Positions 1-64,000 of a stretch of 64,000 nt of DNA are shown here, in pieces (position 1 is the first letter of the stretch; every line of letters begins with the position of its first letter). The DNA comes from Ensifer sp. PDNC004. Lineage in GTDB: Bacteria > Pseudomonadota > Alphaproteobacteria > Rhizobiales > Rhizobiaceae. The stretch covers positions 2,976,501 through 3,040,500 of the forward strand of contig NZ_CP070353.1 of the NCBI RefSeq assembly GCF_016919405.1, written 5' to 3'. The notes beneath the pieces are model-generated. The model was given only the letters and a program-made list of their open reading frames with translations. It was not told where the DNA came from and ran no database searches. The position numbers were made by a program, and so were the translations under genes.

Positions 1-276
1 CCAGGCAAGGCCCATGCCGCGCTGGGCGGTGTCCATCGCCTCGGCGATCTTGAAGCCCAGGCTCCAGAGGTGATGGCGAAACGCCATGGTCGCGTCCCAG
101 TCGATCGCCGGATTGCCCCAGGGATCGAGGTCGCGAAGCGGATCCGAAACCACATGGGCGGCCGCATAGGCGATGCGGTTGAAGGTCGGCGGCGTGCTGG
201 GCCGTTCGATCGGCGTTCCGGTCAGACGATACTGTTCAAGCGAACCGTCTTGGCACGGCAGCGTCAGGCTTGTCAT
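1..276 (-). CDS. DUF993 family protein, N-terminal part (gene runs off the left edge)
   Basis: The reverse strand gives 92 codons from an ATG at 276, preceded by a strong GGAGGAG ribosome-binding site. The visible N-terminus (MTSLTLPCQDGSLEQYRLTG, later AIDWDATMAFRHHLW) resembles DUF993 proteins. These are predicted dihydrodipicolinate-synthase-like TIM-barrel proteins found in sugar-catabolic clusters with LacI regulators and Gfo/Idh/MocA dehydrogenases. Their reaction is not established as far as I know. The gene is divergent from the LacI-1 operon and has a LacI-1-type palindrome in its promoter region, so it probably belongs to the same regulon. Only the first 92 residues are present, so the family call rests on a short stretch and on context. 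Confidence 0.7.
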   Translation of the reverse strand, partial: MTSLTLPCQDGSLEQYRLTGTPIERPSTPPTFNRIAYAAAHVVSDPLRDLDPWGNPAIDWDATMAFRHHLWSLGFKIAEAMDTAQRGMGLAW

Positions 277-308
277 TGGGGTTGGTCTCCTCCGCGGACG
301 TTTGTCTT

Positions 309-338
309 GGAATACTTTGGATCGTTCCAAATGGCAAG
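309..338 (-). promoter_or_regulatory. Promoter of the DUF993 gene with LacI-1 operator in its spacer
   Basis: A 16-bp palindrome TTTGGATCGTTCCAAA lies at 316-331 with one mismatched pair. It shares its core with the perfect palindromes at 516-533 and 14725-14742. On the minus strand a possible -35 CTTGCC (338-333) and -10 TATTCC (314-309) are separated by 18 bp, and the operator fills that spacer. The promoter hexamers are inferred from the rhizobial sigma-70 consensus. The palindrome is directly visible. Confidence 0.6.
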
Positions 339-507
339 CGACAATGTTTTTCAGGTGAGTGCCTCTCCTCTTGGTGATTGCGAATTTCCGATAATATTAT
401 TGAAATTCAATCGAATATTCTGCCTATAGCGCAAATCTTAACGTCTCTCTGGATGTCTTGTCTCTGCGTCGGGCGCGGCCGGACTCGAAAAAAGTGATCA
501 GCGAACA

Positions 508-536
508 CTTGACGAAATTGGAACGTTCCAATTATG
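508..536 (+). promoter_or_regulatory. LacI-1 promoter with perfect palindromic operator
   Basis: A consensus rhizobial -35 hexamer CTTGAC (508-513) is followed 17 bp later by ATTATG (531-536). The spacer holds a perfect 18-bp palindrome AATTGGAACGTTCCAATT at 516-533. An operator between -35 and -10 is the classical layout for direct repression, so LacI-1 probably represses its own operon. The same palindrome recurs at 14725-14742 and, slightly degenerate, at 316-331. Confidence 0.75.
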
Positions 537-573
537 AAAGAGAAAAGCAGGCAGAAGAATTCGGGAGGATGCT

Positions 574-2612
<2,039 letters not shown>

Positions 2613-2616
2613 ACTG

Positions 2617-4236
2617 ATGTCGATGAGCAAGCATATCTCGCCGGCCGAAGCGGCCGCCCTGATCCCGGATGGTGCCGTCGTTTCCGTCTCCTCGTCCAGC
2701 GGACTCGGTTGCCCCGACCTGATGCTGAAGGCGATCGGCGAGCGGTTCGAGACGACCGGCCATCCGCGCGACCTGACGACACTGCACCCGATTGCCGCCG
2801 GCGACATGAGCGGCATCAAGGGTGTCGACTACATCGCCAAGAAAGGTCTGCTGAAGAAGATCATCGGCGGCTCCTATCCCTCCGGCCCGTCCAGTGCCGA
2901 ACCGCCACTGATCTGGCAGATGATCGGCGCCAACGAAGTGGCCGCCTACAACGTGCCGTCCGGCATTCTCTTCGACATGCACCGCGAAGCGGCAGCCAAG
3001 CGCCCAGGCGTGATGACCAAGGTCGGCCTCGACACCTTCGTCGATCCGTCGCGCGAAGGCTGCGCCATGAACGCTTCGGCGGCCGCCGAGCCGGTCGTGA
3101 AGAAGGTCTCGTTCGAAGGCGAGGACTGGCTCTACTTCAAGGCGATCGCGCCGCAGGTGGCAATCATCCGCGCGACGACGGCCGACGAGCGCGGCAACCT
3201 CACCTATGAGCACGAAGGCGCCTATCTCGGCGGGCTCGACCAGGCGCTCGCCGCCCGCAACAATGGCGGAATCGTCATTGCCCAGGTCAAGCGCATCACC
3301 AAGGAAGGTTCGTTGAAGCCGCATGACGTGCGTGTGCCCGGCGTGCTGGTGGATTACGTCATCGTCGACCCCGACCAGAAACAGACAACCCAGACGCTCT
3401 ACGATCCGGCGATCTCCGGCGAGATCTTCCGGCCGCTCGACAGCTTCCGGGTGCCAGAATTCAATATCCAGAAGGTGATTGCCCGCCGCGTGGCGCAGGA
3501 GCTGCAAGCCGGCAGCGCCGTCAATCTGGGCTTTGGCATTTCGGCCAACGTGCCGCGCATCCTGCTCGAAGAAGGGCTGCATGGTGCCGTCACCTGGGTG
3601 ATCGAGCAGGGTGCCGTCGGCGGCGTGCCGCTTCTCGACTTTGCCTTCGGCTGCGCTTCCAATGCCGATGCCTTCATGCCCTCTCCCTACCAGTTCACCT
3701 ACTTCCAGGGTGCGGGCTTCGATGCCTCGCTGCTTTCCTTCCTTGAGATCGACCGCCATGGCTCGGTCAACGTATCGAAACTCTCCTTCCGCCCGCATGT
3801 GACGGCCGGTGCCGGCGGCTTCGTCGACATCACCGCACGGGCAAAGAAGATCGTCTTTTCCGGCATGTTCAATGCCGGCGCCAAGCTTTCTATCGCCGAC
3901 GGCAGGCTGGTGATCGAGAAGGAAGGCAAGCTGAAGAAGCTGGTCAACGAAGTCGAGCACGTCACCTTCTCCGGCCGTCGCGGTATCGAGCAGGGCCAGG
4001 ACATCACCTATGTGACCGAACGCTGCGTAATGAAGCTGACGCCCGAGGGCGTGATGCTGACCGAGATCGCGCCTGGCGTTGATCTGCAGACGCAAATCCT
4101 CGACCAGTCGGAATTCCCGCTGATCGTTTCCGACAGGCTGAAGACGATGGACGCAGCGCTGTTCCAGGAGGCGTTGATCGGATTGGAGCTGCCGAAAAAG
4201 CCGGCGCGCCGGCTTCAGGGAGGCGGTCGTGGCTGA
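2617..4236 (+). CDS. Acyl-CoA:carboxylate CoA-transferase, fused alpha/beta (YdiF/propionate CoA-transferase type)
   Basis: Starting at ATG 2617, 4 bp after the preceding stop, the protein has 539 residues. This matches the fused two-domain family I CoA-transferases such as YdiF and propionate CoA-transferase. The catalytic glutamate is predicted at Glu330 in the motif VIEQGAVGGVP (E-x-G-x-x-G-G). The N-terminal half carries the glycine-rich CoA-binding region. It would transfer CoA from acetyl-CoA or succinyl-CoA to a carboxylic acid. The next genes encode a crotonase and an aldehyde dehydrogenase, so the acid is probably activated here and then hydrated or cleaved. A longer reading frame opens at 2413 but would bury the start inside the previous gene. 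Confidence 0.87.
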   Translation: MSMSKHISPAEAAALIPDGAVVSVSSSSGLGCPDLMLKAIGERFETTGHPRDLTTLHPIAAGDMSGIKGVDYIAKKGLLKKIIGGSYPSGPSSAEPPLIWQMIGANEVAAYNVPSGILFDMHREAAAKRPGVMTKVGLDTFVDPSREGCAMNASAAAEPVVKKVSFEGEDWLYFKAIAPQVAIIRATTADERGNLTYEHEGAYLGGLDQALAARNNGGIVIAQVKRITKEGSLKPHDVRVPGVLVDYVIVDPDQKQTTQTLYDPAISGEIFRPLDSFRVPEFNIQKVIARRVAQELQAGSAVNLGFGISANVPRILLEEGLHGAVTWVIEQGAVGGVPLLDFAFGCASNADAFMPSPYQFTYFQGAGFDASLLSFLEIDRHGSVNVSKLSFRPHVTAGAGGFVDITARAKKIVFSGMFNAGAKLSIADGRLVIEKEGKLKKLVNEVEHVTFSGRRGIEQGQDITYVTERCVMKLTPEGVMLTEIAPGVDLQTQILDQSEFPLIVSDRLKTMDAALFQEALIGLELPKKPARRLQGGGRG

Positions 4237-5008
4237 AGGTCGTATTCGCATCGAGGTCGATGGGCCGATCGCGACCATGACGGTTGCCCGTCCGGACAAG
4301 CTCAACGCCTTCGACATCGACATGCTGAAGGCGCTGGCATCCGCCTGCGACACGGTCGAAGCTGACCGCAACGTGCGCGTCGTCATCCTCACCGGCGAGG
4401 GCAAGGCGTTTTCGGCCGGTGGCGACATCAAGGCGTGGGGCGGCATGGATGCGCCTGAATTCGGGCATGACTGGGTGCGTTTCGGTCACCGCGTGTTCGA
4501 GCGGCTGGCGACCCTGCGCATGCCTGTCATTGCGGCCCTCAACGGCCACGCGCTCGGCGGCGGGCTGGAGCTTGCGGCGGCCGCCGATATCCGGCTGGCC
4601 GAGGCGCAGATCAAGATCGGCTTGCCGGAGACGAGCCTTGGCATGGTGCCCGGCTGGTCGGGCACGCAGCGTCTCGTCTCACGCTTCGGCGCCCAGATCG
4701 TCAGGCGCATGGTTCTTGGCGGCGAGATGTTCACCGCCGAGGCTGCCCGCACTGAAGGTTTGGTCGACGCCGTCGTCGAGACCGGAACGGTGCTTGCCGC
4801 CGCCCGCGACTACGCAGCGCGTGTCGCCAAACGCGGGCCTGCGGCGCTCGAGATTTCGAAACTGATGCTCGCTTCGGCGAATGGCGAAGACAACGGATCT
4901 GCGGTCGAGGCACTCGGCTCGATCCTCGTCGCCAAGACCGGTGATCTTAAGGAAGGCGTCGCCGCCTTCACCGAGAAGCGTGAAGCTCAATTCAAGGGAG
5001 AATGGTAA
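4229..5008 (+). CDS. Enoyl-CoA hydratase/isomerase family protein (crotonase)
   Basis: This 259-residue crotonase starts at GTG 4229, preceded by GGGAGGCGG and overlapping the CoA-transferase by 8 bp. Both hydratase glutamates are present, in GGGLELAAAADIR and LPETSLGMVPGW. The oxyanion-hole segment AFSAGGDIKAW is also intact, so the protein looks catalytically competent as a hydratase. Crotonases with the same fold also perform retro-aldol cleavage, as in feruloyl-CoA hydratase/lyase. Placement between a CoA-activating enzyme and an aldehyde dehydrogenase makes that reaction possible here, but sequence alone does not separate it from ordinary hydration. Confidence 0.88.
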   Translation: MAEGRIRIEVDGPIATMTVARPDKLNAFDIDMLKALASACDTVEADRNVRVVILTGEGKAFSAGGDIKAWGGMDAPEFGHDWVRFGHRVFERLATLRMPVIAALNGHALGGGLELAAAADIRLAEAQIKIGLPETSLGMVPGWSGTQRLVSRFGAQIVRRMVLGGEMFTAEAARTEGLVDAVVETGTVLAAARDYAARVAKRGPAALEISKLMLASANGEDNGSAVEALGSILVAKTGDLKEGVAAFTEKREAQFKGEW

Positions 5009-6516
5009 TGACCGTGCTCGTGAAGCCCAAGCCGATCGAAGGCCACAAGGTTCGCGCCTTCCAGATGCTGATCGACGGCAAGTGGGTGGATAGCGCCGAA
5101 GGGCGCACGATCGAGCGCGTGGCGCCGGGCCATGGTGTTGTCGTGAGCCGCTATCAGGCGGGCACCAAGGCCGACGCCGAAAAGGCGATTGCCGCTGCCC
5201 GCCGCGCTTTCGACGAAGGCGACTGGCCACGCATGACCGCATCCCAGCGGTCGCTGGTACTGCTGCGTGCCGCCGACGTCATTGCCGAGCGTGCCGACGA
5301 ACTTGCCTATCTCGATGCGATCGAATCCGGCAAGCCGATCAGCCAGGCCAAGGGCGAACTCGGCGGTGCCGCCGATATCTGGCGTTATGCGGCGGCCCTT
5401 GCTCGCGACCTGCATGGCGAGAGCTACAACACACTCGGCGACGGCACGCTTGGCGTCGTCTTGCGCGAGGCGATCGGCGTCGTCTCGATCATCACGCCCT
5501 GGAATTTCCCGTTCCTGATCGTCAGCCAGAAGCTGCCCTTCGCACTTGCCGCGGGCTGCACCACGGTGGTCAAGCCGTCGGAACTGACCTCGGCCTCGAC
5601 GCTGCTGCTCGGCGAGATCCTCGAAGCCGCCGGCGTCCCCGCCGGTGTCGTCAACATCATCACCGGCACGGGGCCGGAGGTCGGCGCGCCGATGACGACG
5701 CATCCTGATGTCGACATGGTGTCCTTCACCGGCTCGACCGGTGTTGGCCGCCTGACCATGGCCAATGCTGCACAGACGCTGAAGAAGGTCTCGCTGGAAC
5801 TCGGCGGCAAGAACCCGCAGATCGTCTTCCCGGACGCCAATCTCGATGAGTTCATCGATGCCGCAGTGTTCGGCGCCTACTTCAATGCCGGCGAATGCTG
5901 CAATGCCGGCTCGCGGCTGATCCTGCATCGCGATATCGCCGACGAGGTGACGCGCCGCATTGCCGAGCTCTCGGCCAAGGTCAAGGTCGGCGATCCGCTT
6001 GATCCGGAAACCCAGGTGGGCGCGATCATCACGCCCCAGCATCTGGAGAAGATTGCCAGCTATGTTTCTGCCGCGTCCAAGGACGGCGCCGCGGTCGCTC
6101 ATGGCGGCACGGCGCTCGATCTCGGCATGGGCCAGTTCATGGCGCCGACGATCCTTTCTTCCGTGCGGCCGGACATGGCAGTGGCGCGGGAAGAAGTGTT
6201 CGGGCCGGTTCTTTCCGTTTTGACCTTCGAGACGACCGAGGAGGCGATCCGCATCGCCAATGCGATCGACTACGGCCTTTCGGCCGGCGTCTGGAGCCGG
6301 GACTTCGACACCTGCCTGACGATCGGCCGCCGCGTGCGTGCTGGCACCATCTGGATGAACACCTTCATGGACGGTGCGTCGGAACTGCCCTTTGGCGGCT
6401 ACCGCCAGTCCGGCCTCGGCCGTGAACTCGGCCGGCATTCGGTCGAGGACTACACCGAGACGAAGACGCTCAACATGCATATGGGGCCGCGCACCGGCTG
6501 GTGGATGCCGCGCTAA
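5008..6516 (+). CDS. Aldehyde dehydrogenase family protein
   Basis: This is an NAD(P)-dependent aldehyde dehydrogenase of 502 residues. The catalytic Cys is predicted at residue 298 (second Cys of GECCNAG) and the general-base Glu at 264 (LELGGK). Their 34-residue spacing is normal, and the PWNFPF cofactor motif is present. Two ATGs are possible. The GGGAG site at 4996-5000 sits only 1 nt before ATG 5002 but 7 nt before ATG 5008, and the latter overlaps the upstream stop as TAATG, so 5008 is preferred. It ends the LacI-1 operon and probably oxidises an aldehyde released by the upstream enzymes. The substrate is unknown. Confidence 0.9.
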   Translation: MTVLVKPKPIEGHKVRAFQMLIDGKWVDSAEGRTIERVAPGHGVVVSRYQAGTKADAEKAIAAARRAFDEGDWPRMTASQRSLVLLRAADVIAERADELAYLDAIESGKPISQAKGELGGAADIWRYAAALARDLHGESYNTLGDGTLGVVLREAIGVVSIITPWNFPFLIVSQKLPFALAAGCTTVVKPSELTSASTLLLGEILEAAGVPAGVVNIITGTGPEVGAPMTTHPDVDMVSFTGSTGVGRLTMANAAQTLKKVSLELGGKNPQIVFPDANLDEFIDAAVFGAYFNAGECCNAGSRLILHRDIADEVTRRIAELSAKVKVGDPLDPETQVGAIITPQHLEKIASYVSAASKDGAAVAHGGTALDLGMGQFMAPTILSSVRPDMAVAREEVFGPVLSVLTFETTEEAIRIANAIDYGLSAGVWSRDFDTCLTIGRRVRAGTIWMNTFMDGASELPFGGYRQSGLGRELGRHSVEDYTETKTLNMHMGPRTGWWMPR

Positions 6517-6525
6517 GGCTGAAAC

Positions 6526-6597
6526 AAGGGAGGAGAGGACATGCGGACGACGGGGGGAACAATGGGGCAGGAGGCAGCGTCACGCGACGCCGTCCTG
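6526..6597 (+). other. Orphan Shine-Dalgarno and start codon, then a hairpin
   Basis: After the aldehyde dehydrogenase stop there is an excellent ribosome-binding site, AAGGGAGGAGAGG at 6526-6538, followed by ATG at 6541. The frame that follows soon runs antisense into the LacI-2 gene, so I do not accept it as a gene. A hairpin follows: GCGTC/GACGC at 6577-6590 inside CAGGA/TCCTG at 6569-6597. It looks like the start of a gene whose body has been replaced. Confidence 0.35.
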
Positions 6598-6615
6598 CGC
6601 GCCGTGTTCGCCCGC

Positions 6616-7680
6616 TCAGCCGGCCGTGCCGAAGCTCGATGGGATCTGCGGACAGAGCAGCAGCTGCAGCTTGCTGATGTCGCTCTCGCCGCCGATCTTC
6701 TGCAGAAGCACCCGGCCCATGTCCTCGCCGGTCGCCGTCAGGTCCTCGTAGATCGTTTCGACCTGCGGCTGGATGGCACTCAGCAGATGCGAGGTCTGCT
6801 TGGCGACGATGTCGTATTCGCGGCCGAGCGTCAGGCCGCAATCGCTCATGCCGGTGATGGTCGCCAGCGCACAGACCTCGCCGCCGCACATGAAACTATC
6901 CGGCGGATCGGGCTCGGCATAGCGCTGGCGCACACGGTCGCGGATCGCGCCGGCGGGGCTGTCGAGGTCGATGCCGGAGAGGATTTCGTAGGCGCAGCCG
7001 GCCTCGCGCACGGCGGTCATGAAGCCGTGCTGCAGATGGCCGGCAAACGTGAAGTCCGCCGGCCCGCTGATCAGCGCGGGCTTGCGCCTGCCCTTGGCGA
7101 TCAGGCGCTTCGTCGCCTGGTAGGAGAAGGTGAAGTTGTCGTAGTCGACATAGGGATGTGGGGTGGAAAGCTCCGTACGCCCATGGGTGACGAAGGGAAA
7201 GCCGAGATCGGACAGCAATCGGACGCGGGGATCGAGCGGTTCCGTGCGCGAGAAGATCAGGCCATCGGCCATCGCGTTGCGGGTGATGTAGTTGACCGCT
7301 TCGACATTGGTCGAGTTCAGGAAATTCGGCATGACGATCAGGTGGTAGGCGGTGCCCTGCAGCGCCTTGGCGATGCCGCTCATGATCGAGGTGCCGTAGC
7401 CGAGAATTTCTTCGTGCGGATCGAGCAGCACGCCGATGACATTGGTGCGGCCGGTCTTCAGGCGCTGGGCGGCCCGGTCGGGCGAATAGCCGATCTCGTC
7501 GGCGACCTCGCGCACCCGCTTTCGGGTCTCGATGGAGATCTGCGGCGCATCGGAGAGCGCGCGCGAGACGGTGGTGACCGCAAGGCCGGTGATTTCCGCG
7601 ATCGTGCGAAGGGTCGGCTTGCCGCGCTTGGCGGTGGCGCCGCTGTCTTCGTGGTGGGCGGGCTTGGAGGGATCGGCCAA
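6616..7680 (-). CDS. LacI-family transcriptional regulator (LacI-2)
   Basis: This 354-residue LacI protein has a short Ala/Lys-rich leader and then the DNA-binding domain TLRTIAEITGLAVTTVSRAL at about residues 23-42. The hinge GYSPDRAAQRLKTGRT and an effector-binding domain follow. It is transcribed away from a sugar ABC transporter operon. Both directions from the shared 302-bp intergenic region carry the element AACGTTTTAAAT (7755-7766 and 7891-7902). It is therefore the likely repressor of the transporter operon and of itself. Its recognition sequence differs from that of LacI-1, so the two regulators should not cross-talk. Confidence 0.9.
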   Translation of the reverse strand: MADPSKPAHHEDSGATAKRGKPTLRTIAEITGLAVTTVSRALSDAPQISIETRKRVREVADEIGYSPDRAAQRLKTGRTNVIGVLLDPHEEILGYGTSIMSGIAKALQGTAYHLIVMPNFLNSTNVEAVNYITRNAMADGLIFSRTEPLDPRVRLLSDLGFPFVTHGRTELSTPHPYVDYDNFTFSYQATKRLIAKGRRKPALISGPADFTFAGHLQHGFMTAVREAGCAYEILSGIDLDSPAGAIRDRVRQRYAEPDPPDSFMCGGEVCALATITGMSDCGLTLGREYDIVAKQTSHLLSAIQPQVETIYEDLTATGEDMGRVLLQKIGGESDISKLQLLLCPQIPSSFGTAG

Positions 7681-7752
7681 TGCTAGTCATCCTGAGAGCG
7701 GGCAAGAGCGGGTTTTGTAACGTGGCGCGAACGCTTAGGCAATCGAATCATG

Positions 7753-7766
7753 AAAACGTTTTAAAT
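7753..7766 (-). promoter_or_regulatory. LacI-2 operator upstream of its own gene
   Basis: AAAACGTTTT is a 10-bp palindrome at 7753-7762. The 12-bp element AACGTTTTAAAT at 7755-7766 is repeated exactly at 7891-7902. It lies about 75 bp upstream of the LacI-2 start codon. Confidence 0.5.
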
Positions 7767-7871
7767 CTCGCATCGCGGCATGGATTGCTGCGCTGCAATA
7801 GCTAATGTGAGCTATATAATTCAGTAAATTCAAACGGTTCCGAAGGTGCTAAAGTACAAAATGGCGGAATG

Positions 7872-7902
7872 CTTGACTTGCTGAATTTATAACGTTTTAA
7901 AT
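7872..7902 (+). promoter_or_regulatory. Promoter/operator of the sugar ABC transporter operon
   Basis: A consensus -35 CTTGAC at 7872-7877 is followed after 17 bp by TTTTAA (7895-7900). The near-perfect palindrome ATTTATAACGTTTTAAAT (7885-7902, 8 of 9 pairs) overlaps the spacer and -10. It shares AACGTTTTAAAT with the copy at 7755-7766. The arrangement predicts repression by LacI-2. Confidence 0.65.
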
Positions 7903-7982
7903 GGCCAGCCGCTGGCTTAAGCGGCGCGAATTCCGGGGTGGAGGAGGTTCCGCCTCGTTAACTTGCAAACGGGAGGAAAACG

Positions 7983-9227
7983 ATGCGCAAGTTGATGACG
8001 ACGACGGCCGTTGTGGCGCTGATGATGGCGGCCACCGCCGCGCGCGCAGCCGAAAATGTGGAAGTTCTGCACTGGTGGACATCCGGTGGCGAAGCCGCCG
8101 CACTCGACGTTCTGAAGAAGGATCTGGAAAGCAAGGGCATCACCTGGACCGACATGCCGGTCGCCGGCGGTGGCGGTACGGAAGCCATGACGGTGCTGCG
8201 CGCGCGCGTCACCGCAGGCAACGCTCCGACCGCCGTGCAGATGCTCGGCTTCGACATTCTCGACTGGGCCAAGGAAGGCGCACTCGGCAACCTCGACGAG
8301 ACCGCTTCCAAGGAAGGGTGGGACAAGGTGATCCCGACCGCCCTGCAGCAGTTCTCGAAGTATGACGGCCACTGGATCGCAGCACCGGTCAACGTGCATT
8401 CGACCAACTGGGTCTGGATCAACAAGGCTGCCCTCGACAAGGCAGGCGGCAAGGAACCGACCAACTGGGACGAACTGGTTGCCCTACTCGACAACTTCAA
8501 GGCTCAGGGCATCACGCCGATCGCCCATGGTGGTCAGCCGTGGCAGGATTCGACGATCTTCGACGCCGTCGTGCTTTCACTGGGCACCGACTTCTACAAG
8601 CAGGCTTTCATCGACCTCGACCCGGCAGCGCTCGGCGGCGACAAGATGAAGGAAGCCTTCGACCGCATGACGAAGCTGCGCTCCTATGTCGACGACAACT
8701 TCTCGGGCCGTGACTGGAACCTCGCTTCCGCCATGGTCATCGAGAACAAGGCCGGCCTGCAGTTCATGGGCGACTGGGCCAAGGGCGAGTTCCTGAAGGC
8801 GAAGAAGGTGCCGGGCACCGATTTCGTCTGCATGCGCTTCCCGGGCACGCAAGGCTCCGTGACCTTCAACTCCGACCAGTTCGCGATGTTCAAGGTTGCC
8901 GACGACAAGGTTCCGGCCCAGCTCGCCATGGCTTCGGCGATCGAAAGCCCGACCTTCCAGTCGGCCTTTAACGTCGTCAAGGGCTCGGTCCCGGCCCGCA
9001 CCGACGTTCCGGATACGGACTTCGACGCCTGCGGCAAGAAGGGCATCAAGGATCTGGCGGAAGCCAACACCAACGGCAAGCTCTTCGGCTCCATGGCCCA
9101 TGGCCATGCCAATCCGGCTGCCGTCAAGAACGCGATCTACGACGTCGTGACGCGTGAGTTCAACGGCGAACTGACGTCCGAAGAGGCCGTCAAGGAACTG
9201 GTCTCGGCCGTCGAGGCCGCGAAGTAA
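7983..9227 (+). CDS. Sugar ABC transporter substrate-binding protein (CUT1, glucose/mannose type)
   Basis: This 414-residue periplasmic binding protein has a clear Sec signal peptide, cleaved after the ARA at about residue 23. The mature start ([19 protein letters not shown]) and the [12 protein letters not shown] segment are characteristic of the GtsA-like glucose/mannose-binding group. GGGAGGAAAACG precedes the ATG. It is the first gene of the LacI-2-controlled operon, followed after a 276-bp gap by two permeases and an ATPase. Ligand identity is inferred only from family resemblance and may differ, given the two GMC oxidoreductases nearby. Confidence 0.88.
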
Positions 9228-9249
9228 CGGGCTCGCTCCGGGGCGCGTA

Positions 9250-9297
9250 CTGCATAATTCCTTAGATCCGCATGGATTAAAGGACAAAATTATGCAG
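9250..9297. repeat. Palindromic intergenic repeat, first hairpin (RIME-like mosaic)
   Basis: Perfect 10-bp arms CTGCATAATT (9250-9259) and AATTATGCAG (9288-9297) enclose inner arms CCTTAGATCC and GGATTAAAGG with two mismatches. This form, together with the hairpin that follows, is familiar from the palindromic mosaic elements scattered through rhizobial intergenic regions. The family name is from memory. Confidence 0.7.
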
Positions 9298-9310
9298 CAA
9301 CTTAGGTGTT

Positions 9311-9350
9311 GCAGCGACCTTAGCATGTCTTGCGAGACACGCGGCGCTGC
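9311..9350. repeat. Palindromic intergenic repeat, second hairpin
   Basis: Outer arms GCAGCG (9311-9316) and CGCTGC (9345-9350) enclose an inner stem GCATGTCT (9323-9330) and AGACACGC (9335-9342) with loop TGCG. It lies 13 bp after the first hairpin, so the two form one mosaic element between the binding-protein gene and the permeases. It may stabilise the upstream mRNA or attenuate downstream expression. Confidence 0.65.
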
Positions 9351-9503
9351 TAGGCGCCCCGGGCACCCCATTCCGACATGCAAGCGCCGTCGAACCACCG
9401 TGGCCAATAGGACGCGGGGAGGGGCGCTTTGATACCCAGAACCTCGCGCGGATGCCGATATCAGGGTTGTGCCCGACGGCCGCGCCAGAAGTGGTGAACG
9501 TTC

Positions 9504-10382
9504 ATGGATAGCCGCAGTCGCCTGCAGGACCTGATACCGAAGCTGGTGCTTGCCCCGAGCTTCCTCATCGTCCTGATCTTTGTCTATGGTTTCATTGCCT
9601 ATACCGGCTTTCTGTCGATGACGGACAGCAAGATGCTGCCGTCCTACAATTTCGTCGGTTTAAGCAACTATACGAAGCTGTGGGCGCTGCCACATTGGTG
9701 GCGGGCGGTGAGCAACCTGGCGATCTTCGCCGCGCTCTATATCGCCATCTGCTCGGTGCTTGGCCTCGGGCTGGCGATCCTGCTCGACCAGAAGATCCGC
9801 GCTGAAGGCTTCCTGCGGCCGATCTATCTCTATCCGATGGCGCTTTCCTTCATCGTGACCGGCACGGCCTGGAAATGGTTCCTCGATCCGGGCATCGGGC
9901 TTGAGAACACCATGCACCTCTGGGGCTGGGAGAGCTTCTCGTTCAACTGGATCAAGGATCGCAACTACGCGATCTATTGCGTCGTCATCGCCGCCGTCTG
10001 GCAGTCGACCGGCTTCATCATGGCGATGTTCCTGGCGGGCCTTCGCGGCGTCGACAACGAGATCATCAAGGCCGCCCAGATCGACGGCGCCAAGACCTCG
10101 ACGATCTATCGCCGGATCATCATTCCCTTGATGCGGCCGGTGTTCCTCTCCGCCTTCGTCGTGCTCGCGCATCTGGCGATCAAGGCCTACGACCTGATCA
10201 TCGCGCTCACCGGCGGTGGGCCGGGGCAGGCGACCGAGCTGCCCGCGACCTTCATGTATTCCTACACCTTCACCCGCAACCAGATGGGCATCGGCGCGTC
10301 CTCGGCGATCATCATGCTGGTGATGATCTTCTCGATCATCGTTCCTTATCTCTATTCGGAAATCCGGGGAGCAAGACGCTGA
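9504..10382 (+). CDS. Sugar ABC transporter permease, MalF/UgpA type
   Basis: This 292-residue inner-membrane protein has six hydrophobic segments, the first at about residues 14-34 (VLAPSFLIVLIFVYGFIAY). It carries the permease EAA loop AAQIDGAKTSTIYRRIIIPLMRP that contacts the ATPase. Its length and topology fit the MalF-like half of a CUT1 sugar importer. The ATG at 9504 has only a weak ribosome-binding site. Its last codons overlap the second permease (TGATG), so the pair is translationally coupled. Confidence 0.92.
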   Translation: MDSRSRLQDLIPKLVLAPSFLIVLIFVYGFIAYTGFLSMTDSKMLPSYNFVGLSNYTKLWALPHWWRAVSNLAIFAALYIAICSVLGLGLAILLDQKIRAEGFLRPIYLYPMALSFIVTGTAWKWFLDPGIGLENTMHLWGWESFSFNWIKDRNYAIYCVVIAAVWQSTGFIMAMFLAGLRGVDNEIIKAAQIDGAKTSTIYRRIIIPLMRPVFLSAFVVLAHLAIKAYDLIIALTGGGPGQATELPATFMYSYTFTRNQMGIGASSAIIMLVMIFSIIVPYLYSEIRGARR

Positions 10383-11263
10383 TGAGCGCTCCGAGCCCAG
10401 ACAACATCATCTCGCACAACCGCCTCACCCGCGCGTTGATCTACATCGCGCTGATCCTCTTTGCGCTCTATTCGCTGCTGCCGCTCTATGTGATGCTGGT
10501 GAACTCGGTGAAGCCGCTCGACGAGATCCGCCAGGGCGGCATGCTCAACCTGCCGCAGACCTTTACGCTCGAACCCTGGCTTCAAGCCTGGTCGACGGCG
10601 CAGATCGGCGTGCAGCCGACGGGTCTCAAGCCCTTCTTCATCAACTCGATCCTGATGGTCGTGCCGGCCGTGGCGATCTCGACGATCATCGGCGCGCTCA
10701 ATGGCTACGTGCTGACGAAGTGGCGCTTTCCCGGTGCCAACATCTTCTTTGCCATGCTGCTGCTCTCCTGCTTCATCCCGTTCCAGATCGTGCTGATCCC
10801 GATGGCGCGCATTCTCGGCATTCTCGGGCTCGCCGGTTCGATCTGGGGCCTGATCTTCGTCCATGTGATCTACGGCCTCGGCTTCACGACGCTCTATTTC
10901 CGCAACTACTACGAGGCGTTCCCGACCGAGCTGGTGCGCGCGGCGCAGATCGACGGGGCCAGCTTCTTCCAGATCTTCTGGCGCATCCTGCTGCCGTCGT
11001 CCGGCCCGATTATCGTTGTCTCCGTCATCTGGCAGTTCACCAACATCTGGAACGACTTCCTGTTCGGCGCGTCCTTCTCCGGCCCCTATTCGACGCCGAT
11101 GACGGTCGCGCTCAACAACCTCGTTTCGTCCTCGACAGGCGTCAAGGAATACAACGTTCACTTCGCGGGCGCGATCCTCGCCGCCCTGCCAACGCTCATC
11201 GTCTACATCGTGTCCGGCCGCTACTTCGTTCGCGGCCTGATGTCGGGCGCCGTGAAAGGATAA
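10382..11263 (+). CDS. Sugar ABC transporter permease, MalG/UgpE type
   Basis: Starting at ATG 10382, which overlaps the stop of the previous permease, this gives a 293-residue six-helix permease. It has an N-terminal membrane segment (about residues 15-40) and the EAA loop AAQIDGASFFQIFWRILLPSSGP. A longer upstream frame overlaps the first permease and is not used. It forms the heterodimeric channel with the preceding gene product. The ATPase gene starts 4 bp after its stop. Confidence 0.92.
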   Translation: MSAPSPDNIISHNRLTRALIYIALILFALYSLLPLYVMLVNSVKPLDEIRQGGMLNLPQTFTLEPWLQAWSTAQIGVQPTGLKPFFINSILMVVPAVAISTIIGALNGYVLTKWRFPGANIFFAMLLLSCFIPFQIVLIPMARILGILGLAGSIWGLIFVHVIYGLGFTTLYFRNYYEAFPTELVRAAQIDGASFFQIFWRILLPSSGPIIVVSVIWQFTNIWNDFLFGASFSGPYSTPMTVALNNLVSSSTGVKEYNVHFAGAILAALPTLIVYIVSGRYFVRGLMSGAVKG

Positions 11264-11267
11264 GCTC

Positions 11268-12383
11268 ATGTCTTTCTTGAAAATCAGCAACCTGCGCAAA
11301 TCCTATGGCTCGCTTGAGATCCTGAAGGACATCAACCTGGAGATCGAAAAGGGCGGCTTCCTGGTGCTCGTCGGCCCCTCGGGCTGCGGCAAGTCCACGC
11401 TTCTCAACACGATTGCCGGGCTTGAGCCGATCACCTCGGGCGAGATCGCCATCAACGGCCGCTCGGTCGCCGACCTGCACCCGTCGAAGCGCGATATCGC
11501 CATGGTGTTCCAGTCCTACGCGCTCTACCCGAACATGACGGTCGCCGGAAACATCGCCTTCGGCATGGAAATCCGCGGCGTGCCGAAGGACGAGCGCGAT
11601 AAGGCGATCAAGCAGGTGGCGGACATGCTGCAGATCGGCCATCTGCTCGACCGCAAGCCGAGCCAGCTCTCCGGTGGTCAGCGCCAGCGCGTCGCCATGG
11701 GCCGGGCGCTGGTGCGTAACCCGCAGGTCTTTCTGTTCGACGAGCCATTGTCCAACCTCGATGCCAAGCTGCGCGTCGACATGCGCACCGAGATCAAGCG
11801 GCTGCATAACCGCATGAAAACGACGATCGTCTACGTGACCCATGACCAGATCGAGGCGATGACGCTGGCGACGAAGATCGCCGTTCTGAAGGACGGCGTG
11901 CTGCAGCAGTTCGGCACGCCGGCCGAGATCTACAACAACCCGTCCAACATGTTCGTCGCTGACTTCATGGGCTCGCCGGCGATGAACCTCCTGACCGCGC
12001 GCATCGAGAAGAGCGGCTCCGATATCGCGGTTGCGCTGGCGCGCCCGAATGCCGAACCGCTGAAGCTGGCGGTGCCGCAGGCGAACGGCGCGCTGTCGGC
12101 CTATGCTGGCAAGGATGTCGTCTTCGGCATCCGCCCGGAAGCGCTGACCGATCCTGATGGCGCCGACCGCAATGCCAAGGTGGTTGCCGAGGGCGAATGC
12201 CTGATCGAAGTGGTCGAGCCGGCCGGTTCCGACACCTTTGCGGTCACCCGTCTCGGCGGCAAGGAAATCGTTGCCCGGCTGAGGGCCGATGCCCGCATCG
12301 CGGCCGGCCAAACGTCGCGGCTTGCCTTCAACCTCGACAAGGCGGTGTTCTTCGACCCGCAGAGCCAGCAGCGGATCGCGTAA
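11268..12383 (+). CDS. Sugar ABC transporter ATP-binding protein (UgpC/MsmK/MalK type)
   Basis: This 371-residue ATPase has Walker A GPSGCGKST (about residues 36-44), signature LSGGQRQRVAMGRAL, Walker B VFLFDEPLSNLD and the H-loop in VTHDQIEAM. A C-terminal TOBE/regulatory region (from about residue 235) marks it as a CUT1-type ATPase. It energises the two upstream permeases. A GMC oxidoreductase follows after 6 bp, which suggests the imported compound is oxidised directly after uptake. Confidence 0.93.
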   Translation: MSFLKISNLRKSYGSLEILKDINLEIEKGGFLVLVGPSGCGKSTLLNTIAGLEPITSGEIAINGRSVADLHPSKRDIAMVFQSYALYPNMTVAGNIAFGMEIRGVPKDERDKAIKQVADMLQIGHLLDRKPSQLSGGQRQRVAMGRALVRNPQVFLFDEPLSNLDAKLRVDMRTEIKRLHNRMKTTIVYVTHDQIEAMTLATKIAVLKDGVLQQFGTPAEIYNNPSNMFVADFMGSPAMNLLTARIEKSGSDIAVALARPNAEPLKLAVPQANGALSAYAGKDVVFGIRPEALTDPDGADRNAKVVAEGECLIEVVEPAGSDTFAVTRLGGKEIVARLRADARIAAGQTSRLAFNLDKAVFFDPQSQQRIA

Positions 12384-12389
12384 CCGATC

Positions 12390-13889
12390 ATGCAGGAGCA
12401 GCCGGACATCGTCATCATCGGGTCGGGGATCGGCGGCTCCACGCTTGCGGCGGGGCTTGCCGGCTCCGGTGCCCGCATCGCCATCCTCGAGCGTGGCGAG
12501 CGCCTGCCCGACACGCCGGAGGCGCGCAGCTACAGTTCGATCTTCGTCAAGGGCCATTTCCGACCGAAGGAGATGTGGCGCGAGCCCGACGGGACCGCGT
12601 TCAATCCGGGCAACTTCTATTTCGTCGGCGGCAATTCCAAGCTCTTCGGCGCGGTGCTTTTGCGCTACCGGGCCGAGGATTTCACCGAGATGCAGCATCT
12701 CGGAGGTGTTTCGCCAGCCTGGCCCTTCCCCTATGAAGAGCTGGAACCGTGGTACGGCAAGGCCGAGCAGCTGTTCGAGGTGCGCGGCGAACTGGGGGAC
12801 GACCCGACGGAACCGTTCCATAGCTCCCCGTATGCTTTCGGCCCGGTGCCGGATGAGCCGGCCATCGCCCGTGCCCGTGCCGAGTTGAAGGCGCAGGGGC
12901 TACATCCGGCGACCTTGCCGCTCGGCGTTGACATCGACACGTGGCTTGCCGGCGGGCGCACGCCCTGGGACGGGTTCCCGAACACCGGCAACGGCAAGAA
13001 GGATGCCGAGACCGCATCGCTCGCCGTCGCGCTGAAGGATCCGAACATCGAGCTGATCACGTCGGCGCATGTCGACACGCTGGAGGCAGGCCCGGGCGGA
13101 CGGATCGAGGCGATCCACTACACGCACAGGGGCGAGAAGAAGAAGCTGTCGCCGAAGCTGGTGATCCTGTCGGCCGGCGCGATCAATTCCGCTGCCATCC
13201 TGTTGCGCTCCGGCGACGGCAAAGGGCTTGCCAACGCCTCCGACCAGGTCGGCCGCAACTTCATGAACCACAATTGCAGCGCCATGCTGGCAATCAACCC
13301 GTTCAAGCGCAACGACAGCATCTACCAGAAAACGCTGATGCTGAACGACTACTACCTGACCGGCGGCCGGGACGGTCTGCCGCTCGGCAACGTCCAGCTT
13401 CTCGGCAAGATCAACGGCGACATCCTGAAGGCCAATGCGCCGGTCTGGGGCCCACGCTTCGCCTTCGACCTCATGGCCGGCCATGCGATCGACTGGTACA
13501 TGATGACGGAGGACCTGCCGAACCCGGAAAGCCGCATCATGGTCGACGGCAAGGGCATCATCATGCAGTGGCGGCGCTCTAACATGGAGGCGCTTTCGAG
13601 TCTTGAAGCGAAAATGCGCGCGCACTTCAAGGCGGCCGGCTATCCGATCGTGCTCTCTCAGCCCTTCGACAAGCGCACGCCGTCGCATCAGTGCGGGACG
13701 GTGCGGATGGGCAAAGACCCGAAGGACGCGCCGCTCGACGTCTATTGCCGCGCCTTCGACCATCCCAACCTCTTTGTCGTCGACGCCGGCTGCCTGCCGA
13801 CATCGGCGGCCGTCAATCCGGCGCTGACGGTTGCTGCCCAGGCGCTCAGGGTCGCCGACCATATCCTTGCGAAGGAGATCCGATCATGA
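12390..13889 (+). CDS. GMC-family FAD-dependent oxidoreductase
   Basis: This 499-residue flavoprotein has the N-terminal FAD dinucleotide fold IVIIGSGIGGSTLAAGL, a GGNSKLFGAVLLR segment, and the C-terminal GMC region with THQCGT-like SHQCGTVRMG. The final NPALTVAAQALR places Asn opposite the catalytic His. There is no signal peptide or twin-arginine motif, so it appears cytoplasmic. GMC enzymes oxidise alcohol groups of sugars, polyols or choline-like compounds. Its position directly after a sugar importer suggests oxidation of the incoming carbohydrate. The final bases overlap the next gene (ATGA). The substrate is not determined. Confidence 0.88.
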   Translation: MQEQPDIVIIGSGIGGSTLAAGLAGSGARIAILERGERLPDTPEARSYSSIFVKGHFRPKEMWREPDGTAFNPGNFYFVGGNSKLFGAVLLRYRAEDFTEMQHLGGVSPAWPFPYEELEPWYGKAEQLFEVRGELGDDPTEPFHSSPYAFGPVPDEPAIARARAELKAQGLHPATLPLGVDIDTWLAGGRTPWDGFPNTGNGKKDAETASLAVALKDPNIELITSAHVDTLEAGPGGRIEAIHYTHRGEKKKLSPKLVILSAGAINSAAILLRSGDGKGLANASDQVGRNFMNHNCSAMLAINPFKRNDSIYQKTLMLNDYYLTGGRDGLPLGNVQLLGKINGDILKANAPVWGPRFAFDLMAGHAIDWYMMTEDLPNPESRIMVDGKGIIMQWRRSNMEALSSLEAKMRAHFKAAGYPIVLSQPFDKRTPSHQCGTVRMGKDPKDAPLDVYCRAFDHPNLFVVDAGCLPTSAAVNPALTVAAQALRVADHILAKEIRS

Positions 13890-14665
13890 CGTCATCGACG
13901 CGTCCCGTCGCCATCGTCACCGGCGGCCGCCGCGGCATCGGTCTCGGCGTCGCCCGCGCGCTCGCCCGCGAGGGCTTCGACATTGCGCTTACCGGCCTGG
14001 GTGCGGCAGACGCGACGACCGCCCAGACGCTATCGGAACTATCCGGTGAGCATGGACGGGCCATCTACATCGAGGCGAATCTGGCCGATGTCGGCGGTCA
14101 TGCGGCGACGGTCGAGCGCGTCCGCGCCGAGCTCGGCCCGATCCGCTGCCTCGTCAACAATGCTGGTATTGCCTCGGTGGTGCGGGGTGACTTCCTCGAT
14201 ATGCTGCCGGAAAATTTCGACACGATCGTCGCCACCAATCTGCGCGGTACGGTGTTCTTCACCCAGGCCGTGCTCGTTTCGATGCTGACCGACCCGGCAG
14301 ACCGGACGCCGCGCTCGATCATCAACATCACCTCGGTTTCGGCGACGATGACCTCGCCGGAGCGGCTCGACTATTGCATGACCAAGGCCGGGCTTGCCGC
14401 CTTCAGCCAGGGGCTGGCGCTTCGGCTTGCCAATACCGGCATCTCGGTTTTCGAGATCCGTCCGGGCATCATTCGCTCCGACATGACCGCCGGCGTCTCG
14501 GCGAAATACGATGGCTTGATTGATGGCGGACTGGTGCCGATGCGGCGCTGGGGCGAGCCCGACGATATCGGCAATATCGCGGCCGGGCTTGCCGGCGGCA
14601 AATTCGCCTTTGCCACCGGCTCGGTCATCCAGGCGGATGGCGGGCTGTCGATCGGCCGTCTCTAG
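13886..14665 (+). CDS. Short-chain dehydrogenase/reductase (FabG-like)
   Basis: Starting at ATG 13886 (overlapping the GMC stop, with GAAGGAG upstream) the protein has 259 residues. It shows the SDR cofactor motif VTGGRRGIGLG, the NNAG motif and the catalytic Ser...YCMTK arrangement. The C-terminus (GSVIQADGGLSIGR) is typical of classical SDRs. It would interconvert an alcohol and a ketone with NAD(P)H, probably acting with the coupled GMC oxidoreductase. It is the last gene before the LacI-1 operator at 14725, so it ends the LacI-2 operon. Confidence 0.9.
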   Translation: MTSSTRPVAIVTGGRRGIGLGVARALAREGFDIALTGLGAADATTAQTLSELSGEHGRAIYIEANLADVGGHAATVERVRAELGPIRCLVNNAGIASVVRGDFLDMLPENFDTIVATNLRGTVFFTQAVLVSMLTDPADRTPRSIINITSVSATMTSPERLDYCMTKAGLAAFSQGLALRLANTGISVFEIRPGIIRSDMTAGVSAKYDGLIDGGLVPMRRWGEPDDIGNIAAGLAGGKFAFATGSVIQADGGLSIGRL

Positions 14666-14724
14666 GAACAGGCAGGACTTTTGAGGCTGGCAAGCGGGCA
14701 GGGTTTGAGTTGAACACGTCGAAA

Positions 14725-14742
14725 ATTTGGAACGTTCCAAAT
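14725..14742 (+). promoter_or_regulatory. LacI-1 operator upstream of the second GMC operon
   Basis: A perfect 18-bp palindrome ATTTGGAACGTTCCAAAT lies 26 bp before the start codon of the next operon. Fourteen central bases are identical to the operator in the LacI-1 promoter (516-533). LacI-1 therefore very likely controls this operon although its gene is 13 kb away. Confidence 0.75.
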
Positions 14743-14768
14743 AGATGACGGCGGAGGGAAGACAGGGA

Positions 14769-16424
14769 ATGAGCTACGACTACATCATCACCGGCGCCGG
14801 TCCGGCCGGCTGCGTTCTCGCCAATCGCCTCTCCGAGGATCCATCGGTTCGCGTGCTGCTGCTGGAAGCCGGTGGCGGCGACTGGAACCCGCTGTTCCAC
14901 ATGCCGGCGGGCTTTGCCAAAATGACCAAGGGCGTCGCCAGCTGGGGCTGGGAGACCGTGCCGCAGAAGCACATGAAGGGCAGGGTGCTGCGTTACACTC
15001 AGGCCAAGGTGATCGGCGGCGGCTCGTCGATCAATGCCCAGCTCTATACCCGTGGCAACGCTGCCGACTACGACCTCTGGGCCTCCGAGGACGGCTGCAC
15101 CGGCTGGGACTATCGCAGCGTGCTTCCCTATTTCAAACGCTCGGAAGACAACCAGCGCTTTGCCGACGACTACCATGCCTATGGCGGACCGCTCGGTGTC
15201 TCGATGCCCACGGCGGCGCTGCCGATCTGCGACGCCTATATCCGCGCCGGACAGGAACTCGGCATTCCTTACAATCACGATTTCAACGGCCGCCAGCAGG
15301 CGGGTGTCGGCTTCTACCAGCTCACCCAGCGCAACCGCCGCCGGTCGAGTGCGTCGCTCGCCTATCTCTCGCCGATCAAGGACCGCCGCAATCTGACGGT
15401 CCGCACCGGCGCGCGCGTGGCGCGGATCGTGCTCGAAGGCACTCGCGCCGTCGGCGTCGAAGTCGTCTCGGCCAAGGGCAGCGAGATCATCCGGGCGGAT
15501 CGCGAGGTGCTCGTAACCTCCGGCGCCATCGGTTCGCCGAAGCTGCTTTTGCAGTCCGGCATCGGGCCGGCCGATCACTTGAAATCGGTGGGCGTCTCGG
15601 TGAAACACGACTTGCCCGGCGTCGGCGGCAATCTGCAGGATCATCTCGATCTCTTCGTGATCTCGGAATGCACCGGCGACCACACTTATGACGGTGTAGC
15701 GAAACTCCATCGTACGCTATGGGCTGGATTGCAGTATGTGCTCTTCCGCTCAGGCCCGGTGGCGTCCTCGCTGTTTGAGACCGGCGGTTTCTGGTACGCC
15801 GATCCGAACGCCCGTTCGCCGGATATCCAGTTTCATCTCGGTCTCGGCTCCGGCATCGAGGCGGGCGTCGAGAAGCTGAAGAATGCCGGCGTGACGCTGA
15901 ATTCCGCCTATCTGCATCCGCGCTCGCGCGGCACGGTGCGGCTCTCGTCTTCCGATGCGGCGGCAGCACCGCTGATCGACCCCAACTACTGGGAAGATCC
16001 GCACGACCGCAAGATGTCGATCGAGGGCTTGAAGATCGCCCGCGAGATCATGCAGCAGGCGGCACTGAAGCCCTTCGTTCTGGCGGAGCGCCTGCCGGGC
16101 AACTCGGTCATGAGCGACGAGCAGTTCTTCGAATACGGCTGCGCCAACGCCAAGACCGATCATCACCCTGTCGGCACCTGCAAGATGGGGACGGATGCCT
16201 CGGCCGTAGTCGGGCTGGACTTGAAAGTGCGAGGGCTCGAAGGCCTTCGCGTCTGCGACAGCTCGGTGATGCCGCGCGTTCCCTCTTGCAACACCAATGG
16301 GCCGACGATCATGATGGGTGAGAAGGGCGCCGATATCATCCGTGAGCGCCAACCCCTGCCGCCGGCGATCTTCGCCCACGAACGCAACGACAGCCGCCCG
16401 CGCGCCCGCGCCGATATCCGTTGA
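14769..16424 (+). CDS. GMC-family FAD-dependent oxidoreductase (choline/alcohol dehydrogenase type)
   Basis: This GMC protein has 551 residues from ATG 14769, which follows GGAGGG at 14753-14758. An in-frame ATG at 14745 sits immediately after the operator without a ribosome-binding site and is rejected. Visible motifs are the FAD fold YDYIITGAGPAGCVLANRL, the GMC signature AKVIGGGSSINAQLYTRGN, and the active-site His in DHHPVGTCKMG with Asn in NTNGPT. It resembles choline/alcohol dehydrogenases rather than the shorter GMC protein at 12390. It heads a three-gene operon with a Dabb protein and a glycerate kinase. Confidence 0.9.
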   Translation: MSYDYIITGAGPAGCVLANRLSEDPSVRVLLLEAGGGDWNPLFHMPAGFAKMTKGVASWGWETVPQKHMKGRVLRYTQAKVIGGGSSINAQLYTRGNAADYDLWASEDGCTGWDYRSVLPYFKRSEDNQRFADDYHAYGGPLGVSMPTAALPICDAYIRAGQELGIPYNHDFNGRQQAGVGFYQLTQRNRRRSSASLAYLSPIKDRRNLTVRTGARVARIVLEGTRAVGVEVVSAKGSEIIRADREVLVTSGAIGSPKLLLQSGIGPADHLKSVGVSVKHDLPGVGGNLQDHLDLFVISECTGDHTYDGVAKLHRTLWAGLQYVLFRSGPVASSLFETGGFWYADPNARSPDIQFHLGLGSGIEAGVEKLKNAGVTLNSAYLHPRSRGTVRLSSSDAAAAPLIDPNYWEDPHDRKMSIEGLKIAREIMQQAALKPFVLAERLPGNSVMSDEQFFEYGCANAKTDHHPVGTCKMGTDASAVVGLDLKVRGLEGLRVCDSSVMPRVPSCNTNGPTIMMGEKGADIIRERQPLPPAIFAHERNDSRPRARADIR

Positions 16425-16432
16425 GGTCCTCC

Positions 16433-16750
16433 ATGATCCGCCACTGCGTCTTTATCCGCTTCCGCCCTGAAATCACACGTGGCGAGAAGGCGGCGATTTT
16501 TGCCGAGATATCCGCGCTGAAGTCCCGGCTACCCGGCTTCATGGCGGCCCATATTGGCAGCAACGTCAGCCCGGAAGTGGGCATGGACAAGGGCTTTGGC
16601 GAAGGCTTCATCGTCGACTTCACCGATGCGGCCGCGCGCGACGCCTATCTGGAGGACGAGGAGTACCGCAGGACCGGCGCCAAGATCGTGGCGGCCGCCG
16701 AAGGCGGCATTGCCGGCATCTTCGTCTACGACCTCGAAATTGCCGGCTGA
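16433..16750 (+). CDS. Dabb (stress-responsive A/B barrel) family protein
   Basis: This 105-residue protein starts at ATG 16433 after GAGG at 16423-16426. It begins IRHCVFIRFRPEITRGEKAAIF and contains the central FIVDFTDAAARDAYLEDEEYR segment typical of the dimeric alpha/beta-barrel Dabb fold. Members include small enzymes such as cyclases and isomerases, but many have no known role. It lies between a GMC oxidoreductase and a glycerate kinase in a tight operon, so it may process the oxidised product. The function is inferred only from location. Confidence 0.85.
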   Translation: MIRHCVFIRFRPEITRGEKAAIFAEISALKSRLPGFMAAHIGSNVSPEVGMDKGFGEGFIVDFTDAAARDAYLEDEEYRRTGAKIVAAAEGGIAGIFVYDLEIAG

Positions 16751-18025
16751 GTGGCAGCGATGGTCGAAGCGCGTCCCTTCCTGACAGAGCTCTTCGAGGC
16801 CGCCGTGCGGGCCGCCGATCCCTATGAGGCGATCAAGGCGCATCTGCCCGAGCCGCCGAAAGGGCGGACCGTGGTGGTCGGCGCCGGCAAGGCGGCAAGC
16901 CAGATGGCAGCCGCTTTCGAGAAACTCTGGAAGCATCCCTTCTCCGGCACGGTGGTGGCGCGCCATGGACCGATCGAACATTGCGCGATAATCACGGTGC
17001 TGCAGTCGGCCCATCCGGTGCCGGATGAGGCGGGGCTTGCCGCGTCGGATGTCTTGCTGAAGGCGGTTGCAGGTCTGACGGCGGACGACCTCGTCATTGC
17101 GCTGATCTCCGGTGGCGGCTCGGCCCTGCTGCCGGCGCCGCCTGAAGGCTTGACCCTCGCTGACGAGATCGCCGTCAACAAAGCGCTGCTGGCCTCTGGC
17201 GCGCCGATCTCGGCGATGAACGTCGTGCGCAAGCACGTCTCGCGCATCAAGGGCGGTCGCCTCGCTGCCGCCGCCTTCCCGGCTCGTGTCGTCAGTCTCG
17301 TCGTTTCGGACGTACCAGGCGATACCCCGGCCTTCGTCGCCTCGGGGCCGACCGTTCCGGATCGTAGCACAGCGGTGGAAGCACTCGACATCGTCGCCCG
17401 CTACCGAATGGAACTGCCGGATGCTGTCATCGCCCATCTGCGCTCGGAGGCAGCATCAGCGCCTGCCCCCGATGATGCGCGGTTTGCCGGGCATGTGTGC
17501 CACGTCATCGCCTCGGCAAGCGTCTCATTGGAAGCGGCCGCGGCCAAGGCGCGGGAACTGGGCATTGAGGCGCATATCCTCTCCGATGCGATCGAAGGCG
17601 AAGCACGCGACATCGGTCGCATGCATGCAGCCCTTGCTCGCGAAGTGGCGCTGAGGAATCGTCCCTTCGCCAAGCCGGTCGTGCTTTTATCCGGCGGCGA
17701 AACGACGGTGACGATCTCCGGCGAGGACTATGGCAAGGGCGGGCGCAACAGCGAATTCCTGCTGTCGCTGGCGCTCGACATCGATGGTGTTGCAGGCATC
17801 GATGCACTTGCCGCCGATACGGATGGCATCGACGGTTCGGAAGACAATGCCGGCGCCTTTGCGGATGGGCAGAGCATCGCGCGCATGCGGGCGGCAGGTT
17901 TCGACCCGCGGCTCCATCTCGCCCGTCACGACGCCTGGTCGGCCTTTTCGGCGAGCGGCGATCTGTTCGTATTGGGCCCGACCGGAACGAACGTCAACGA
18001 TTTCCGGGCGCTGTTGATCCGCTAG
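16751..18025 (+). CDS. Glycerate kinase, MOFRL family (TtuD/GckA type)
   Basis: This 424-residue protein shows the glycerate-2-kinase N-domain (VVVGAGKAASQMAAAFE, ISGGGSALLPAPP). It also has the C-terminal MOFRL motif with GGRNSEFLLSLALDI and the ADTDGIDGSEDNAGA signature. MOFRL kinases convert D-glycerate to 2-phosphoglycerate, and older annotations call them hydroxypyruvate reductases. A GTG start directly follows the preceding stop, with an in-frame ATG at 16760 as the alternative. Its presence implies that the LacI-1 pathway yields glycerate, or a precursor of it, which would enter lower glycolysis here. Confidence 0.9.
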   Translation: MAAMVEARPFLTELFEAAVRAADPYEAIKAHLPEPPKGRTVVVGAGKAASQMAAAFEKLWKHPFSGTVVARHGPIEHCAIITVLQSAHPVPDEAGLAASDVLLKAVAGLTADDLVIALISGGGSALLPAPPEGLTLADEIAVNKALLASGAPISAMNVVRKHVSRIKGGRLAAAAFPARVVSLVVSDVPGDTPAFVASGPTVPDRSTAVEALDIVARYRMELPDAVIAHLRSEAASAPAPDDARFAGHVCHVIASASVSLEAAAAKARELGIEAHILSDAIEGEARDIGRMHAALAREVALRNRPFAKPVVLLSGGETTVTISGEDYGKGGRNSEFLLSLALDIDGVAGIDALAADTDGIDGSEDNAGAFADGQSIARMRAAGFDPRLHLARHDAWSAFSASGDLFVLGPTGTNVNDFRALLIR

Positions 18026-18083
18026 GGTGCGGCTCTTCTGTCGAGACGTTAGCCGGATTCAGCACTGTACCTGAAATGACAAC

Positions 18084-18117
18084 GCCGCCGCCGAGATCTT
18101 CGGCAGCGGCATTGTTT
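18084..18117. terminator. Bidirectional terminator between convergent genes
   Basis: An 11-bp stem with one mismatch, GCCGCCGCCGA (18084-18094) and TCGGCAGCGGC (18100-18110), is followed by ATTGTTTT on the plus strand. It separates the glycerate kinase operon from the convergent aminotransferase gene. Confidence 0.7.
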
Positions 18118-18136
18118 TGATTTGCGGCGTTTCGAC

Positions 18137-19474
18137 TTACTTGGCGCGCTTCAGAGCGTCGCCAAGGATCGAGACGATCTCGCCAAAGTGCTTCTCTTCG
18201 GCGATCAACGGCGGCGAGAAGGCGATGATGTCGCCGGTGACGCGGATCAGCAGACCCTTCTCGAAGCAATCAACAAAGACGTCGTAGGCGCGGGCACCGA
18301 TTGCGCCGTCGCGCGACTGCAGCTCAATGCCGGCGATCAGGCCGATCGTGCGGATATCGATGACGTTGGGCAGGCCCTTCAGCGAATGCATGGCATCGTG
18401 CCAGGCGTCCTGGAGCTCGACGGCGCGGGTCATCAGGCCCTCGTCGCGGTAGATGTCAAGCGTCGCGATACCGGCGGCGCAGGCGGCCGGATGGCCGGAG
18501 TAGGTGTAGCCGTGGAAAAGCTCGATCGCGTTTTCCGGACCGTGCATCAGCGCGTCATGCACCTTGCGGCTGGCAAAGACCGCGCCCATCGGGATCGCGC
18601 CGTTGGTGAGGCCCTTGGCCGCCGTCACCATGTCGGGGGTCACGCCGAAGAAGTCGGTCGCGAAGGCTGCGCCCAGGCGGCCGAAGCCGGTGATGACCTC
18701 GTCGAAGATCAGGAGGATGCCGTGCTTGTCGCAGATGGCGCGCAGGCGCTCGAGATAGCCCTTCGGGGGGATGAGCACGCCGGTCGAGCCGGCGACCGGC
18801 TCGACGATGCAGGCGGCGATGGTCTCGGCGCCGTGCAGCGCCACCAGCCGCTCGAGATCGTCGGCAAGCTCGACGCCGTGCTCGGGCTGGCCCTTGACGA
18901 AGGCGTTCTTGGCGGGGTCATGAGTGTGGCGCAGGTGGTCGGAACCGGGAAGCTGCGGGAAGACGCGGCGGTTGTTGAGGATACCGCCGACCGAAATGCC
19001 GCCGAAGCCGACACCGTGATAACCGCGCTCGCGGCCGATGAGGCGCGTGCGGGTGCCCTGGCCGATCGCACGCTGGTAGGCGATCGCGATCTTGAGCGCC
19101 GTGTCGACCGATTCCGAACCGGAGCCGGTGAAGAACACGCGGTCGAGCTTCTGTCCTTCAGGCCCCGGAGCGATTTCGGCGAGGCGCTCGGCGAAGTCGA
19201 AGGCGATCGGGTGGCCCATCTGGAAGGAGGGGGCGAAATCCATCGTCGAGAGCTGGCGCTCGACGGCAGCGGCGATTTGGCGGCGGCCATGGCCGGCATT
19301 CACACACCAGAGCCCGGCGGTACCGTCGAGGATCGTGCGGCCATCGGTGCTGGTGTAGTGCATGCCCTCGGCCGAGGCCAGCAGGCGCGGGGCCTGCTTG
19401 AACTGCCGGTTGGCGGTAAACGGCATCCAATAGCTGTCGAGAACGGGGGCGTTGGGTTTGGTGTGCTGGTTCAT
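18137..19474 (-). CDS. Class III omega-aminotransferase (beta-alanine/putrescine:pyruvate type)
   Basis: This PLP-dependent class III aminotransferase has 445 residues from ATG 19474, preceded by AGGAGG; a longer frame to 19525 lacks a ribosome-binding site. The PLP lysine lies in TAAKGLTNGAIPMGAV and the Asp in LLIFDEVITGFGRLG. FHGYTYSGHPAACAAG is typical of omega-amino acid:pyruvate aminotransferases. It would transfer the terminal amino group of a diamine or omega-amino acid to pyruvate. The divergent neighbour is a PuuR-like regulator, which favours a putrescine or beta-alanine substrate without proving it. Confidence 0.88.
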   Translation of the reverse strand: MNQHTKPNAPVLDSYWMPFTANRQFKQAPRLLASAEGMHYTSTDGRTILDGTAGLWCVNAGHGRRQIAAAVERQLSTMDFAPSFQMGHPIAFDFAERLAEIAPGPEGQKLDRVFFTGSGSESVDTALKIAIAYQRAIGQGTRTRLIGRERGYHGVGFGGISVGGILNNRRVFPQLPGSDHLRHTHDPAKNAFVKGQPEHGVELADDLERLVALHGAETIAACIVEPVAGSTGVLIPPKGYLERLRAICDKHGILLIFDEVITGFGRLGAAFATDFFGVTPDMVTAAKGLTNGAIPMGAVFASRKVHDALMHGPENAIELFHGYTYSGHPAACAAGIATLDIYRDEGLMTRAVELQDAWHDAMHSLKGLPNVIDIRTIGLIAGIELQSRDGAIGARAYDVFVDCFEKGLLIRVTGDIIAFSPPLIAEEKHFGEIVSILGDALKRAK

Positions 19475-19562
19475 GGCATCCTCCTGAGGTTGGCGATTGA
19501 CGCCATGATTTGATTTGCCAAACAAGTCCTTTTCTGCTGTCAGTTAAGTCATTGAAATACAT

Positions 19563-19579
19563 CACGCTGTTTCAGCGTG
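19563..19579. promoter_or_regulatory. Inverted repeat between the aminotransferase and its divergent regulator
   Basis: CACGCT (19563-19568) and AGCGTG (19574-19579) form perfect 6-bp arms around GTTTC. It lies in the 149-bp region between the divergent aminotransferase and XRE-cupin genes, where an operator for the regulator would be expected. Confidence 0.45.
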
Positions 19580-19623
19580 TTTGCGCTATTTCGAACAACC
19601 TGAACACCAAGGGTTCGGATCAT

Positions 19624-20172
19624 ATGACCGTCGATATCGGAAACCGGCTTCGTCATCTCCGCCTGATGCACACTCTGTCGCAGCGCGAACTGGCCAAGCG
19701 CGCCGGCGTCACCAATTCGACGATCTCGCTGATCGAGTCGAACGCCTCCAATCCTTCCGTCGGTGCGCTGAAGCGTATTCTCGACGGCATTCCGATCGGG
19801 CTTGCGGAGTTCTTCTCCTTCGAGCCGGAGAAGCCGCGCAAGGCGTTCTATGCGGCGGAGGAACTGGTCGAGATCGGCAAGGGGCCGATCTCCTACCGGC
19901 AGATCGGCGAAAATCTCTTCGGCCGCAGCCTGCAGATCCTGAAGGAGGTCTATCAGCCGGGCGCCGATACCGGAAAGGTGCCGCTGGTGCATGACGGCGA
20001 GGAGGGGGGCATCGTGTTGTCGGGCCGTATCGAGGTCACCGTCGACGATGAGCGGCGGATCCTGGGACCGGGGGATGCCTATTATTTTGAAAGCCGGCGG
20101 CCGCATCGTTTTCGCTGCGTCGGGCCGGTGCCCTGCGAAGTGATCAGCGCTTGTACGCCGCCGACGTTTTGA
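19624..20172 (+). CDS. XRE-cupin transcriptional regulator (PuuR-like)
   Basis: This is a 182-residue regulator starting at ATG 19624. It has an N-terminal XRE helix-turn-helix (RLRHLRLMHTLSQRELAKRA, TNSTISLIESN) and a C-terminal cupin (about residues 105-178, with HDGEEGGIVLSGRIEV and GPGDAYYFESRRPHRF). The size and layout match PuuR, the 185-residue putrescine-utilisation repressor. It is divergent from the omega-aminotransferase and probably regulates it in response to a polyamine or omega-amino acid. The ligand is inferred from family and context. Confidence 0.88.
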   Translation: MTVDIGNRLRHLRLMHTLSQRELAKRAGVTNSTISLIESNASNPSVGALKRILDGIPIGLAEFFSFEPEKPRKAFYAAEELVEIGKGPISYRQIGENLFGRSLQILKEVYQPGADTGKVPLVHDGEEGGIVLSGRIEVTVDDERRILGPGDAYYFESRRPHRFRCVGPVPCEVISACTPPTF

Positions 20173-20206
20173 GGGCGGACGGCGCCGAGGCGCCGTCCGG
20201 AGTTCG

Positions 20207-21439
20207 TCACGAAAGCCGCGCGCAGGCGTCTGCGATGCGCTTCAGCGCTTCCTTCAGTTCCGCTTCAGAGGTCGCATAGGAGATGCGGAAGAACGGCGAG
20301 AGACCGAAGGCCGAGCCCGGAACGACGGCGACATGGGCGTCGTCGAGCAGGTAGGCGCAGAAGTCCGTATCCGTTGCGATCGTCTTGCCCGACGGCGTGA
20401 CCTTGCCGAGCATGCCGGCGCAGCCGGAGAAGGTGTAGAAAGCACCTTCCGGAACGCGGCAATCGAGACCATCGATGGCGTTGAGGCCATTGACGACGAG
20501 ATCGCGGCGGCGCTGGAAGCTGGCGGTGCGTTCCTTGAGGAACTCCTGCGGGCCGGTCAGCGCGGCAACGGAAGCGGCCTGGCTGACGGAGGAGGGGCAG
20601 GAGGTCGCCTGGCTCTGGACCACGGCCATCGCCTTGATCAGGTCACGCGGGCCGCCGGCATAGCCGATGCGCCAGCCGGTCATGGCATAGGCCTTGGAGA
20701 CGCCGTTGACCGTCAGCGTGCGGTCCTTGAGCCGGGGCTCGAGCTGGGCCGGCGTGACGAAGCGGAAGCCGTCATAGACGATGTGCTCGTACATGTCGTC
20801 GACCAGCAGCCATACATGCGGATGCTTGAGGAGCACGTCGAGCAGCGGCCGATAGTCGCTCGCGCTATAGGCGGCACCCGACGGATTTGACGGCGAATTC
20901 AAGAGCACCCAGCGCGTTTTCGGTGTGATTGCCGCTTCGAGCTTGTCGGCCGTCAGCCGGAAGCCGGAGGAGGCGTCACAGGGGATCAGCACCGGCTTGC
21001 CTTCGCAGATCTGGACGATATCCGAATAGGAGGTCCAGTAGGGCGTCGGGATGACCACTTCGTCGCCGGGGTTGATCGACGCCATCATGGCGTTGAACAG
21101 GATCTGCTTGGCGCCGGTCGAAACCGTGATCTCGTCTTGCTCGTAGGCAAGGCCGTTTTCACGTTGGAATTTCTCTCGGATCGCCTTCTTCAGCTCCGGT
21201 GTGCCGTCGAGCGCGGTGTACTTGGTGTCGCCGCGCTTGATCGCTTCGCAGGCGGCGTCCTTGACGAAGTCGGGCGTGTCGAAATCCGGCTCGCCCGCAC
21301 CGAGGATGATCACCGGCTTGCCTTCGCGCTTCATGGCTTGCGCGCGGGCGCCGATCTTGAGGATTTCGGACACTCCGATCGAGGAGATCCGCGAGGCGGG
21401 CTCAAAGCCCGCCTCCTTGACCGTTTGGTTGATAGTCAT
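20207..21439 (-). CDS. Class I aminotransferase (aspartate aminotransferase type), probable 2-aminoadipate aminotransferase role
   Basis: This 410-residue fold-type I aminotransferase has the PLP lysine in GVSKAYAMTGWRIGYAGG, the SPSNPSG motif that binds the cofactor, and the C-terminal substrate arginine in FFRISYA. By sequence it belongs with the rhizobial aspartate aminotransferases (AatA/AatB group). It lies 26 bp downstream of the aminoadipate-semialdehyde dehydrogenase and is followed metabolically by HglS. The most economical reading is therefore that it converts 2-aminoadipate to 2-oxoadipate. Many such enzymes accept both aspartate and aminoadipate. Confidence 0.85.
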   Translation of the reverse strand: MTINQTVKEAGFEPASRISSIGVSEILKIGARAQAMKREGKPVIILGAGEPDFDTPDFVKDAACEAIKRGDTKYTALDGTPELKKAIREKFQRENGLAYEQDEITVSTGAKQILFNAMMASINPGDEVVIPTPYWTSYSDIVQICEGKPVLIPCDASSGFRLTADKLEAAITPKTRWVLLNSPSNPSGAAYSASDYRPLLDVLLKHPHVWLLVDDMYEHIVYDGFRFVTPAQLEPRLKDRTLTVNGVSKAYAMTGWRIGYAGGPRDLIKAMAVVQSQATSCPSSVSQAASVAALTGPQEFLKERTASFQRRRDLVVNGLNAIDGLDCRVPEGAFYTFSGCAGMLGKVTPSGKTIATDTDFCAYLLDDAHVAVVPGSAFGLSPFFRISYATSEAELKEALKRIADACARLS

Positions 21440-21465
21440 GGTCTCTACCTACCTGGGTGCGCCGA

Positions 21466-22998
21466 TTATTCGATGTCGAACGACACGCCCTGCGCCAGCG
21501 GCAGAGCCTTCGAATAGTTCACCGTGTTGGTGGCGCGGCGCATGTAGGCCTTCCACGAGTCCGAACCGGATTCGCGGCCGCCGCCGGTTTCCTTCTCACC
21601 GCCGAAGGCGCCACCGATTTCAGCGCCCGAGGTGCCGATGTTGACGTTGGCGATGCCGCAATCCGAACCGTCGACGGCGAGGAAGCGTTCCGATTCCTGC
21701 ATGTCGCGGGTGAAGATCGAGGACGACAGGCCGGCTGCGACCGCATTGTGATCGGCAACGACGGCGTCGAAGTCGCTGTACTTCATGACGTAGAGGATCG
21801 GCGCGAAGGTTTCTTCGAGAACCGGCCCGGCCTGCTTGGGCATTTCGACCAGAGCGGGCTTGGCGTAGTAGCCGTTGTCGTAGCCGAGCTCGACGCGCTC
21901 GCCGCCGGTGACGGTGCCACCATGCGACTTCGCCTCAGCGATCGCCTTCTGCATGCCGTCGAAGGCGGCCTTGTCGACGAGCGGGCCAACGAGGGCGGTG
22001 GTTTCGAGCGGGTTACCGACGGAGACCGAACCGTAGGCCTTCTTCAGGCGCGGCACGAGCTGGTCGTAGACGCTTTCATGCACGAACAGGCGACGCATGG
22101 TGGTGCAACGCTGGCCGGCGGTGCCCATGGCGCCGAAGGCGATGGCGCGCAGCGCCATGTCGAGATCGGCCGACGGGCAGACGATGCCGGCATTGTTGCC
22201 GCCGAGTTCGAGGATCGCGCGGGCGAAGCGCTTGGCAAGGCGCGGACCGACGTCGCGGCCCATGCGGGTCGAGCCGGTTGCCGAAACGAGCGGTAACTTC
22301 GGGTTGTCGACGAGAACTTCACCGACGGTGCGGTCGCCGATCAGGACCTGCGACAGGCCTTCCGGCGCATCGCCGAAGCGGGCGAGTGCGCGCTCGAAGA
22401 TCGCCTGCGAGGCAAGCGCCGTGAGCGGCGTCTTTTCAGACGGCTTCCAGACGACGGAGTTGCCGCAGACGATGGCAAGGGCGGCGTTCCACGACCAGAC
22501 GGCGACCGGGAAGTTGAAGGCCGAGATGACGCCGACGACGCCGAGCGGGTGCCAGGTTTCCATCATGCGGTGGCCGGGACGCTCGGTGGCGATGGTCAGG
22601 CCGTAGAGCTGGCGGGAAAGGCCGACTGCGAAATCGCAGATGTCGATCATTTCCTGGACTTCGCCGAGGCCTTCCGAGGTGATCTTGCCGGCTTCGATCG
22701 AAACCAGGCGGCCAAGGTCAGACTTGAAGGCGCGCAGTTCTTCGCCGAGCAGGCGGATCAGTTCGCCGCGCTTCGGCGCCGGAACCAGGCGCCAGGCCTT
22801 GAAGGCTTCATGGGCCTTTTCGATCTTGGCGGCAGCTTCAGCAGCCGAAACCGTCTTGAGGTTGCCGATCTTTTCGCCGGTAACCGGGCTGAAGGACGGC
22901 ATGTCGCCGCCGGTGTAGAGTTCCTTGGCGACGCCCATCTTTTCGAGAAGCGCTGCGGCTTCCTTGGTCACGTCGACTTTCTTGGTTGCGATGTTCAT
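21466..22998 (-). CDS. amaB: L-piperidine-6-carboxylate / 2-aminoadipate-6-semialdehyde dehydrogenase (ALDH7 type)
   Basis: This 510-residue aldehyde dehydrogenase carries the ALDH7 hallmarks: SAFNFPVAVWSWNAALA, the glutamate motif ILELGGNNAGIV and the catalytic Cys in GTAGQRCTTMRR. GIANVNIGTSGAEIGGAFGGEKETGGGRESGSD near the end is highly characteristic. GGGAGTCAGACC precedes the ATG. ALDH7 enzymes oxidise 2-aminoadipate semialdehyde, in equilibrium with piperideine-6-carboxylate, to 2-aminoadipate in lysine catabolism. Its neighbours encode the three later steps, which strongly supports this role. Confidence 0.9.
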   Translation of the reverse strand: MNIATKKVDVTKEAAALLEKMGVAKELYTGGDMPSFSPVTGEKIGNLKTVSAAEAAAKIEKAHEAFKAWRLVPAPKRGELIRLLGEELRAFKSDLGRLVSIEAGKITSEGLGEVQEMIDICDFAVGLSRQLYGLTIATERPGHRMMETWHPLGVVGVISAFNFPVAVWSWNAALAIVCGNSVVWKPSEKTPLTALASQAIFERALARFGDAPEGLSQVLIGDRTVGEVLVDNPKLPLVSATGSTRMGRDVGPRLAKRFARAILELGGNNAGIVCPSADLDMALRAIAFGAMGTAGQRCTTMRRLFVHESVYDQLVPRLKKAYGSVSVGNPLETTALVGPLVDKAAFDGMQKAIAEAKSHGGTVTGGERVELGYDNGYYAKPALVEMPKQAGPVLEETFAPILYVMKYSDFDAVVADHNAVAAGLSSSIFTRDMQESERFLAVDGSDCGIANVNIGTSGAEIGGAFGGEKETGGGRESGSDSWKAYMRRATNTVNYSKALPLAQGVSFDIE

Positions 22999-23080
22999 GG
23001 TCTGACTCCCGTCTTATTGGTTTAGATCATTCGATGGAGCGGTATGGGGCGGAAAACCGCACACAGTATTTCGCTCTGGC

Positions 23081-24502
23081 CTATCCGAAACGCACGCTGC
23101 CGAGCTTTCCCGGCGAGGTCAGCGTCTTCAGGCCCGCGGCCATGTCCTTGAGTTTGTCTGGTGTATAAAAGTCGTAATAGGCCTGATTGCGGCGGCCGAT
23201 CGCATGTTCCGCGCTGAAGCTGCCGTGATACTCCTCGACGGCGACTGCGAAAACCCACTCGCGCAGCCGCGGTTCGAACGTCTCGTCCTTGAGAAGGTCG
23301 CTGTCCTTCGGCACGACGAGGTTGAAGTGCACACCGCCGTCGCCGATATGACCGAAATCGCAGACGGTGACATCAGGGAATTTCGAGGGCATTTCGGCCT
23401 TCATATGGTCGCAGAAGGCCATGATGTCACCCCTTCGGAAGGAGACGTCAAAGGCGATCAGCTTGCCGAGATGCTTGACGCCCTCGGACAGAGCGTGGCG
23501 CAGCGCCCAGATCTCGTGCGGCGGGCCGACGAAGGCATCGGCGAGTGGTGCCTCCTCCATCTCCCAGATCTCGGCGAGCGCCGTCTCCAGCACGGCGTCG
23601 AGTGACTGCTCGCCCTCGCGCGGTGCCCAGGTGCGGCTGATTTCGGCGAGGATGACGTAGTCAGGGACGTTACCGCCCTGGAACGGGTTCTTCAGCGACG
23701 GCACATGGGCAAAGGCGGCCGTTACGGCGTTCTTCGACATGCCCTCGAAGGCCGAAAGATAAGCGCCGAGGCGTTCTTCCATGGCGCGCAGCAGAGGCAG
23801 CACATGGGCGCCGCTTGCCGGAACCAGCAGTGCGGTTGCCGTCTGTTGCGGCAGACGCTCGAGGTTGAGCACGCATTCGGTGACGATGCCGAAGGCGCCC
23901 GAGGTGCCGACGAAGATCTGCTTCCAGTCGACGCCGGTGTTGTTCTTGCGCAGGTCGCATTGCAGGTCGAGCACGGTTCCGTCCGCGTCGCCAAGCACGA
24001 CCTTGAGGCCGAGCGTGTTGCGGCGCACGTCGCCGTATTTGAGGAACCGCGAACCGCCGGTATTGGTGGCGATCATGCCGCCGATGCGCGGGTCGGCGCC
24101 GAGATCGATCGGGAAGAACAGGCCGTGTTCTTCCAGCCGCCGGTTGAGATCGGACAGCCGGAAACCGGCGTCGAGCCGCACAGAGCGGTTGTCGAGGTCG
24201 AGTTCGAACCGCTTTGCCAGCCGGTCGAGGCTGAGGATGGCTTCGTCGCCCGACTGATCCGGGGTCGAACCGGAGACAAGCCCGGTGTTGCCCGACTGCG
24301 GGATCAGCGCAATGCCGTTCGCAACGCAGTAGGCGACGGCAGCAGAGACCTCTTCGGTCGTTGCCGGCCGCAGAACGAGCGAGGTCCGGCCGCGATCGTA
24401 GCGCGCGCCGGTCTCATAGGCTTCCAGGTCTTCAGGACGCGTCAAGACACCCTTGTCTCCAAGGATGCCAGTGAGCGCGTCGATGTGCAGTTGATCGATC
24501 AT
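23081..24502 (-). CDS. FAD-linked oxidoreductase, probable D-2-hydroxyglutarate dehydrogenase
   Basis: This 473-residue FAD-binding oxidase has a VAO/PCMH-type FAD domain (IPQSGNTGLVSGSTP, GGMIATNTGGSRFLKYGDVR, VGTSGAFGIVTE). Its C-terminal domain carries the metal-binding GHIGDGGVHFN and SAEHAIGRRN motifs. These are the features of D-2-hydroxyglutarate and D-lactate dehydrogenases. It starts 10 bp after the HglS gene, whose product is D-2-hydroxyglutarate, so this enzyme would return that product to 2-oxoglutarate. A D-lactate or glycolate role cannot be excluded by sequence alone, but the context is strong. Confidence 0.87.
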   Translation of the reverse strand: MIDQLHIDALTGILGDKGVLTRPEDLEAYETGARYDRGRTSLVLRPATTEEVSAAVAYCVANGIALIPQSGNTGLVSGSTPDQSGDEAILSLDRLAKRFELDLDNRSVRLDAGFRLSDLNRRLEEHGLFFPIDLGADPRIGGMIATNTGGSRFLKYGDVRRNTLGLKVVLGDADGTVLDLQCDLRKNNTGVDWKQIFVGTSGAFGIVTECVLNLERLPQQTATALLVPASGAHVLPLLRAMEERLGAYLSAFEGMSKNAVTAAFAHVPSLKNPFQGGNVPDYVILAEISRTWAPREGEQSLDAVLETALAEIWEMEEAPLADAFVGPPHEIWALRHALSEGVKHLGKLIAFDVSFRRGDIMAFCDHMKAEMPSKFPDVTVCDFGHIGDGGVHFNLVVPKDSDLLKDETFEPRLREWVFAVAVEEYHGSFSAEHAIGRRNQAYYDFYTPDKLKDMAAGLKTLTSPGKLGSVRFG

Positions 24503-24512
24503 AGGATCAGTA

Positions 24513-25913
24513 TCATTCCGCAGCGATGGCGCCGGTCAAGACCCGGAGGCAGCTTTCGATCGAAGCCTGCTCGATGCCGGCATAATGATCGAACTCGTTG
24601 AGCACGGTCGCGCCGAGATCGCTCTCGAAGCGCTTCTGGTTCGGGCTGGCAACAAAGTCCTGCTGGGCGCCGTCACCGAGGTTCGACTGGAAGATACCCG
24701 CGGCGCTGACCGGCAGGAAGTCTTCGTAGACGATCGCGTCGAACTGAACGAGGCCGGCTGCGATCAGCGCTTCGATGTCGCGTGCAGCAGAGATGCCAGC
24801 CTTGCGGCCTTTTTCCGTCAGCGAATAGCTGAAATAGCCGAGTCCGGCTTCGCGGATGCCTGCCCAGGTGTCCGGGAACGGCTCGAAGGCCCCTGCAAGC
24901 GCCGCTTCGTATTCGCGGGCGTTGGAACCGTCGGCGGCCGGCCGAACGATCTTGCGCGAGGCGTCGAGCAAGTCGTCATAGAGCGCGCGGCCCTTCGGGG
25001 TCAGCGCGATGCCACGCTGTTCGATCTCGCCGAAGCGGGCGGTGTGCGAACCTTCCTTCCAGGTGCCATCGGCGTTTTTGAAGGAGACCGCCTCTTCGAG
25101 CGCCTTGAACGAGGTCTGGCGCAAGAGGATCGGGCACTTGCGGGTCGGCGGACCCTCGACGACGGCCTTCGGGGCAATCGCGTATTCCGGCATCAGCGCC
25201 TGCACCTTGTCGATGTCGAGCGTGCGCGGCGTGAGATGATTGATGTGCGGGCCCTTGAAGGAGACGACGTCGGCGATCAGGCGATGGGCGTCATGCAGGC
25301 GCTTGTACATGTCAGGGCTGACATTGGCCTGGTCGTGCCAACGGAAGGTTTCTAGTACTTCGGAAACGAAGCGCTCGGCATCGGCCTTGTCGAGACCACC
25401 GTCGCGCTCGGCCTTTTCCGTGAGTTCGACGGCGCCCGTCGTGAAGATCTGGCGTGCAGCCAGAATGACGTCGGCTTCGGCGCGCAGCGCTTCGTCGGCG
25501 ATCAGGTCGAGGCGCAGCAGCGAGGTGAACACGCGGAACGGGTTGCGCTTCAGCGCGGCGTCGCCGACCGGACGGAAGGCGGTGGAGTGAACCGGAACGC
25601 CGGCAGTCGAGAGATCATAGTAGCCGACCGGGTACATGCCCATGACGGCGAATACGCGGCGCATCATCGCAAGTTCGGCAGGCGTGCCGAGCCGGATCGC
25701 ACCGTGGCGTTCCTCGGAGATGCGGTCGAGCGTATCCGTCGCGTCGAGGCGCTCCTTCAGCTTGGGATCGGCGGCGAGCGTATCGTCGTTGACCTTGGCG
25801 ACCAGCTCCATCAGCGTGCCGTAAGCCGGCACCTCTTCGCGGTACATGACCGACATGGCTGCGGAAAAGGCCGAGCGGATGTCGTCGGCGGATACGAAAC
25901 TATTCTCTTTCAC
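24513..25913 (-). CDS. hglS: 2-oxoadipate dioxygenase/decarboxylase (HglS, DUF1338)
   Basis: From GTG 25913 the protein has 466 residues, close to the 464 of Pseudomonas putida HglS. With this start, His70, Arg74 (ERHGAIRLG) and His226 (GPHINHLTPR) fall exactly on the numbers I recall for its metal- and substrate-binding residues. Glu296 (FGEIEQRG) is two off. These matches are from memory, not an alignment. The DUF1338 enzyme converts 2-oxoadipate to D-2-hydroxyglutarate in an Fe(II)-dependent reaction that releases CO2. A longer in-frame start at 25958 would add 15 residues. It is the first gene of the lysine cluster and is divergent from a LysR gene. Confidence 0.9.
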   Translation of the reverse strand: MKENSFVSADDIRSAFSAAMSVMYREEVPAYGTLMELVAKVNDDTLAADPKLKERLDATDTLDRISEERHGAIRLGTPAELAMMRRVFAVMGMYPVGYYDLSTAGVPVHSTAFRPVGDAALKRNPFRVFTSLLRLDLIADEALRAEADVILAARQIFTTGAVELTEKAERDGGLDKADAERFVSEVLETFRWHDQANVSPDMYKRLHDAHRLIADVVSFKGPHINHLTPRTLDIDKVQALMPEYAIAPKAVVEGPPTRKCPILLRQTSFKALEEAVSFKNADGTWKEGSHTARFGEIEQRGIALTPKGRALYDDLLDASRKIVRPAADGSNAREYEAALAGAFEPFPDTWAGIREAGLGYFSYSLTEKGRKAGISAARDIEALIAAGLVQFDAIVYEDFLPVSAAGIFQSNLGDGAQQDFVASPNQKRFESDLGATVLNEFDHYAGIEQASIESCLRVLTGAIAAE

Positions 25914-25960
25914 TGGGGCTCGCCTCGCGCTATGGGTGAAGGACAAGGTCATTCTCATTT

Positions 25961-25973
25961 CGGATCATATCCG
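25961..25973. promoter_or_regulatory. Palindrome in the hglS-lysR intergenic region
   Basis: CGGAT (25961-25965) and ATCCG (25969-25973) flank CAT in the 113-bp gap between hglS and the divergent LysR gene. A LysR-type regulator binding site would be expected here, and this is the clearest dyad in the gap. Confidence 0.4.
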
Positions 25974-26026
25974 ATCGATCTGGCCATTGATTGCGTTGCT
26001 TCTGACTATGTTGATGCGAGGGCGGA

Positions 26027-26920
26027 ATGAAGTTGAGCCGCAGACTGGTTCCCGACGTGACGACGCTGCAGGCGTTCGAATGCGCGGCGCGACACGGCAG
26101 CTTCACGCAGGCCGCCGCCGAGCTGAACCTTACCCAGAGCGCCGTCAGCCGCCAGATCAAGGATCTCGAAAACCAGCTCGGCGTGCTCCTGTTCGAGCGC
26201 GTGCGCCAGCGGGTGATCCTGTCCGATGCCGGCCAGAAGTTTCTGCCGGAGGTGCGCCGTCTGCTCAACCAGACCGAGGAGCTGATGGTGCGGGCGATGG
26301 CGTCTGCCCGGGCGGATTCGACGCTCTCGATCGCGTCGTTGCCGACCTTCGGCAGCCGCTGGCTGGTGCCGCGGCTTCCCGATTTCCTCAAACGTTATCC
26401 GGACACGGTGATCAACATCGCCTCGCGCTCGGCGCCGTTCGATTTCGAAGAGCAGAATTTCGATCTCGCCATTCATTATGGCCAGCCGGTCTGGGCACGC
26501 GCCACCTGCAGCTATCTCTGCAGCGAGATCATCGTGCCGGCCGCAAGCCCTGCCCTGCTCGCCGACCATCCGATCGCAACCCCGGAAGATCTGGTCGCCG
26601 GTCCGCTCCTGCATCTGGCCACCCGGCCCAAACTCTGGGCGCAATGGTTCGAGGCCAACGACATGGACGGGCGAGGGGCCTATCGCGGCAACCGCTTTGA
26701 CCAGTTCTCCATGGTGATCGAGGCGGCGACCGCCGGCCTCGGTTTTGCGCTTCTGCCGCGCTATCTGATCGAGCAGGAGATTGCCGCCGGCACGCTGCGG
26801 ATCGTGCTCGACCGGCCGATGCAGACGGAAAACAGCTATTATCTCGCGGTGCCCGAGGGCAAGCTCGAAAACCCGATCAGCCTGGCGTTTCGCGAGTGGA
26901 TTACCGAGCAGGTGGGCTGA
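26027..26920 (+). CDS. LysR-family transcriptional regulator (GcvA-like)
   Basis: This 297-residue LysR protein has the N-terminal winged helix (LQAFECAARHGSFTQAAAEL, TQSAVSRQIKDLENQLGVLLFER) and a type-2 periplasmic-binding-like effector domain. Its effector-domain wording (LPTFGSRWLVPRLPDFLKRYPD) places it near GcvA. It is divergent from hglS with 113 bp between start codons. The standard expectation is that it controls the lysine-catabolic operon in response to an intermediate such as 2-aminoadipate or 2-oxoadipate. The target is inferred from position. Confidence 0.9.
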   Translation: MKLSRRLVPDVTTLQAFECAARHGSFTQAAAELNLTQSAVSRQIKDLENQLGVLLFERVRQRVILSDAGQKFLPEVRRLLNQTEELMVRAMASARADSTLSIASLPTFGSRWLVPRLPDFLKRYPDTVINIASRSAPFDFEEQNFDLAIHYGQPVWARATCSYLCSEIIVPAASPALLADHPIATPEDLVAGPLLHLATRPKLWAQWFEANDMDGRGAYRGNRFDQFSMVIEAATAGLGFALLPRYLIEQEIAAGTLRIVLDRPMQTENSYYLAVPEGKLENPISLAFREWITEQVG

Positions 26921-27280
26921 CCGATCGACGTTTTGTCGAAAATTCGTGGGAACCTTCCTCGCCCCCATCACGTTTCGCCTCGTCTGCCACCCGCATGAAG
27001 CTTGAAAGAGGGCGTTTGAGAGAGCTGTATCCTAGTGCCATTGGGGGCGCGTCCAGCGGCCTGTTCCGGCCTGTTTCGTCTGTGCGCAAATCGACCAATC
27101 TTGTATGAGCAATCCTTGCAAGCTGTTGGCACCACGGCTAAAAAATGCCATTTTCATGCATCACGCGGCCTTGAAAACCAATGCGCCGCCGGCTTTGCGA
27201 TCTCCGATGCCCAGTCGTGGGCGGTGCCTGTTACCGCCAGGTCCCGGTTTCCCGGGAAATGACGGTGGATGGGAGGACAC
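26921..27280 (+). other. Intergenic region upstream of ndvB
   Basis: These 360 bp separate the LysR gene from ndvB. Short reading frames here overlap one another and lack ribosome-binding sites, and I see no convincing gene. GGGAGGA at 27271-27277 is the ribosome-binding site for ndvB. A CCGGTTTCCCGG-like dyad lies near 27244-27256. No promoter matching the rhizobial consensus stands out. Confidence 0.5.
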
Positions 27281-30200
27281 ATGACCGTGTCTAGCAACGC
27301 GCCGGCTCAGCCTGATTTCTCAGGTCCGCAGCCAACCCGGCACCCCGACGAGGGCCGGGCCGATCAACCCCGGTTGGATTCAGAACCCGTACCCATGCAG
27401 CTCCAAACTACGCCGCCCACCTCTCCGCGCGAACCGGAAGCGAAGCAGATCGATTACAACGATTCGATCCGCGCCACCTTCTTCTCGATGGAGGACCTCC
27501 GCCAATGCGGCGAGGATCTCGCGGCCAAGGGTGTCTCCTCGCTGCCGGGTTTCTTCCCGTTCGAGTTCCGTCCGCGGCATCGCGAGAACGAGAACGAGAT
27601 CCTGCGCGTCTACCGGGCGACGGCCGCGGACGTCGAAGCCGGCGCAACGATCACGCCGGCTGCCGAATGGCTGCTCGACAACCATCACGTCGTCGAAGAG
27701 GCGATACAAGAAGTGCGACGCGATTTCCCGCGCCGGTTCTATCGCCAGCTCCCGACGCTTTCGGTTTCGGGCACGGTGATCCCGCGCACCATGGCGCTCG
27801 CCTGGCTCTATGCTGCCCATACCCACAGCACGGTGACGCGTGAAAGCATCACGGCGATGGTCGAGGGCTTCCAGAAGCACGAGACTTTCAAGATCGGCGA
27901 ACTCTGGGCCTTGCCTTCGATCCTGCGCTTCGTGCTGATCGAGAACCTGCGCCGGATTGCCATCCGGGTCGAACGCTCGCGCGGCATGCGGCGCAAGGCC
28001 AACGATGTCGCCGACCAGATCATTCGTCTCAGCGATCCGGAAAAGTCGCGCACGCTGCTTGCGGAATCGGAGGCATTGGCGGCCGACAACACCTTCGTCG
28101 CGCAGCTGCTCTACCGCATGCGCGATGGGTCGCAGACCTCGGGCGCCGTCATCGGCTGGATCGAGGAACAGCTTGAAAAACGCGGCAGCGACGTCGAAAG
28201 CGCGCTGGTCGCCGAGCAGAACCGCCTGTCGTCCGGCAACGCGACGATGAGCAACATCATCCGCAGCCTGCGTGAGATCGACGACACCGACTGGGCCGTC
28301 TGGTTCGAAAGCGTCAGCAAGATCGACGCGGCACTGCGTGAAGGTTCCGACTACGCGGCGCTCGATTTCGGCTCGCGCAACAAGTACCGCGACACGATCG
28401 AAAAGCTGGCGCGCCGCTCGGGGCACAGCGAATTCGAAGTGACGCAGATCGCCATCCAGATGGTGCGCGAGGCGGAAGTCGCGGCGGAGACGGAAGCGCC
28501 GCTGCAACAGCCGAATGTCGGATCGTTCCTCGTCGGCAAGCAGCGCAAGCTGCTGGAAAAGAAGATCAGCTACCGGCCGTCGGTGCTGCAGAGCATCATT
28601 CGCCTCAGCCGCAAGCTCGACTGGTTTGCGATCGCCGGGCCAAACATCCTTCTGACCATCCTGGCGATGATCGCCGTCTATTCCTTCGTCAGCCCGATGG
28701 AGATCCCGAACGGCGCGAAGCTGATCATGCTGCTGCTCTTCGCGCTGCCGGCTTCGGAAGGTGCGATGGGCCTGTTCAACACGCTGGTGACGCTGTTCGT
28801 CAAACCGTCGCGGCTGGTCGGCTACGAGTTCCTCGAGGGGATCCCTCAGGACGCCCGCACGCTCGTTGCGGTGCCGTGCCTGATTTCCAAGCGCGATCAC
28901 GTCGACGAACTGGTGCGCAATCTCGAGGTCCATTACCTCGCCAACCCGCGCGGAGAGATCTACTTTGCGCTGGTCAGCGACTGGGCCGACAGCAAAGACG
29001 AGGAATCGAGCGCCGACGCCGACGTGCTCGACTATGCCAAGCGCGAGATCGCCCAGCTTTCGGCGCGTTATGCCTATGACGGCAAGACCCGCTTCTACCT
29101 GCTGCATCGCCGCCGCCTGTATAACGAGCAGGAAGGCGTGTGGATGGGCTGGGAGCGCAAGCGCGGCAAGCTGCACGAGCTGAACATGCTCCTGCGCGGT
29201 GACCGCGATACCTCGTTCCTGCAGGGCGCCAACACGGTGCCGGACAACGTGCAATACGTCATGACGCTCGATTCCGACACGCGCCTGATGCGCGACGCGG
29301 TGACGAAGCTCGTCGGCAAGATGTATCATCCGATCAACCGTCCGGTGGTCGATCCGAAGACCCAGGACGTGATCGCCGGCTACAGCCTGTTGCAGCCGCG
29401 CGTGACGCCGTCGCTGACGACCGGCAGCGAAGCCTCCGCCTTCCAGCGCATCTTCTCTTCCAACCGCGGCATCGACCCCTATGTCTTCACCGTGTCCGAC
29501 GTCTACCAGGACATCGCCGGCGAAGGCAGCTTCACCGGCAAGGGCCTCTACCATGTCGACGCCTTCGAGGCGGCACTGAAGGGACGCATCCAGGAAAACG
29601 CCGTTCTCAGCCACGACCTGCTCGAAGGGTCCTATGTGCGCTGTGCGCTCGTCACCGACGTCGAGCTCGTCGAGGACTTCCCGACCCGCTACGAGGTCGA
29701 GATGTCGCGCCAGCATCGCTGGGCGCGGGGCGACTGGCAGCTCCTGCCCTACATCTTCAATTTCTCGAACGGGCTGTCGATGCTCGGTCGCTGGAAGATG
29801 TACGACAACCTGCGTCGCTCGCTGATCCCGCTCGCCTGGCTCGTCGCCTCGGTCATGGGCTGGTACTACATGGAGCCGACCGAAGCGCTGATCTGGCAGA
29901 TCGTGCTGATCTTCAGCCTGTTCGTGGCCCCCACCCTGTCGCTGATCAACGGCCTCCTGCCGCGTCGCAACGACATCGTCGCCCGCGCGCACCTGCATGC
30001 GGTCCTGACCGAAGTCCGCGCCGCCAACGCGCAAGTTGCTCTTCGCATCGTCTTCATCGCCCACAATGCGGCGATGATGGGCGACGCCATCGTGCGTTCG
30101 CTCTACCGCACCTTCGTCAGCGGCAAGCTGATGCTCGAATGGCGCACGGCGGCGCAGGTGCAAAGCGCCGGCCACGGCACCATTGGCGACTATTACCGCG

Positions 30201-33200
30201 CCATGTGGATCGCGCCGGCGCTGTCGGCGATCTCGCTGGCCCTTGCGGCGATTTCCGACACCGGCCTGCCGTTCATCGGCATTCCCTTCGCGCTGCTCTG
30301 GGCGCTGTCGCCCGCCGTTGCCTGGTTCGTCAGCCAGTCGGCTGAAACAGAAGACCAGCTCGTCGTTTCCGACGAGGCGATCGACGAGATGCGCCTGATC
30401 GCGCGCCGCACCTGGCGCTACTTCGAGACCTTCGTCACTGCCGAGCAGCACTTCCTGCCGCCGGACAACTTCCAGGAAACGCCGCAGCCGGTTCTCGCCG
30501 AGCGGACGTCGCCGACCAATATCGGCGTCTATCTGCTCTCCGTCATGTCGGCGCGCGATTTCGGCTGGATCGGCTTCGAGGAGACGATCAACCGCCTGGA
30601 GCAGACGATCGCCACCATCGACCGGATGCCGAAATATCGCGGCCACCTGTTCAACTGGTACCGGACGAACACGCTCGAAACCATGGAACCGCGCTACATT
30701 TCGTCGGTCGACAGCGGCAATCTTGCCGGTCATCTGATCGCCGTGTCGTCAATGTGTCGCGACTGGGCGGAAGCGCCGTCGGCGCATGTCCAGGGCAGCC
30801 TTATCGGCATCGGCGACGTCGCTGCGATCCTTCAGGAAGTGCTGCGCGACCTGCCCGACGACCGCAAGACGGTGCGTCCGTTGCGCCGCCTGATCGAGGA
30901 GCGCATCGTCGGCTTCCAGAATGCGCTCGCCGCGATCATGCGCGAACATGAGTTCGCCTCGATCCGTGTGATCAACCTGGCCGTTCTGGCGCGCGACATG
31001 CACAAGCTCACGGTCAATCTCGACCACGAGGTGCGCACACCGCAAAGCAGCGAAGTGACGAAGTGGGCCAACTCGCTCGTCACCACCTGCGAAGCGCATA
31101 TCGCCGATGGCGTCTTCGACCTCGGCGCAATCGAATCGCTGCGCCAGCGCCTGCTGGTGCTGAAGGATCGGGCGCGCGACATCGCCTTCTCGATGGATTT
31201 CGGCTTCCTCTTCCGTCCGGAGCGGCGCCTGCTGTCGATCGGCTTCCGCGTCAACGCCAACGAGCTCGACGAGGCTTGCTACGACCTTCTGGCGTCGGAG
31301 GCGCGTCTCACCAGCCTGTTTGCCATCGCCAAGGGCGATCTGCCGACCGAGCACTGGTACAAGCTCGGCCGACCGATCGTGCCGATCGGCGCGCGCGGCG
31401 CGCTGATCTCCTGGTCCGGCTCGATGTTCGAATATCTGATGCCGCCGCTGGTCATGCAGGAGCGTCAGGGCGGTATCCTCAACCAGACCAACAATCTGGT
31501 CGTGAAGGAGCAGATCAATCACGGCCGTCGCCTCGGCACCCCGTGGGGCATCTCGGAAGCGGCGTTTAACGCGCGCGACCACGAACTGACCTACCAGTAC
31601 ACCAACTTCGGTGTGCCGACGCTCGGCCTCAAGCGTGGTCTCGGCCAGAACGCGGTCATCGCGCCGTACGCCTCGATCCTCGCCTGCATGTACGATCCGA
31701 AGTCGGCGCTCGCCAACCTCGGGCGTCTTCGCGAGGTCGGCGCGCTCGGCGCCTACGGCTACCACGACGCCGTCGACTTCACGCCGACGCGCGTGCCCGA
31801 GGGGCAGAAGTGCGCGGTCGTTCGCAACTACTATGCGCACCACCATGGCATGTCGATCGCGGCTGTCGCCAACGTCGTCTTCAATGGCCGCCTGCGCGAG
31901 TGGTTCCACGCCGATCCGGTGATCGAGGCTGCCGAACTGCTGCTGCAGGAAAAGGCGCCGCGCGACATTCCGATCATGAATGCCAAGCGCGAGCCGGAAT
32001 CGGTCGGCAAGGGCCAGGACGATCTCCTGCGCCCTGAGGTCCGCATCATCGAGAACCCGCTTTCGCAGGACCGCGAGACCGTGTTTCTCTCCAACGGCCA
32101 CTACTCGGTGATGCTGACGGCCAACGGTGCGGGTTATGCGCGCTGGAACGGCCAGTCCGTCACCCGCTGGAAACCGGATCCGGTCGAGGACCGTACCGGC
32201 ACCTTCATCTTCCTGCGCGATACGACGACCGGCGATTGGTGGTCGGCGACCGCGGAGCCGCGGCGTGCCGTCGGTGAGAAGATGCTGACCCGCTTCGGCG
32301 ACGACAAGGCGGAATTCGTCAAGACCGTCGGCGACCTCACCAGCGAGGTCGAGTGCATCGTCGCCACGGAGCACGATGCCGAAGGCCGTCGTGTCATGCT
32401 GCTCAACACCGGCACCCAGGACCGCTTCATCGAAGTGACCTCCTATGCCGAGCCGGTGCTTTCGACCGACGAGGCCGACAGCGCCCACCCGGCGTTTTCG
32501 AAGATGTTCCTGCGCACGGAAATCAGCCGCCGCGGCGACGTCATTCGTGTCAGCCGCAACAAGCGCAGCTCCAGCGATCCGGACATGGAAGTGGCGCATC
32601 TCGTCACCGACAATGCCGGCAGCGACCGCCATACGGAAGCCGAGACCGACCGTCGCCGCTTCATCGGCCCGGGCCGCACGCTTGCCGAAGCCGCCGCCTT
32701 CGATACGGATGCGGCGCTTTCGGGCACGGACGGCTTCACGCTCGATCCGATCATGTCGCTGCGCCGGGTCGTGCGCGTACCCGCCGGCAAGAAGGTCAGC
32801 GTCGTCTTCTGGACGATCGCTGCCCCAAGCCGCGAGGAGGTCGATCGCGCGATCGATCGCTACCGCCATCCCGAGACCTTCAACCAGGAGCTCATCCACG
32901 CCTGGACCCGCAGCCAGGTGCAGATGCGCCATGTCGGCGTGACCTCGCAGGAAGCGGCAAGCTTCCAGATGCTCGGCCGCTATCTCGTCTATCCGGACAT
33001 GCATCTGCGTGCCGATTCGGCGACGGTTCAGGCCGGCCTCGATTCCCAGTCGAAGCTCTGGCCGCTGGCGATTTCGGGCGACTACCCGATCTTCTGCCTG
33101 CGCATCAACGACGACGGCGATCTCGGCATCGCTCGCGAGGCGTTGCGCGCCCAGGAATACCTGCGCGCCCGCGGCATCACCGCCGATCTCGTCATCATCA

Positions 33201-35908
33201 ACGAGCGCGCCTCGTCCTATGCCCAGGACATGCAGCACGCGCTCGATTCCATGTGCGAGAACCTGAGGCTTCGCGGCCTCTCGGACGGTCCGCGCCAGCA
33301 CATCTTCTCGGTGCGCCGCGACCTGATGGAAGCCGAGACGTGGTCGACGCTGCTGTCGGCCTCGCGCGCCGTCTTCCATGCCCGCAACGGCACGATCTCC
33401 GACCAGATCGCCCGCGCCAACTCGCTCTATTCGCCGGCGCCGGTAAAGGGTGCCGAAAAGAGCAGCGAGTTCGTCGGTCCGCTCCTGGCGGCGCCGCAGG
33501 AAGCGGCAGATGTCGCACCGGCGGAGATCAAGGGCGACGATCTCTCCTTCTGGAACGGTTTCGGCGGCTTTGCCGAAGGCGGACGTGAATACGTCGTGCG
33601 CCTGCGCGGCGGCGAAGCGACGCCGCAGCCCTGGATCAATGTCATCTCCAACGAGCAGTTCGGCTTCCATGTTTCGGCCGAAGGCGCTGCCTTCTCCTGG
33701 AGCCGCAATTCGCGCGACTACCAGCTGACGCCTTGGACCAACGACACCGTCATCAACCGTCCGGGCGAAGCGATCTTCATCCGCGATATGGCGAGCGGCT
33801 CGGTGTCGACGCCCTATGCGGCGCTGTCGCGTCGTCGTTCGGTCGTCTTCGAGACGGTTCACGGGCTCGGCTACTCGCGCTTCCGCAGCAGCCAGGACGA
33901 CCTCGACATCGAGGCGACCCACACGGTGCACCGCAGCCTGCCGGTCAAGCTCGTTCGTCTTACCATCCGCAACCGTGCGGCGACGGCGCGGCAGTTGAGG
34001 CTTTACGGCTATGCCGAATGGGTACTTGGCAACAACCGCGCGCGCTCGGCGCCGTTCATTCTCTCGAAGTGGGACGAAGAGACGTCGGCACTGGTGGCGA
34101 CCAACCCCTACAGCATCGACTTCGGCGGGCGTTCCGCCTTCTTCACCGTCGATGGTGGCGAGGCGGCCGGCTACACCTCCAGCCGACGGGAGTTCCTCGG
34201 TTCGCTCGGGGGCATCCTCGTGCCGCAGGCCGTGCTTTCGGGGGCGGATCTCTCGGGCTCCGTCGATGTCGACGGCGATCCTTGCGCGGTCGTCGCCACC
34301 GATCTGACGATCGAGCCCGGTGCCGAGCGGCAGGTCACCTTCATTCTCGGCGATGCCGACAATGAAGAGCAGCTTCGCGCCGTTGTCGGCGAGCTGCGCC
34401 AAACCGCTTTCGATACCGTGCTCGATGCAGCAAAGTCGTTCTGGCGCGACTTCACCGACATCGTGAAGGTGGAAACGCCGGATCCGGCTTTCGATGCCAT
34501 GATCAACAACTGGCTGCCCTATCAGAGCCTCGGGTGCCGCATCATGGCGCGCTCGGCCTTCTACCAGGCGAGCGGAGCCTTCGGCTTCCGCGACCAGTTG
34601 CAGGACACGCTGGCGTTCCTGATCCATCGGCCGGAGCTTGCCCGGGCGCAGATCCTCAACGCCGCGGCGCGCCAGTTCGTCGAAGGCGACGTACAGCACT
34701 GGTGGCTGCCGGGAACCGGCGCGGGCGTGCGCACGATGATCTCCGACGACGTCGTCTGGCTCGCCCATGCCGTCACCCACTATTGCACGGTGACCGGCAC
34801 CTCCGACATCCTGGCGGAACGGATCGCCTTCATCACCGGCCCGGCGCTGGAAGAAGGGCAGCACGATGCCTTCTACAAGCCGGAGATCTCCGAAGAGATT
34901 GGCGACGTTTACGAGCATTGCGCCCGTGCCCTCGATCTTGCGATCAAGCGGACCGGCGAAAACGGCCTGCCGCTGTTCCTTGGCGGCGATTGGAACGACG
35001 GCATGAACCGGGTCGGCCAGGCCGGCAAGGGCACAAGCACCTGGCTCGGCTGGTTCCTCGCAGGCACGCTACGCGGCTTCCTGCCCTATGCGCGCGAGCG
35101 CAAGGACGAGGCCCGCATCACCCGTTGGGAAGCCCATCTCGAAGCGCTCAAGACGGCGCTCAACGCGGCGGGCTGGGACGGCGACTACTATCGCCGTGGC
35201 TACTACGACGACGGCACCCCGCTCGGCACCAGCGAAGCGCTCGAATGCCGGATCGATTCCATCGGCCAGTCCTGGAGCGTGCTCTCGGGCGAAGGCGACG
35301 AGCAGCGGTCGCTGAAGGCGATGGATGCGGTCATGGCCGAACTCGTCGATCCGGACCAGCACATCGTGCGGCTGTTCACGCCGCCGCTCGAGCGCACGGC
35401 GCAGGATCCGGGCTACATCAAGGCCTATCCGCCCGGCGTGCGCGAGAACGGTGGGCAGTATACCCATGCGGCCACCTGGGTGGCGCTCGCCTTTGCCGAA
35501 CAGGGCAGGGCGGAAGAAGCCTGGCGCGTGTTCAACATGCTGAATCCGGTTTCCCATGCGGAAAGCCGCGAAGCGGCGGAACACTACCGCGTCGAGCCCT
35601 ATGTGGTTGCCGCCGATATTTACGGCGAAGGCGACCTTGCGGGACGCGGCGGCTGGACCTGGTACACCGGTTCGGCCGGCTGGCTCTACCGCGTCGGTGT
35701 CGAAGGCATCCTCGGGATCCGCAGGCAGGGTGACAGACTGGTTATCCGGCCGGTGCTGCCGGCGGCCTGGAATGGCTACTCGGCCGAAGTGACGCTCAAT
35801 GGCGCGCGGCACAAGATTTCGGTTGAGCGCGACAAGAAAAGTGGCGAGCCGATCGTCAGCGTCAACAATAGTGTCACAAAAAACGCGCATGAAGGCATTT
35901 TGCTGTAA
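27281..35908 (+). CDS. ndvB: Cyclic beta-(1,2)-glucan synthase
   Basis: This 2875-residue inner-membrane enzyme makes the periplasmic cyclic beta-1,2-glucan needed for osmoadaptation and nodule invasion. The N-terminal half carries membrane segments from about residue 455 and a processive glycosyltransferase (GT84) domain with D664-S-D666 and QHRW at 811-814. Further membrane segments follow. The C-terminal third is a GH94 phosphorylase-like domain with the predicted acid in GDWNDGMN (Asp2573), which controls chain length. ATG 27281 is preferred over ATG 27269 because GGGAGGA at 27271-27277 lies in front of it. The length is close to the roughly 2830 residues of Sinorhizobium NdvB. A strong terminator follows. 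Confidence 0.96.
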   Translation: MTVSSNAPAQPDFSGPQPTRHPDEGRADQPRLDSEPVPMQLQTTPPTSPREPEAKQIDYNDSIRATFFSMEDLRQCGEDLAAKGVSSLPGFFPFEFRPRHRENENEILRVYRATAADVEAGATITPAAEWLLDNHHVVEEAIQEVRRDFPRRFYRQLPTLSVSGTVIPRTMALAWLYAAHTHSTVTRESITAMVEGFQKHETFKIGELWALPSILRFVLIENLRRIAIRVERSRGMRRKANDVADQIIRLSDPEKSRTLLAESEALAADNTFVAQLLYRMRDGSQTSGAVIGWIEEQLEKRGSDVESALVAEQNRLSSGNATMSNIIRSLREIDDTDWAVWFESVSKIDAALREGSDYAALDFGSRNKYRDTIEKLARRSGHSEFEVTQIAIQMVREAEVAAETEAPLQQPNVGSFLVGKQRKLLEKKISYRPSVLQSIIRLSRKLDWFAIAGPNILLTILAMIAVYSFVSPMEIPNGAKLIMLLLFALPASEGAMGLFNTLVTLFVKPSRLVGYEFLEGIPQDARTLVAVPCLISKRDHVDELVRNLEVHYLANPRGEIYFALVSDWADSKDEESSADADVLDYAKREIAQLSARYAYDGKTRFYLLHRRRLYNEQEGVWMGWERKRGKLHELNMLLRGDRDTSFLQGANTVPDNVQYVMTLDSDTRLMRDAVTKLVGKMYHPINRPVVDPKTQDVIAGYSLLQPRVTPSLTTGSEASAFQRIFSSNRGIDPYVFTVSDVYQDIAGEGSFTGKGLYHVDAFEAALKGRIQENAVLSHDLLEGSYVRCALVTDVELVEDFPTRYEVEMSRQHRWARGDWQLLPYIFNFSNGLSMLGRWKMYDNLRRSLIPLAWLVASVMGWYYMEPTEALIWQIVLIFSLFVAPTLSLINGLLPRRNDIVARAHLHAVLTEVRAANAQVALRIVFIAHNAAMMGDAIVRSLYRTFVSGKLMLEWRTAAQVQSAGHGTIGDYYRAMWIAPALSAISLALAAISDTGLPFIGIPFALLWALSPAVAWFVSQSAETEDQLVVSDEAIDEMRLIARRTWRYFETFVTAEQHFLPPDNFQETPQPVLAERTSPTNIGVYLLSVMSARDFGWIGFEETINRLEQTIATIDRMPKYRGHLFNWYRTNTLETMEPRYISSVDSGNLAGHLIAVSSMCRDWAEAPSAHVQGSLIGIGDVAAILQEVLRDLPDDRKTVRPLRRLIEERIVGFQNALAAIMREHEFASIRVINLAVLARDMHKLTVNLDHEVRTPQSSEVTKWANSLVTTCEAHIADGVFDLGAIESLRQRLLVLKDRARDIAFSMDFGFLFRPERRLLSIGFRVNANELDEACYDLLASEARLTSLFAIAKGDLPTEHWYKLGRPIVPIGARGALISWSGSMFEYLMPPLVMQERQGGILNQTNNLVVKEQINHGRRLGTPWGISEAAFNARDHELTYQYTNFGVPTLGLKRGLGQNAVIAPYASILACMYDPKSALANLGRLREVGALGAYGYHDAVDFTPTRVPEGQKCAVVRNYYAHHHGMSIAAVANVVFNGRLREWFHADPVIEAAELLLQEKAPRDIPIMNAKREPESVGKGQDDLLRPEVRIIENPLSQDRETVFLSNGHYSVMLTANGAGYARWNGQSVTRWKPDPVEDRTGTFIFLRDTTTGDWWSATAEPRRAVGEKMLTRFGDDKAEFVKTVGDLTSEVECIVATEHDAEGRRVMLLNTGTQDRFIEVTSYAEPVLSTDEADSAHPAFSKMFLRTEISRRGDVIRVSRNKRSSSDPDMEVAHLVTDNAGSDRHTEAETDRRRFIGPGRTLAEAAAFDTDAALSGTDGFTLDPIMSLRRVVRVPAGKKVSVVFWTIAAPSREEVDRAIDRYRHPETFNQELIHAWTRSQVQMRHVGVTSQEAASFQMLGRYLVYPDMHLRADSATVQAGLDSQSKLWPLAISGDYPIFCLRINDDGDLGIAREALRAQEYLRARGITADLVIINERASSYAQDMQHALDSMCENLRLRGLSDGPRQHIFSVRRDLMEAETWSTLLSASRAVFHARNGTISDQIARANSLYSPAPVKGAEKSSEFVGPLLAAPQEAADVAPAEIKGDDLSFWNGFGGFAEGGREYVVRLRGGEATPQPWINVISNEQFGFHVSAEGAAFSWSRNSRDYQLTPWTNDTVINRPGEAIFIRDMASGSVSTPYAALSRRRSVVFETVHGLGYSRFRSSQDDLDIEATHTVHRSLPVKLVRLTIRNRAATARQLRLYGYAEWVLGNNRARSAPFILSKWDEETSALVATNPYSIDFGGRSAFFTVDGGEAAGYTSSRREFLGSLGGILVPQAVLSGADLSGSVDVDGDPCAVVATDLTIEPGAERQVTFILGDADNEEQLRAVVGELRQTAFDTVLDAAKSFWRDFTDIVKVETPDPAFDAMINNWLPYQSLGCRIMARSAFYQASGAFGFRDQLQDTLAFLIHRPELARAQILNAAARQFVEGDVQHWWLPGTGAGVRTMISDDVVWLAHAVTHYCTVTGTSDILAERIAFITGPALEEGQHDAFYKPEISEEIGDVYEHCARALDLAIKRTGENGLPLFLGGDWNDGMNRVGQAGKGTSTWLGWFLAGTLRGFLPYARERKDEARITRWEAHLEALKTALNAAGWDGDYYRRGYYDDGTPLGTSEALECRIDSIGQSWSVLSGEGDEQRSLKAMDAVMAELVDPDQHIVRLFTPPLERTAQDPGYIKAYPPGVRENGGQYTHAATWVALAFAEQGRAEEAWRVFNMLNPVSHAESREAAEHYRVEPYVVAADIYGEGDLAGRGGWTWYTGSAGWLYRVGVEGILGIRRQGDRLVIRPVLPAAWNGYSAEVTLNGARHKISVERDKKSGEPIVSVNNSVTKNAHEGILL

Positions 35909-35931
35909 CGGCCGGCATTGAAGACAGGATG

Positions 35932-35970
35932 AAACCGGCTTTGTTCCCGCAAGGGCAAGGCCGGTTTTTT
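35932..35970 (+). terminator. Rho-independent terminator of ndvB
   Basis: AAACCGGC (35932-35939) pairs with GCCGGTTT (35960-35967), and a further four pairs extend the stem inward. It ends in TTTTTT at 35965-35970. Confidence 0.88.
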
Positions 35971-36208
35971 CTTTGCGGAGATGCGGGGCGGCACGACCTC
36001 GACGGCCGGGCGTCGTGCTCTAAATCTCCTGAGCGGGGTGTGGGCGGGAAACCGCAAGCACATTGACATCCCGCTCTCCTTAATGGTGCCGGGCATCGCG
36101 CGAAAAGCGGGACGTCGGTGCCCGTTTCAACAGGGATGGGGCAGGGGCGCCAAATCCTGGATAACGGACCGCATGCTGCAAAAGACTTTTCAGGGTGGCG
36201 TCGAGCCG

Positions 36209-37327
36209 ATGTCCGCCCGATTGGTTCCGAAGGAGCGCGACACACGCCTTGATGTCTTCAGGGCGCTGTGTCTTCTGACGATCTTCGTCAATCACGTTCC
36301 CGGACAATATCTCGAATACCTGACGCACAAGAACTTCGGCTTTTCCGATTCAGCCGAAGCCTTCGTCCTGATCTCCGGCCTCTCGGTCGGGATCGCCTAT
36401 GGCGGCAAGTTCGTCTCCGGCGCACGGCTGGCCATGACGCTGAAAATATGGCGCCGGGCCCTGGCGCTCTACGTCGCCCACATCATGACCAGCATCGTGA
36501 CGCTGGCGATCTTTGCCGGCGGCGCACTCTATTTCGGGCGGCAGGACCTGATCGGCGAGATCAATATCCGCCCGATGGTGGAGCAGACGGAGCAGGGCAT
36601 CGTCGCCATGGTGCTCCTGGGCCATCAGCTCGGCTACAACAACATCCTGTCGATGTATGCGGCGCTGTTTCTGATGCTGCCGGGCATCCTCTGGCTGAAT
36701 GGAGTCAGCAAGAAACTTCTGCTGGTGCTCTCGGCCGCGTTGTGGCTCGCCGCGGGCATCTTCAAGTTCGTGCCGTCGAACTTCCTCGACGAGGGCTACT
36801 GGTTTCTCAATCCCTGGTCCTGGCAGTTCCTGTTCGTCATCGGCGTCGTCATGATGACCTACGTGCGCAACGGCGGATGGCTGCCGCGTTGGCCCTGGCT
36901 GATCGCGCTTTCCGGGCTCTATCTCGCGGTTTCCGCCGTCTGGGTCCTCTTCTCGTTCTGGAGCATCGATTTTTCCTTCGGTCTTCCGGCCGTTCTGACG
37001 GGCTTCGACAAGACCTTTCTGTCCACGCCGCGACTGCTGCATGTGCTGGCGCTCGGCTACCTCATCGCGGTGACGCCGCGGATCAGCAACCTTGCCAAAC
37101 TCGACAGCGATCATCCGCTGGCGGTGGTCGGCCGGCATTCCCTGCCGATCTTCATTTTTGGCACGATCCTGGCGATGTCCGGCCAGGTGCTGCTGTTCGT
37201 GACGGGGAAAAACCCTGTTATCGGCAGCCTCTTCGTCGTCGCCGGCATCGGGCTGCACTTCGTCTATGCCTATTATCTCGAATGGCTGCGCGGCATCGCC
37301 ATGGCTAAGCCGCTAAGGGCGATGTGA
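36209..37327 (+). CDS. opgC: OpgC-family membrane protein, probable glucan succinyltransferase
   Basis: This 372-residue protein has about ten hydrophobic segments. It begins with the acyltransferase-3-like RDTRLDVFRALCLLTIFVNH and contains the GFSDSAEAFVLISGLSVGIAYG segment typical of OpgC. OpgC proteins add succinyl groups to periplasmic glucans. Its position 300 bp after ndvB and 0.8 kb before ndvA suggests that it modifies the cyclic beta-1,2-glucan. ATG 36209 follows CAGGGTGG; an in-frame ATG at 36173 would add 12 residues. The substituent is inferred from the family. Confidence 0.85.
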   Translation: MSARLVPKERDTRLDVFRALCLLTIFVNHVPGQYLEYLTHKNFGFSDSAEAFVLISGLSVGIAYGGKFVSGARLAMTLKIWRRALALYVAHIMTSIVTLAIFAGGALYFGRQDLIGEINIRPMVEQTEQGIVAMVLLGHQLGYNNILSMYAALFLMLPGILWLNGVSKKLLLVLSAALWLAAGIFKFVPSNFLDEGYWFLNPWSWQFLFVIGVVMMTYVRNGGWLPRWPWLIALSGLYLAVSAVWVLFSFWSIDFSFGLPAVLTGFDKTFLSTPRLLHVLALGYLIAVTPRISNLAKLDSDHPLAVVGRHSLPIFIFGTILAMSGQVLLFVTGKNPVIGSLFVVAGIGLHFVYAYYLEWLRGIAMAKPLRAM

Positions 37328-37356
37328 GAAACACCACCCGTCACAGGGCTTCAGTG

Positions 37357-37989
37357 TCAGGTTCGAGAACCTAGGGCCAGGCGGCAGGCGAGGGCGGTGA
37401 ACACGCCGGCGAGAAGGTATTTCGGCAGTTTCGGGAAACGCCGGAACCCGGAGAGCCTTGCCCGCAGATGGCTGCCGACGAGGATGACCGAACCGTTCAC
37501 GAGCAGGCCGATCCCGTTCAAAACCGTCGCAAGCAGCAGCATTTGCAGGACCATCGACCCGCCGTCTGGGTCGACGAATTGTGGAAACAGGGCCAGCACG
37601 AAGAGCGCCATCTTCGGATTGAGCAGGTTCGTCATCAGCCCCTCGCCGAAAACCCGGCGGGCCGAAAGCCGCTTGAGGGTTGCAATCGGGGAGGCGCCGA
37701 ATGGATCCGAGCGGATGGTTTTCCAGGCGAGATAAAGCAGATAGGCGCAGCCGGCCCAGCGGACGATCTCATAGGCGATCGGAACGGTGACTACGAGCTG
37801 CGACAGACCGAGTGCGGCGGCGAGCGCGTGGCAATAGGTGCCGAGCGCGATGCCAGCATAGGTAAGAAACCCGACGGCACGTCCCTGGCTGAGGCTGCGA
37901 GAGGCAATCAGCATCATGTCAGGACCGGGTGTGGCGGTGAGCACGAGGCTTGCTGCGGCGAAAACTGCGATCGTGGAAATGTCCGGCAT
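37357..37989 (-). CDS. LysE/RhtB-family amino-acid exporter
   Basis: This 210-residue protein has six hydrophobic segments and the N-terminal family motif TATPGPDMMLIASRSLSQGRAVG. The central NLLNPKMALFVLALFPQFV is also typical. RhtB-type exporters move neutral or small amino acids, such as threonine or homoserine lactone, out of the cell. AAGGGAACC precedes the ATG at 37989. It sits between opgC and ndvA but has no obvious link to glucan synthesis. Confidence 0.9.
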   Translation of the reverse strand: MPDISTIAVFAAASLVLTATPGPDMMLIASRSLSQGRAVGFLTYAGIALGTYCHALAAALGLSQLVVTVPIAYEIVRWAGCAYLLYLAWKTIRSDPFGASPIATLKRLSARRVFGEGLMTNLLNPKMALFVLALFPQFVDPDGGSMVLQMLLLATVLNGIGLLVNGSVILVGSHLRARLSGFRRFPKLPKYLLAGVFTALACRLALGSRT

Positions 37990-38080
37990 TGGTGGTTCCC
38001 TTGGAATTGAAGCCGGAATTCCGGAATACCAGCATTCCTCAGAATGGCAAGTCCGCTCTATGCAAGTGACGCCGAAACGA

Positions 38081-38109
38081 AAAAACCACCCGCAGTTGGC
38101 TGCGGGTGG
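38081..38109 (-). terminator. Rho-independent terminator of ndvA
   Basis: A perfect 10-bp stem CCACCCGCAG (38086-38095) and CTGCGGGTGG (38100-38109) has a TTGG loop. On the minus strand it is followed by a TTTTT run (38081-38085), placing it just downstream of the ndvA stop. Confidence 0.88.
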
Positions 38110-38144
38110 CTTGAAGCTTGTTCGCTTGGCTTGAAGCGCGTGTC

Positions 38145-39902
38145 CTAGGCTGCCGTGTGGCTCATGCGGACATCGTCGTCCGTCAGGATGCCGCTGGCAC
38201 GGAGCAGGGCGGCAAAGCGGCCGTTGCTCTGGCTGAGCTCGTTGAAGCCGCCCATCTCGACGATCCGGCCCTGATCCATGAAGATGACCAGGTCCGCCTC
38301 GCGCACCGTCGACAGGCGGTGGGCGATGATGAAGGTGGTGCGGTTCTTGCGCAGCGCGTCGATCGCATCCTTCACGCGGTTTTCGGTTTCGACGTCGAGC
38401 GCGCTGGTCGCCTCGTCGAGCACCAGGATCGGCGCGTTCTTCAGGATGGCGCGGGCGATGGCCACGCGCTGGCGTTCCCCGCCCGACAGGCGGTTGCCGC
38501 GCTCGCCGACCACCGTGTCGTAACCGGTCGTGCGGCCCTCGATGAAGTCGCAGGCGGCAGCCGCTTCGGCGGCAGCCATGATTTCCTCGATCGTCGCATC
38601 GTCACGGCCGAGGCGGATGTTGTCCGAGATCGAGCGGTTCATCAGCCCCGCATCCTGGAAGACAGTGGCGATCGAACGGCGCAGCGACTTGCGCGTCACC
38701 TTCGAGATGTCGTTGCCGTCGATCAGGATCTGACCGTCACGCGGATCGTGGACGCGCTGCAACAGGTTGACGAGCGTGGTCTTGCCGGCGCCGGTCGGGC
38801 CGACGATGGCGATCGTCTGGCCGGCCTTGGCCGTGAACGAGACGTTGTGCACGCCCTGGTTCGTGTTCGCAAAGTCGAAGGAGACGTTGCGGAACTCGAC
38901 CTCGCCGACAACCGCCGGCAGTTCGGTCGCACCGGCCGGCTCGTCGCGTTCGCGCACGGCATCTTCGAGGGTGAAGAAGTCCTCAAGCTTGGCACGGGCC
39001 TCGAAGATCTGCGTGACGAAGGCCTTCATCTGGTCGAGACGGCCGATCAGCAGGTTGGCAAAGCCGATGAAGGCGATGACTTCGCCGACGCCGAGTTCGC
39101 CGCGCTGCACCAGCACGGTACCGATGACGAGGATCGCCATCATCGAGATGGTCGAGGCGACGCGGTTCAGCCCGCTTGCCAGCGCCCACCAGTCGAGAAC
39201 CGGGAACTGGGCCGAGATCAGCCGTTCGGTGAACTTCTTCAGCTCGCGGGTTTCTGCCTCGATGCGGTTGTAGCTGTGCACGACCGAAACGTTGCTGATC
39301 GCATCGGAAACGTGGGAAAAAACCGTGTGGTAGTGGTTCTCGACCGAAGCCTGGCCTTCCTTGGTGCGGCTCATCACCACCTTGCTGATCACCACATAGA
39401 GCGCGCCGAGAACGACGAGCACGAGCGACAGGCGCACGTCCATGGCAAAGGCGGTCGGAACGAGCAGAATGAGGGCGACGGCGGTCGCCAGGTGCTGGCG
39501 CATGAATTCGAGCCAGAGACCGAAGAGGGTTTCGCAGGCGCGAAGCAGCGTGTGCAGCGCGTTGGATGTGCCGCGCTGGCTATGCCAGGCGAGCGGCATG
39601 GAAACGATGCGGCCGAAGGCTTCCGTCAAAAGCGTGGCGCGGCGGCCATGGGCCAGCCGGTCGGCCTCGCGGGCGACGAGCACGAAGGCGACGGTGTTGA
39701 AGACGCCGAGACCTGCCCACATGAGCAGCATCGGCGTGACTTCGCCCTTCGACGAGATGGCGTCGATGATGCGTCCGAACAGGATCGGTTCGGCAATGGT
39801 GATGGCTGCCAGAACGACGTTGGCGAGAACGATCGCTGAGACGCGAAACTTGTGAACCGCAAGATACTGAAGCGCTCTTGCATACACCTGGAACAATGAC
39901 AC
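38145..39902 (-). CDS. ndvA: Cyclic beta-(1,2)-glucan ABC exporter, membrane/ATPase fusion
   Basis: This half-size ABC exporter has six membrane segments in the first 310 residues. Its ATPase domain has Walker A VGPTGAGKTTL, signature LSGGERQRVAIARA and Walker B ILVLDEATSALD. It begins SLFQVYARALQYLAVHKFRV, as I recall for NdvA. A GTG at 39902, with GGAAGGGG upstream, gives 585 residues. The open frame extends to 39962 without a better start. It forms a homodimer that moves cyclic glucan to the periplasm. Neighbouring genes supply its substrate (ndvB) and a substrate modification (opgC). Confidence 0.95.
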   Translation of the reverse strand: MSLFQVYARALQYLAVHKFRVSAIVLANVVLAAITIAEPILFGRIIDAISSKGEVTPMLLMWAGLGVFNTVAFVLVAREADRLAHGRRATLLTEAFGRIVSMPLAWHSQRGTSNALHTLLRACETLFGLWLEFMRQHLATAVALILLVPTAFAMDVRLSLVLVVLGALYVVISKVVMSRTKEGQASVENHYHTVFSHVSDAISNVSVVHSYNRIEAETRELKKFTERLISAQFPVLDWWALASGLNRVASTISMMAILVIGTVLVQRGELGVGEVIAFIGFANLLIGRLDQMKAFVTQIFEARAKLEDFFTLEDAVRERDEPAGATELPAVVGEVEFRNVSFDFANTNQGVHNVSFTAKAGQTIAIVGPTGAGKTTLVNLLQRVHDPRDGQILIDGNDISKVTRKSLRRSIATVFQDAGLMNRSISDNIRLGRDDATIEEIMAAAEAAAACDFIEGRTTGYDTVVGERGNRLSGGERQRVAIARAILKNAPILVLDEATSALDVETENRVKDAIDALRKNRTTFIIAHRLSTVREADLVIFMDQGRIVEMGGFNELSQSNGRFAALLRASGILTDDDVRMSHTAA

Positions 39903-39906
39903 TGTC

Positions 39907-40131
39907 TCACCCCTTCCGGGTACCGGATTTGACGCGCCGCAGACCTTCTGCGGCGGATGCACCCGCGTCCTCGAGGTTCCCTTTGGCGAAGATTGAAGCT
40001 TCGCGCTGCTGGTAGAACACTCGGGGCCGCGCTGAGACGGTCTTTGGCGGCAATGGGAAGCCGTAGCCGGACGCAGGACAGCTATTCCTTTTCCCGTTTC
40101 GCTCGTCTGCGAGCTTGGCGAGAATATTCAT
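39907..40131 (-). CDS. Possible small ORF upstream of ndvA
   Basis: A 74-codon frame from ATG 40131 stops 4 bp before the ndvA GTG, inside the ndvA ribosome-binding region. No recognisable domain is present, and the translated product is rich in Arg, Ser, Ala and Gly like a non-coding frame in GC-rich DNA. It has only a weak ribosome-binding site. It could be a leader peptide coupled to ndvA, but chance is at least as likely. The remainder of the ndvA-luxR gap shows no other gene. Confidence 0.2.
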   Translation of the reverse strand: MNILAKLADERNGKRNSCPASGYGFPLPPKTVSARPRVFYQQREASIFAKGNLEDAGASAAEGLRRVKSGTRKG

Positions 40132-40205
40132 AGTCTGCTATCTGTCGTGCCAACTCCGATTTCTTGCATATTTCGCATAAGACCGGGCGTGGTATGACGG
40201 ATTAT

Positions 40206-40219
40206 CGCGGGTGCAACAT
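40206..40219 (+). promoter_or_regulatory. Leader motif CGCGGGTGCAACAT upstream of the LuxR gene
   Basis: This 14-mer is repeated with one difference (A to G) at 41107-41120 in front of pyc. Both copies follow a TTAT and precede a start codon by 34-75 bp. The shared element may be a common promoter or leader signal. No inverted symmetry is evident. Confidence 0.35.
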
Positions 40220-40293
40220 GAATGGTCGCTGAACGGTGCCTTTATGTCCGGATTCGGAAATGCGACCATATGCATCGACCTGGAAGGTGATCC

Positions 40294-41034
40294 ATGAACA
40301 TTACGCTGCTCGTACAGTTTCTCGCGCTTCTGGAGGAGATGAAGACTCGCGAGGAAATCATCCCTGAATTCGAGCGTCTGCTCGATCGCTGTGGCTTCGA
40401 CTTCTACGGCGTCGTGCGCCAGCCCAAGCCGCATGACAACCCGCTGAGGCTGCTGCTTGCCGGTCGCTGGCCCGAGGGCTGGCCGCAGATCTACATCCGC
40501 AAGAAGTTCGTGGTGATCGACCCGACCATCCGCTATCTCGGCCATGCCCAGCGCGGTTTCCGCTGGCGCGATACGCTCTTTGCCTTCCGCTCCGATCCGC
40601 ATCGCAAGCGCATGGAAAGCATGATGATCGAGGCCCGCAACCACGGTCTCTACGACGGCTATATCTTCCCGGTGCACGGCCGGCGCGGCCTGCTCGGCAA
40701 CCTGACGGTCGGCGGGCGTGTCGTCGACCTGAGCCCGGTCGAGATCAGCCTGTTCGACTCGATCGCCAAGCGGCTGTTCTGGAAGCTCCTGGACCTGACC
40801 GACCCGGAGGTTTCGGCCGAACTCGGCTCGCGCGTCGAAGTGCAAATGACGCGGCGCGAAATGGAAGCGCTCAACTATCTGGCCGACGGCCTGACCTCCA
40901 ACGACATCGGCAAGGTACTCGATATTTCGAGCCACACGGTCGATTGGTACATGAACGGAATCCAGGAAAAGCTGAAGGCCAAGAACCGCCACCACGTCGT
41001 GGCGATCGCCTTCCGTCTCGGCCTGATTTCCTAA
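40294..41034 (+). CDS. LuxR-family regulator with intact acyl-homoserine-lactone-binding residues (LuxR solo)
   Basis: This 246-residue protein has an N-terminal autoinducer-binding domain and a C-terminal LuxR helix-turn-helix (about residues 188-235, MTRREMEALNYLADGLTSND...). The five AHL-contact residues of TraR/LuxR are present at exact spacing: Trp63, Tyr67, Asp76, Pro77 and Trp91. A glycine occurs one residue short of the sixth position. The three HTH invariants appear kept. No luxI synthase lies in the window, so it would respond to a signal made elsewhere or by other cells. AAGGTGATCC precedes the ATG. It lies 120 bp before pyc, in the same direction. Confidence 0.9.
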   Translation: MNITLLVQFLALLEEMKTREEIIPEFERLLDRCGFDFYGVVRQPKPHDNPLRLLLAGRWPEGWPQIYIRKKFVVIDPTIRYLGHAQRGFRWRDTLFAFRSDPHRKRMESMMIEARNHGLYDGYIFPVHGRRGLLGNLTVGGRVVDLSPVEISLFDSIAKRLFWKLLDLTDPEVSAELGSRVEVQMTRREMEALNYLADGLTSNDIGKVLDISSHTVDWYMNGIQEKLKAKNRHHVVAIAFRLGLIS

Positions 41035-41106
41035 AGTCGAAAGGCATTCGGTTTCCTGTCGCATCTGAAATTGCGCTCTGCCCGGTGACCCGCTAATACT
41101 TTATTT

Positions 41107-41120
41107 CGCGGGTGCAGCAT
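41107..41120 (+). promoter_or_regulatory. Leader motif CGCGGGTGCAGCAT upstream of pyc
   Basis: This is the second copy of the 14-mer seen at 40206-40219, 34 bp before the pyc start codon. A GTG inside it (41112) opens a longer pyc frame but is not the start, because GAGGAG at 41142-41147 precedes TTG 41154. Confidence 0.35.
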
Positions 41121-41153
41121 TTCCCGCAATATCAAGTCATTGAGGAGACCGAC

Positions 41154-44100
41154 TTGCCTATCTCGAAGATCCTTGTTGCTAACCGTTCTGAAATTGCCAT
41201 CCGCGTTTTTCGCGCTGCAAACGAACTCGGTCTGAAAACGGTCGCGATATGGGCGGAAGAGGACAAACTCGCGCTGCACCGCTTTAAAGCGGATGAAAGC
41301 TACCAGATCGGCCGCGGTCCGCATCTGGCCCGCGACCTCGGTCCGATCGAGAGCTACCTGTCGATCGAGGAAGTGATCCGCGTCGCCAAGCTCTCGGGTG
41401 CCGATGCCATTCACCCGGGCTACGGCCTGCTGTCGGAAAGCCCCGAGTTCGTCGATGCCTGTGACGCCGCCGGCATCATCTTCATCGGTCCGCGGCCGGC
41501 GACCATGCGCCAGCTCGGCAACAAGGTGGCAGCCCGCAACCTCGCCATTTCCGTCGGCGTGCCGGTCGTGCCGGCCACCGATCCGCTGCCGGAAGACGAA
41601 AAGGAAATCCATCGCCTGGCCGCCGAGATCGGCTACCCCGTCATGCTCAAGGCCTCCTGGGGCGGCGGCGGACGCGGCATGCGCGCCATTCGCGACCCGA
41701 AGGACCTGATCCGCGAGGTGACGGAAGCCAAGCGCGAGGCCAAGGCCGCCTTCGGCAAGGACGAGGTCTACCTCGAAAAGCTGGTCGAGCGCGCCCGCCA
41801 CGTCGAAAGCCAGATCCTCGGCGACACCCACGGCAATGTCGTGCACCTGTTCGAGCGCGACTGCTCCATCCAGCGCCGCAACCAGAAGGTTGTCGAGCGG
41901 GCGCCTGCGCCCTACCTCTCGGACGCGCAGCGCCAGGAACTGGCCAACTATTCGCTGAAGATTGCCGAGGCGACCAGCTATGTCGGCGCCGGCACGGTCG
42001 AGTATCTGATGGATGCCGACACCGGCAAATTCTACTTCATCGAAGTGAACCCGCGCATTCAGGTCGAGCACACCGTCACCGAAGTGGTGACCGGCATCGA
42101 CATCGTCAAGGCGCAGATCCATATCCTCGACGGCGAAGCGATCGGCACGCCGGCATCGGGCGTACCGAAGCAGCAAGACATCCGGCTCAACGGCCACGCG
42201 CTGCAGTGCCGCATCACCACGGAAGATCCGGAACAGAACTTCATTCCCGACTATGGCCGCATCACCGGCTATCGTTCGGCGGCCGGTTTCGGCATCCGTC
42301 TCGACGGCGGCACGGCCTATACCGGTGCCTACATCACGCGCTACTACGATCCGCTGCTGGTGAAAGTGACGGCCTCGGGCAGCACGCCCGAGGAAGCGAT
42401 CAGCCGTATGGACCGGGCGCTGCGCGAATTCCGTATCCGCGGCGTGGCGACCAACCTCACCTTCCTCGAGGCGATCATCGGCCACGAGCAGTTCCGCAAC
42501 AACACCTACACCACCCGCTTCATCGACACGACGCCGGAGCTGTTCCAGCAGGTGCGGCGCCAGGACCGTGCGACGAAGCTCTTGACCTATCTCGCCGACG
42601 TCACCGTCAACGGCCATCCGGAGGCCAAGGGCCGTCCGCGGCCGCCGGCAGACGCGGCCAAGCCCGTCGTGCCCTTCTTCCAGGGCGAGATCCCCGCGGG
42701 TACCAAGCAGAAGCTCGACGAACTCGGCCCGAAGAAGTTTGCCGAGTGGGTGCGCGGCGAAAAGCAGGTATTCCTCACCGATACGACGATGCGCGACGGC
42801 CACCAGTCGCTGCTTGCGACCCGCATGCGCACGCACGACATCGCCCGTGTCGCCGGCACCTATGCCCGTGCCCTGCCGCAGCTCTTCTCGCTCGAATGCT
42901 GGGGTGGCGCGACCTTCGACGTCTCCATGCGCTTCCTTACCGAGGATCCGTGGGATCGCCTTGCCCGCATTCGCGAGGATGCGCCGAACCTGCTGCTGCA
43001 GATGCTTTTGCGCGGCGCCAACGGCGTCGGCTACAAGAACTACCCCGACAACGTCGTGAAGTACTTCGTCCGCCAGGCGGCGAAGGGCGGCATCGACGTC
43101 TTCCGCGTCTTCGACTGCCTCAACTGGGTCGATAACATGCGCGTCTCGATGGAGGCCGTTGCCGAGGAGAACCGCATCTGCGAGGCGGCGATCTGCTACA
43201 CCGGCGACATCCTGAATTCGGCCCGCCCGAAGTACGATCTCAAGTACTACACGGCTTTGGCGGCCGAGCTCGAAAAGGCCGGCGCGCACACGATCGCCGT
43301 CAAGGACATGGCGGGCCTCTTGAAGCCGGCGGCTGCGCGGGTGCTCTTCAAGGCGCTGCGCGAGGCGACGGACCTGCCGATCCATTTCCACACGCACGAC
43401 ACCTCAGGCATCGCGGCTGCGACCGTGCTTGCCGCCGTCGATAGCGGCGTCGACGTGGTCGATGCGGCCATGGACGCGCTCTCCGGCAACACCTCGCAGC
43501 CCTGCCTCGGCTCGATCGTCGAGGCGCTGCGCGGTTCGGATCGCGATCCGGGCCTCGATCCCGAATGGATCCGCCGGATCTCGTTCTACTGGGAAGCTGT
43601 GCGCTTCCAGTACGCCGCCTTCGAAAGCGACCTCAAGGGTCCGGCCTCGGAAGTCTACCTGCACGAAATGCCGGGCGGCCAGTTCACCAACCTCAAGGAA
43701 CAGGCCCGTTCGCTCGGGCTGGAAACCAAGTGGCACCGCGTCGCCCAGGCCTATGCCGACGCCAACCAGATGTTCGGCGATATCGTCAAGGTGACGCCGT
43801 CATCAAAGGTCGTTGGCGACATGGCGCTTATGATGGTCTCCCAGGACCTGACGGTTGCCGACGTCGAGAACCCGGCAAAGGACATCGCTTTCCCGGATTC
43901 GGTCGTCTCGATGCTGAAGGGCGATCTCGGTCAGCCCCCGGGCGGCTGGCCGGAAGCGCTGCAGAAGAAGGCGCTGAAGGGCGAGAAGGCCTACACCGCC
44001 GTTCCCGGCTCGCTGCTGCCGCCGGCCGATCTCGATGCGGAACGTAAAAGCATCGAGGACAAGCTCGAGCGCAAGGTCGACGACTTCGAGTTCGCCTCCT

Positions 44101-44612
44101 ACCTGATGTACCCGAAGGTCTTCACCGACTATGCGATCGCGGCCGACACCTATGGTCCGGTCAGCGTTCTGCCGACGCCGGCTTACTTCTACGGGCTGGC
44201 ACCGGGCGAGGAGCTGCAGCCGGAGATCGAGAGGGGCAAGTCGCTGGTGATCCTGCACCAGGCCAAGAGCGAGCCGGACGAGAAGGGCATGGTCAAGGTG
44301 TTCTTCGAACTCAACGGCCAGCCGCGCCTGATCAAGGTTCCGGACCGCAACCGAAGTGCAACGAGCGCGGTACGCCGCAAGGCCGAGGGCGGCAATGCAG
44401 CGCAACTCGGTGCGCCGATGCCGGGCGTCATCTCGACCGTTGCCGTTGCCGCCGGCCAGACGGTGAAGGCCGGCGACGTGCTGCTTTCGATCGAAGCGAT
44501 GAAGATGGAAACGGCGCTGCACGCCGAGAAGGACGGCACGGTCGCCGAAGTGCTGGTGCGCGCCGGCGACCAGATCGACGCCAAGGACCTACTGATCGTG
44601 TTCGAGGCGTAA
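41154..44612 (+). CDS. pyc: Pyruvate carboxylase
   Basis: This biotin enzyme carboxylates pyruvate to oxaloacetate, the anaplerotic reaction of rhizobia on sugars. From TTG 41154 it has 1152 residues, the length I recall for Sinorhizobium Pyc, and GAGGAG sits 6 nt upstream. It has a biotin carboxylase domain (PISKILVANRSEIAIRVFRAAN, ASWGGGGRGMR), a carboxyltransferase domain (LLTDTTMRDGHQS-like FLTDTTMRDGHQSLLATR), and a C-terminal carrier with biotinyl-Lys1117 in EAMKMET. A strong terminator follows. It is monocistronic unless read through from the LuxR gene. Confidence 0.97.
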   Translation: MPISKILVANRSEIAIRVFRAANELGLKTVAIWAEEDKLALHRFKADESYQIGRGPHLARDLGPIESYLSIEEVIRVAKLSGADAIHPGYGLLSESPEFVDACDAAGIIFIGPRPATMRQLGNKVAARNLAISVGVPVVPATDPLPEDEKEIHRLAAEIGYPVMLKASWGGGGRGMRAIRDPKDLIREVTEAKREAKAAFGKDEVYLEKLVERARHVESQILGDTHGNVVHLFERDCSIQRRNQKVVERAPAPYLSDAQRQELANYSLKIAEATSYVGAGTVEYLMDADTGKFYFIEVNPRIQVEHTVTEVVTGIDIVKAQIHILDGEAIGTPASGVPKQQDIRLNGHALQCRITTEDPEQNFIPDYGRITGYRSAAGFGIRLDGGTAYTGAYITRYYDPLLVKVTASGSTPEEAISRMDRALREFRIRGVATNLTFLEAIIGHEQFRNNTYTTRFIDTTPELFQQVRRQDRATKLLTYLADVTVNGHPEAKGRPRPPADAAKPVVPFFQGEIPAGTKQKLDELGPKKFAEWVRGEKQVFLTDTTMRDGHQSLLATRMRTHDIARVAGTYARALPQLFSLECWGGATFDVSMRFLTEDPWDRLARIREDAPNLLLQMLLRGANGVGYKNYPDNVVKYFVRQAAKGGIDVFRVFDCLNWVDNMRVSMEAVAEENRICEAAICYTGDILNSARPKYDLKYYTALAAELEKAGAHTIAVKDMAGLLKPAAARVLFKALREATDLPIHFHTHDTSGIAAATVLAAVDSGVDVVDAAMDALSGNTSQPCLGSIVEALRGSDRDPGLDPEWIRRISFYWEAVRFQYAAFESDLKGPASEVYLHEMPGGQFTNLKEQARSLGLETKWHRVAQAYADANQMFGDIVKVTPSSKVVGDMALMMVSQDLTVADVENPAKDIAFPDSVVSMLKGDLGQPPGGWPEALQKKALKGEKAYTAVPGSLLPPADLDAERKSIEDKLERKVDDFEFASYLMYPKVFTDYAIAADTYGPVSVLPTPAYFYGLAPGEELQPEIERGKSLVILHQAKSEPDEKGMVKVFFELNGQPRLIKVPDRNRSATSAVRRKAEGGNAAQLGAPMPGVISTVAVAAGQTVKAGDVLLSIEAMKMETALHAEKDGTVAEVLVRAGDQIDAKDLLIVFEA

Positions 44613-44636
44613 GCGTTTGCCACACGGATAGACAAA

Positions 44637-44670
44637 AACGGCCGGATGCGAATCCGGCCGTTGTTGTTTT
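44637..44670 (+). terminator. Rho-independent terminator of pyc
   Basis: An 11-bp stem AACGGCCGGAT (44637-44647) and ATCCGGCCGTT (44652-44662) with a GCGA loop is followed by TTGTTGTTTT. Confidence 0.9.
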
Positions 44671-44717
44671 GCGAGAGGCGCAAAGGGCCACTGTAGCGGA
44701 CGTACTTCTCCGCCGTC

Positions 44718-44740
44718 ATCCTCGGGTCAAGCCCGAGGAT
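44718..44740. repeat. Palindromic intergenic repeat (rhizobial REP-like)
   Basis: ATCCTCGGG (44718-44726) and CCCGAGGAT (44732-44740) form perfect 9-bp arms around TCAAG. Repeats of this sequence are familiar from rhizobial intergenic regions. A second inverted repeat follows: GGGAGGCG (44754-44761) and CGCCTCCC (44782-44789). Confidence 0.6.
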
Positions 44741-44826
44741 TACAACTGTTGGGGGGAGGCGAAGATAATGGAGACGCCTGTCGCCTCCCGCTCCTGATCC
44801 ATCGTAACCGGTCCCAATGCTTCCCT

Positions 44827-45588
44827 TCAGATCTCGTAGTCGTGCGGGGCGCTGAGCGAGGCGATGAACTTCTTGGTGCGCTCGCGCTCGGGCGCCGAGA
44901 AGATCGTCTTCGGCGCGCCGCTCTCGACGACGAGGCCGCCGTCGAGGAAGATCACCTTGTCGGCGACGCGCGAGGCGAGCCGGAGGTCATGGGTCGCCAT
45001 GACCATTGTGGTTCCTTCGCGGGCAAGCCGGCTCAGGACTTCGACCACTTCTTCCGCCAGTTCAGGGTCGAGCGCCGAGGTCGGCTCGTCGCAGAGAAGC
45101 ACGCGCGGCGAAGGGGCAAGGGCACGGGCGATCGCCACGCGCTGCTGCTGGCCGCCGGAAAGTGTTGCCGGCCAGGCGTCGGCCTTGTGCGTCATGCCGA
45201 CCTTTTCGAGCAGTTCCATTGCCCTGGTCTTTGCCCTGTCCGCCGGCCATTTCAGCACGGTGACGAGGCCTTCCATGACATTGCCGAGTACGGTCTGGTG
45301 CGGGAAGAGCTGGAAGTTCTGGAACACCATGCCGGTCTGCCGGCGCAGACGCTGGATCGCCGTCCAGCCGATCTTGCGGCCAGGGGCGAATTCAAGCTTC
45401 TCGTCGCCAAGCCTGATCGATCCGGAGGTCGGGATCTCCAGAAGGTTGATGCAGCGCAGCAGCGTGCTCTTGCCGCCGCCGGACGGGCCGACCAGCGCGG
45501 TCACAGTGCCCTCGGCGAGCGTCACGGAAATATCCTTCAGCACGAGATTGTCGCCGAAGCGCTTTTCGATGTGGGAGAGCTCGATCAT
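44827..45588 (-). CDS. Amino-acid ABC transporter ATP-binding protein (cystine type)
   Basis: This 253-residue polar amino-acid ATPase has Walker A GPSGGGKST, signature LSGGQQQRVAIARAL, Walker B VLLCDEPTSALD and the H-loop in ATHDLRLA. ATG 45588 overlaps the stop of the permease gene (ATGA). A longer upstream frame covers the permease out of frame and is ignored. It supplies energy to the adjoining permease and binding protein. Confidence 0.92.
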   Translation of the reverse strand: MIELSHIEKRFGDNLVLKDISVTLAEGTVTALVGPSGGGKSTLLRCINLLEIPTSGSIRLGDEKLEFAPGRKIGWTAIQRLRRQTGMVFQNFQLFPHQTVLGNVMEGLVTVLKWPADRAKTRAMELLEKVGMTHKADAWPATLSGGQQQRVAIARALAPSPRVLLCDEPTSALDPELAEEVVEVLSRLAREGTTMVMATHDLRLASRVADKVIFLDGGLVVESGAPKTIFSAPERERTKKFIASLSAPHDYEI

Positions 45589-46280
45589 GTGCGTGCCTCC
45601 AGGAAGCCGCCATAGCGGGCGAAGCGACGCTCCAGCCTGACCTGCAGGGCGGAAAGCACGGAGCTCATGGCAAGATAGATCAGCGCCGCCTCGATGTAGA
45701 GGATCAGCGGCTCGTAGGTGGTGGCGACGATGCGCTGCGCTGTCTGGAACATCTCGGGCACGGTAATGGCGGCGGCAAGCGACGTGTCCTTCACCAGCGA
45801 GATGAAGGTGTTCGACAATGGCGGCACCGCGACGCGGGCTGCCTGCGGCAGGATGGTGCGGCGCATCGCCTGGCTCCAGCTCATGCCGATCGAATAGGCC
45901 GCTTCCCACTGGCCACGCGGCACCGAGGAAATTACCGCCCGAATGATCTCGGAGGTGTAGGCCCCGACATTCAGCGAGAAGCCGATGAGGGCTGCGGTAA
46001 AGGCGTCGAGCAGGATGCCGGCGCTCGGCAGGCCGTAGAAAATCACGAACAGCTGCACCAGCAGCGGCGTGCCGCGGATCACCCAGACGTAAAAGCGCGC
46101 GATCCAGGCGACCGGCGCCGGCCCGAAGAGCCGGGCGACGGCGGTAACGAGCCCCAGGATCAGGCCGAAGATGAAGGAAAGCAGCGTCAGCGGGATGGTA
46201 AAGGTCAGGCCGGCCCAGAGCAGGGACGGCAAGGATTCCAGCATCAGTGGGAGCCAGGTGGTCAAGGGCGAGCCTTTCAA
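45585..46280 (-). CDS. Amino-acid ABC transporter permease (HisM/GlnP family)
   Basis: This is a 231-residue membrane protein with about five hydrophobic segments. Its family signature includes the VIRGTPLLVQLFVIFYGLPSAG region and an EAA-like loop (SWSQAMRRTILPQAARVAVPPL). No ATG start is well placed: TTG 46280 opens the frame and TTG 46265 has AAAGG nearby, so the first few residues are uncertain. It pairs with the downstream ATPase, with which it overlaps. Confidence 0.9.
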   Translation of the reverse strand: MKGSPLTTWLPLMLESLPSLLWAGLTFTIPLTLLSFIFGLILGLVTAVARLFGPAPVAWIARFYVWVIRGTPLLVQLFVIFYGLPSAGILLDAFTAALIGFSLNVGAYTSEIIRAVISSVPRGQWEAAYSIGMSWSQAMRRTILPQAARVAVPPLSNTFISLVKDTSLAAAITVPEMFQTAQRIVATTYEPLILYIEAALIYLAMSSVLSALQVRLERRFARYGGFLEART

Positions 46281-46333
46281 AAAGCGCGATCCGCCCCGGG
46301 GTCCGGAACGGATCGCTTTTCATAGCCGAGAAT

Positions 46334-46353
46334 GGCCGGCTGAGAAACCGGCC
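46334..46353 (-). terminator. Hairpin between the binding-protein and permease genes
   Basis: GGCCGG (46334-46339) and CCGGCC (46348-46353) form 6-bp arms in the 85-bp gap. There is no T-run, so it more likely protects the upstream binding-protein mRNA or partly attenuates than fully terminates. Confidence 0.4.
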
Positions 46354-46365
46354 GAAGGCTCAGGG

Positions 46366-47139
46366 TTACTTCGAGACGTCGGCGCCGAAGTACTTCTGCG
46401 AGATCTTGTCGTAGGTGCCGTCCGCCTTGATGTCGACGAGCGCCTTGTTGATCGCTTCCAGCAGTTCCGGCTCGCCCTTGCGGATGATGATGCCGGAAAA
46501 GTCGGCATCGGCCTGCTCGGCGGCAATCTTGACCGGGGCGTCGGGCTTCTTCTTCTTGAAGTCGAGGAAGGAGAGGCTATCGTTGATCGTCGCGTCGGCG
46601 CGGCCGGTCAGCACCAGCTGGATCGACTGGTCGAAGCCGTCGGTGCCGACGAGCTCGGCGCCGGATGCGGTTGCGAGCTTGCCGAAGTTGCTGGTCAGCG
46701 ATTGGGCGGACTTCTTGCCCTTGAGATCGGCAAAGCCCTTGATCTCTTCGTTGTCTGACTTGACGATCAGCACCGCCTTCGAGGCGATGTAGGGCTCGGA
46801 GAAGTCGTACTTCTTCTTGCGCTCTTCGGTGATGCCGACCTGATTGATGACCGTGTCGTAGCGGTTGGCGTCGAGGCCGGCGATCAGGCCATCCCACTTG
46901 CCTTCGAGGAATTCCGCCTTGACGCCGAGCTTCTCGGCGACCGCCTGGCCGATCTCGACGTCGAAGCCGACGAGGGCGCCGGAGGTGTCATGATAGGTGA
47001 AGGGCGCATAGGTACCCTCGGTGCCGATCTTCAGGACACCGGCGGATTTGACCGCATTGAGGTTCTCGCCGGCTTCAGCGGAAGCGAGCGCGGCGACCTG
47101 CATCAGAGCGGCGGCAAACAGCGTGGGGAGGAGTTTCAT
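46366..47139 (-). CDS. Amino-acid ABC transporter substrate-binding protein (probable cystine-binding)
   Basis: This 257-residue periplasmic binding protein starts at ATG 47139 and has a signal peptide of about 22 residues ending near ASAEAGE. The GTEGTYAPFTYHD, GFDVEIGQAVAEKLG and NQVGITEERKKKYDFS segments match the FliY/TcyA cystine-binding group. It is the first gene of a three-gene importer operon. The open frame extends to 47373 but lacks a start with a ribosome-binding site. Cystine specificity is inferred from family resemblance. Confidence 0.88.
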   Translation of the reverse strand: MKLLPTLFAAALMQVAALASAEAGENLNAVKSAGVLKIGTEGTYAPFTYHDTSGALVGFDVEIGQAVAEKLGVKAEFLEGKWDGLIAGLDANRYDTVINQVGITEERKKKYDFSEPYIASKAVLIVKSDNEEIKGFADLKGKKSAQSLTSNFGKLATASGAELVGTDGFDQSIQLVLTGRADATINDSLSFLDFKKKKPDAPVKIAAEQADADFSGIIIRKGEPELLEAINKALVDIKADGTYDKISQKYFGADVSK

Positions 47140-47341
47140 CGTGATTTTCCATCTTCTTTCTGGCCCGGCCCGTCGTCCGGATTGAGCGGACAATCGCATA
47201 AAAAATCGGCGATCTGAGCGTATAAAACACCAATTCCTGAGCGTTTTGATGAAGAATTTTCCTCGAAATGGCACCGGCCGGGCGCAAAAGCCACGGTTTG
47301 TCGGAAATCGCGCGCGGCCCCGATTTGCTCGCTGCATCGGC

Positions 47342-47403
47342 TTGAAAACGGTTTCAAAAGTTGATATGCACATTTATAGCGATTCATGCACGTTTATGCA
47401 CGG
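47342..47403 (+). promoter_or_regulatory. Phased ATGCAC repeats and dyad upstream of the DeoR gene
   Basis: ATGCAC recurs at 47366, 47386 and 47396, spaced 20 and 10 bp, so all copies face the same side of the helix. The first two extend to ATGCAC(A/G)TTTAT. A dyad TTGAAA-ACGG-TTTCAA lies just upstream at 47342-47357. The repeats immediately precede the DeoR coding region and resemble an autoregulatory operator. Confidence 0.5.
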
Positions 47404-47406
47404 TTG

Positions 47407-48195
47407 ATGGCGATGTCCGGTGAACTCCTTCTTCGTGAGCGAAAGACGCTGATCCAGGAACGGCTGAAGGCCAACGGCCGGGTGCTTGCAGCCGACCTTG
47501 CGGCTGAGCTCAGCGTTTCCGAGGATACGATCCGCCGCGACCTCAGGGAGATGGCGGCGGCGGGACTGTGCGAGCGCGTCTATGGCGGTGCGCTTCCGGT
47601 TGCGCCGGCAGCGCACAGCACCTTGCGGGAACGGGTGGCGATGGCGCCGGAACGCAAGGCGGCGCTGGCGCGCGCGGCCGTCGGCCTGATCAAGCCTGAT
47701 ATGACCGTGTTTCTCGATGCCGGCTCCACCAATCTCGCCATCGCGCACCTGATCGAGCCGGACCTGCCGGTCACTGTCGTCACCAATACGCCGCTGATTG
47801 CCGTCGCGCTCATGGAGAAACCGGGCGTCGATCTCATCCTGCTCGGCGGTCCGCTCAATCGCGCCGTCGGCGCGGCGATCAGCGCCAGGGCGCAACGCGA
47901 TGCGGAACTGCTCCGGCCCGATCTCTGCTTTCTCGGTACCTGTGGCGCCGACGCCGTCGCGGGCCTGACGGCGATCTATTTCGAGGATGCGGAATTCAAG
48001 CGGCTCATTGCGTTGCGCAGCCGGCGCCTGGTTGTCGCTGTCACCAGCGACAAGCTCGGTACGGCCGCCGCGCACGGGGTTGCCGATATCAATGACAAGG
48101 TGACGCTGCTGCTCGAGGCGGATGCATCGGCTGAGCATCGGTCGGCCTTCGAGGCCGCAGGGGCAGAGGTCCTGATGGCGGGAGAGACGGAATGA
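47407..48195 (+). CDS. DeoR/GlpR-family transcriptional regulator
   Basis: This regulator of about 262 residues has an N-terminal DeoR helix-turn-helix (NGRVLAADLAAELSVSEDTIRRDL with ERVYGGALP) and a C-terminal sugar-phosphate-sensing domain containing FLDAGSTNLAIAH. Starts at 47386, 47407 and 47413 are all in frame. The first lies inside the phased ATGCAC repeats, so one of the later two is preferred. Its stop overlaps the VOC gene start (ATGA), and an MFS transporter follows. It probably regulates this small operon and perhaps the divergent cystine-type transporter. Confidence 0.88.
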   Translation: MAMSGELLLRERKTLIQERLKANGRVLAADLAAELSVSEDTIRRDLREMAAAGLCERVYGGALPVAPAAHSTLRERVAMAPERKAALARAAVGLIKPDMTVFLDAGSTNLAIAHLIEPDLPVTVVTNTPLIAVALMEKPGVDLILLGGPLNRAVGAAISARAQRDAELLRPDLCFLGTCGADAVAGLTAIYFEDAEFKRLIALRSRRLVVAVTSDKLGTAAAHGVADINDKVTLLLEADASAEHRSAFEAAGAEVLMAGETE

Positions 48196-48578
48196 CGACG
48201 ATCACGCATGTGGCGCTCTGGACGCGGGACCTCGAGGCGATCGCCCGGTTCTGGTCGTCCTTCTTCGGCGCCGAAGTCGGCGAGATCTATGAAAGCCGGC
48301 GGCGTCCCGGCTTTCGTTCGCGGTTCCTGACGCTTGGCGACGGGCCGGCATTCGAGATTATGGAAGGCCCCTGGGTTGAGCCGGCCGATCCCGCCGAAGA
48401 ACGCATCGGCCTTGCCCATGTGGCGCTGTCGCTCGGCAGCGAGCAGGCGGTCGAGGCCATGGCCGCGCGCGCCGAGGCCGACGGCATTCTGGTCGCAAAA
48501 CCGCGCTGGACCGGCGACGGCTTCTACGAGGCCGTTGTTCGCGACCCCGATGGAAATCTGATCGAAATCACAATCTGA
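48192..48578 (+). CDS. VOC-family (glyoxalase/bleomycin-resistance) protein
   Basis: This 128-residue single-domain VOC protein opens ITHVALWTRDLEAIARFWSS and ends VVRDPDGNLIEIT. The expected metal-binding positions, His near the start, a central His in GLAHVALS and the C-terminal Glu, appear present. VOC proteins include lyases, dioxygenases and thiol transferases, so the reaction cannot be named. It is translationally coupled to the DeoR gene. Confidence 0.87.
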   Translation: MTTITHVALWTRDLEAIARFWSSFFGAEVGEIYESRRRPGFRSRFLTLGDGPAFEIMEGPWVEPADPAEERIGLAHVALSLGSEQAVEAMAARAEADGILVAKPRWTGDGFYEAVVRDPDGNLIEITI

Positions 48579-48607
48579 GCCGGGCGATCCGGCACTGAGG
48601 CAAGACC

Positions 48608-49792
48608 ATGGACCAACGTTCTCCCACCGCGACCGGCCGCCAGGGCTACATGACCCGCAACCGGCTGGCGGTATCGCTGCTCTTTCTGTTGAATGGCTTC
48701 GTCATCGGCAGCTGGGCGCCGAAGATCCCCGAATTCAAGGACCGGCTCGGCATCAGCGAAAGCGTGCTCGGCCTGCTGATCCTGATGTTCGGCATCGGCT
48801 CGCTGGTGCTCATGCCGATTGCCGGCGGCTTTATCGCCCGCGTCGGTTCGCAGAAGGTGGTCAAGGTCACCGCCATCATCCTGTCGCCCTTGCTTCTGCT
48901 TCTGACGCTTGTCCCCGATGTCTGGACGGCGGCCGTCGCCATGTTCCTGCTTGGCGGTTTTGCCGGCGCAATGGACGTCGCGATGAACGCCAATGCGGTC
49001 GAGGTCGAAAAATCCATGCGCCGGGCGATCATGTCGTCCTGCCATGCCTATTGGAGTCTCGGCGGTCTGATCGGTGCCGGCATCGGCGGCTTCCTCATGG
49101 CTCGCTTCGGTGTGCTGCCGCATGTGCTCGTCGTCACTGCGATCTGCCTGGCATTAATCGTTGCCGCCTGGCCGATGATCCTGGCCGACAAGCCGCATCC
49201 GGGTGCCGCCAAGGAAAAGCTGCGCCTGCCGATGACGCCGCTTCCCTGGCTGATCGGCATCATGGCGCTGTTCTCGATGGTGCCGGAGGGCACGGTGCTC
49301 GACTGGGGCGCGCTTTATCTGCGCAACGAGCTTGGCGCCTCCGTCGAGCTTTCCGGCTTCGGCTTTGCCGCCTTCTCCGCAACCATGGCGACCATGCGTT
49401 TTGCCGGCGATTTCGTGCGGGACCGCTTCGGCGCCAAACGGACGCTGCGCATCTGCACCGTCACGGCACTCGTCGGCATGATCATAGCGGGCACGGCGCC
49501 CAATGCCTACATCGCCATCCTTGGCTTTGCGATCGCCGGCATCGGCATCTCCAACATGGTGCCGATCGCGTTCTCGGCCGCCGGCAACATGCCGGGCCTG
49601 CAGCCGGGCATCGGCCTGTCGGTCGCGACCTTCATGGGCTATTCCGGGATGCTGTTCGCACCGTCGCTGATCGGCTTCGTCGCCGAGCATACGGGCTTTG
49701 CCATCATCTTCGCGTCGGTGCCGCTGCTCTTCATCGTCGTGCTTCTCTTGTCGCACCATGCCGATCATGCGGATGGCGCCAAGGGGCACTGA
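48608..49792 (+). CDS. Major facilitator superfamily transporter (YbjJ-like)
   Basis: This 394-residue protein has about twelve hydrophobic segments. Its N-terminal part reads NRLAVSLLFLLNGFVIGSWAPKIPEFKDRLG, and GAMDVAMNANAVEVEK in segment 4 is typical of the YbjJ-like MFS group. GAGGCAAGACC precedes the ATG. It is the last gene of the DeoR-VOC-MFS operon. The substrate is unknown; a small metabolite exported or imported under DeoR control is plausible. Confidence 0.88.
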   Translation: MDQRSPTATGRQGYMTRNRLAVSLLFLLNGFVIGSWAPKIPEFKDRLGISESVLGLLILMFGIGSLVLMPIAGGFIARVGSQKVVKVTAIILSPLLLLLTLVPDVWTAAVAMFLLGGFAGAMDVAMNANAVEVEKSMRRAIMSSCHAYWSLGGLIGAGIGGFLMARFGVLPHVLVVTAICLALIVAAWPMILADKPHPGAAKEKLRLPMTPLPWLIGIMALFSMVPEGTVLDWGALYLRNELGASVELSGFGFAAFSATMATMRFAGDFVRDRFGAKRTLRICTVTALVGMIIAGTAPNAYIAILGFAIAGIGISNMVPIAFSAAGNMPGLQPGIGLSVATFMGYSGMLFAPSLIGFVAEHTGFAIIFASVPLLFIVVLLLSHHADHADGAKGH

Positions 49793-49847
49793 GGCGCAGC
49801 GCCGCCATCAAATCGCCGTCAGGGCATGATGTCGCCGTTGACAATCA

Positions 49848-49900
49848 GACTTTCCTCATCCACCTGATGGGCCAATGGCCAGGGCGAGTTGAGGAAAGTC
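49848..49900. repeat. Long-loop inverted repeat upstream of ispG
   Basis: GACTTTCCTCA (49848-49858) and TGAGGAAAGTC (49890-49900) are perfect 11-bp arms separated by 31 bp. It lies 56-108 bp before the ispG start. It could be a transcript structure or a terminator remnant, although no T-run follows. Confidence 0.5.
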
Positions 49901-49955
49901 CATGTGGGTTCTGCCCGCATCCTCGCCCGGCTCAGTGACCCACGAAGAGGCCTTC

Positions 49956-51209
49956 ATGTCTTCCGCCTTCGATTTCGATCCGCAGCCCCGCCGCGCCTCC
50001 GTCGCCGTCGATGTCGGCGGCGTCATCGTCGGGGGTGGCGCACCGGTCGTGGTCCAGTCGATGACCAACACCGATACGGCCGATATCGATGGCACCGTGG
50101 CGCAGGTGGCCGCGCTGCACAAAGCCGGTTCGGAACTGGTGCGCATTACCGTCGACCGCGACGAGAGTGCGGCGGCGGTGCCGAAGATCCGCGAGCGGCT
50201 CGAGCGGCTCGGCCTTGATGTCCCACTCGTTGGCGACTTCCACTATATCGGCCACAAGCTGCTTGCCGATCATCCGGCCTGCGCGGAAGCGCTGGCGAAA
50301 TACCGCATCAATCCGGGCAATGTCGGCTTCAAGGACAAGAAGGACAAGCAGTTCGCCGAGATCGTCGAGATGGCGATCCGCTACGACAAGCCGGTGCGCA
50401 TCGGCGTCAACTGGGGCTCGCTTGACCAGGAGCTGCTGACGCGGCTGATGGACGAGAACAAGGCGAACGGCTTTCCGCTCACGGCCCAGGAAGTGACGCG
50501 CGAAACGATCGTGCAGTCGGCGCTGCTGTCGGCGGAACTTGCCGAAGAGATCGGCCTGCCGCGCAACCGCATCATCCTGTCGGCCAAGGTTTCCGGCGTT
50601 CAGGACCTGATCGCCGTCTACGCCATGCTGTCGGCCCGTTCCGACCATGCGCTGCATCTCGGCCTCACCGAGGCCGGCATGGGCACCAAGGGCATCGTCG
50701 CCTCGTCGGCTTCGCTCGGTATTCTGATGCAGCAGGGCATCGGCGACACGATCCGCATTTCGCTGACGCCGGAGCCCGGCGGCGACCGCACCCGCGAGGT
50801 GCAGGTAGCCCAGGAACTGCTGCAGGTCATGGGCTTTCGCCAGTTCATTCCCGTCGTTGCCGCCTGTCCCGGCTGTGGCCGCACCACGTCGACCGTCTTC
50901 CAGGAACTCGCCCAGAAGATCCAGGACGACATTCGCCGCAACATGCCGGTCTGGCGCGAGAAGTATCCCGGCGTCGAGGGCCTGAAGGTCGCGGTCATGG
51001 GCTGCATCGTCAACGGTCCCGGCGAAAGCAAACATGCCGATATCGGCATCTCGCTACCGGGCACCGGCGAAATGCCGGCCGCTCCGGTCTTCATCGACGG
51101 CGAGAAGGCGATGACGCTACGCGGCCCCAACATCGCCGGTGACTTCGAGACGCTGGTTTCCGACTATATCGAGAAGCGCTACGGCCGCGGCCAGGCGGCT
51201 GCCGAGTAA
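49956..51209 (+). CDS. ispG: 4-hydroxy-3-methylbut-2-enyl-diphosphate synthase (flavodoxin)
   Basis: This 417-residue enzyme of the non-mevalonate isoprenoid pathway converts MEcPP to HMBPP using a 4Fe-4S cluster. The cluster cysteines are visible in [10 protein letters not shown] and [10 protein letters not shown], and the N-terminal [10 protein letters not shown] motif is typical. ATG 49956 follows GAAGAGG by 5 nt. The frame opens 54 bp upstream, but without a supported start. The ispA prenyl synthase that uses products of this pathway lies 2 kb away. Confidence 0.97.
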
Positions 51210-51240
51210 GCAGCCTGCGCTTGGTCTGAGCGCGATGATC

Positions 51241-51882
51241 TCAGAGCCGTGACGTCAGCAGCTTGAAGCCGGCAAAGGCGAAGAAGCCGGCCATCAGGCT
51301 CTCGATCAGCCGCTTGGACTTCAGATAAGCACGGTGGACCGGCGACAGCGAGAAGACGATCGCAAAGCCGCAGAAGGTCATCAGGCCGAGCACCATGCAG
51401 CCGCCGATGAATGTGGCGGTGACGCCGACGGGCGCACCCTCGGGCATCCCCAGCGAAACGAGCATGATCCAGGAAAAGATCGCCTTGGGGTTGGTGAGGT
51501 GAATGCCAAGCCCCTTGAGATAGAGCCGCTTCAGCGACGTCTGCGCCTTCGCCATCGGCACGATCGCGCTTTTGTCGCTGCGCACGGCAGCGCGCAGTGC
51601 GTTGTAGGCGAGCCAGAAGAGATAGCAGGCACCGGCGATCTTCAAGACGATGATCGCGTGGCCATAGGCGCGGATCAGCGCCGAGAGACCGGAGGCCGTC
51701 AGCATCGCCCAGGTGTAACTTCCCGTCAGAACGCCAAAGGCAAGCGCCAGTCCGGCCTTGCGTCCCTGGCTGACCGAGGTGGTGATGATCGCGAGGATCG
51801 CGGGCCCCGGTGAAGCGGTCGCGATCAGATAGGCGGTCCAGGCGATGAGCAACTGCGGCAGATAGGGCGTCAGGTCGAACAT
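51241..51882 (-). CDS. LysE/RhtB-family exporter
   Basis: This is a 213-residue six-helix exporter with the motif TASPGPAILAIITTSVSQGRKAG and GIHLTNPKAIFSWIMLVSLG. ATG 51882 is chosen over TTG 51891 because the GGAG site lies too close to the TTG. It is the second LysE/RhtB protein in the window, and the two differ clearly. It lies downstream of hisC in the same direction and convergent with ispG. Confidence 0.9.
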   Translation of the reverse strand: MFDLTPYLPQLLIAWTAYLIATASPGPAILAIITTSVSQGRKAGLALAFGVLTGSYTWAMLTASGLSALIRAYGHAIIVLKIAGACYLFWLAYNALRAAVRSDKSAIVPMAKAQTSLKRLYLKGLGIHLTNPKAIFSWIMLVSLGMPEGAPVGVTATFIGGCMVLGLMTFCGFAIVFSLSPVHRAYLKSKRLIESLMAGFFAFAGFKLLTSRL

Positions 51883-51967
51883 GTCAGACAAAGCTCCGGC
51901 GAGGTCGCCGGAGGCTAGATCAGTTCGTCGCTGGTTTGAAACGGCGAAATGTCACCGAGACAAGATG

Positions 51968-53023
51968 TCAGACGATCTCGTCGAGCGCCTCGGTCAGACG
52001 GGCGCATTCCTGATCGGTGCCGATGGTGATGCGCAGGAAATCGCCGATGCGCGGCTTGGCGAAATGGCGCACCAGCACGGCGCGTTCACGGAGCGCCTTC
52101 ATCAGGGTTTCGCCGCTATGGCCGGGATGGCGGGCGAAAACGAAGTTTGCCGATGACGGCAACACCTCGAAGCCGCGCGCGGTGAGATCGGCCGCAAGGC
52201 GCTCGCGCGACGCGATGATCTTGGCGCGGGTCTCCTCGAACCATGCTTCGTCCTCGATCGCGGCGATTGCGCCGGCCTGGGCCGGGCGGCCGAGCGGATA
52301 GGAGTTGAAGCTGTCCTTCACCCGCTCCAGCGCCTCGATCAACGGGCGTTGGCCGATGGCGAAGCCGACGCGCAAGCCGGCAAGCGCGCGCGACTTGGAG
52401 AAGGTCTGGACGACCAGCAGGTTCTCGTATTTCGAAACCAGTTCTGCCGCCGACTGGCCGCCGAAGTCGACATAGGCCTCGTCGATGACGACGGGCTGGT
52501 CCGGATGGCTTGCAACCAGCTGCTCGATGTCGGCGAGCGGCAAGGCGATGCCGGTCGGAGCGTTGGGGTTCGGCAGGATGATGGCGCCGCAGGGCCGGTC
52601 GTAATCGACGAGATCGATCTCGAAGCGATCGTTGATCGGTACCTCGACCGTGTCGATCTCGAAGAGCCGGGCGTAGGTCGAATAGAAGCTGTAGGAAATA
52701 TCCGGGTAAAGCAGCGGCGCGTCGTGCTTCAGCAAGCCGGCGAAGATATGCGCCAGCACCTCGTCGGATCCGTTGCCGACGAAGACTTCTTCGGCGGTCA
52801 CGCCATAGCGTGTGGCAATCGCCTGGCGCAGCGTCAACGCCAGCGGGTCGGGGTAGAGGCGAAGATCGCTGCTCGCTGCCGCGGCGATCGCGTCGAGCAC
52901 CTTCTCAGACGGGCCGTAGGGGCATTCGTTGGTGTTGAGCTTCACCAGGTTTTCGATACGCGGCTGTTCGCCGGGCACGTAGGGTTTCAGCTTGGAGACG
53001 ATCGGCGACCAGTATTTGCTCAT
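51968..53023 (-). CDS. hisC: Histidinol-phosphate aminotransferase
   Basis: This 351-residue class II-type PLP aminotransferase has the N-terminal [12 protein letters not shown] motif, the cofactor Asp/Tyr in [10 protein letters not shown] and the PLP lysine in [14 protein letters not shown]. It carries out the penultimate group of steps in histidine biosynthesis. ATG 53023 follows AGGAGC by 8 nt. The gene starts 5 bp after ispA, so the two are co-transcribed. Family members also accept aromatic amino acids. Confidence 0.92.
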
Positions 53024-53027
53024 GGAT

Positions 53028-53942
53028 CTAGCTCCTGCGGTTGGCGATGAAACGGGCGGCTTCGACGAGAATGGCCGAGCGCTCGCCATAGGGCGCAAGC
53101 AGCGCTTCGGCTTCTGCGACCAGTTGCTCCAGCCGCTCTTCCGCCCAGGCCTGGCCGTGTAGCGCCAGCAGCGTGCCCTTGCCGCGGGCGGCGTCCTTGC
53201 CGGTTGCCTTGCCCATGGTCTCCGCATCGGCGGTGAGGTCCAGCAGGTCGTCGGCAAGCTGGAAGGCAAGGCCGATCTTTTCGCCAAAGGCGCGAAGCCG
53301 CGCGCGATCGTCCCTGGAGGCGTCGGCGACGATGGCGCCTGCCTCACAGGCGAAACGGATGAGGGCGCCCGTCTTCATCGCCTGCAGCGTGACGATCCCG
53401 GCTTCGTCCGGCGGCGACTTTTCCGCGGCCAGGTCAAGCGCCTGTCCGCCGGCCATGCCGCCGTGGCCGGCGGCGCGTCCAAGCGCCAGCACCAGCTCCA
53501 CCTTCTGCGCATCCGAAACCGCTGTCTCGGGGGCTGCGATGATATCGAAGGCGAAAGTCAGCAGACTGTCGCCGGCAAGGATCGCCGTTGCCTCGTCGAA
53601 GGCCTTGTGCACGGTCGGCTGGCCGCGGCGCATATCGTCGTCGTCCATCGCCGGCAGGTCGTCATGGACGAGCGAGTAGCAATGCACGCATTCGAGTGCC
53701 GCGCCGACCCGCAGAGCCGCGTCGGCATTGCCGCCGAGAAGATCGGCGCATTCGGTCACCAGGAAGGGGCGCAGGCGCTTGCCGCCGTTCAGCACGCCGT
53801 GGCGCATGGCAGCCAACAGGTTTGCCGGCCGGGCGATTTCGTCGGCTTCCGTCGTCTGGCCGAGCAGACGTTCCAGCAGCGCCTCGACGGCGCGGGCATT
53901 GGTGGCGAGGCGACGGGTAAAAGGCGATGGTTCCTGGCTCAT
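53028..53942 (-). CDS. ispA: Polyprenyl (farnesyl/geranylgeranyl) diphosphate synthase
   Basis: This 304-residue trans-prenyltransferase has the first aspartate-rich motif in [17 protein letters not shown] and the second in [21 protein letters not shown] carries the IPP-binding residues. It condenses IPP with allylic diphosphates to C15 (or C20), consistent with IspA/FPP synthases. Chain length cannot be fixed by eye. It is coupled to hisC downstream and divergent from mtgA. Confidence 0.9.
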
Positions 53943-54087
53943 GCGCGCTCTTTGACATGGGCGAAGAGGGCTTTCAACGGGGATTCGTGTCGCAGCCGCG
54001 CGCTTTCCCTGGGACAGCCGCCTGCACGCCTTGCCTTTTGCCAGAAAGCCCGTTCAACTCTGCCTGCGCATGCACTAAGAGAAGCGG

Positions 54088-54861
54088 ATGGACAGCGAGG
54101 TGAACAGTCAGGCCGCGAACGTCGTTCCGGAAGCGCGCGAGGAGGGCGAAGTGCCTTCCAGTCGCTGGTCTTCGCTTCGTCGGACGTTGCGCACGCGCCG
54201 CCGCCAGATCGTGCTCGCCGTGCTTGGCCTGCTCGTCCTTCCTTACGCACTGATCGTTCTCTATCTGGTGGAGTTCATCCATCCCGTCTCGACGCTGATG
54301 CTGCGTGATCTCGTGCTGCTGCGCGGCTACGATCGGCAATGGGTCGAGTTCGACGATATCGCCCCGGTTCTCGTGCAATCGGTGATGATGTCGGAGGATG
54401 GCCAATTCTGCGCCCATGACGGCGTCGACTGGGGCCAGATGCGGGGTGTGGTCGAGGATGCGCTCGAAGGGGAATCCACCCGCGGCGCCAGCACCATTCC
54501 GATGCAGACGGTGAAGAACCTCTATCTCTGGAACGGCCGCTCCTTCCTGCGCAAAGGCATGGAACTGCCGCTGGCGGTCGCCGCCGACTTCGTCTGGAGC
54601 AAGCGGCGGATGATGGAGATCTATCTCAATATCGCCGAATGGGGCGACGGGATCTACGGTATCGAGGCGGCTGCTCGCCACCATTTCGGGGTTTCGGCGT
54701 CGAAGCTTTCGCGACGGCAGGCGGCGCTGCTTGCTGTCTCGCTGCCCAATCCGAAAGAGCGCAACGCCGGCAAGCCGGGCCGCGGGTTGAAGCGCCTGGC
54801 GAACCTGATCGAGCGCCGCGCCAGCCGCTCTGGCGGTTACATCACCTGCCTTTATAATTAG
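54088..54861 (+). CDS. mtgA: Monofunctional biosynthetic peptidoglycan transglycosylase
   Basis: This 257-residue protein has one N-terminal membrane anchor (about residues 37-60) and a GT51 domain. The domain shows [14 protein letters not shown] (catalytic Glu), [17 protein letters not shown] and [21 protein letters not shown]. It polymerises lipid II into glycan strands at the inner membrane and lacks a transpeptidase domain. The positively charged N-terminal tail is slightly longer than usual. Confidence 0.94.
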
Positions 54862-54963
54862 GATCAGACCTTTTCATTGGATGGGCTCACTGGGCGATGT
54901 CATGCTCGCGTTGTAGAGTTCTGCCATCTGGGCCTCTCTCCCTTTGAAAGGCCCGATCGCTCC

Positions 54964-55698
54964 ATGACCTTGATTTCCCCCTCGCTTCTCGCCTTTGGCC
55001 GCAACGCCAACCATGCCCCGCCGAGACATCTCGGAACGCGCTACGACACCGAAGGCCGCTTCCTGCCGGAACCGGGCAACACGGTCGTCTCTCACGTCAC
55101 TGCCGGGTCGCCGTCCGAGGCCGCCGTGCTTGGCGTGCGCGACCGGTTGATGGCGATGCCCGAGGCGCGGCAGTTCGCCTTTACCGCGCCCTCCAGCCTG
55201 CACATGACCATCTTCCAGGGCATCATCGAACACCGCCGGAAACTCCCTTACTGGCCGGCTGACATGCCGTTCGATACGCCGATCGAGGTGATGACCGCGC
55301 ACTACCGCGAACAGCTCGCGAATTTTGTGCCGCTGGAGCCGTTCCGCGCCCGCGTGACCGAGGTCACCCCGACGGGCCTTGCACTCGAAGGCGACAGTGC
55401 CGCCGATCGCGCCTGTCTCAAGGCTTGGCGCGACGCCTTCGCAGACGCCTTCGGCTACCGGCATCCTGATCATGACGATTACGAATTCCACATCACCTAT
55501 GCCTACCCCGTCGACTGGCTCGACGATGGGGCGCTGCTGCGCTGGCAGGTGATGCTGGACGAACAGCTCGCTTTTTTGCGCGAGCAGGCGCCGGTGATCG
55601 CGCTCGCCCCACCCGCTTTCTGCTCGTTCGAGGACATGAACCATTTCGAGGAACTGATCGTTTTCTCGGAGAGACCAGCAACCAAGGAACGGAAATGA
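54964..55698 (+). CDS. DUF1868 protein with 2H-phosphoesterase-like motifs
   Basis: This 244-residue protein starts at ATG 54964 after a hairpin with GGGCCT/AGGCCC arms (54930-54954). It has two H-x-T motifs, SSLHMTIFQG and YEFHITYAYP, the hallmark of the 2H phosphoesterase fold (LigT/cyclic phosphodiesterase). Such enzymes act on 2',3'-cyclic or 2',5'-linked nucleotides or ADP-ribose products, but DUF1868 itself has no established role as far as I know. Its stop overlaps the following GST frame (ATGA). Confidence 0.8.
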   Translation: MTLISPSLLAFGRNANHAPPRHLGTRYDTEGRFLPEPGNTVVSHVTAGSPSEAAVLGVRDRLMAMPEARQFAFTAPSSLHMTIFQGIIEHRRKLPYWPADMPFDTPIEVMTAHYREQLANFVPLEPFRARVTEVTPTGLALEGDSAADRACLKAWRDAFADAFGYRHPDHDDYEFHITYAYPVDWLDDGALLRWQVMLDEQLAFLREQAPVIALAPPAFCSFEDMNHFEELIVFSERPATKERK

Positions 55699-56342
55699 CC
55701 GGACTTACACTTTTTGTCGGCAACAAGAACTATTCGTCCTGGTCGATGCGGCCATGGATCGCGATGACGGCGGCCGGCATCGCCTTCGACGAGGTGGTCA
55801 TCCCCTTCGACTTCGCCGCGGGAAACCCGGACATTCGCGCGGTCTCGCCGACAGGAAAGGTGCCGCTGCTTAGGCATGGCGATTTCCTTGTCTGGGAATC
55901 GCTGGCGATCATCGACTAAGTCGCCGAGCTTTTTCCCGATGCCGGGCTGTGGCCGGCCGACCGTCAGTCGCGCGCCCGGGCGCGGAGCTATTCGATGGAA
56001 ATGCTCTCCGGTTTCAGGGCGTTGCGCGGCGCTTGCCCGATGAACATCCGTCGGGCGAAGAAGGCGCTGGACGTTGCCGAGGACGTCCGTGCGGATGTCG
56101 CCCGCATCGAAACGATCTGGCGGCAGGCGCTCGCCCAATCCGGCGGTCCGTTCCTCTTTGGCGCCTTCACCGCGGCCGATGCGATGTACGCACCTGTGGT
56201 CAACCGCTTCGACGTCTATGATCTCGTTGCGGATCCAGAAACGCTCGGCTACATGAACCGCGTAAAGGCACATCCGGCGTTCCTGAAATGGGAAGAAGCC
56301 GCCCGCGCAGAGCCTTGGGTCGTCATCGAAGACGAGGTCTGA
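55695..56342 (+). pseudogene. Glutathione S-transferase interrupted by one in-frame stop
   Basis: The frame codes for a 215-residue GST. The N-terminal thioredoxin fold opens LFVGNKNYSSWSMRPWIAM with SPTGKVPLL and ESLAIID, and the C-terminal helical domain follows. A TAA at 55917-55919 (codon 75) interrupts it exactly where a Tyr codon is expected (IIDY in homologues), and the frame resumes with VAELFPDAG. A single base change of TAC or TAT would restore the gene. It may be a recent nonsense mutation or a sequencing error. The upstream gene is coupled by ATGA. The 74-residue fragment alone would lack the whole C-terminal domain. Confidence 0.85.
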
Positions 56343-56374
56343 AAAGGTCGAGTCGAAAAATTGCCCGTGGGGAC

Positions 56375-56403
56375 TGGTCAAACAGCAGCTGGCCATGTAT
56401 AAG
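56375..56403 (+). promoter_or_regulatory. Candidate promoter of rpmF
   Basis: TGGTCA (56375-56380) and TATAAG (56398-56403) are separated by 17 bp, about 85 bp before the rpmF start. The match to consensus is moderate. Confidence 0.35.
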
Positions 56404-56487
56404 CGCGCCAAATTTCCGTGATTAACATCTGTTTTACACGGCCATTTCGGCTGCTGAACAGTGTTTGCCCGATAAGTGGAGAATGAA

Positions 56488-56673
56488 ATGGCTGTACCTA
56501 AAAGAAAAACGAGCCCGTCCAAGCGTGGCATGCGCCGTTCGGCTGACGCTCTGAAGACCCCGACCTACGTCGAAGACAAGAACTCCGGCGAACTGCGCCG
56601 CCCGCACCACATCGACCTGAAGACCGGCATGTACCGTGGCCGTCAGGTTCTGACCCCGAAGGAAAGCGCATAA
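56488..56673 (+). CDS. rpmF: 50S ribosomal protein L32
   Basis: This 61-residue basic ribosomal protein starts [18 protein letters not shown], the diagnostic L32 N-terminus, with ATG 56488 after GTGGAGAATGAA. It lies in the large subunit near the peptidyl-transferase region. In many alphaproteobacteria it sits alone, as here, followed by its own terminator. Confidence 0.97.
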
Positions 56674-56698
56674 GCGTTTCCGTTCGCGGATTAGGTTC

Positions 56699-56730
56699 AA
56701 AGGGCTGGCTCTGCCGGCCCTTTTGTTTTG
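56699..56730 (+). terminator. Rho-independent terminator of rpmF
   Basis: AAAGGGCTGGC (56699-56709) and GCCGGCCCTTT (56713-56723) form an 11-bp stem with one mismatch and a TCT loop. TTTTGTTTTG follows. Confidence 0.85.
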
Positions 56731-56830
56731 CATCTGACATGATCTTGCTTGGTCGCCGTGGTATCGCTGGCGCCTTGCGTGACGACGCCGCACAAACATG
56801 GTCCCCCATAAACGCGGTCAAGGAGTTCTG

Positions 56831-57232
56831 ATGCTTGCTGCCATACCGCTGCTGATCCTGCCTTTTGCAATCTACAATCTCGCGATGATCGGAATGTTCG
56901 GCGGCCTCGCCGGCCTGAACGCCGACATGGTGTCGCTCTCCATGCTTTCAGGCGCGACGTGGACGATGCGCTTCGGCGACCTCCTGATCGTCGGCGCCCT
57001 GCTGCTGCTCTTCGTCGAGCTGCTGAAAGCGACGCGCACGAGCAGCCGCGCACTGATGGATCATCTGCTCTCGATGATCCTGTTCATCGTCTTTTTGATC
57101 GAATTTCTGCTGCTCGCACCTGCGGCAACGCAGCTCTTCTTCATCCTGATGACGATCAGCTTCATCGATGTCATCGCCGGCTTTGCCGTCTCGATGCGCT
57201 CGGCCGGCCGCGACGTGTCGATTGGCCTCTAG
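56831..57232 (+). CDS. Small hypothetical membrane protein
   Basis: This 133-residue protein starts at ATG 56831 with AGGAG at 56821-56825. It has about four hydrophobic segments: roughly residues 3-24, 42-64 (GDLLIVGALLLLFVELL), 78-96 and 98-118. Charged loops lie between them. It has no recognised motif. It lies alone between rpmF and phaR and may be an uncharacterised inner-membrane protein conserved in the Rhizobiaceae. Confidence 0.8.
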   Translation: MLAAIPLLILPFAIYNLAMIGMFGGLAGLNADMVSLSMLSGATWTMRFGDLLIVGALLLLFVELLKATRTSSRALMDHLLSMILFIVFLIEFLLLAPAATQLFFILMTISFIDVIAGFAVSMRSAGRDVSIGL

Positions 57233-57244
57233 GCCCTTACGGTT

Positions 57245-57317
57245 CGGGGCGGCGTCGCCCCGATTTCCGCGATCGCTGTTGCAGGTGAAGTGAAGGCAGG
57301 AAGCGTTTTCCCTGCCT
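57245..57317. terminator. Two hairpins between the small membrane protein gene and phaR
   Basis: CGGGGCG (57245-57251) pairs with CGCCCCG (57256-57262), followed by ATTT on the plus strand. A second dyad AGGCAGG (57294-57300) and CCTGCCT (57311-57317) lies next to the phaR stop. Together they would separate the convergent genes; neither has a strong T-run. Confidence 0.5.
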
Positions 57318-57326
57318 GGTCGTCCT

Positions 57327-57905
57327 TTAGCCGAGATTGTCGAGCTTGGTCTGGAGCGCGCGCAGCTGCTCCTTCAGTTCGTCGATATCCTTGGCTTCGG
57401 CCTTCTTCGTTTCCTTCACCGGCGGCGCGGTGATGAAGGGCGAAAACATCTGCATGGCCTGATGGAACATCTCGGTGTTGCGACGCACCTGCTCTTCGAC
57501 AAGTTGCAGCGGAACCTGCAGGTTCTTGCCGAGCGGCGTGTCGCCGAAGGCCTTGTTGATCTGCTCGCGCATCTGCGACTGCTGCTCGGTGAAAGCCTGC
57601 ATCGAATGTTCGAGATAGCTCGGCACCACCATCTGCATCTGGTCGCCGTAGAACGAGATCAGCTGGCGCAGGAAGGAGATCGGCAGCAGCGTATTGCCGG
57701 TCTTGGACTCCTGCTCGAAGATGATCTGCGTCAGCACGGAATGGGTGATGTCCTCGCCGGATTTTGCATCCTGAACGATGAAGTCCTCACCCTTCTTCAC
57801 CATCACAGCCAGGTCGTCGAGCGTGACATAGGTGCTGGTCCCGGTGTTGTAGAGCCGCCGGTTCGCATATTTTTTGATAACGATCTGGCCTTCGTGCTTC
57901 GCCAT
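57327..57905 (-). CDS. phaR: Polyhydroxyalkanoate synthesis repressor PhaR
   Basis: This 192-residue regulator opens IVIKKYANRRLYNTGTSTYVTLDDLA, the conserved PhaR DNA-binding domain, and has a helical, Lys/Glu-rich C-terminus. PhaR binds both PHB and DNA and represses phasin and PHB genes when little polymer is present. It is divergent from phaA across a 223-bp region, the usual arrangement in rhizobia. Confidence 0.94.
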   Translation of the reverse strand: MAKHEGQIVIKKYANRRLYNTGTSTYVTLDDLAVMVKKGEDFIVQDAKSGEDITHSVLTQIIFEQESKTGNTLLPISFLRQLISFYGDQMQMVVPSYLEHSMQAFTEQQSQMREQINKAFGDTPLGKNLQVPLQLVEEQVRRNTEMFHQAMQMFSPFITAPPVKETKKAEAKDIDELKEQLRALQTKLDNLG

Positions 57906-57991
57906 CAGGGTCTCCTCTCCCCCATCATCCCGTCTTTATTGCGTTTTTCAGAGTATCCGCAAAAGCGCGCCGCTGACAATGTCTTTGTGCG

Positions 57992-58005
57992 TTGCGGCGA
58001 CGCAA
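57992..58005. promoter_or_regulatory. Inverted repeat between phaR and phaA
   Basis: TTGCG (57992-57996) and CGCAA (58001-58005) flank GCGA. TTGCG recurs twice nearby (near 58016-58026). These lie in the region where a PhaR-binding site would be expected, but the known PhaR motifs are not exactly matched. Confidence 0.35.
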
Positions 58006-58128
58006 GTGCAAAATCTTGCGGTTGCGTTTTAGGTGATGCTTTTATGGCACTGCATCAAGGCGTTTGACTTGCGTCGCGCGCTTTGCCAGTCTGCCTCCAT
58101 TAGGCCAGAAGATCTGAGGAAACGTCCC

Positions 58129-59310
58129 ATGAGCAATCCCTCCATCGTGATCGCCAGCGCCGGCCGCACCGCGGTCGGATCCTTCAACGGCGCCTTCGGC
58201 AACACGCCGGCGCACGAGCTTGGCGCAGCCGTCATCAAGGGCGTGCTCGAGCGCGCAGGCGTCGAAGCCGGTGAGGTCGACGAGGTTATCCTCGGCCAGG
58301 TGCTGCAGGCCGGCGAAGGCCAGAACCCGGCGCGCCAAGCTGCGATGAAGGCCGGCGTTCCGCAGGAAAAGACCGCCTGGGGCATGAACCAGCTCTGCGG
58401 CTCGGGGCTTCGTGCCGTGGCTCTCGGCATGCAGCAGATTGCAACCGGTGATGCTGAGATCATCGTCGCCGGCGGCATGGAATCCATGTCGATGGCGCCG
58501 CACTGCTCGCATCTTCGCGGCGGCGTTAAGATGGGCGACTTCAAGATGATCGATACGATGATCAAGGACGGCCTGACCGACGCCTTCTACGGTTATCACA
58601 TGGGCATTACCGCCGAGAACGTCGCTCGCCAGTGGCAGCTCAGCCGCGAGGAGCAGGATGCGTTCGCGCTCGCCTCGCAAAACAAGGCGGAAGCCGCCCA
58701 GAAGGCCGGGCGCTTTGTGGACGAGATCATTCCCTTCATCGTCAAGGGCCGCAAGGGCGACGTCACCGTCGACCAGGACGAATATATCCGCCACGGTGCA
58801 ACGCTCGACCAGATGACGAAGCTGCGCCCCGCCTTCGACAAGGAAGGCACGGTCACCGCCGGCAACGCCTCGGGCCTCAATGACGGCGCTGCAGCAACGC
58901 TACTGATGACCGAGGCGCAGGCCTCCAAGCGCGGTATCCAGCCGCTTGCCCGCATCGTTTCCTGGGCAACCGCCGGCGTCGATCCACAGGTCATGGGCAC
59001 CGGCCCGATCCCGGCCTCGCGCAAGGCGCTGGCTAGGGCCGGCTGGGCGATCGGTGATGTCGAACTGGTGGAAGCCAACGAAGCCTTCGCGGCCCAGGCC
59101 TGCGCCGTCAACAAGGATCTCGGCTGGGATCCGTCGATCGTCAACGTCAATGGCGGCGCGATCGCCATCGGTCACCCGATCGGCGCTTCCGGCGCCCGCG
59201 TGCTCAACACGCTGCTGTTTGAAATGAAGCGCCGCGGCGTTTCCAAGGGGCTCGCAACGCTCTGCATCGGCGGCGGCATGGGCGTTGCCATGTGCGTCGA
59301 GCGGCTCTGA
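58129..59310 (+). CDS. phaA: Acetyl-CoA acetyltransferase (beta-ketothiolase)
   Basis: This 393-residue biosynthetic thiolase starts at ATG 58129 after GAGGAAACG. The nucleophilic Cys90 lies in [14 protein letters not shown]. The second active-site region is [11 protein letters not shown] and the third CIGGGMG. It condenses two acetyl-CoA to acetoacetyl-CoA, the first step of PHB synthesis. The length agrees with Sinorhizobium PhbA. An open frame to 58033 has no supported earlier start. Confidence 0.95.
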
Positions 59311-59323
59311 TCGGTCTGGCGGC

Positions 59324-59683
59324 ATGAACAGCGCCAGGTGGGTTCCATTTTCCCTGCTTCTGGCCGGTTCGCCGATCGTTTCTGCATATGCCAATCCCGC
59401 GCCTCTCGACGAGGCGCGGCTGGTACAGTGCATGCTGAAACATACGACTTCCGACGAGGAGAGCGTTTTCAAGGACGTGATGGTCGCGGCCTTGAACGAT
59501 GACAGCGGTGCGCTGAAGGCGTCGCTGGAGCAGCTCTCCGAGGTGATGATGGGTCTCGCTCTGGAAAAGTGCGAGGTGGCTCTGTCCGCTCTGGCTACGC
59601 CGCAGTTTCAAGCGGCCGCCGGGCTCTACGGGCAACAGGTCGGCGAAAAGCTGATGAAGAAGGCATTCGGAAAACTGAACTGA
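59324..59683 (+). CDS. Small secreted protein of unknown function between phaA and phaB
   Basis: This 119-residue protein starts at ATG 59324. Its N-terminus (SARWVPFSLLLAGSPIVSAYA) looks like a signal peptide cleaved near residue 22. The mature part is helical and carries two Cys residues (in LVQCMLKH and LEKCEVAL) that might form a disulphide, and it ends in a basic KKAFGKLN. No family was recognised. It lies 14 bp after phaA and 18 bp before phaB, so it would be co-transcribed with them. I recall phaA and phaB as adjacent in related rhizobia. Confidence 0.7.
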   Translation: MNSARWVPFSLLLAGSPIVSAYANPAPLDEARLVQCMLKHTTSDEESVFKDVMVAALNDDSGALKASLEQLSEVMMGLALEKCEVALSALATPQFQAAAGLYGQQVGEKLMKKAFGKLN

Positions 59684-59700
59684 TCAAGTGGGAGGCGCAT

Positions 59701-60426
59701 ATGAGCAGGGTAGCATTGGTCACGGGTGGGTCGCGCGGCATTGGTGCGGCAATTTCCATCGCACTCAAGAATGCCGGCTACAGGGTGGCTGCCAACTATG
59801 CCGGCAATGACGAGAAGGCCCAGGCCTTCAAGCAGGAAACCGGCATCCCGGTCTACAAGTGGGACGTCTCCAACTATCAGGCCTGCGCCGAAGGCATCGC
59901 CAAGGTCGAGGCCGACCTCGGTCCGGTGGACGTGCTGGTCAACAACGCAGGCATCACCCGCGACGCCATGTTCCACAAGATGACGCCGGAACAGTGGGGC
60001 GAGGTGATCGGCACCAACCTCACCGGTCTCTTCAACATGACGCATCCGCTCTGGTCGGCCATGCGCGACCGCGGCTTCGGTCGCGTCATCAACATCTCGT
60101 CGATCAACGGCCAGAAGGGCCAGATGGGCCAGGCCAACTATTCGGCGGCCAAGGCCGGCGATCTCGGCTTCACCAAGGCGCTTGCCCAGGAAGGGGCCGC
60201 CAAGGGCATTACAGTGAACGCGATCTGCCCCGGCTATATCGGTACGGAGATGGTGCTGGCGGTGCCGGAGAAGGTGCTCAACGAGCGCATCATCCCGCAG
60301 ATCCCGGTCGGCCGCCTCGGCGAGCCCGAAGAAATCGCCCGCTGCGTGGTGTTCCTGGCCTCCGACGATGCCGGCTTCATCACCGGTTCGACGATTTCGG
60401 CGAACGGTGGACAGTTTTTCGTTTAA
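59701..60426 (+). CDS. phaB: Acetoacetyl-CoA reductase
   Basis: This 241-residue NADPH-dependent SDR reduces acetoacetyl-CoA to (R)-3-hydroxybutyryl-CoA for PHB synthesis. It has the cofactor motif VTGGSRGIGAAIS, NNAG, and catalytic Tyr147/Lys151 in ANYSAAKAG. TEMV and PVGRLGEPEEIA are typical of PhaB. ATG 59701 follows GGGAGG. The length agrees with PhbB. A UUCG-loop terminator follows. Confidence 0.95.
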   Translation: MSRVALVTGGSRGIGAAISIALKNAGYRVAANYAGNDEKAQAFKQETGIPVYKWDVSNYQACAEGIAKVEADLGPVDVLVNNAGITRDAMFHKMTPEQWGEVIGTNLTGLFNMTHPLWSAMRDRGFGRVINISSINGQKGQMGQANYSAAKAGDLGFTKALAQEGAAKGITVNAICPGYIGTEMVLAVPEKVLNERIIPQIPVGRLGEPEEIARCVVFLASDDAGFITGSTISANGGQFFV

Positions 60427-60451
60427 GCATCAGGCAAGCTGAACACCAGCG

Positions 60452-60476
60452 AACGGCGCCTTTCGAGGCGCCGTTT
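60452..60476 (+). terminator. Rho-independent terminator of phaB
   Basis: AACGGCGCCT (60452-60461) and AGGCGCCGTT (60466-60475) form a perfect 10-bp stem with a TTCG tetraloop. It ends in GTTT. Confidence 0.8.
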
Positions 60477-60497
60477 CCATGTGGTGGCGGCGCATGA

Positions 60498-60898
60498 GAA
60501 TCCTGCTCGAAATCCTGAAGTTGCGCCGGCAGTTCCGTTGCCGGGGCGGTGCGTAGACACTATATCTTGTGGAGAACAAAGGTGGAATGACGCGCGGTCT
60601 GCGAGTCGCTGCCGAATGTTCCCGCACCGGTCGCGACTCCGAACTGCGATTCTCATTCTCTCGCTTGGGTGAATCCCTGACGAATTTCGTGAAAAAAATT
60701 CCAGGCTTTCCAGAGTCTTGGATTCGGAATCCTTGGGCCTGTGAGGCAAAGGGAGAGCCGGGATTATTGTGCGCCCAAGCGCCTGATGGGCGGAATCATT
60801 GCCAGATTCAGCATGTGGTGCAACGTTCGGTGTTGAAATCTATATGTAGTCGTGAACATACAGTGAATCACAATGAGTCGTCGATTCGTCGCCGATTC
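60498..60898. promoter_or_regulatory. Dense cluster of GANTC (CcrM) sites in a 636-bp intergenic region
   Basis: Fourteen GANTC pentamers lie at 60498, 60603, 60635, 60648, 60671, 60713, 60721, 60727, 60793, 60805, 60865, 60875, 60883 and 60894. About 1-2 would be expected from base composition. They include a perfect 13-bp palindrome GGATTCGGAATCC (60720-60732), a GAATC-N7-GATTC pair (60793-60809) and a repeat CGATTCGT 11 bp apart (60882 and 60893). TGTGGAGAA (60568-60576) is one base from a DnaA box. No supported gene occupies 60427-61062. A hairpin CAGCGT/ACGCTG (61032-61049) lies next to the helicase start. Confidence 0.75.
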
Positions 60899-61062
60899 GT
60901 TCCACGGCTGTTCCAATTGTCGATTGCGCCGACCACAACAGGTGGTGCAATGGGCTGAGAGATGCCAAGCGATGGTTTTAGTTGTCTGCGCCCCTTGCGT
61001 TTGGCTCGGTGCGTGGGCATGTGTTTGCCGCCAGCGTGAAAAGACGCTGCCGTAATTTCTGA

Positions 61063-64000
61063 ATGCCCGGGATCGATGACGTGTCCGTTCACCCCATGAT
61101 CCTGAGCGGCCGCGGCGTCACCGCGGTGCTCGGGCCCACCAATACCGGCAAGACGCATTACGCGATCGAGCGCATGATTGCGCACGACAGCGGCGTCATC
61201 GGCCTGCCGCTGCGCCTCTTGGCGCGCGAGGTCTATACGCGCCTGGTCGAAAGGGTCGGCCATCACAACGTCGCGCTGATCACCGGCGAGGAAAAGATCA
61301 CGCCGCACCGGGCGCGCTATTCGGTCTGCACCGTCGAAGCCATGCCGCGCGAGACGACGGCCTCCTTCGTGGCGATCGATGAAGTGCAGCTTGCCGGGGA
61401 TCTCGAGCGCGGCCACATCTTTACCGACCGGATCCTGCACCTGCGCGGCCGCGGCGAGACGCTGCTGCTCGGTGCCGGGACGATGCGGCCGATCCTCGAG
61501 CAATTGCTGCCCGGCATCACCGTGGTCGAGCGGCCGCGCATGTCGCAGCTGCTCTATGCCGGCTCGAAGAAGATCACCCGCCTGCCGCATCGCACGGCAA
61601 TCGTCGCCTTCTCGGCCGACGAAGTCTATGCGATCGCCGAGCTGATCCGCCGGCAGCGCGGCGGTGCCGCCGTCGTTCTCGGCGCGCTGTCGCCGCGCAC
61701 GCGCAATGCCCAGGTGGCGCTCTACCAGGAAGGCGACGTCGAATACCTGGTCGCGACCGACGCGATCGGCATGGGGCTCAATCTCGACGTCGACCATGTC
61801 GCCTTTGCGCAGGACCGCAAGTTCGACGGCTATCAGTTCCGCAATCTCAATCCGGCCGAGCTTGCGCAGATCGCCGGCCGCGCCGGTCGGCATTTGCGCG
61901 ACGGTACGTTCGGGGTGACCGGCCGCGTCGATCCCTTCGACAACGAACTCGTCCATCGCATCGAGGCGCATGAGTTCGATCCGGTGAAGGTGCTGCAGTG
62001 GCGCTCGAAGGCTTTCGATTACGCTTCTATCGCCGCTCTGAAGAAGAGTCTTGAGGCCGCGCCGACGGTTCCCGGCCTTGCCCGGGCGCTACCTGCGGTA
62101 GACCAGCAGGCATTCGAGCATTTGGCCCGCTATCCCGAGGTCGTCGACATAACGACCAATGCCGAGCGGGTGGAAAAACTGTGGGAAGCCTGCGCGCTGC
62201 CGGACTATCGGCGCATTACACCGGCTCAACATGCCGACTTGATCTCGACGATCTACGCGGATCTTGTCCGCCGCGGTACCGTAAACGAAGATTTCATGGC
62301 CGAGCAGGTCAGGCGTGCCGATCATACGGACGGTGAGATCGACACACTTTCGGCGCGAATCGCGCAGATCAGGACATGGACTTATGTGTCGAACCGGCCC
62401 GGATGGCTGGCCGATCCGACACACTGGCAAGAAAAGACGCGGGAAATTGAAGATCGATTATCCGACGCACTACATGAACGGTTGACGAAACGCTTTGTTG
62501 ATCGCAGGACATCTGTGCTCATGAAGCGCCTGAGAGAGAATGCTATGCTGGAAGCTGAAATCAGTGTGAATGGTGATGTCTTCGTCGAAGGACACCACGT
62601 AGGACAACTAACCGGTTTCCGGTTTACGCTGGCGACCGGCGGCGATGGCCCGGATGCCAAGGCTGTGCAGGGTGCTGCCCAGAAGGCGCTGGCGCTCGAG
62701 TTCGAAGCACGCGCCGCGCGGCTGCATGCTTCCGGCAACAACGACCTGGCGCTTTCGTCGGATGGTCTGGTGCGCTGGCTCGGCGATCCCGTCGCCCGTC
62801 TGACGGCAAGCGACCACGTCATGCGCCCGCGCGTCATCCTTCTGGCCGACGATCAGCTGCAGGCGAACGCCCGCGAGCATGTTCTGGCGCGCATCGAGCG
62901 TTTCGTGAACCATCACATCGGCACGGTCTTGAAGCCGCTCGACGATATCTCGCGCGCCGAGGATCTCGAAGGTCTTGCCAAGGGCCTCGCTTTCCAGCTC
63001 GTCGAGAACCTCGGCGTGCTCTTCCGCCGCGATGTCGCAGACGACGTCAAGTCGCTGGACCAGGACGGCCGCGCTTCGATCCGCAAGTACGGCGTTCGCT
63101 TCGGCGCCTACCACATCTTCCTGCCGGCGCTGCTGAAGCCGGCTCCGGCCGAACTCATCACGCTCCTCTGGGCGCTGAAGAACGACGGCCTCGACAAGCC
63201 CGGCTATGGCGACCTCATCCCGATGCTCGCTGCCGGCCGGACGTCTGTCGTTACCGATCCGTCCTTCGAGCGGACCTTCTACAAGCTGGCCGGTTTCCGC
63301 TTCCTCGGAAAGCGTGCGGTGCGCATCGATATCCTCGAGCGCCTCGCCGATCTCATCCGGCCGCTCCTGCAGTGGAAGCCAGGCACGCAGCCGCGTCCGG
63401 AAGGCGCCTATGACGGTCGTCGCTTCACCGCGACCACCTCGATGCTCTCGATCCTCGGCGCGACGCCCGACGACATGGAAGAGATCCTGAAGGGCCTCGG
63501 CTACCGTGCAGACAGCGTCAAGGCCGAGGAGGCCCAGGCCTTCCTCGCTGGCCAGGATGGCGGTGCTGCCGTTGCTGCCGCCGCTTCCGAGCCGGTTTCT
63601 GCCGTCGATGATGTCGATGCCGGCGACAGTGCAGCTGAAGGCGAGACTGCAGTCGTCGAGGCGCCTGCCGCGGAAGGCGAGAAGCCCGAAGCTGACGTTT
63701 CCGTCGAAGCCCAGCCTGCTGAGGCCCAGGCGACTGAGACCCAAGTTACGGACACCGGTGAGCCGGTAGAAGCCAAGCCCGTTCTGCTCTGGCGTCCCGG
63801 CACCCGCCAGGACAACCAGCGCCAGGGCGGTGGCCGCCACGAGGGTGAACAGCGTCGCGGCGGTCAGCGCCACGGGCGTGGTCAAGGCCAGGGCCAGGGC
63901 GAAGGACGTGAAGGCGGCCGCAAGAGTGGTCAGCAGACGCGCGGTAAGCGTCATGACGGTGGCAAGCCGGAAGGCGGGCCGCGTCAGGAACGCGGCGATC
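61063..64000 (+). CDS. SUV3-like DNA/RNA helicase (runs off the right edge)
   Basis: The open frame continues to the window end (979 codons) without a stop. It has a superfamily 2 helicase core with Walker A GPTNTGKT (residues 24-31), DEVQ (AIDEVQLAG) and the C-terminal core TDAIGMGLNLDVDHV with QIAGRAGRH. It matches the alphaproteobacterial/mitochondrial SUV3 RNA helicase family. A long middle domain is followed by an Ala/Glu-rich acidic segment and then an Arg/Gly/Gln-rich tail from about residue 915, which suggests RNA binding. The ATG at 61063 has a poor ribosome-binding site, and 61096 is an alternative start. Confidence 0.9.
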   Translation, partial: MPGIDDVSVHPMILSGRGVTAVLGPTNTGKTHYAIERMIAHDSGVIGLPLRLLAREVYTRLVERVGHHNVALITGEEKITPHRARYSVCTVEAMPRETTASFVAIDEVQLAGDLERGHIFTDRILHLRGRGETLLLGAGTMRPILEQLLPGITVVERPRMSQLLYAGSKKITRLPHRTAIVAFSADEVYAIAELIRRQRGGAAVVLGALSPRTRNAQVALYQEGDVEYLVATDAIGMGLNLDVDHVAFAQDRKFDGYQFRNLNPAELAQIAGRAGRHLRDGTFGVTGRVDPFDNELVHRIEAHEFDPVKVLQWRSKAFDYASIAALKKSLEAAPTVPGLARALPAVDQQAFEHLARYPEVVDITTNAERVEKLWEACALPDYRRITPAQHADLISTIYADLVRRGTVNEDFMAEQVRRADHTDGEIDTLSARIAQIRTWTYVSNRPGWLADPTHWQEKTREIEDRLSDALHERLTKRFVDRRTSVLMKRLRENAMLEAEISVNGDVFVEGHHVGQLTGFRFTLATGGDGPDAKAVQGAAQKALALEFEARAARLHASGNNDLALSSDGLVRWLGDPVARLTASDHVMRPRVILLADDQLQANAREHVLARIERFVNHHIGTVLKPLDDISRAEDLEGLAKGLAFQLVENLGVLFRRDVADDVKSLDQDGRASIRKYGVRFGAYHIFLPALLKPAPAELITLLWALKNDGLDKPGYGDLIPMLAAGRTSVVTDPSFERTFYKLAGFRFLGKRAVRIDILERLADLIRPLLQWKPGTQPRPEGAYDGRRFTATTSMLSILGATPDDMEEILKGLGYRADSVKAEEAQAFLAGQDGGAAVAAAASEPVSAVDDVDAGDSAAEGETAVVEAPAAEGEKPEADVSVEAQPAEAQATETQVTDTGEPVEAKPVLLWRPGTRQDNQRQGGGRHEGEQRRGGQRHGRGQGQGQGEGREGGRKSGQQTRGKRHDGGKPEGGPRQERGD

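Follow-up and report, generated by a model that had tools for sequence, protein, structure and literature searches.

An array of fourteen GANTC (CcrM) sites is found at 60498..60898 of the window, the 64-kb stretch of DNA from Ensifer sp. PDNC004 that was analysed here, and this array is real, rare and conserved. Sequence comparison suggests a control region that is under selection and timed by methylation rather than a product of chance, since the dense packing is retained in many related bacteria although the intervening DNA differs. With a probability of about 0.5, it is considered as the methylation-timed (by CcrM, probably with GcrA), and perhaps NrdR-controlled, cis-regulatory region of an operon for a Suv3-like helicase. 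What is new is a repeated element, which carries NrdR-like boxes, and the phased array seen in the genus g41.

The sites start at 60498, 60603, 60635, 60648, 60671, 60713, 60721, 60727, 60793, 60805, 60865, 60875, 60883 and 60894, so that the count of fourteen in 401 bp given by the first-pass annotation was borne out, as were the pairs it had named, i.e., GGATTCGGAATCC at 60720-60732, GAATC-N7-GATTC at 60793-60809, and CGATTCGT at 60882 and 60893. The whole window contains 63 GANTC sites, and its second-densest 401 bp holds 3. The background was taken from 40 stretches of 20 kb together with the window, which amount to 864 kb of the 6.78-Mb genome and contain 802 GANTC sites (0.93 per kb, or 0.37 per 400 bp); the one to two sites previously expected by chance were thus too generous. 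In the density scan of this 864-kb sample, 14 sites in about 400 bp were reached at the array locus and 6 at the runner-up place. No similar cluster was present elsewhere in the sample, and the array was recovered in 16 of 16 same-genus genomes, the reverse of what had been named in advance as counting against it.

The array occupies the intergenic region 60427..61062. It is preceded by a plus-strand ORF (59701..60426) for an acetoacetyl-CoA reductase-like SDR, syntenic in relatives, which we take to be phaB, and followed by the plus-strand Suv3-like RNA helicase gene (61063..63999; Pfam DEXQc_Suv3, 6.6e-26; 1024 aa), whose ORF continues past the window end. The genes after the helicase were named by reading of the ORFs as S4-domain, ferredoxin and CarD-like genes. 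The S. meliloti orthologue of this helicase is presumably SMc03877 (mgpS). In the portion of PMC4941405 available, SMc03877 is named mgpS and described as an RNA helicase raised under acid stress. Two plus-strand blocks conserved throughout the genus were recognized by alignment inside the array, namely GCGATTCTCATTCTC (60646..60660), whose single GANTC site occurs in 16/16 genomes, and CCAGAGTCTTGGATTCnGAATCC (60710..60732), whose three sites each occur in 16/16. At the 60713 site, GACTC is found in S. meliloti 4H41 where the 16 aligned genomes have GAGTC. Strong conservation in the genus was also observed just before the helicase at 60974-61035 (GTTTTAGTTG...GCATGTGTTTGCCGCC), a stretch that perhaps represents the helicase promoter or leader, and a hairpin-like inverted repeat followed by T was noticed by eye after phaB at 60453-60476, which is probably the phaB terminator. 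No canonical sigma70-like promoter was found at the array locus. A short ORF seemed unlikely in view of the indels in the genus alignment.

Approximately half of the array sites lie in or beside two copies of an element of about 85 bp, which is common to much of the Hyphomicrobiales and occurs in 1-4 copies, mostly tandem and mostly 200-283 bp apart, further in a few loci. Its consensus is CNANATNTNG-GTGAACAAA-GAA(TC)-GAGTC-AGC-GATTCG-N5-GATTCGTTC-N7-GTTCC-N5-TTAA, in which YGATTCG forms the heart and the left end is a palindrome resembling NrdR boxes. Both copies in the window are on the plus strand: the distal, degenerate copy 1 (60557-60635) was detected by model R1 at 35.5 bits (E 3.2e-9 in 864 kb), and the proximal, strongest copy 2 (60837-60924), itself one of the 58 copies from which R1 was built, at 69.6 bits (E 7.3e-20 in 864 kb), the sole further match in this sample having E 0.064. 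Throughout the 61 genomes searched, the strong matches (E below 1e-3) of Rhizobiaceae are all located at the helicase locus, G020 apart. The core of copy 2, GAATC-N5-GAGTC-N3-GATTC-N6-GATTC (60865..60898, plus strand), harbors three sites (60874-60880, 60882-60888 and 60893-60899) of the form YGAKTCG, which is the extended GcrA motif according to the accessible text of PMC7987155. The inner site YGATTCG, which fits this motif, is preserved in 87/87 regex-anchored proximal copies, where the anchor forces GA_TC and only Y, T and G are free evidence, and in 95/95 proximal and 51/54 distal copies found by matrix. The regex anchor picked up a copy in 91/107 upstream regions, four of which were dropped (L033, L054 and L065 for a shifted register, L058 for a picked distal copy).

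Two other identities of the element were considered and rejected. GTTC-N7-GTTC is literally present and conserved in the proximal copies, and a LexA/SOS operator was examined with a matrix built from lexA's own operators only, by which 25 lexA promoters reach at least 19 (mean 30.8) and the element arms have a median of 2.7 or less. A structured RNA or an intrinsically terminated small RNA was likewise discarded, as no consensus structure was obtained from 58 copies and terminators were predicted in 1/135 copies, against 1 in shuffles.

The distribution of the array was surveyed in this genome and 60 others, 15 of the same genus and 21 of other genera of the same family. The region search returned a match between phaB and the same helicase in 15/15 same-genus relatives as well as this genome, and in these 16 genomes the peak density before the helicase is 12-16 GANTC sites in 400 bp. 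Of the 21 family members outside the genus, 11 were matched (3-12 GANTC per 400 bp); three unmatched ones (G023, G032 and G036) possess the element as found by the model, with 4-5 GANTC, while five (G016, G019, G024, G025 and G035) carry the helicase without the element. Two elements located elsewhere, with no helicase detected and no GANTC cluster, were observed in G020, and neither helicase nor element was detected in G021. Eighty named loci were also fetched via the helicase. Among these best 80 of at least 584 relatives, 59 show at least 6 GANTC per 400 bp ahead of the helicase, in line with the conservation the first-pass annotation had put up for checking; the element was present in 63 and the element together with the cluster in 58, and in none did the flanks exceed 4 GANTC per 400 bp. 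Loci of Aureimonas (4), Fulvimarina, Pseudovibrio and Xanthobacter (2), among others, lack the cluster. In a class-wide sample of 40 loci, hand-picked from the 153 genomes with a match out of 240 searched, at least 6 GANTC per 400 bp were reached in one (L114) and the element was found in 6, including L113 and L114 of the same order.

Several individual loci display unusual arrangements. In two Ciceribacter loci (L041, 1006-2829; L044, 1623-2830), the element copies are 1.1-1.7 kb apart with other genes between them, one copy by phaB and the other by the helicase; in L041, a hydrolase-like ORF on the opposite strand intervenes, as judged by eye. A 2.0-Mb genome without a detectable helicase has kept two elements (L156, 3065-3147 on the minus strand and 13785-13868 on the plus strand). 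Their neighbours are a DFP-domain gene and an Abi_2-like gene, and visual inspection showed a second NrdR-like box some 30-31 bp upstream of each element. In a 1.4-Mb genome (L161, 2377-2464; 31% G+C in the stretch), the core element is situated just upstream of the helicase with one GANTC left.

The genus g41 (12 genomes) separates the element from the array. Its core module is located upstream of the helicase in 11 genomes, downstream of aceE in 9, where the element array sits between convergent genes, and in the interval from leuA to an EamA gene in the 7 checked, including G055 (copies used in model training). Nevertheless, 9-15 GANTC per 400 bp are reached at the helicase only, in comparison with 1-4 at the aceE and leuA places. 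GANTC is hardly enriched in L154 (2903-3673, minus strand), in which tandem copies of the module separate an RNase T2-like gene from aceE, or in L155 (1898-1965, minus strand), in which it lies between leuA and EamA, close to rpsT. The restriction of dense GANTC to the helicase in g41, together with the lack of a cluster in the helicase-less G020, indicates that the density of CcrM sites follows the helicase and that the core element can stand alone; by the same token, the elements of G020 and the aceE array of g41 imply that the core element is not solely a helicase promoter.

Whether the CcrM site itself is conserved was approached through base variation. In the genus alignment of 16 genomes, variation was 0.20 at N against a background of 0.23, and 0.13, 0.13, 0.09 and 0.10 at G, A, T and C, while in the 11 helicase loci of g41 it was 0.05-0.11 at the GANTC positions and 0.11 at N against a background of 0.31, with switches at N of A/G, C/A and C/T; both counts choose sites for being GANTC, which lowers the variation of the four fixed bases compared with N. 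Since such a choice favours low variation at these four bases, all 256 ABNCD patterns were compared, a site being counted as kept when present in at least half of the genomes. Upstream of the core in g41, GANTC ranked first with 7 kept and 4 N-switching sites, as against 2 and 2 for the next patterns; among the same-genus genomes with the elements left out, it was again first with 6 kept and 2 N-switching sites, as against 4 and 1, the N-switch margin being narrow here. That GANTC is the most conserved and the most N-switching of the 256 patterns suggests that selection acts on the CcrM site itself.

Sites outside the elements are unevenly distributed among lineages. Compared with the numbers expected from shuffles, 129 versus 29.1 were counted in Sinorhizobium/Ensifer (18 genomes, 4.4-fold), 67 versus 26.1 in Bradyrhizobium (12 genomes, 2.6-fold) and 63 versus 25.1 in g41 (11 genomes, 2.5-fold), while the excess was small or nil in other Rhizobiaceae (24 genomes, 38 versus 28.0), the Mesorhizobium/Brucella group (16 genomes, 18 versus 16.9) and the rest (21 genomes, 51 versus 32.8), the genomes within each group being related and their counts not independent. 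This wider count replaced one over a narrower region without the Bradyrhizobium block, which had given 64 versus 13 in the genus and 72 versus 81 elsewhere. About two element copies each occur in low-excess groups (48 in the 24 other Rhizobiaceae, 31 in the 16 genomes of the Mesorhizobium/Brucella group) and about one recognised copy each in Bradyrhizobium and g41, and the mean number of GANTC sites per region is 7-14 across the groups. Bradyrhizobium possesses a block of its own, GAATC-N5-GACTC-N6-GATTCtGATTCGACTC, with five GANTC sites in 37 bp, about 140-172 bp before the core GATTCG (L089-L109). In g41, a distant genus, the extra sites are spaced at intervals of 21 bp although the DNA around them has diverged; 10/11 loci had enough sites for a phasing test, and all ten gave R 0.78-0.99 with a simulated p of 0.006 or less, while outside g41 a p of 0.0085 was reached at one locus, L107. 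The helical phasing proposed for the window stands for single pairs and fails for the array as a whole, since phasing of the sites upstream of the core, in a test that covered period 10.5 bp and the region -330..-20, was significant in 0/16 same-genus genomes (simulated p 0.18-0.82).

The left end of the element introduces a putative second regulator. Three NrdR-box-like palindromes were located in the window: that of copy 1 (60557..60572, score 17.2), for which the partner 31 bp upstream is absent (-9.7), and the two of copy 2 (60806..60821, score 7.4; 60837..60852, score 11.8), which are exactly 31 bp apart. The second box at this offset matches 5 or 6 of 6 key bases in 48 of the 68 proximal copies outside Sinorhizobium and Bradyrhizobium, compared with 0-7 at other offsets (-45 to -21), and it is mostly absent or weak in distal copies (7/45). 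The pair at 60806 and 60837 ranks first in the 864-kb sample, outside which the nrdJ promoter falls, with 19.2 versus 12.5 for the next independent pair, on a matrix trained on the ribonucleotide reductase loci of these genomes; the same six-base skeleton had served to select the training pairs, some of which look false. The 15-bp spacer agrees with the 15-17 bp described as best for NrdR boxes in the part of PMC12051234 consulted. NrdR is encoded in 26/28 genomes, and the two without it, G021 and G044, are also without a strong element; across the 28 genomes, all of which encode GcrA with or without the element, the presence of GcrA or NrdR did not track that of the element. The gene downstream is the Suv3-like helicase and not a ribonucleotide reductase, and the available sections of PMC5343134, in which NrdR regulons are described, name no helicase. 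On account of this and of the limits of the training set, NrdR control of the array locus is offered as a prediction.

The methylation-sensitive switch suggested by the first-pass annotation thus gains partial support from comparison, both from the 59 loci among the best 80 of at least 584 and from GANTC being kept while N changes. The GcrA motif YGAKTCG accounts for 4/14 array sites versus 136/739 in the genome sample and is not clearly enriched. That annotation was also incomplete, since many of the sites are parts of the repeated 85-bp element with NrdR-like boxes, which it had missed. In the proposed mechanism, CcrM would methylate the array sites late in the cell cycle, and passage of the replication fork would leave them hemimethylated; many sites together could then provide a sharp window for GcrA-sigma70 at YGAKTCG or for another methylation-sensitive protein, and NrdR at the paired palindromes might add a brake following dNTP supply. 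The regulated unit would be the operon of the helicase and the ensuing S4-domain, ferredoxin and CarD-like genes. A bolder version, which is regarded as unlikely, envisages a dedicated hemimethylation-sensing nucleoprotein platform of the Hyphomicrobiales, whose sites (in g41 on one helix face, every two turns) would count fork passage cooperatively, in a SeqA-like manner with another reader, and which would be merged with NrdR-based dNTP sensing to time the helicase once per cell cycle.

The location of the array invites another explanation, in which the locus is a chromosomal site rather than a promoter and, lying near the origin, would use its dense CcrM sites to titrate or sequester GcrA, CcrM or another hemimethylation reader in the manner of datA, which titrates DnaA. 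Such a site would fit the single strong locus of each Rhizobiaceae genome searched except G020, and also the element kept by G020 without the helicase. We take hemE, which adjoins oriC in Sinorhizobium, as the marker of the origin; it is 108-115 kb from the array in 7/7 same-genus genomes searched, 51 kb in G055 and about 145 kb in R. johnstonii. However, the distance rises to about 433 kb in M. amorphae and about 480-600 kb in G030, G048, G069 and G181, so proximity to the origin may be plain synteny, and in g41 the dense array goes with the helicase; this explanation is judged rather improbable. A reading of the array as the hemE-adjacent oriC itself is not supported, hemE being about 110 kb away, and the caution of the first-pass annotation, which had claimed no origin, was correct. 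It is also conceivable, with a still lower probability, that another protein binds the 11-bp repeats (GATTCG-N5-GATTCGTTC-N7-GTTC) and that the CcrM sites are a by-product. The invariant middle base of the inner GATTCG (87/87), the core module at three g41 loci of which two are without a GANTC cluster, and the nil excess outside elements in the Mesorhizobium/Brucella group would all be accommodated in this way, but GANTC conservation outside the elements beats all 255 other ABNCD patterns, the extra sites of g41 are phased at 21 bp in a diverged spacer, and the extra GANTC blocks differ by lineage.

Tandem small-RNA genes, with each element serving as promoter and RNA start, are very unlikely. 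The 1-4 copies at mostly 200-283 bp would suit such genes, and so would the elements of G020 and those near aceE in g41, which are not followed by a gene on their own strand; against them stand the missing consensus structure and intrinsic terminators noted above and the lack of any Rfam match at gathering score. The least probable of these alternatives is a shielding site at which MucR or another nucleoid protein keeps the array GANTC unmethylated, although shielding of GANTC sites by MucR is reported for Caulobacter and S. meliloti in the text seen of PMC5172544, and 31-53 GANTC sites per Ensifer strain were repeatedly undetected as methylated according to the part of PMC8725594 available.

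No description of this array was found in the matching passages of the open PMC literature. In the excerpts consulted, GANTC is rare overall, with roughly double the frequency in intergenic DNA, and the CcrM/GcrA targets overlap little between species (PMC8725594), while the motif methylated most evenly in S. meliloti is GANTC (PMC11711589). The density of CcrM sites has been kept across much of an order via sequences that differ between lineages, which strongly recommends the array as a natural candidate for methylation timing of a cooperative kind. Two questions become testable with it, namely whether a multi-site hemimethylation reader exists in Alphaproteobacteria and why an RNA helicase would need one.

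Among known systems, the CcrM/GcrA promoters of Alphaproteobacteria resemble the array in that GANTC lies upstream of a gene and is conserved as GANTC, and in that YGATTCG fits YGAKTCG. To our knowledge, known promoters of this kind depend on a single GANTC site or a few, whereas the array often comprises 6-16 sites per 400 bp, repeated elements and, in one genus, 21-bp phasing. The NrdR box pairs before reductase genes share with it palindromes at a centre distance of 31 bp (15-bp spacer), although here the pair precedes a Suv3-like helicase and is combined with CcrM sites. The oriC of E. coli, whose GATC cluster is read by SeqA, likewise concentrates a large number of methylase sites within several hundred bp as a possible sensor of hemimethylation, while the array is not beside an origin marker. 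Dense CcrM sites have also been described in repABC origin and repE promoter regions, as far as the accessible text of PMC6090056 goes, and these are control regions like the array in this respect; in contrast with them, the array belongs to the large contig and is linked to a helicase gene, and visual inspection of the ORFs at 57.3-64 kb revealed no repABC gene.
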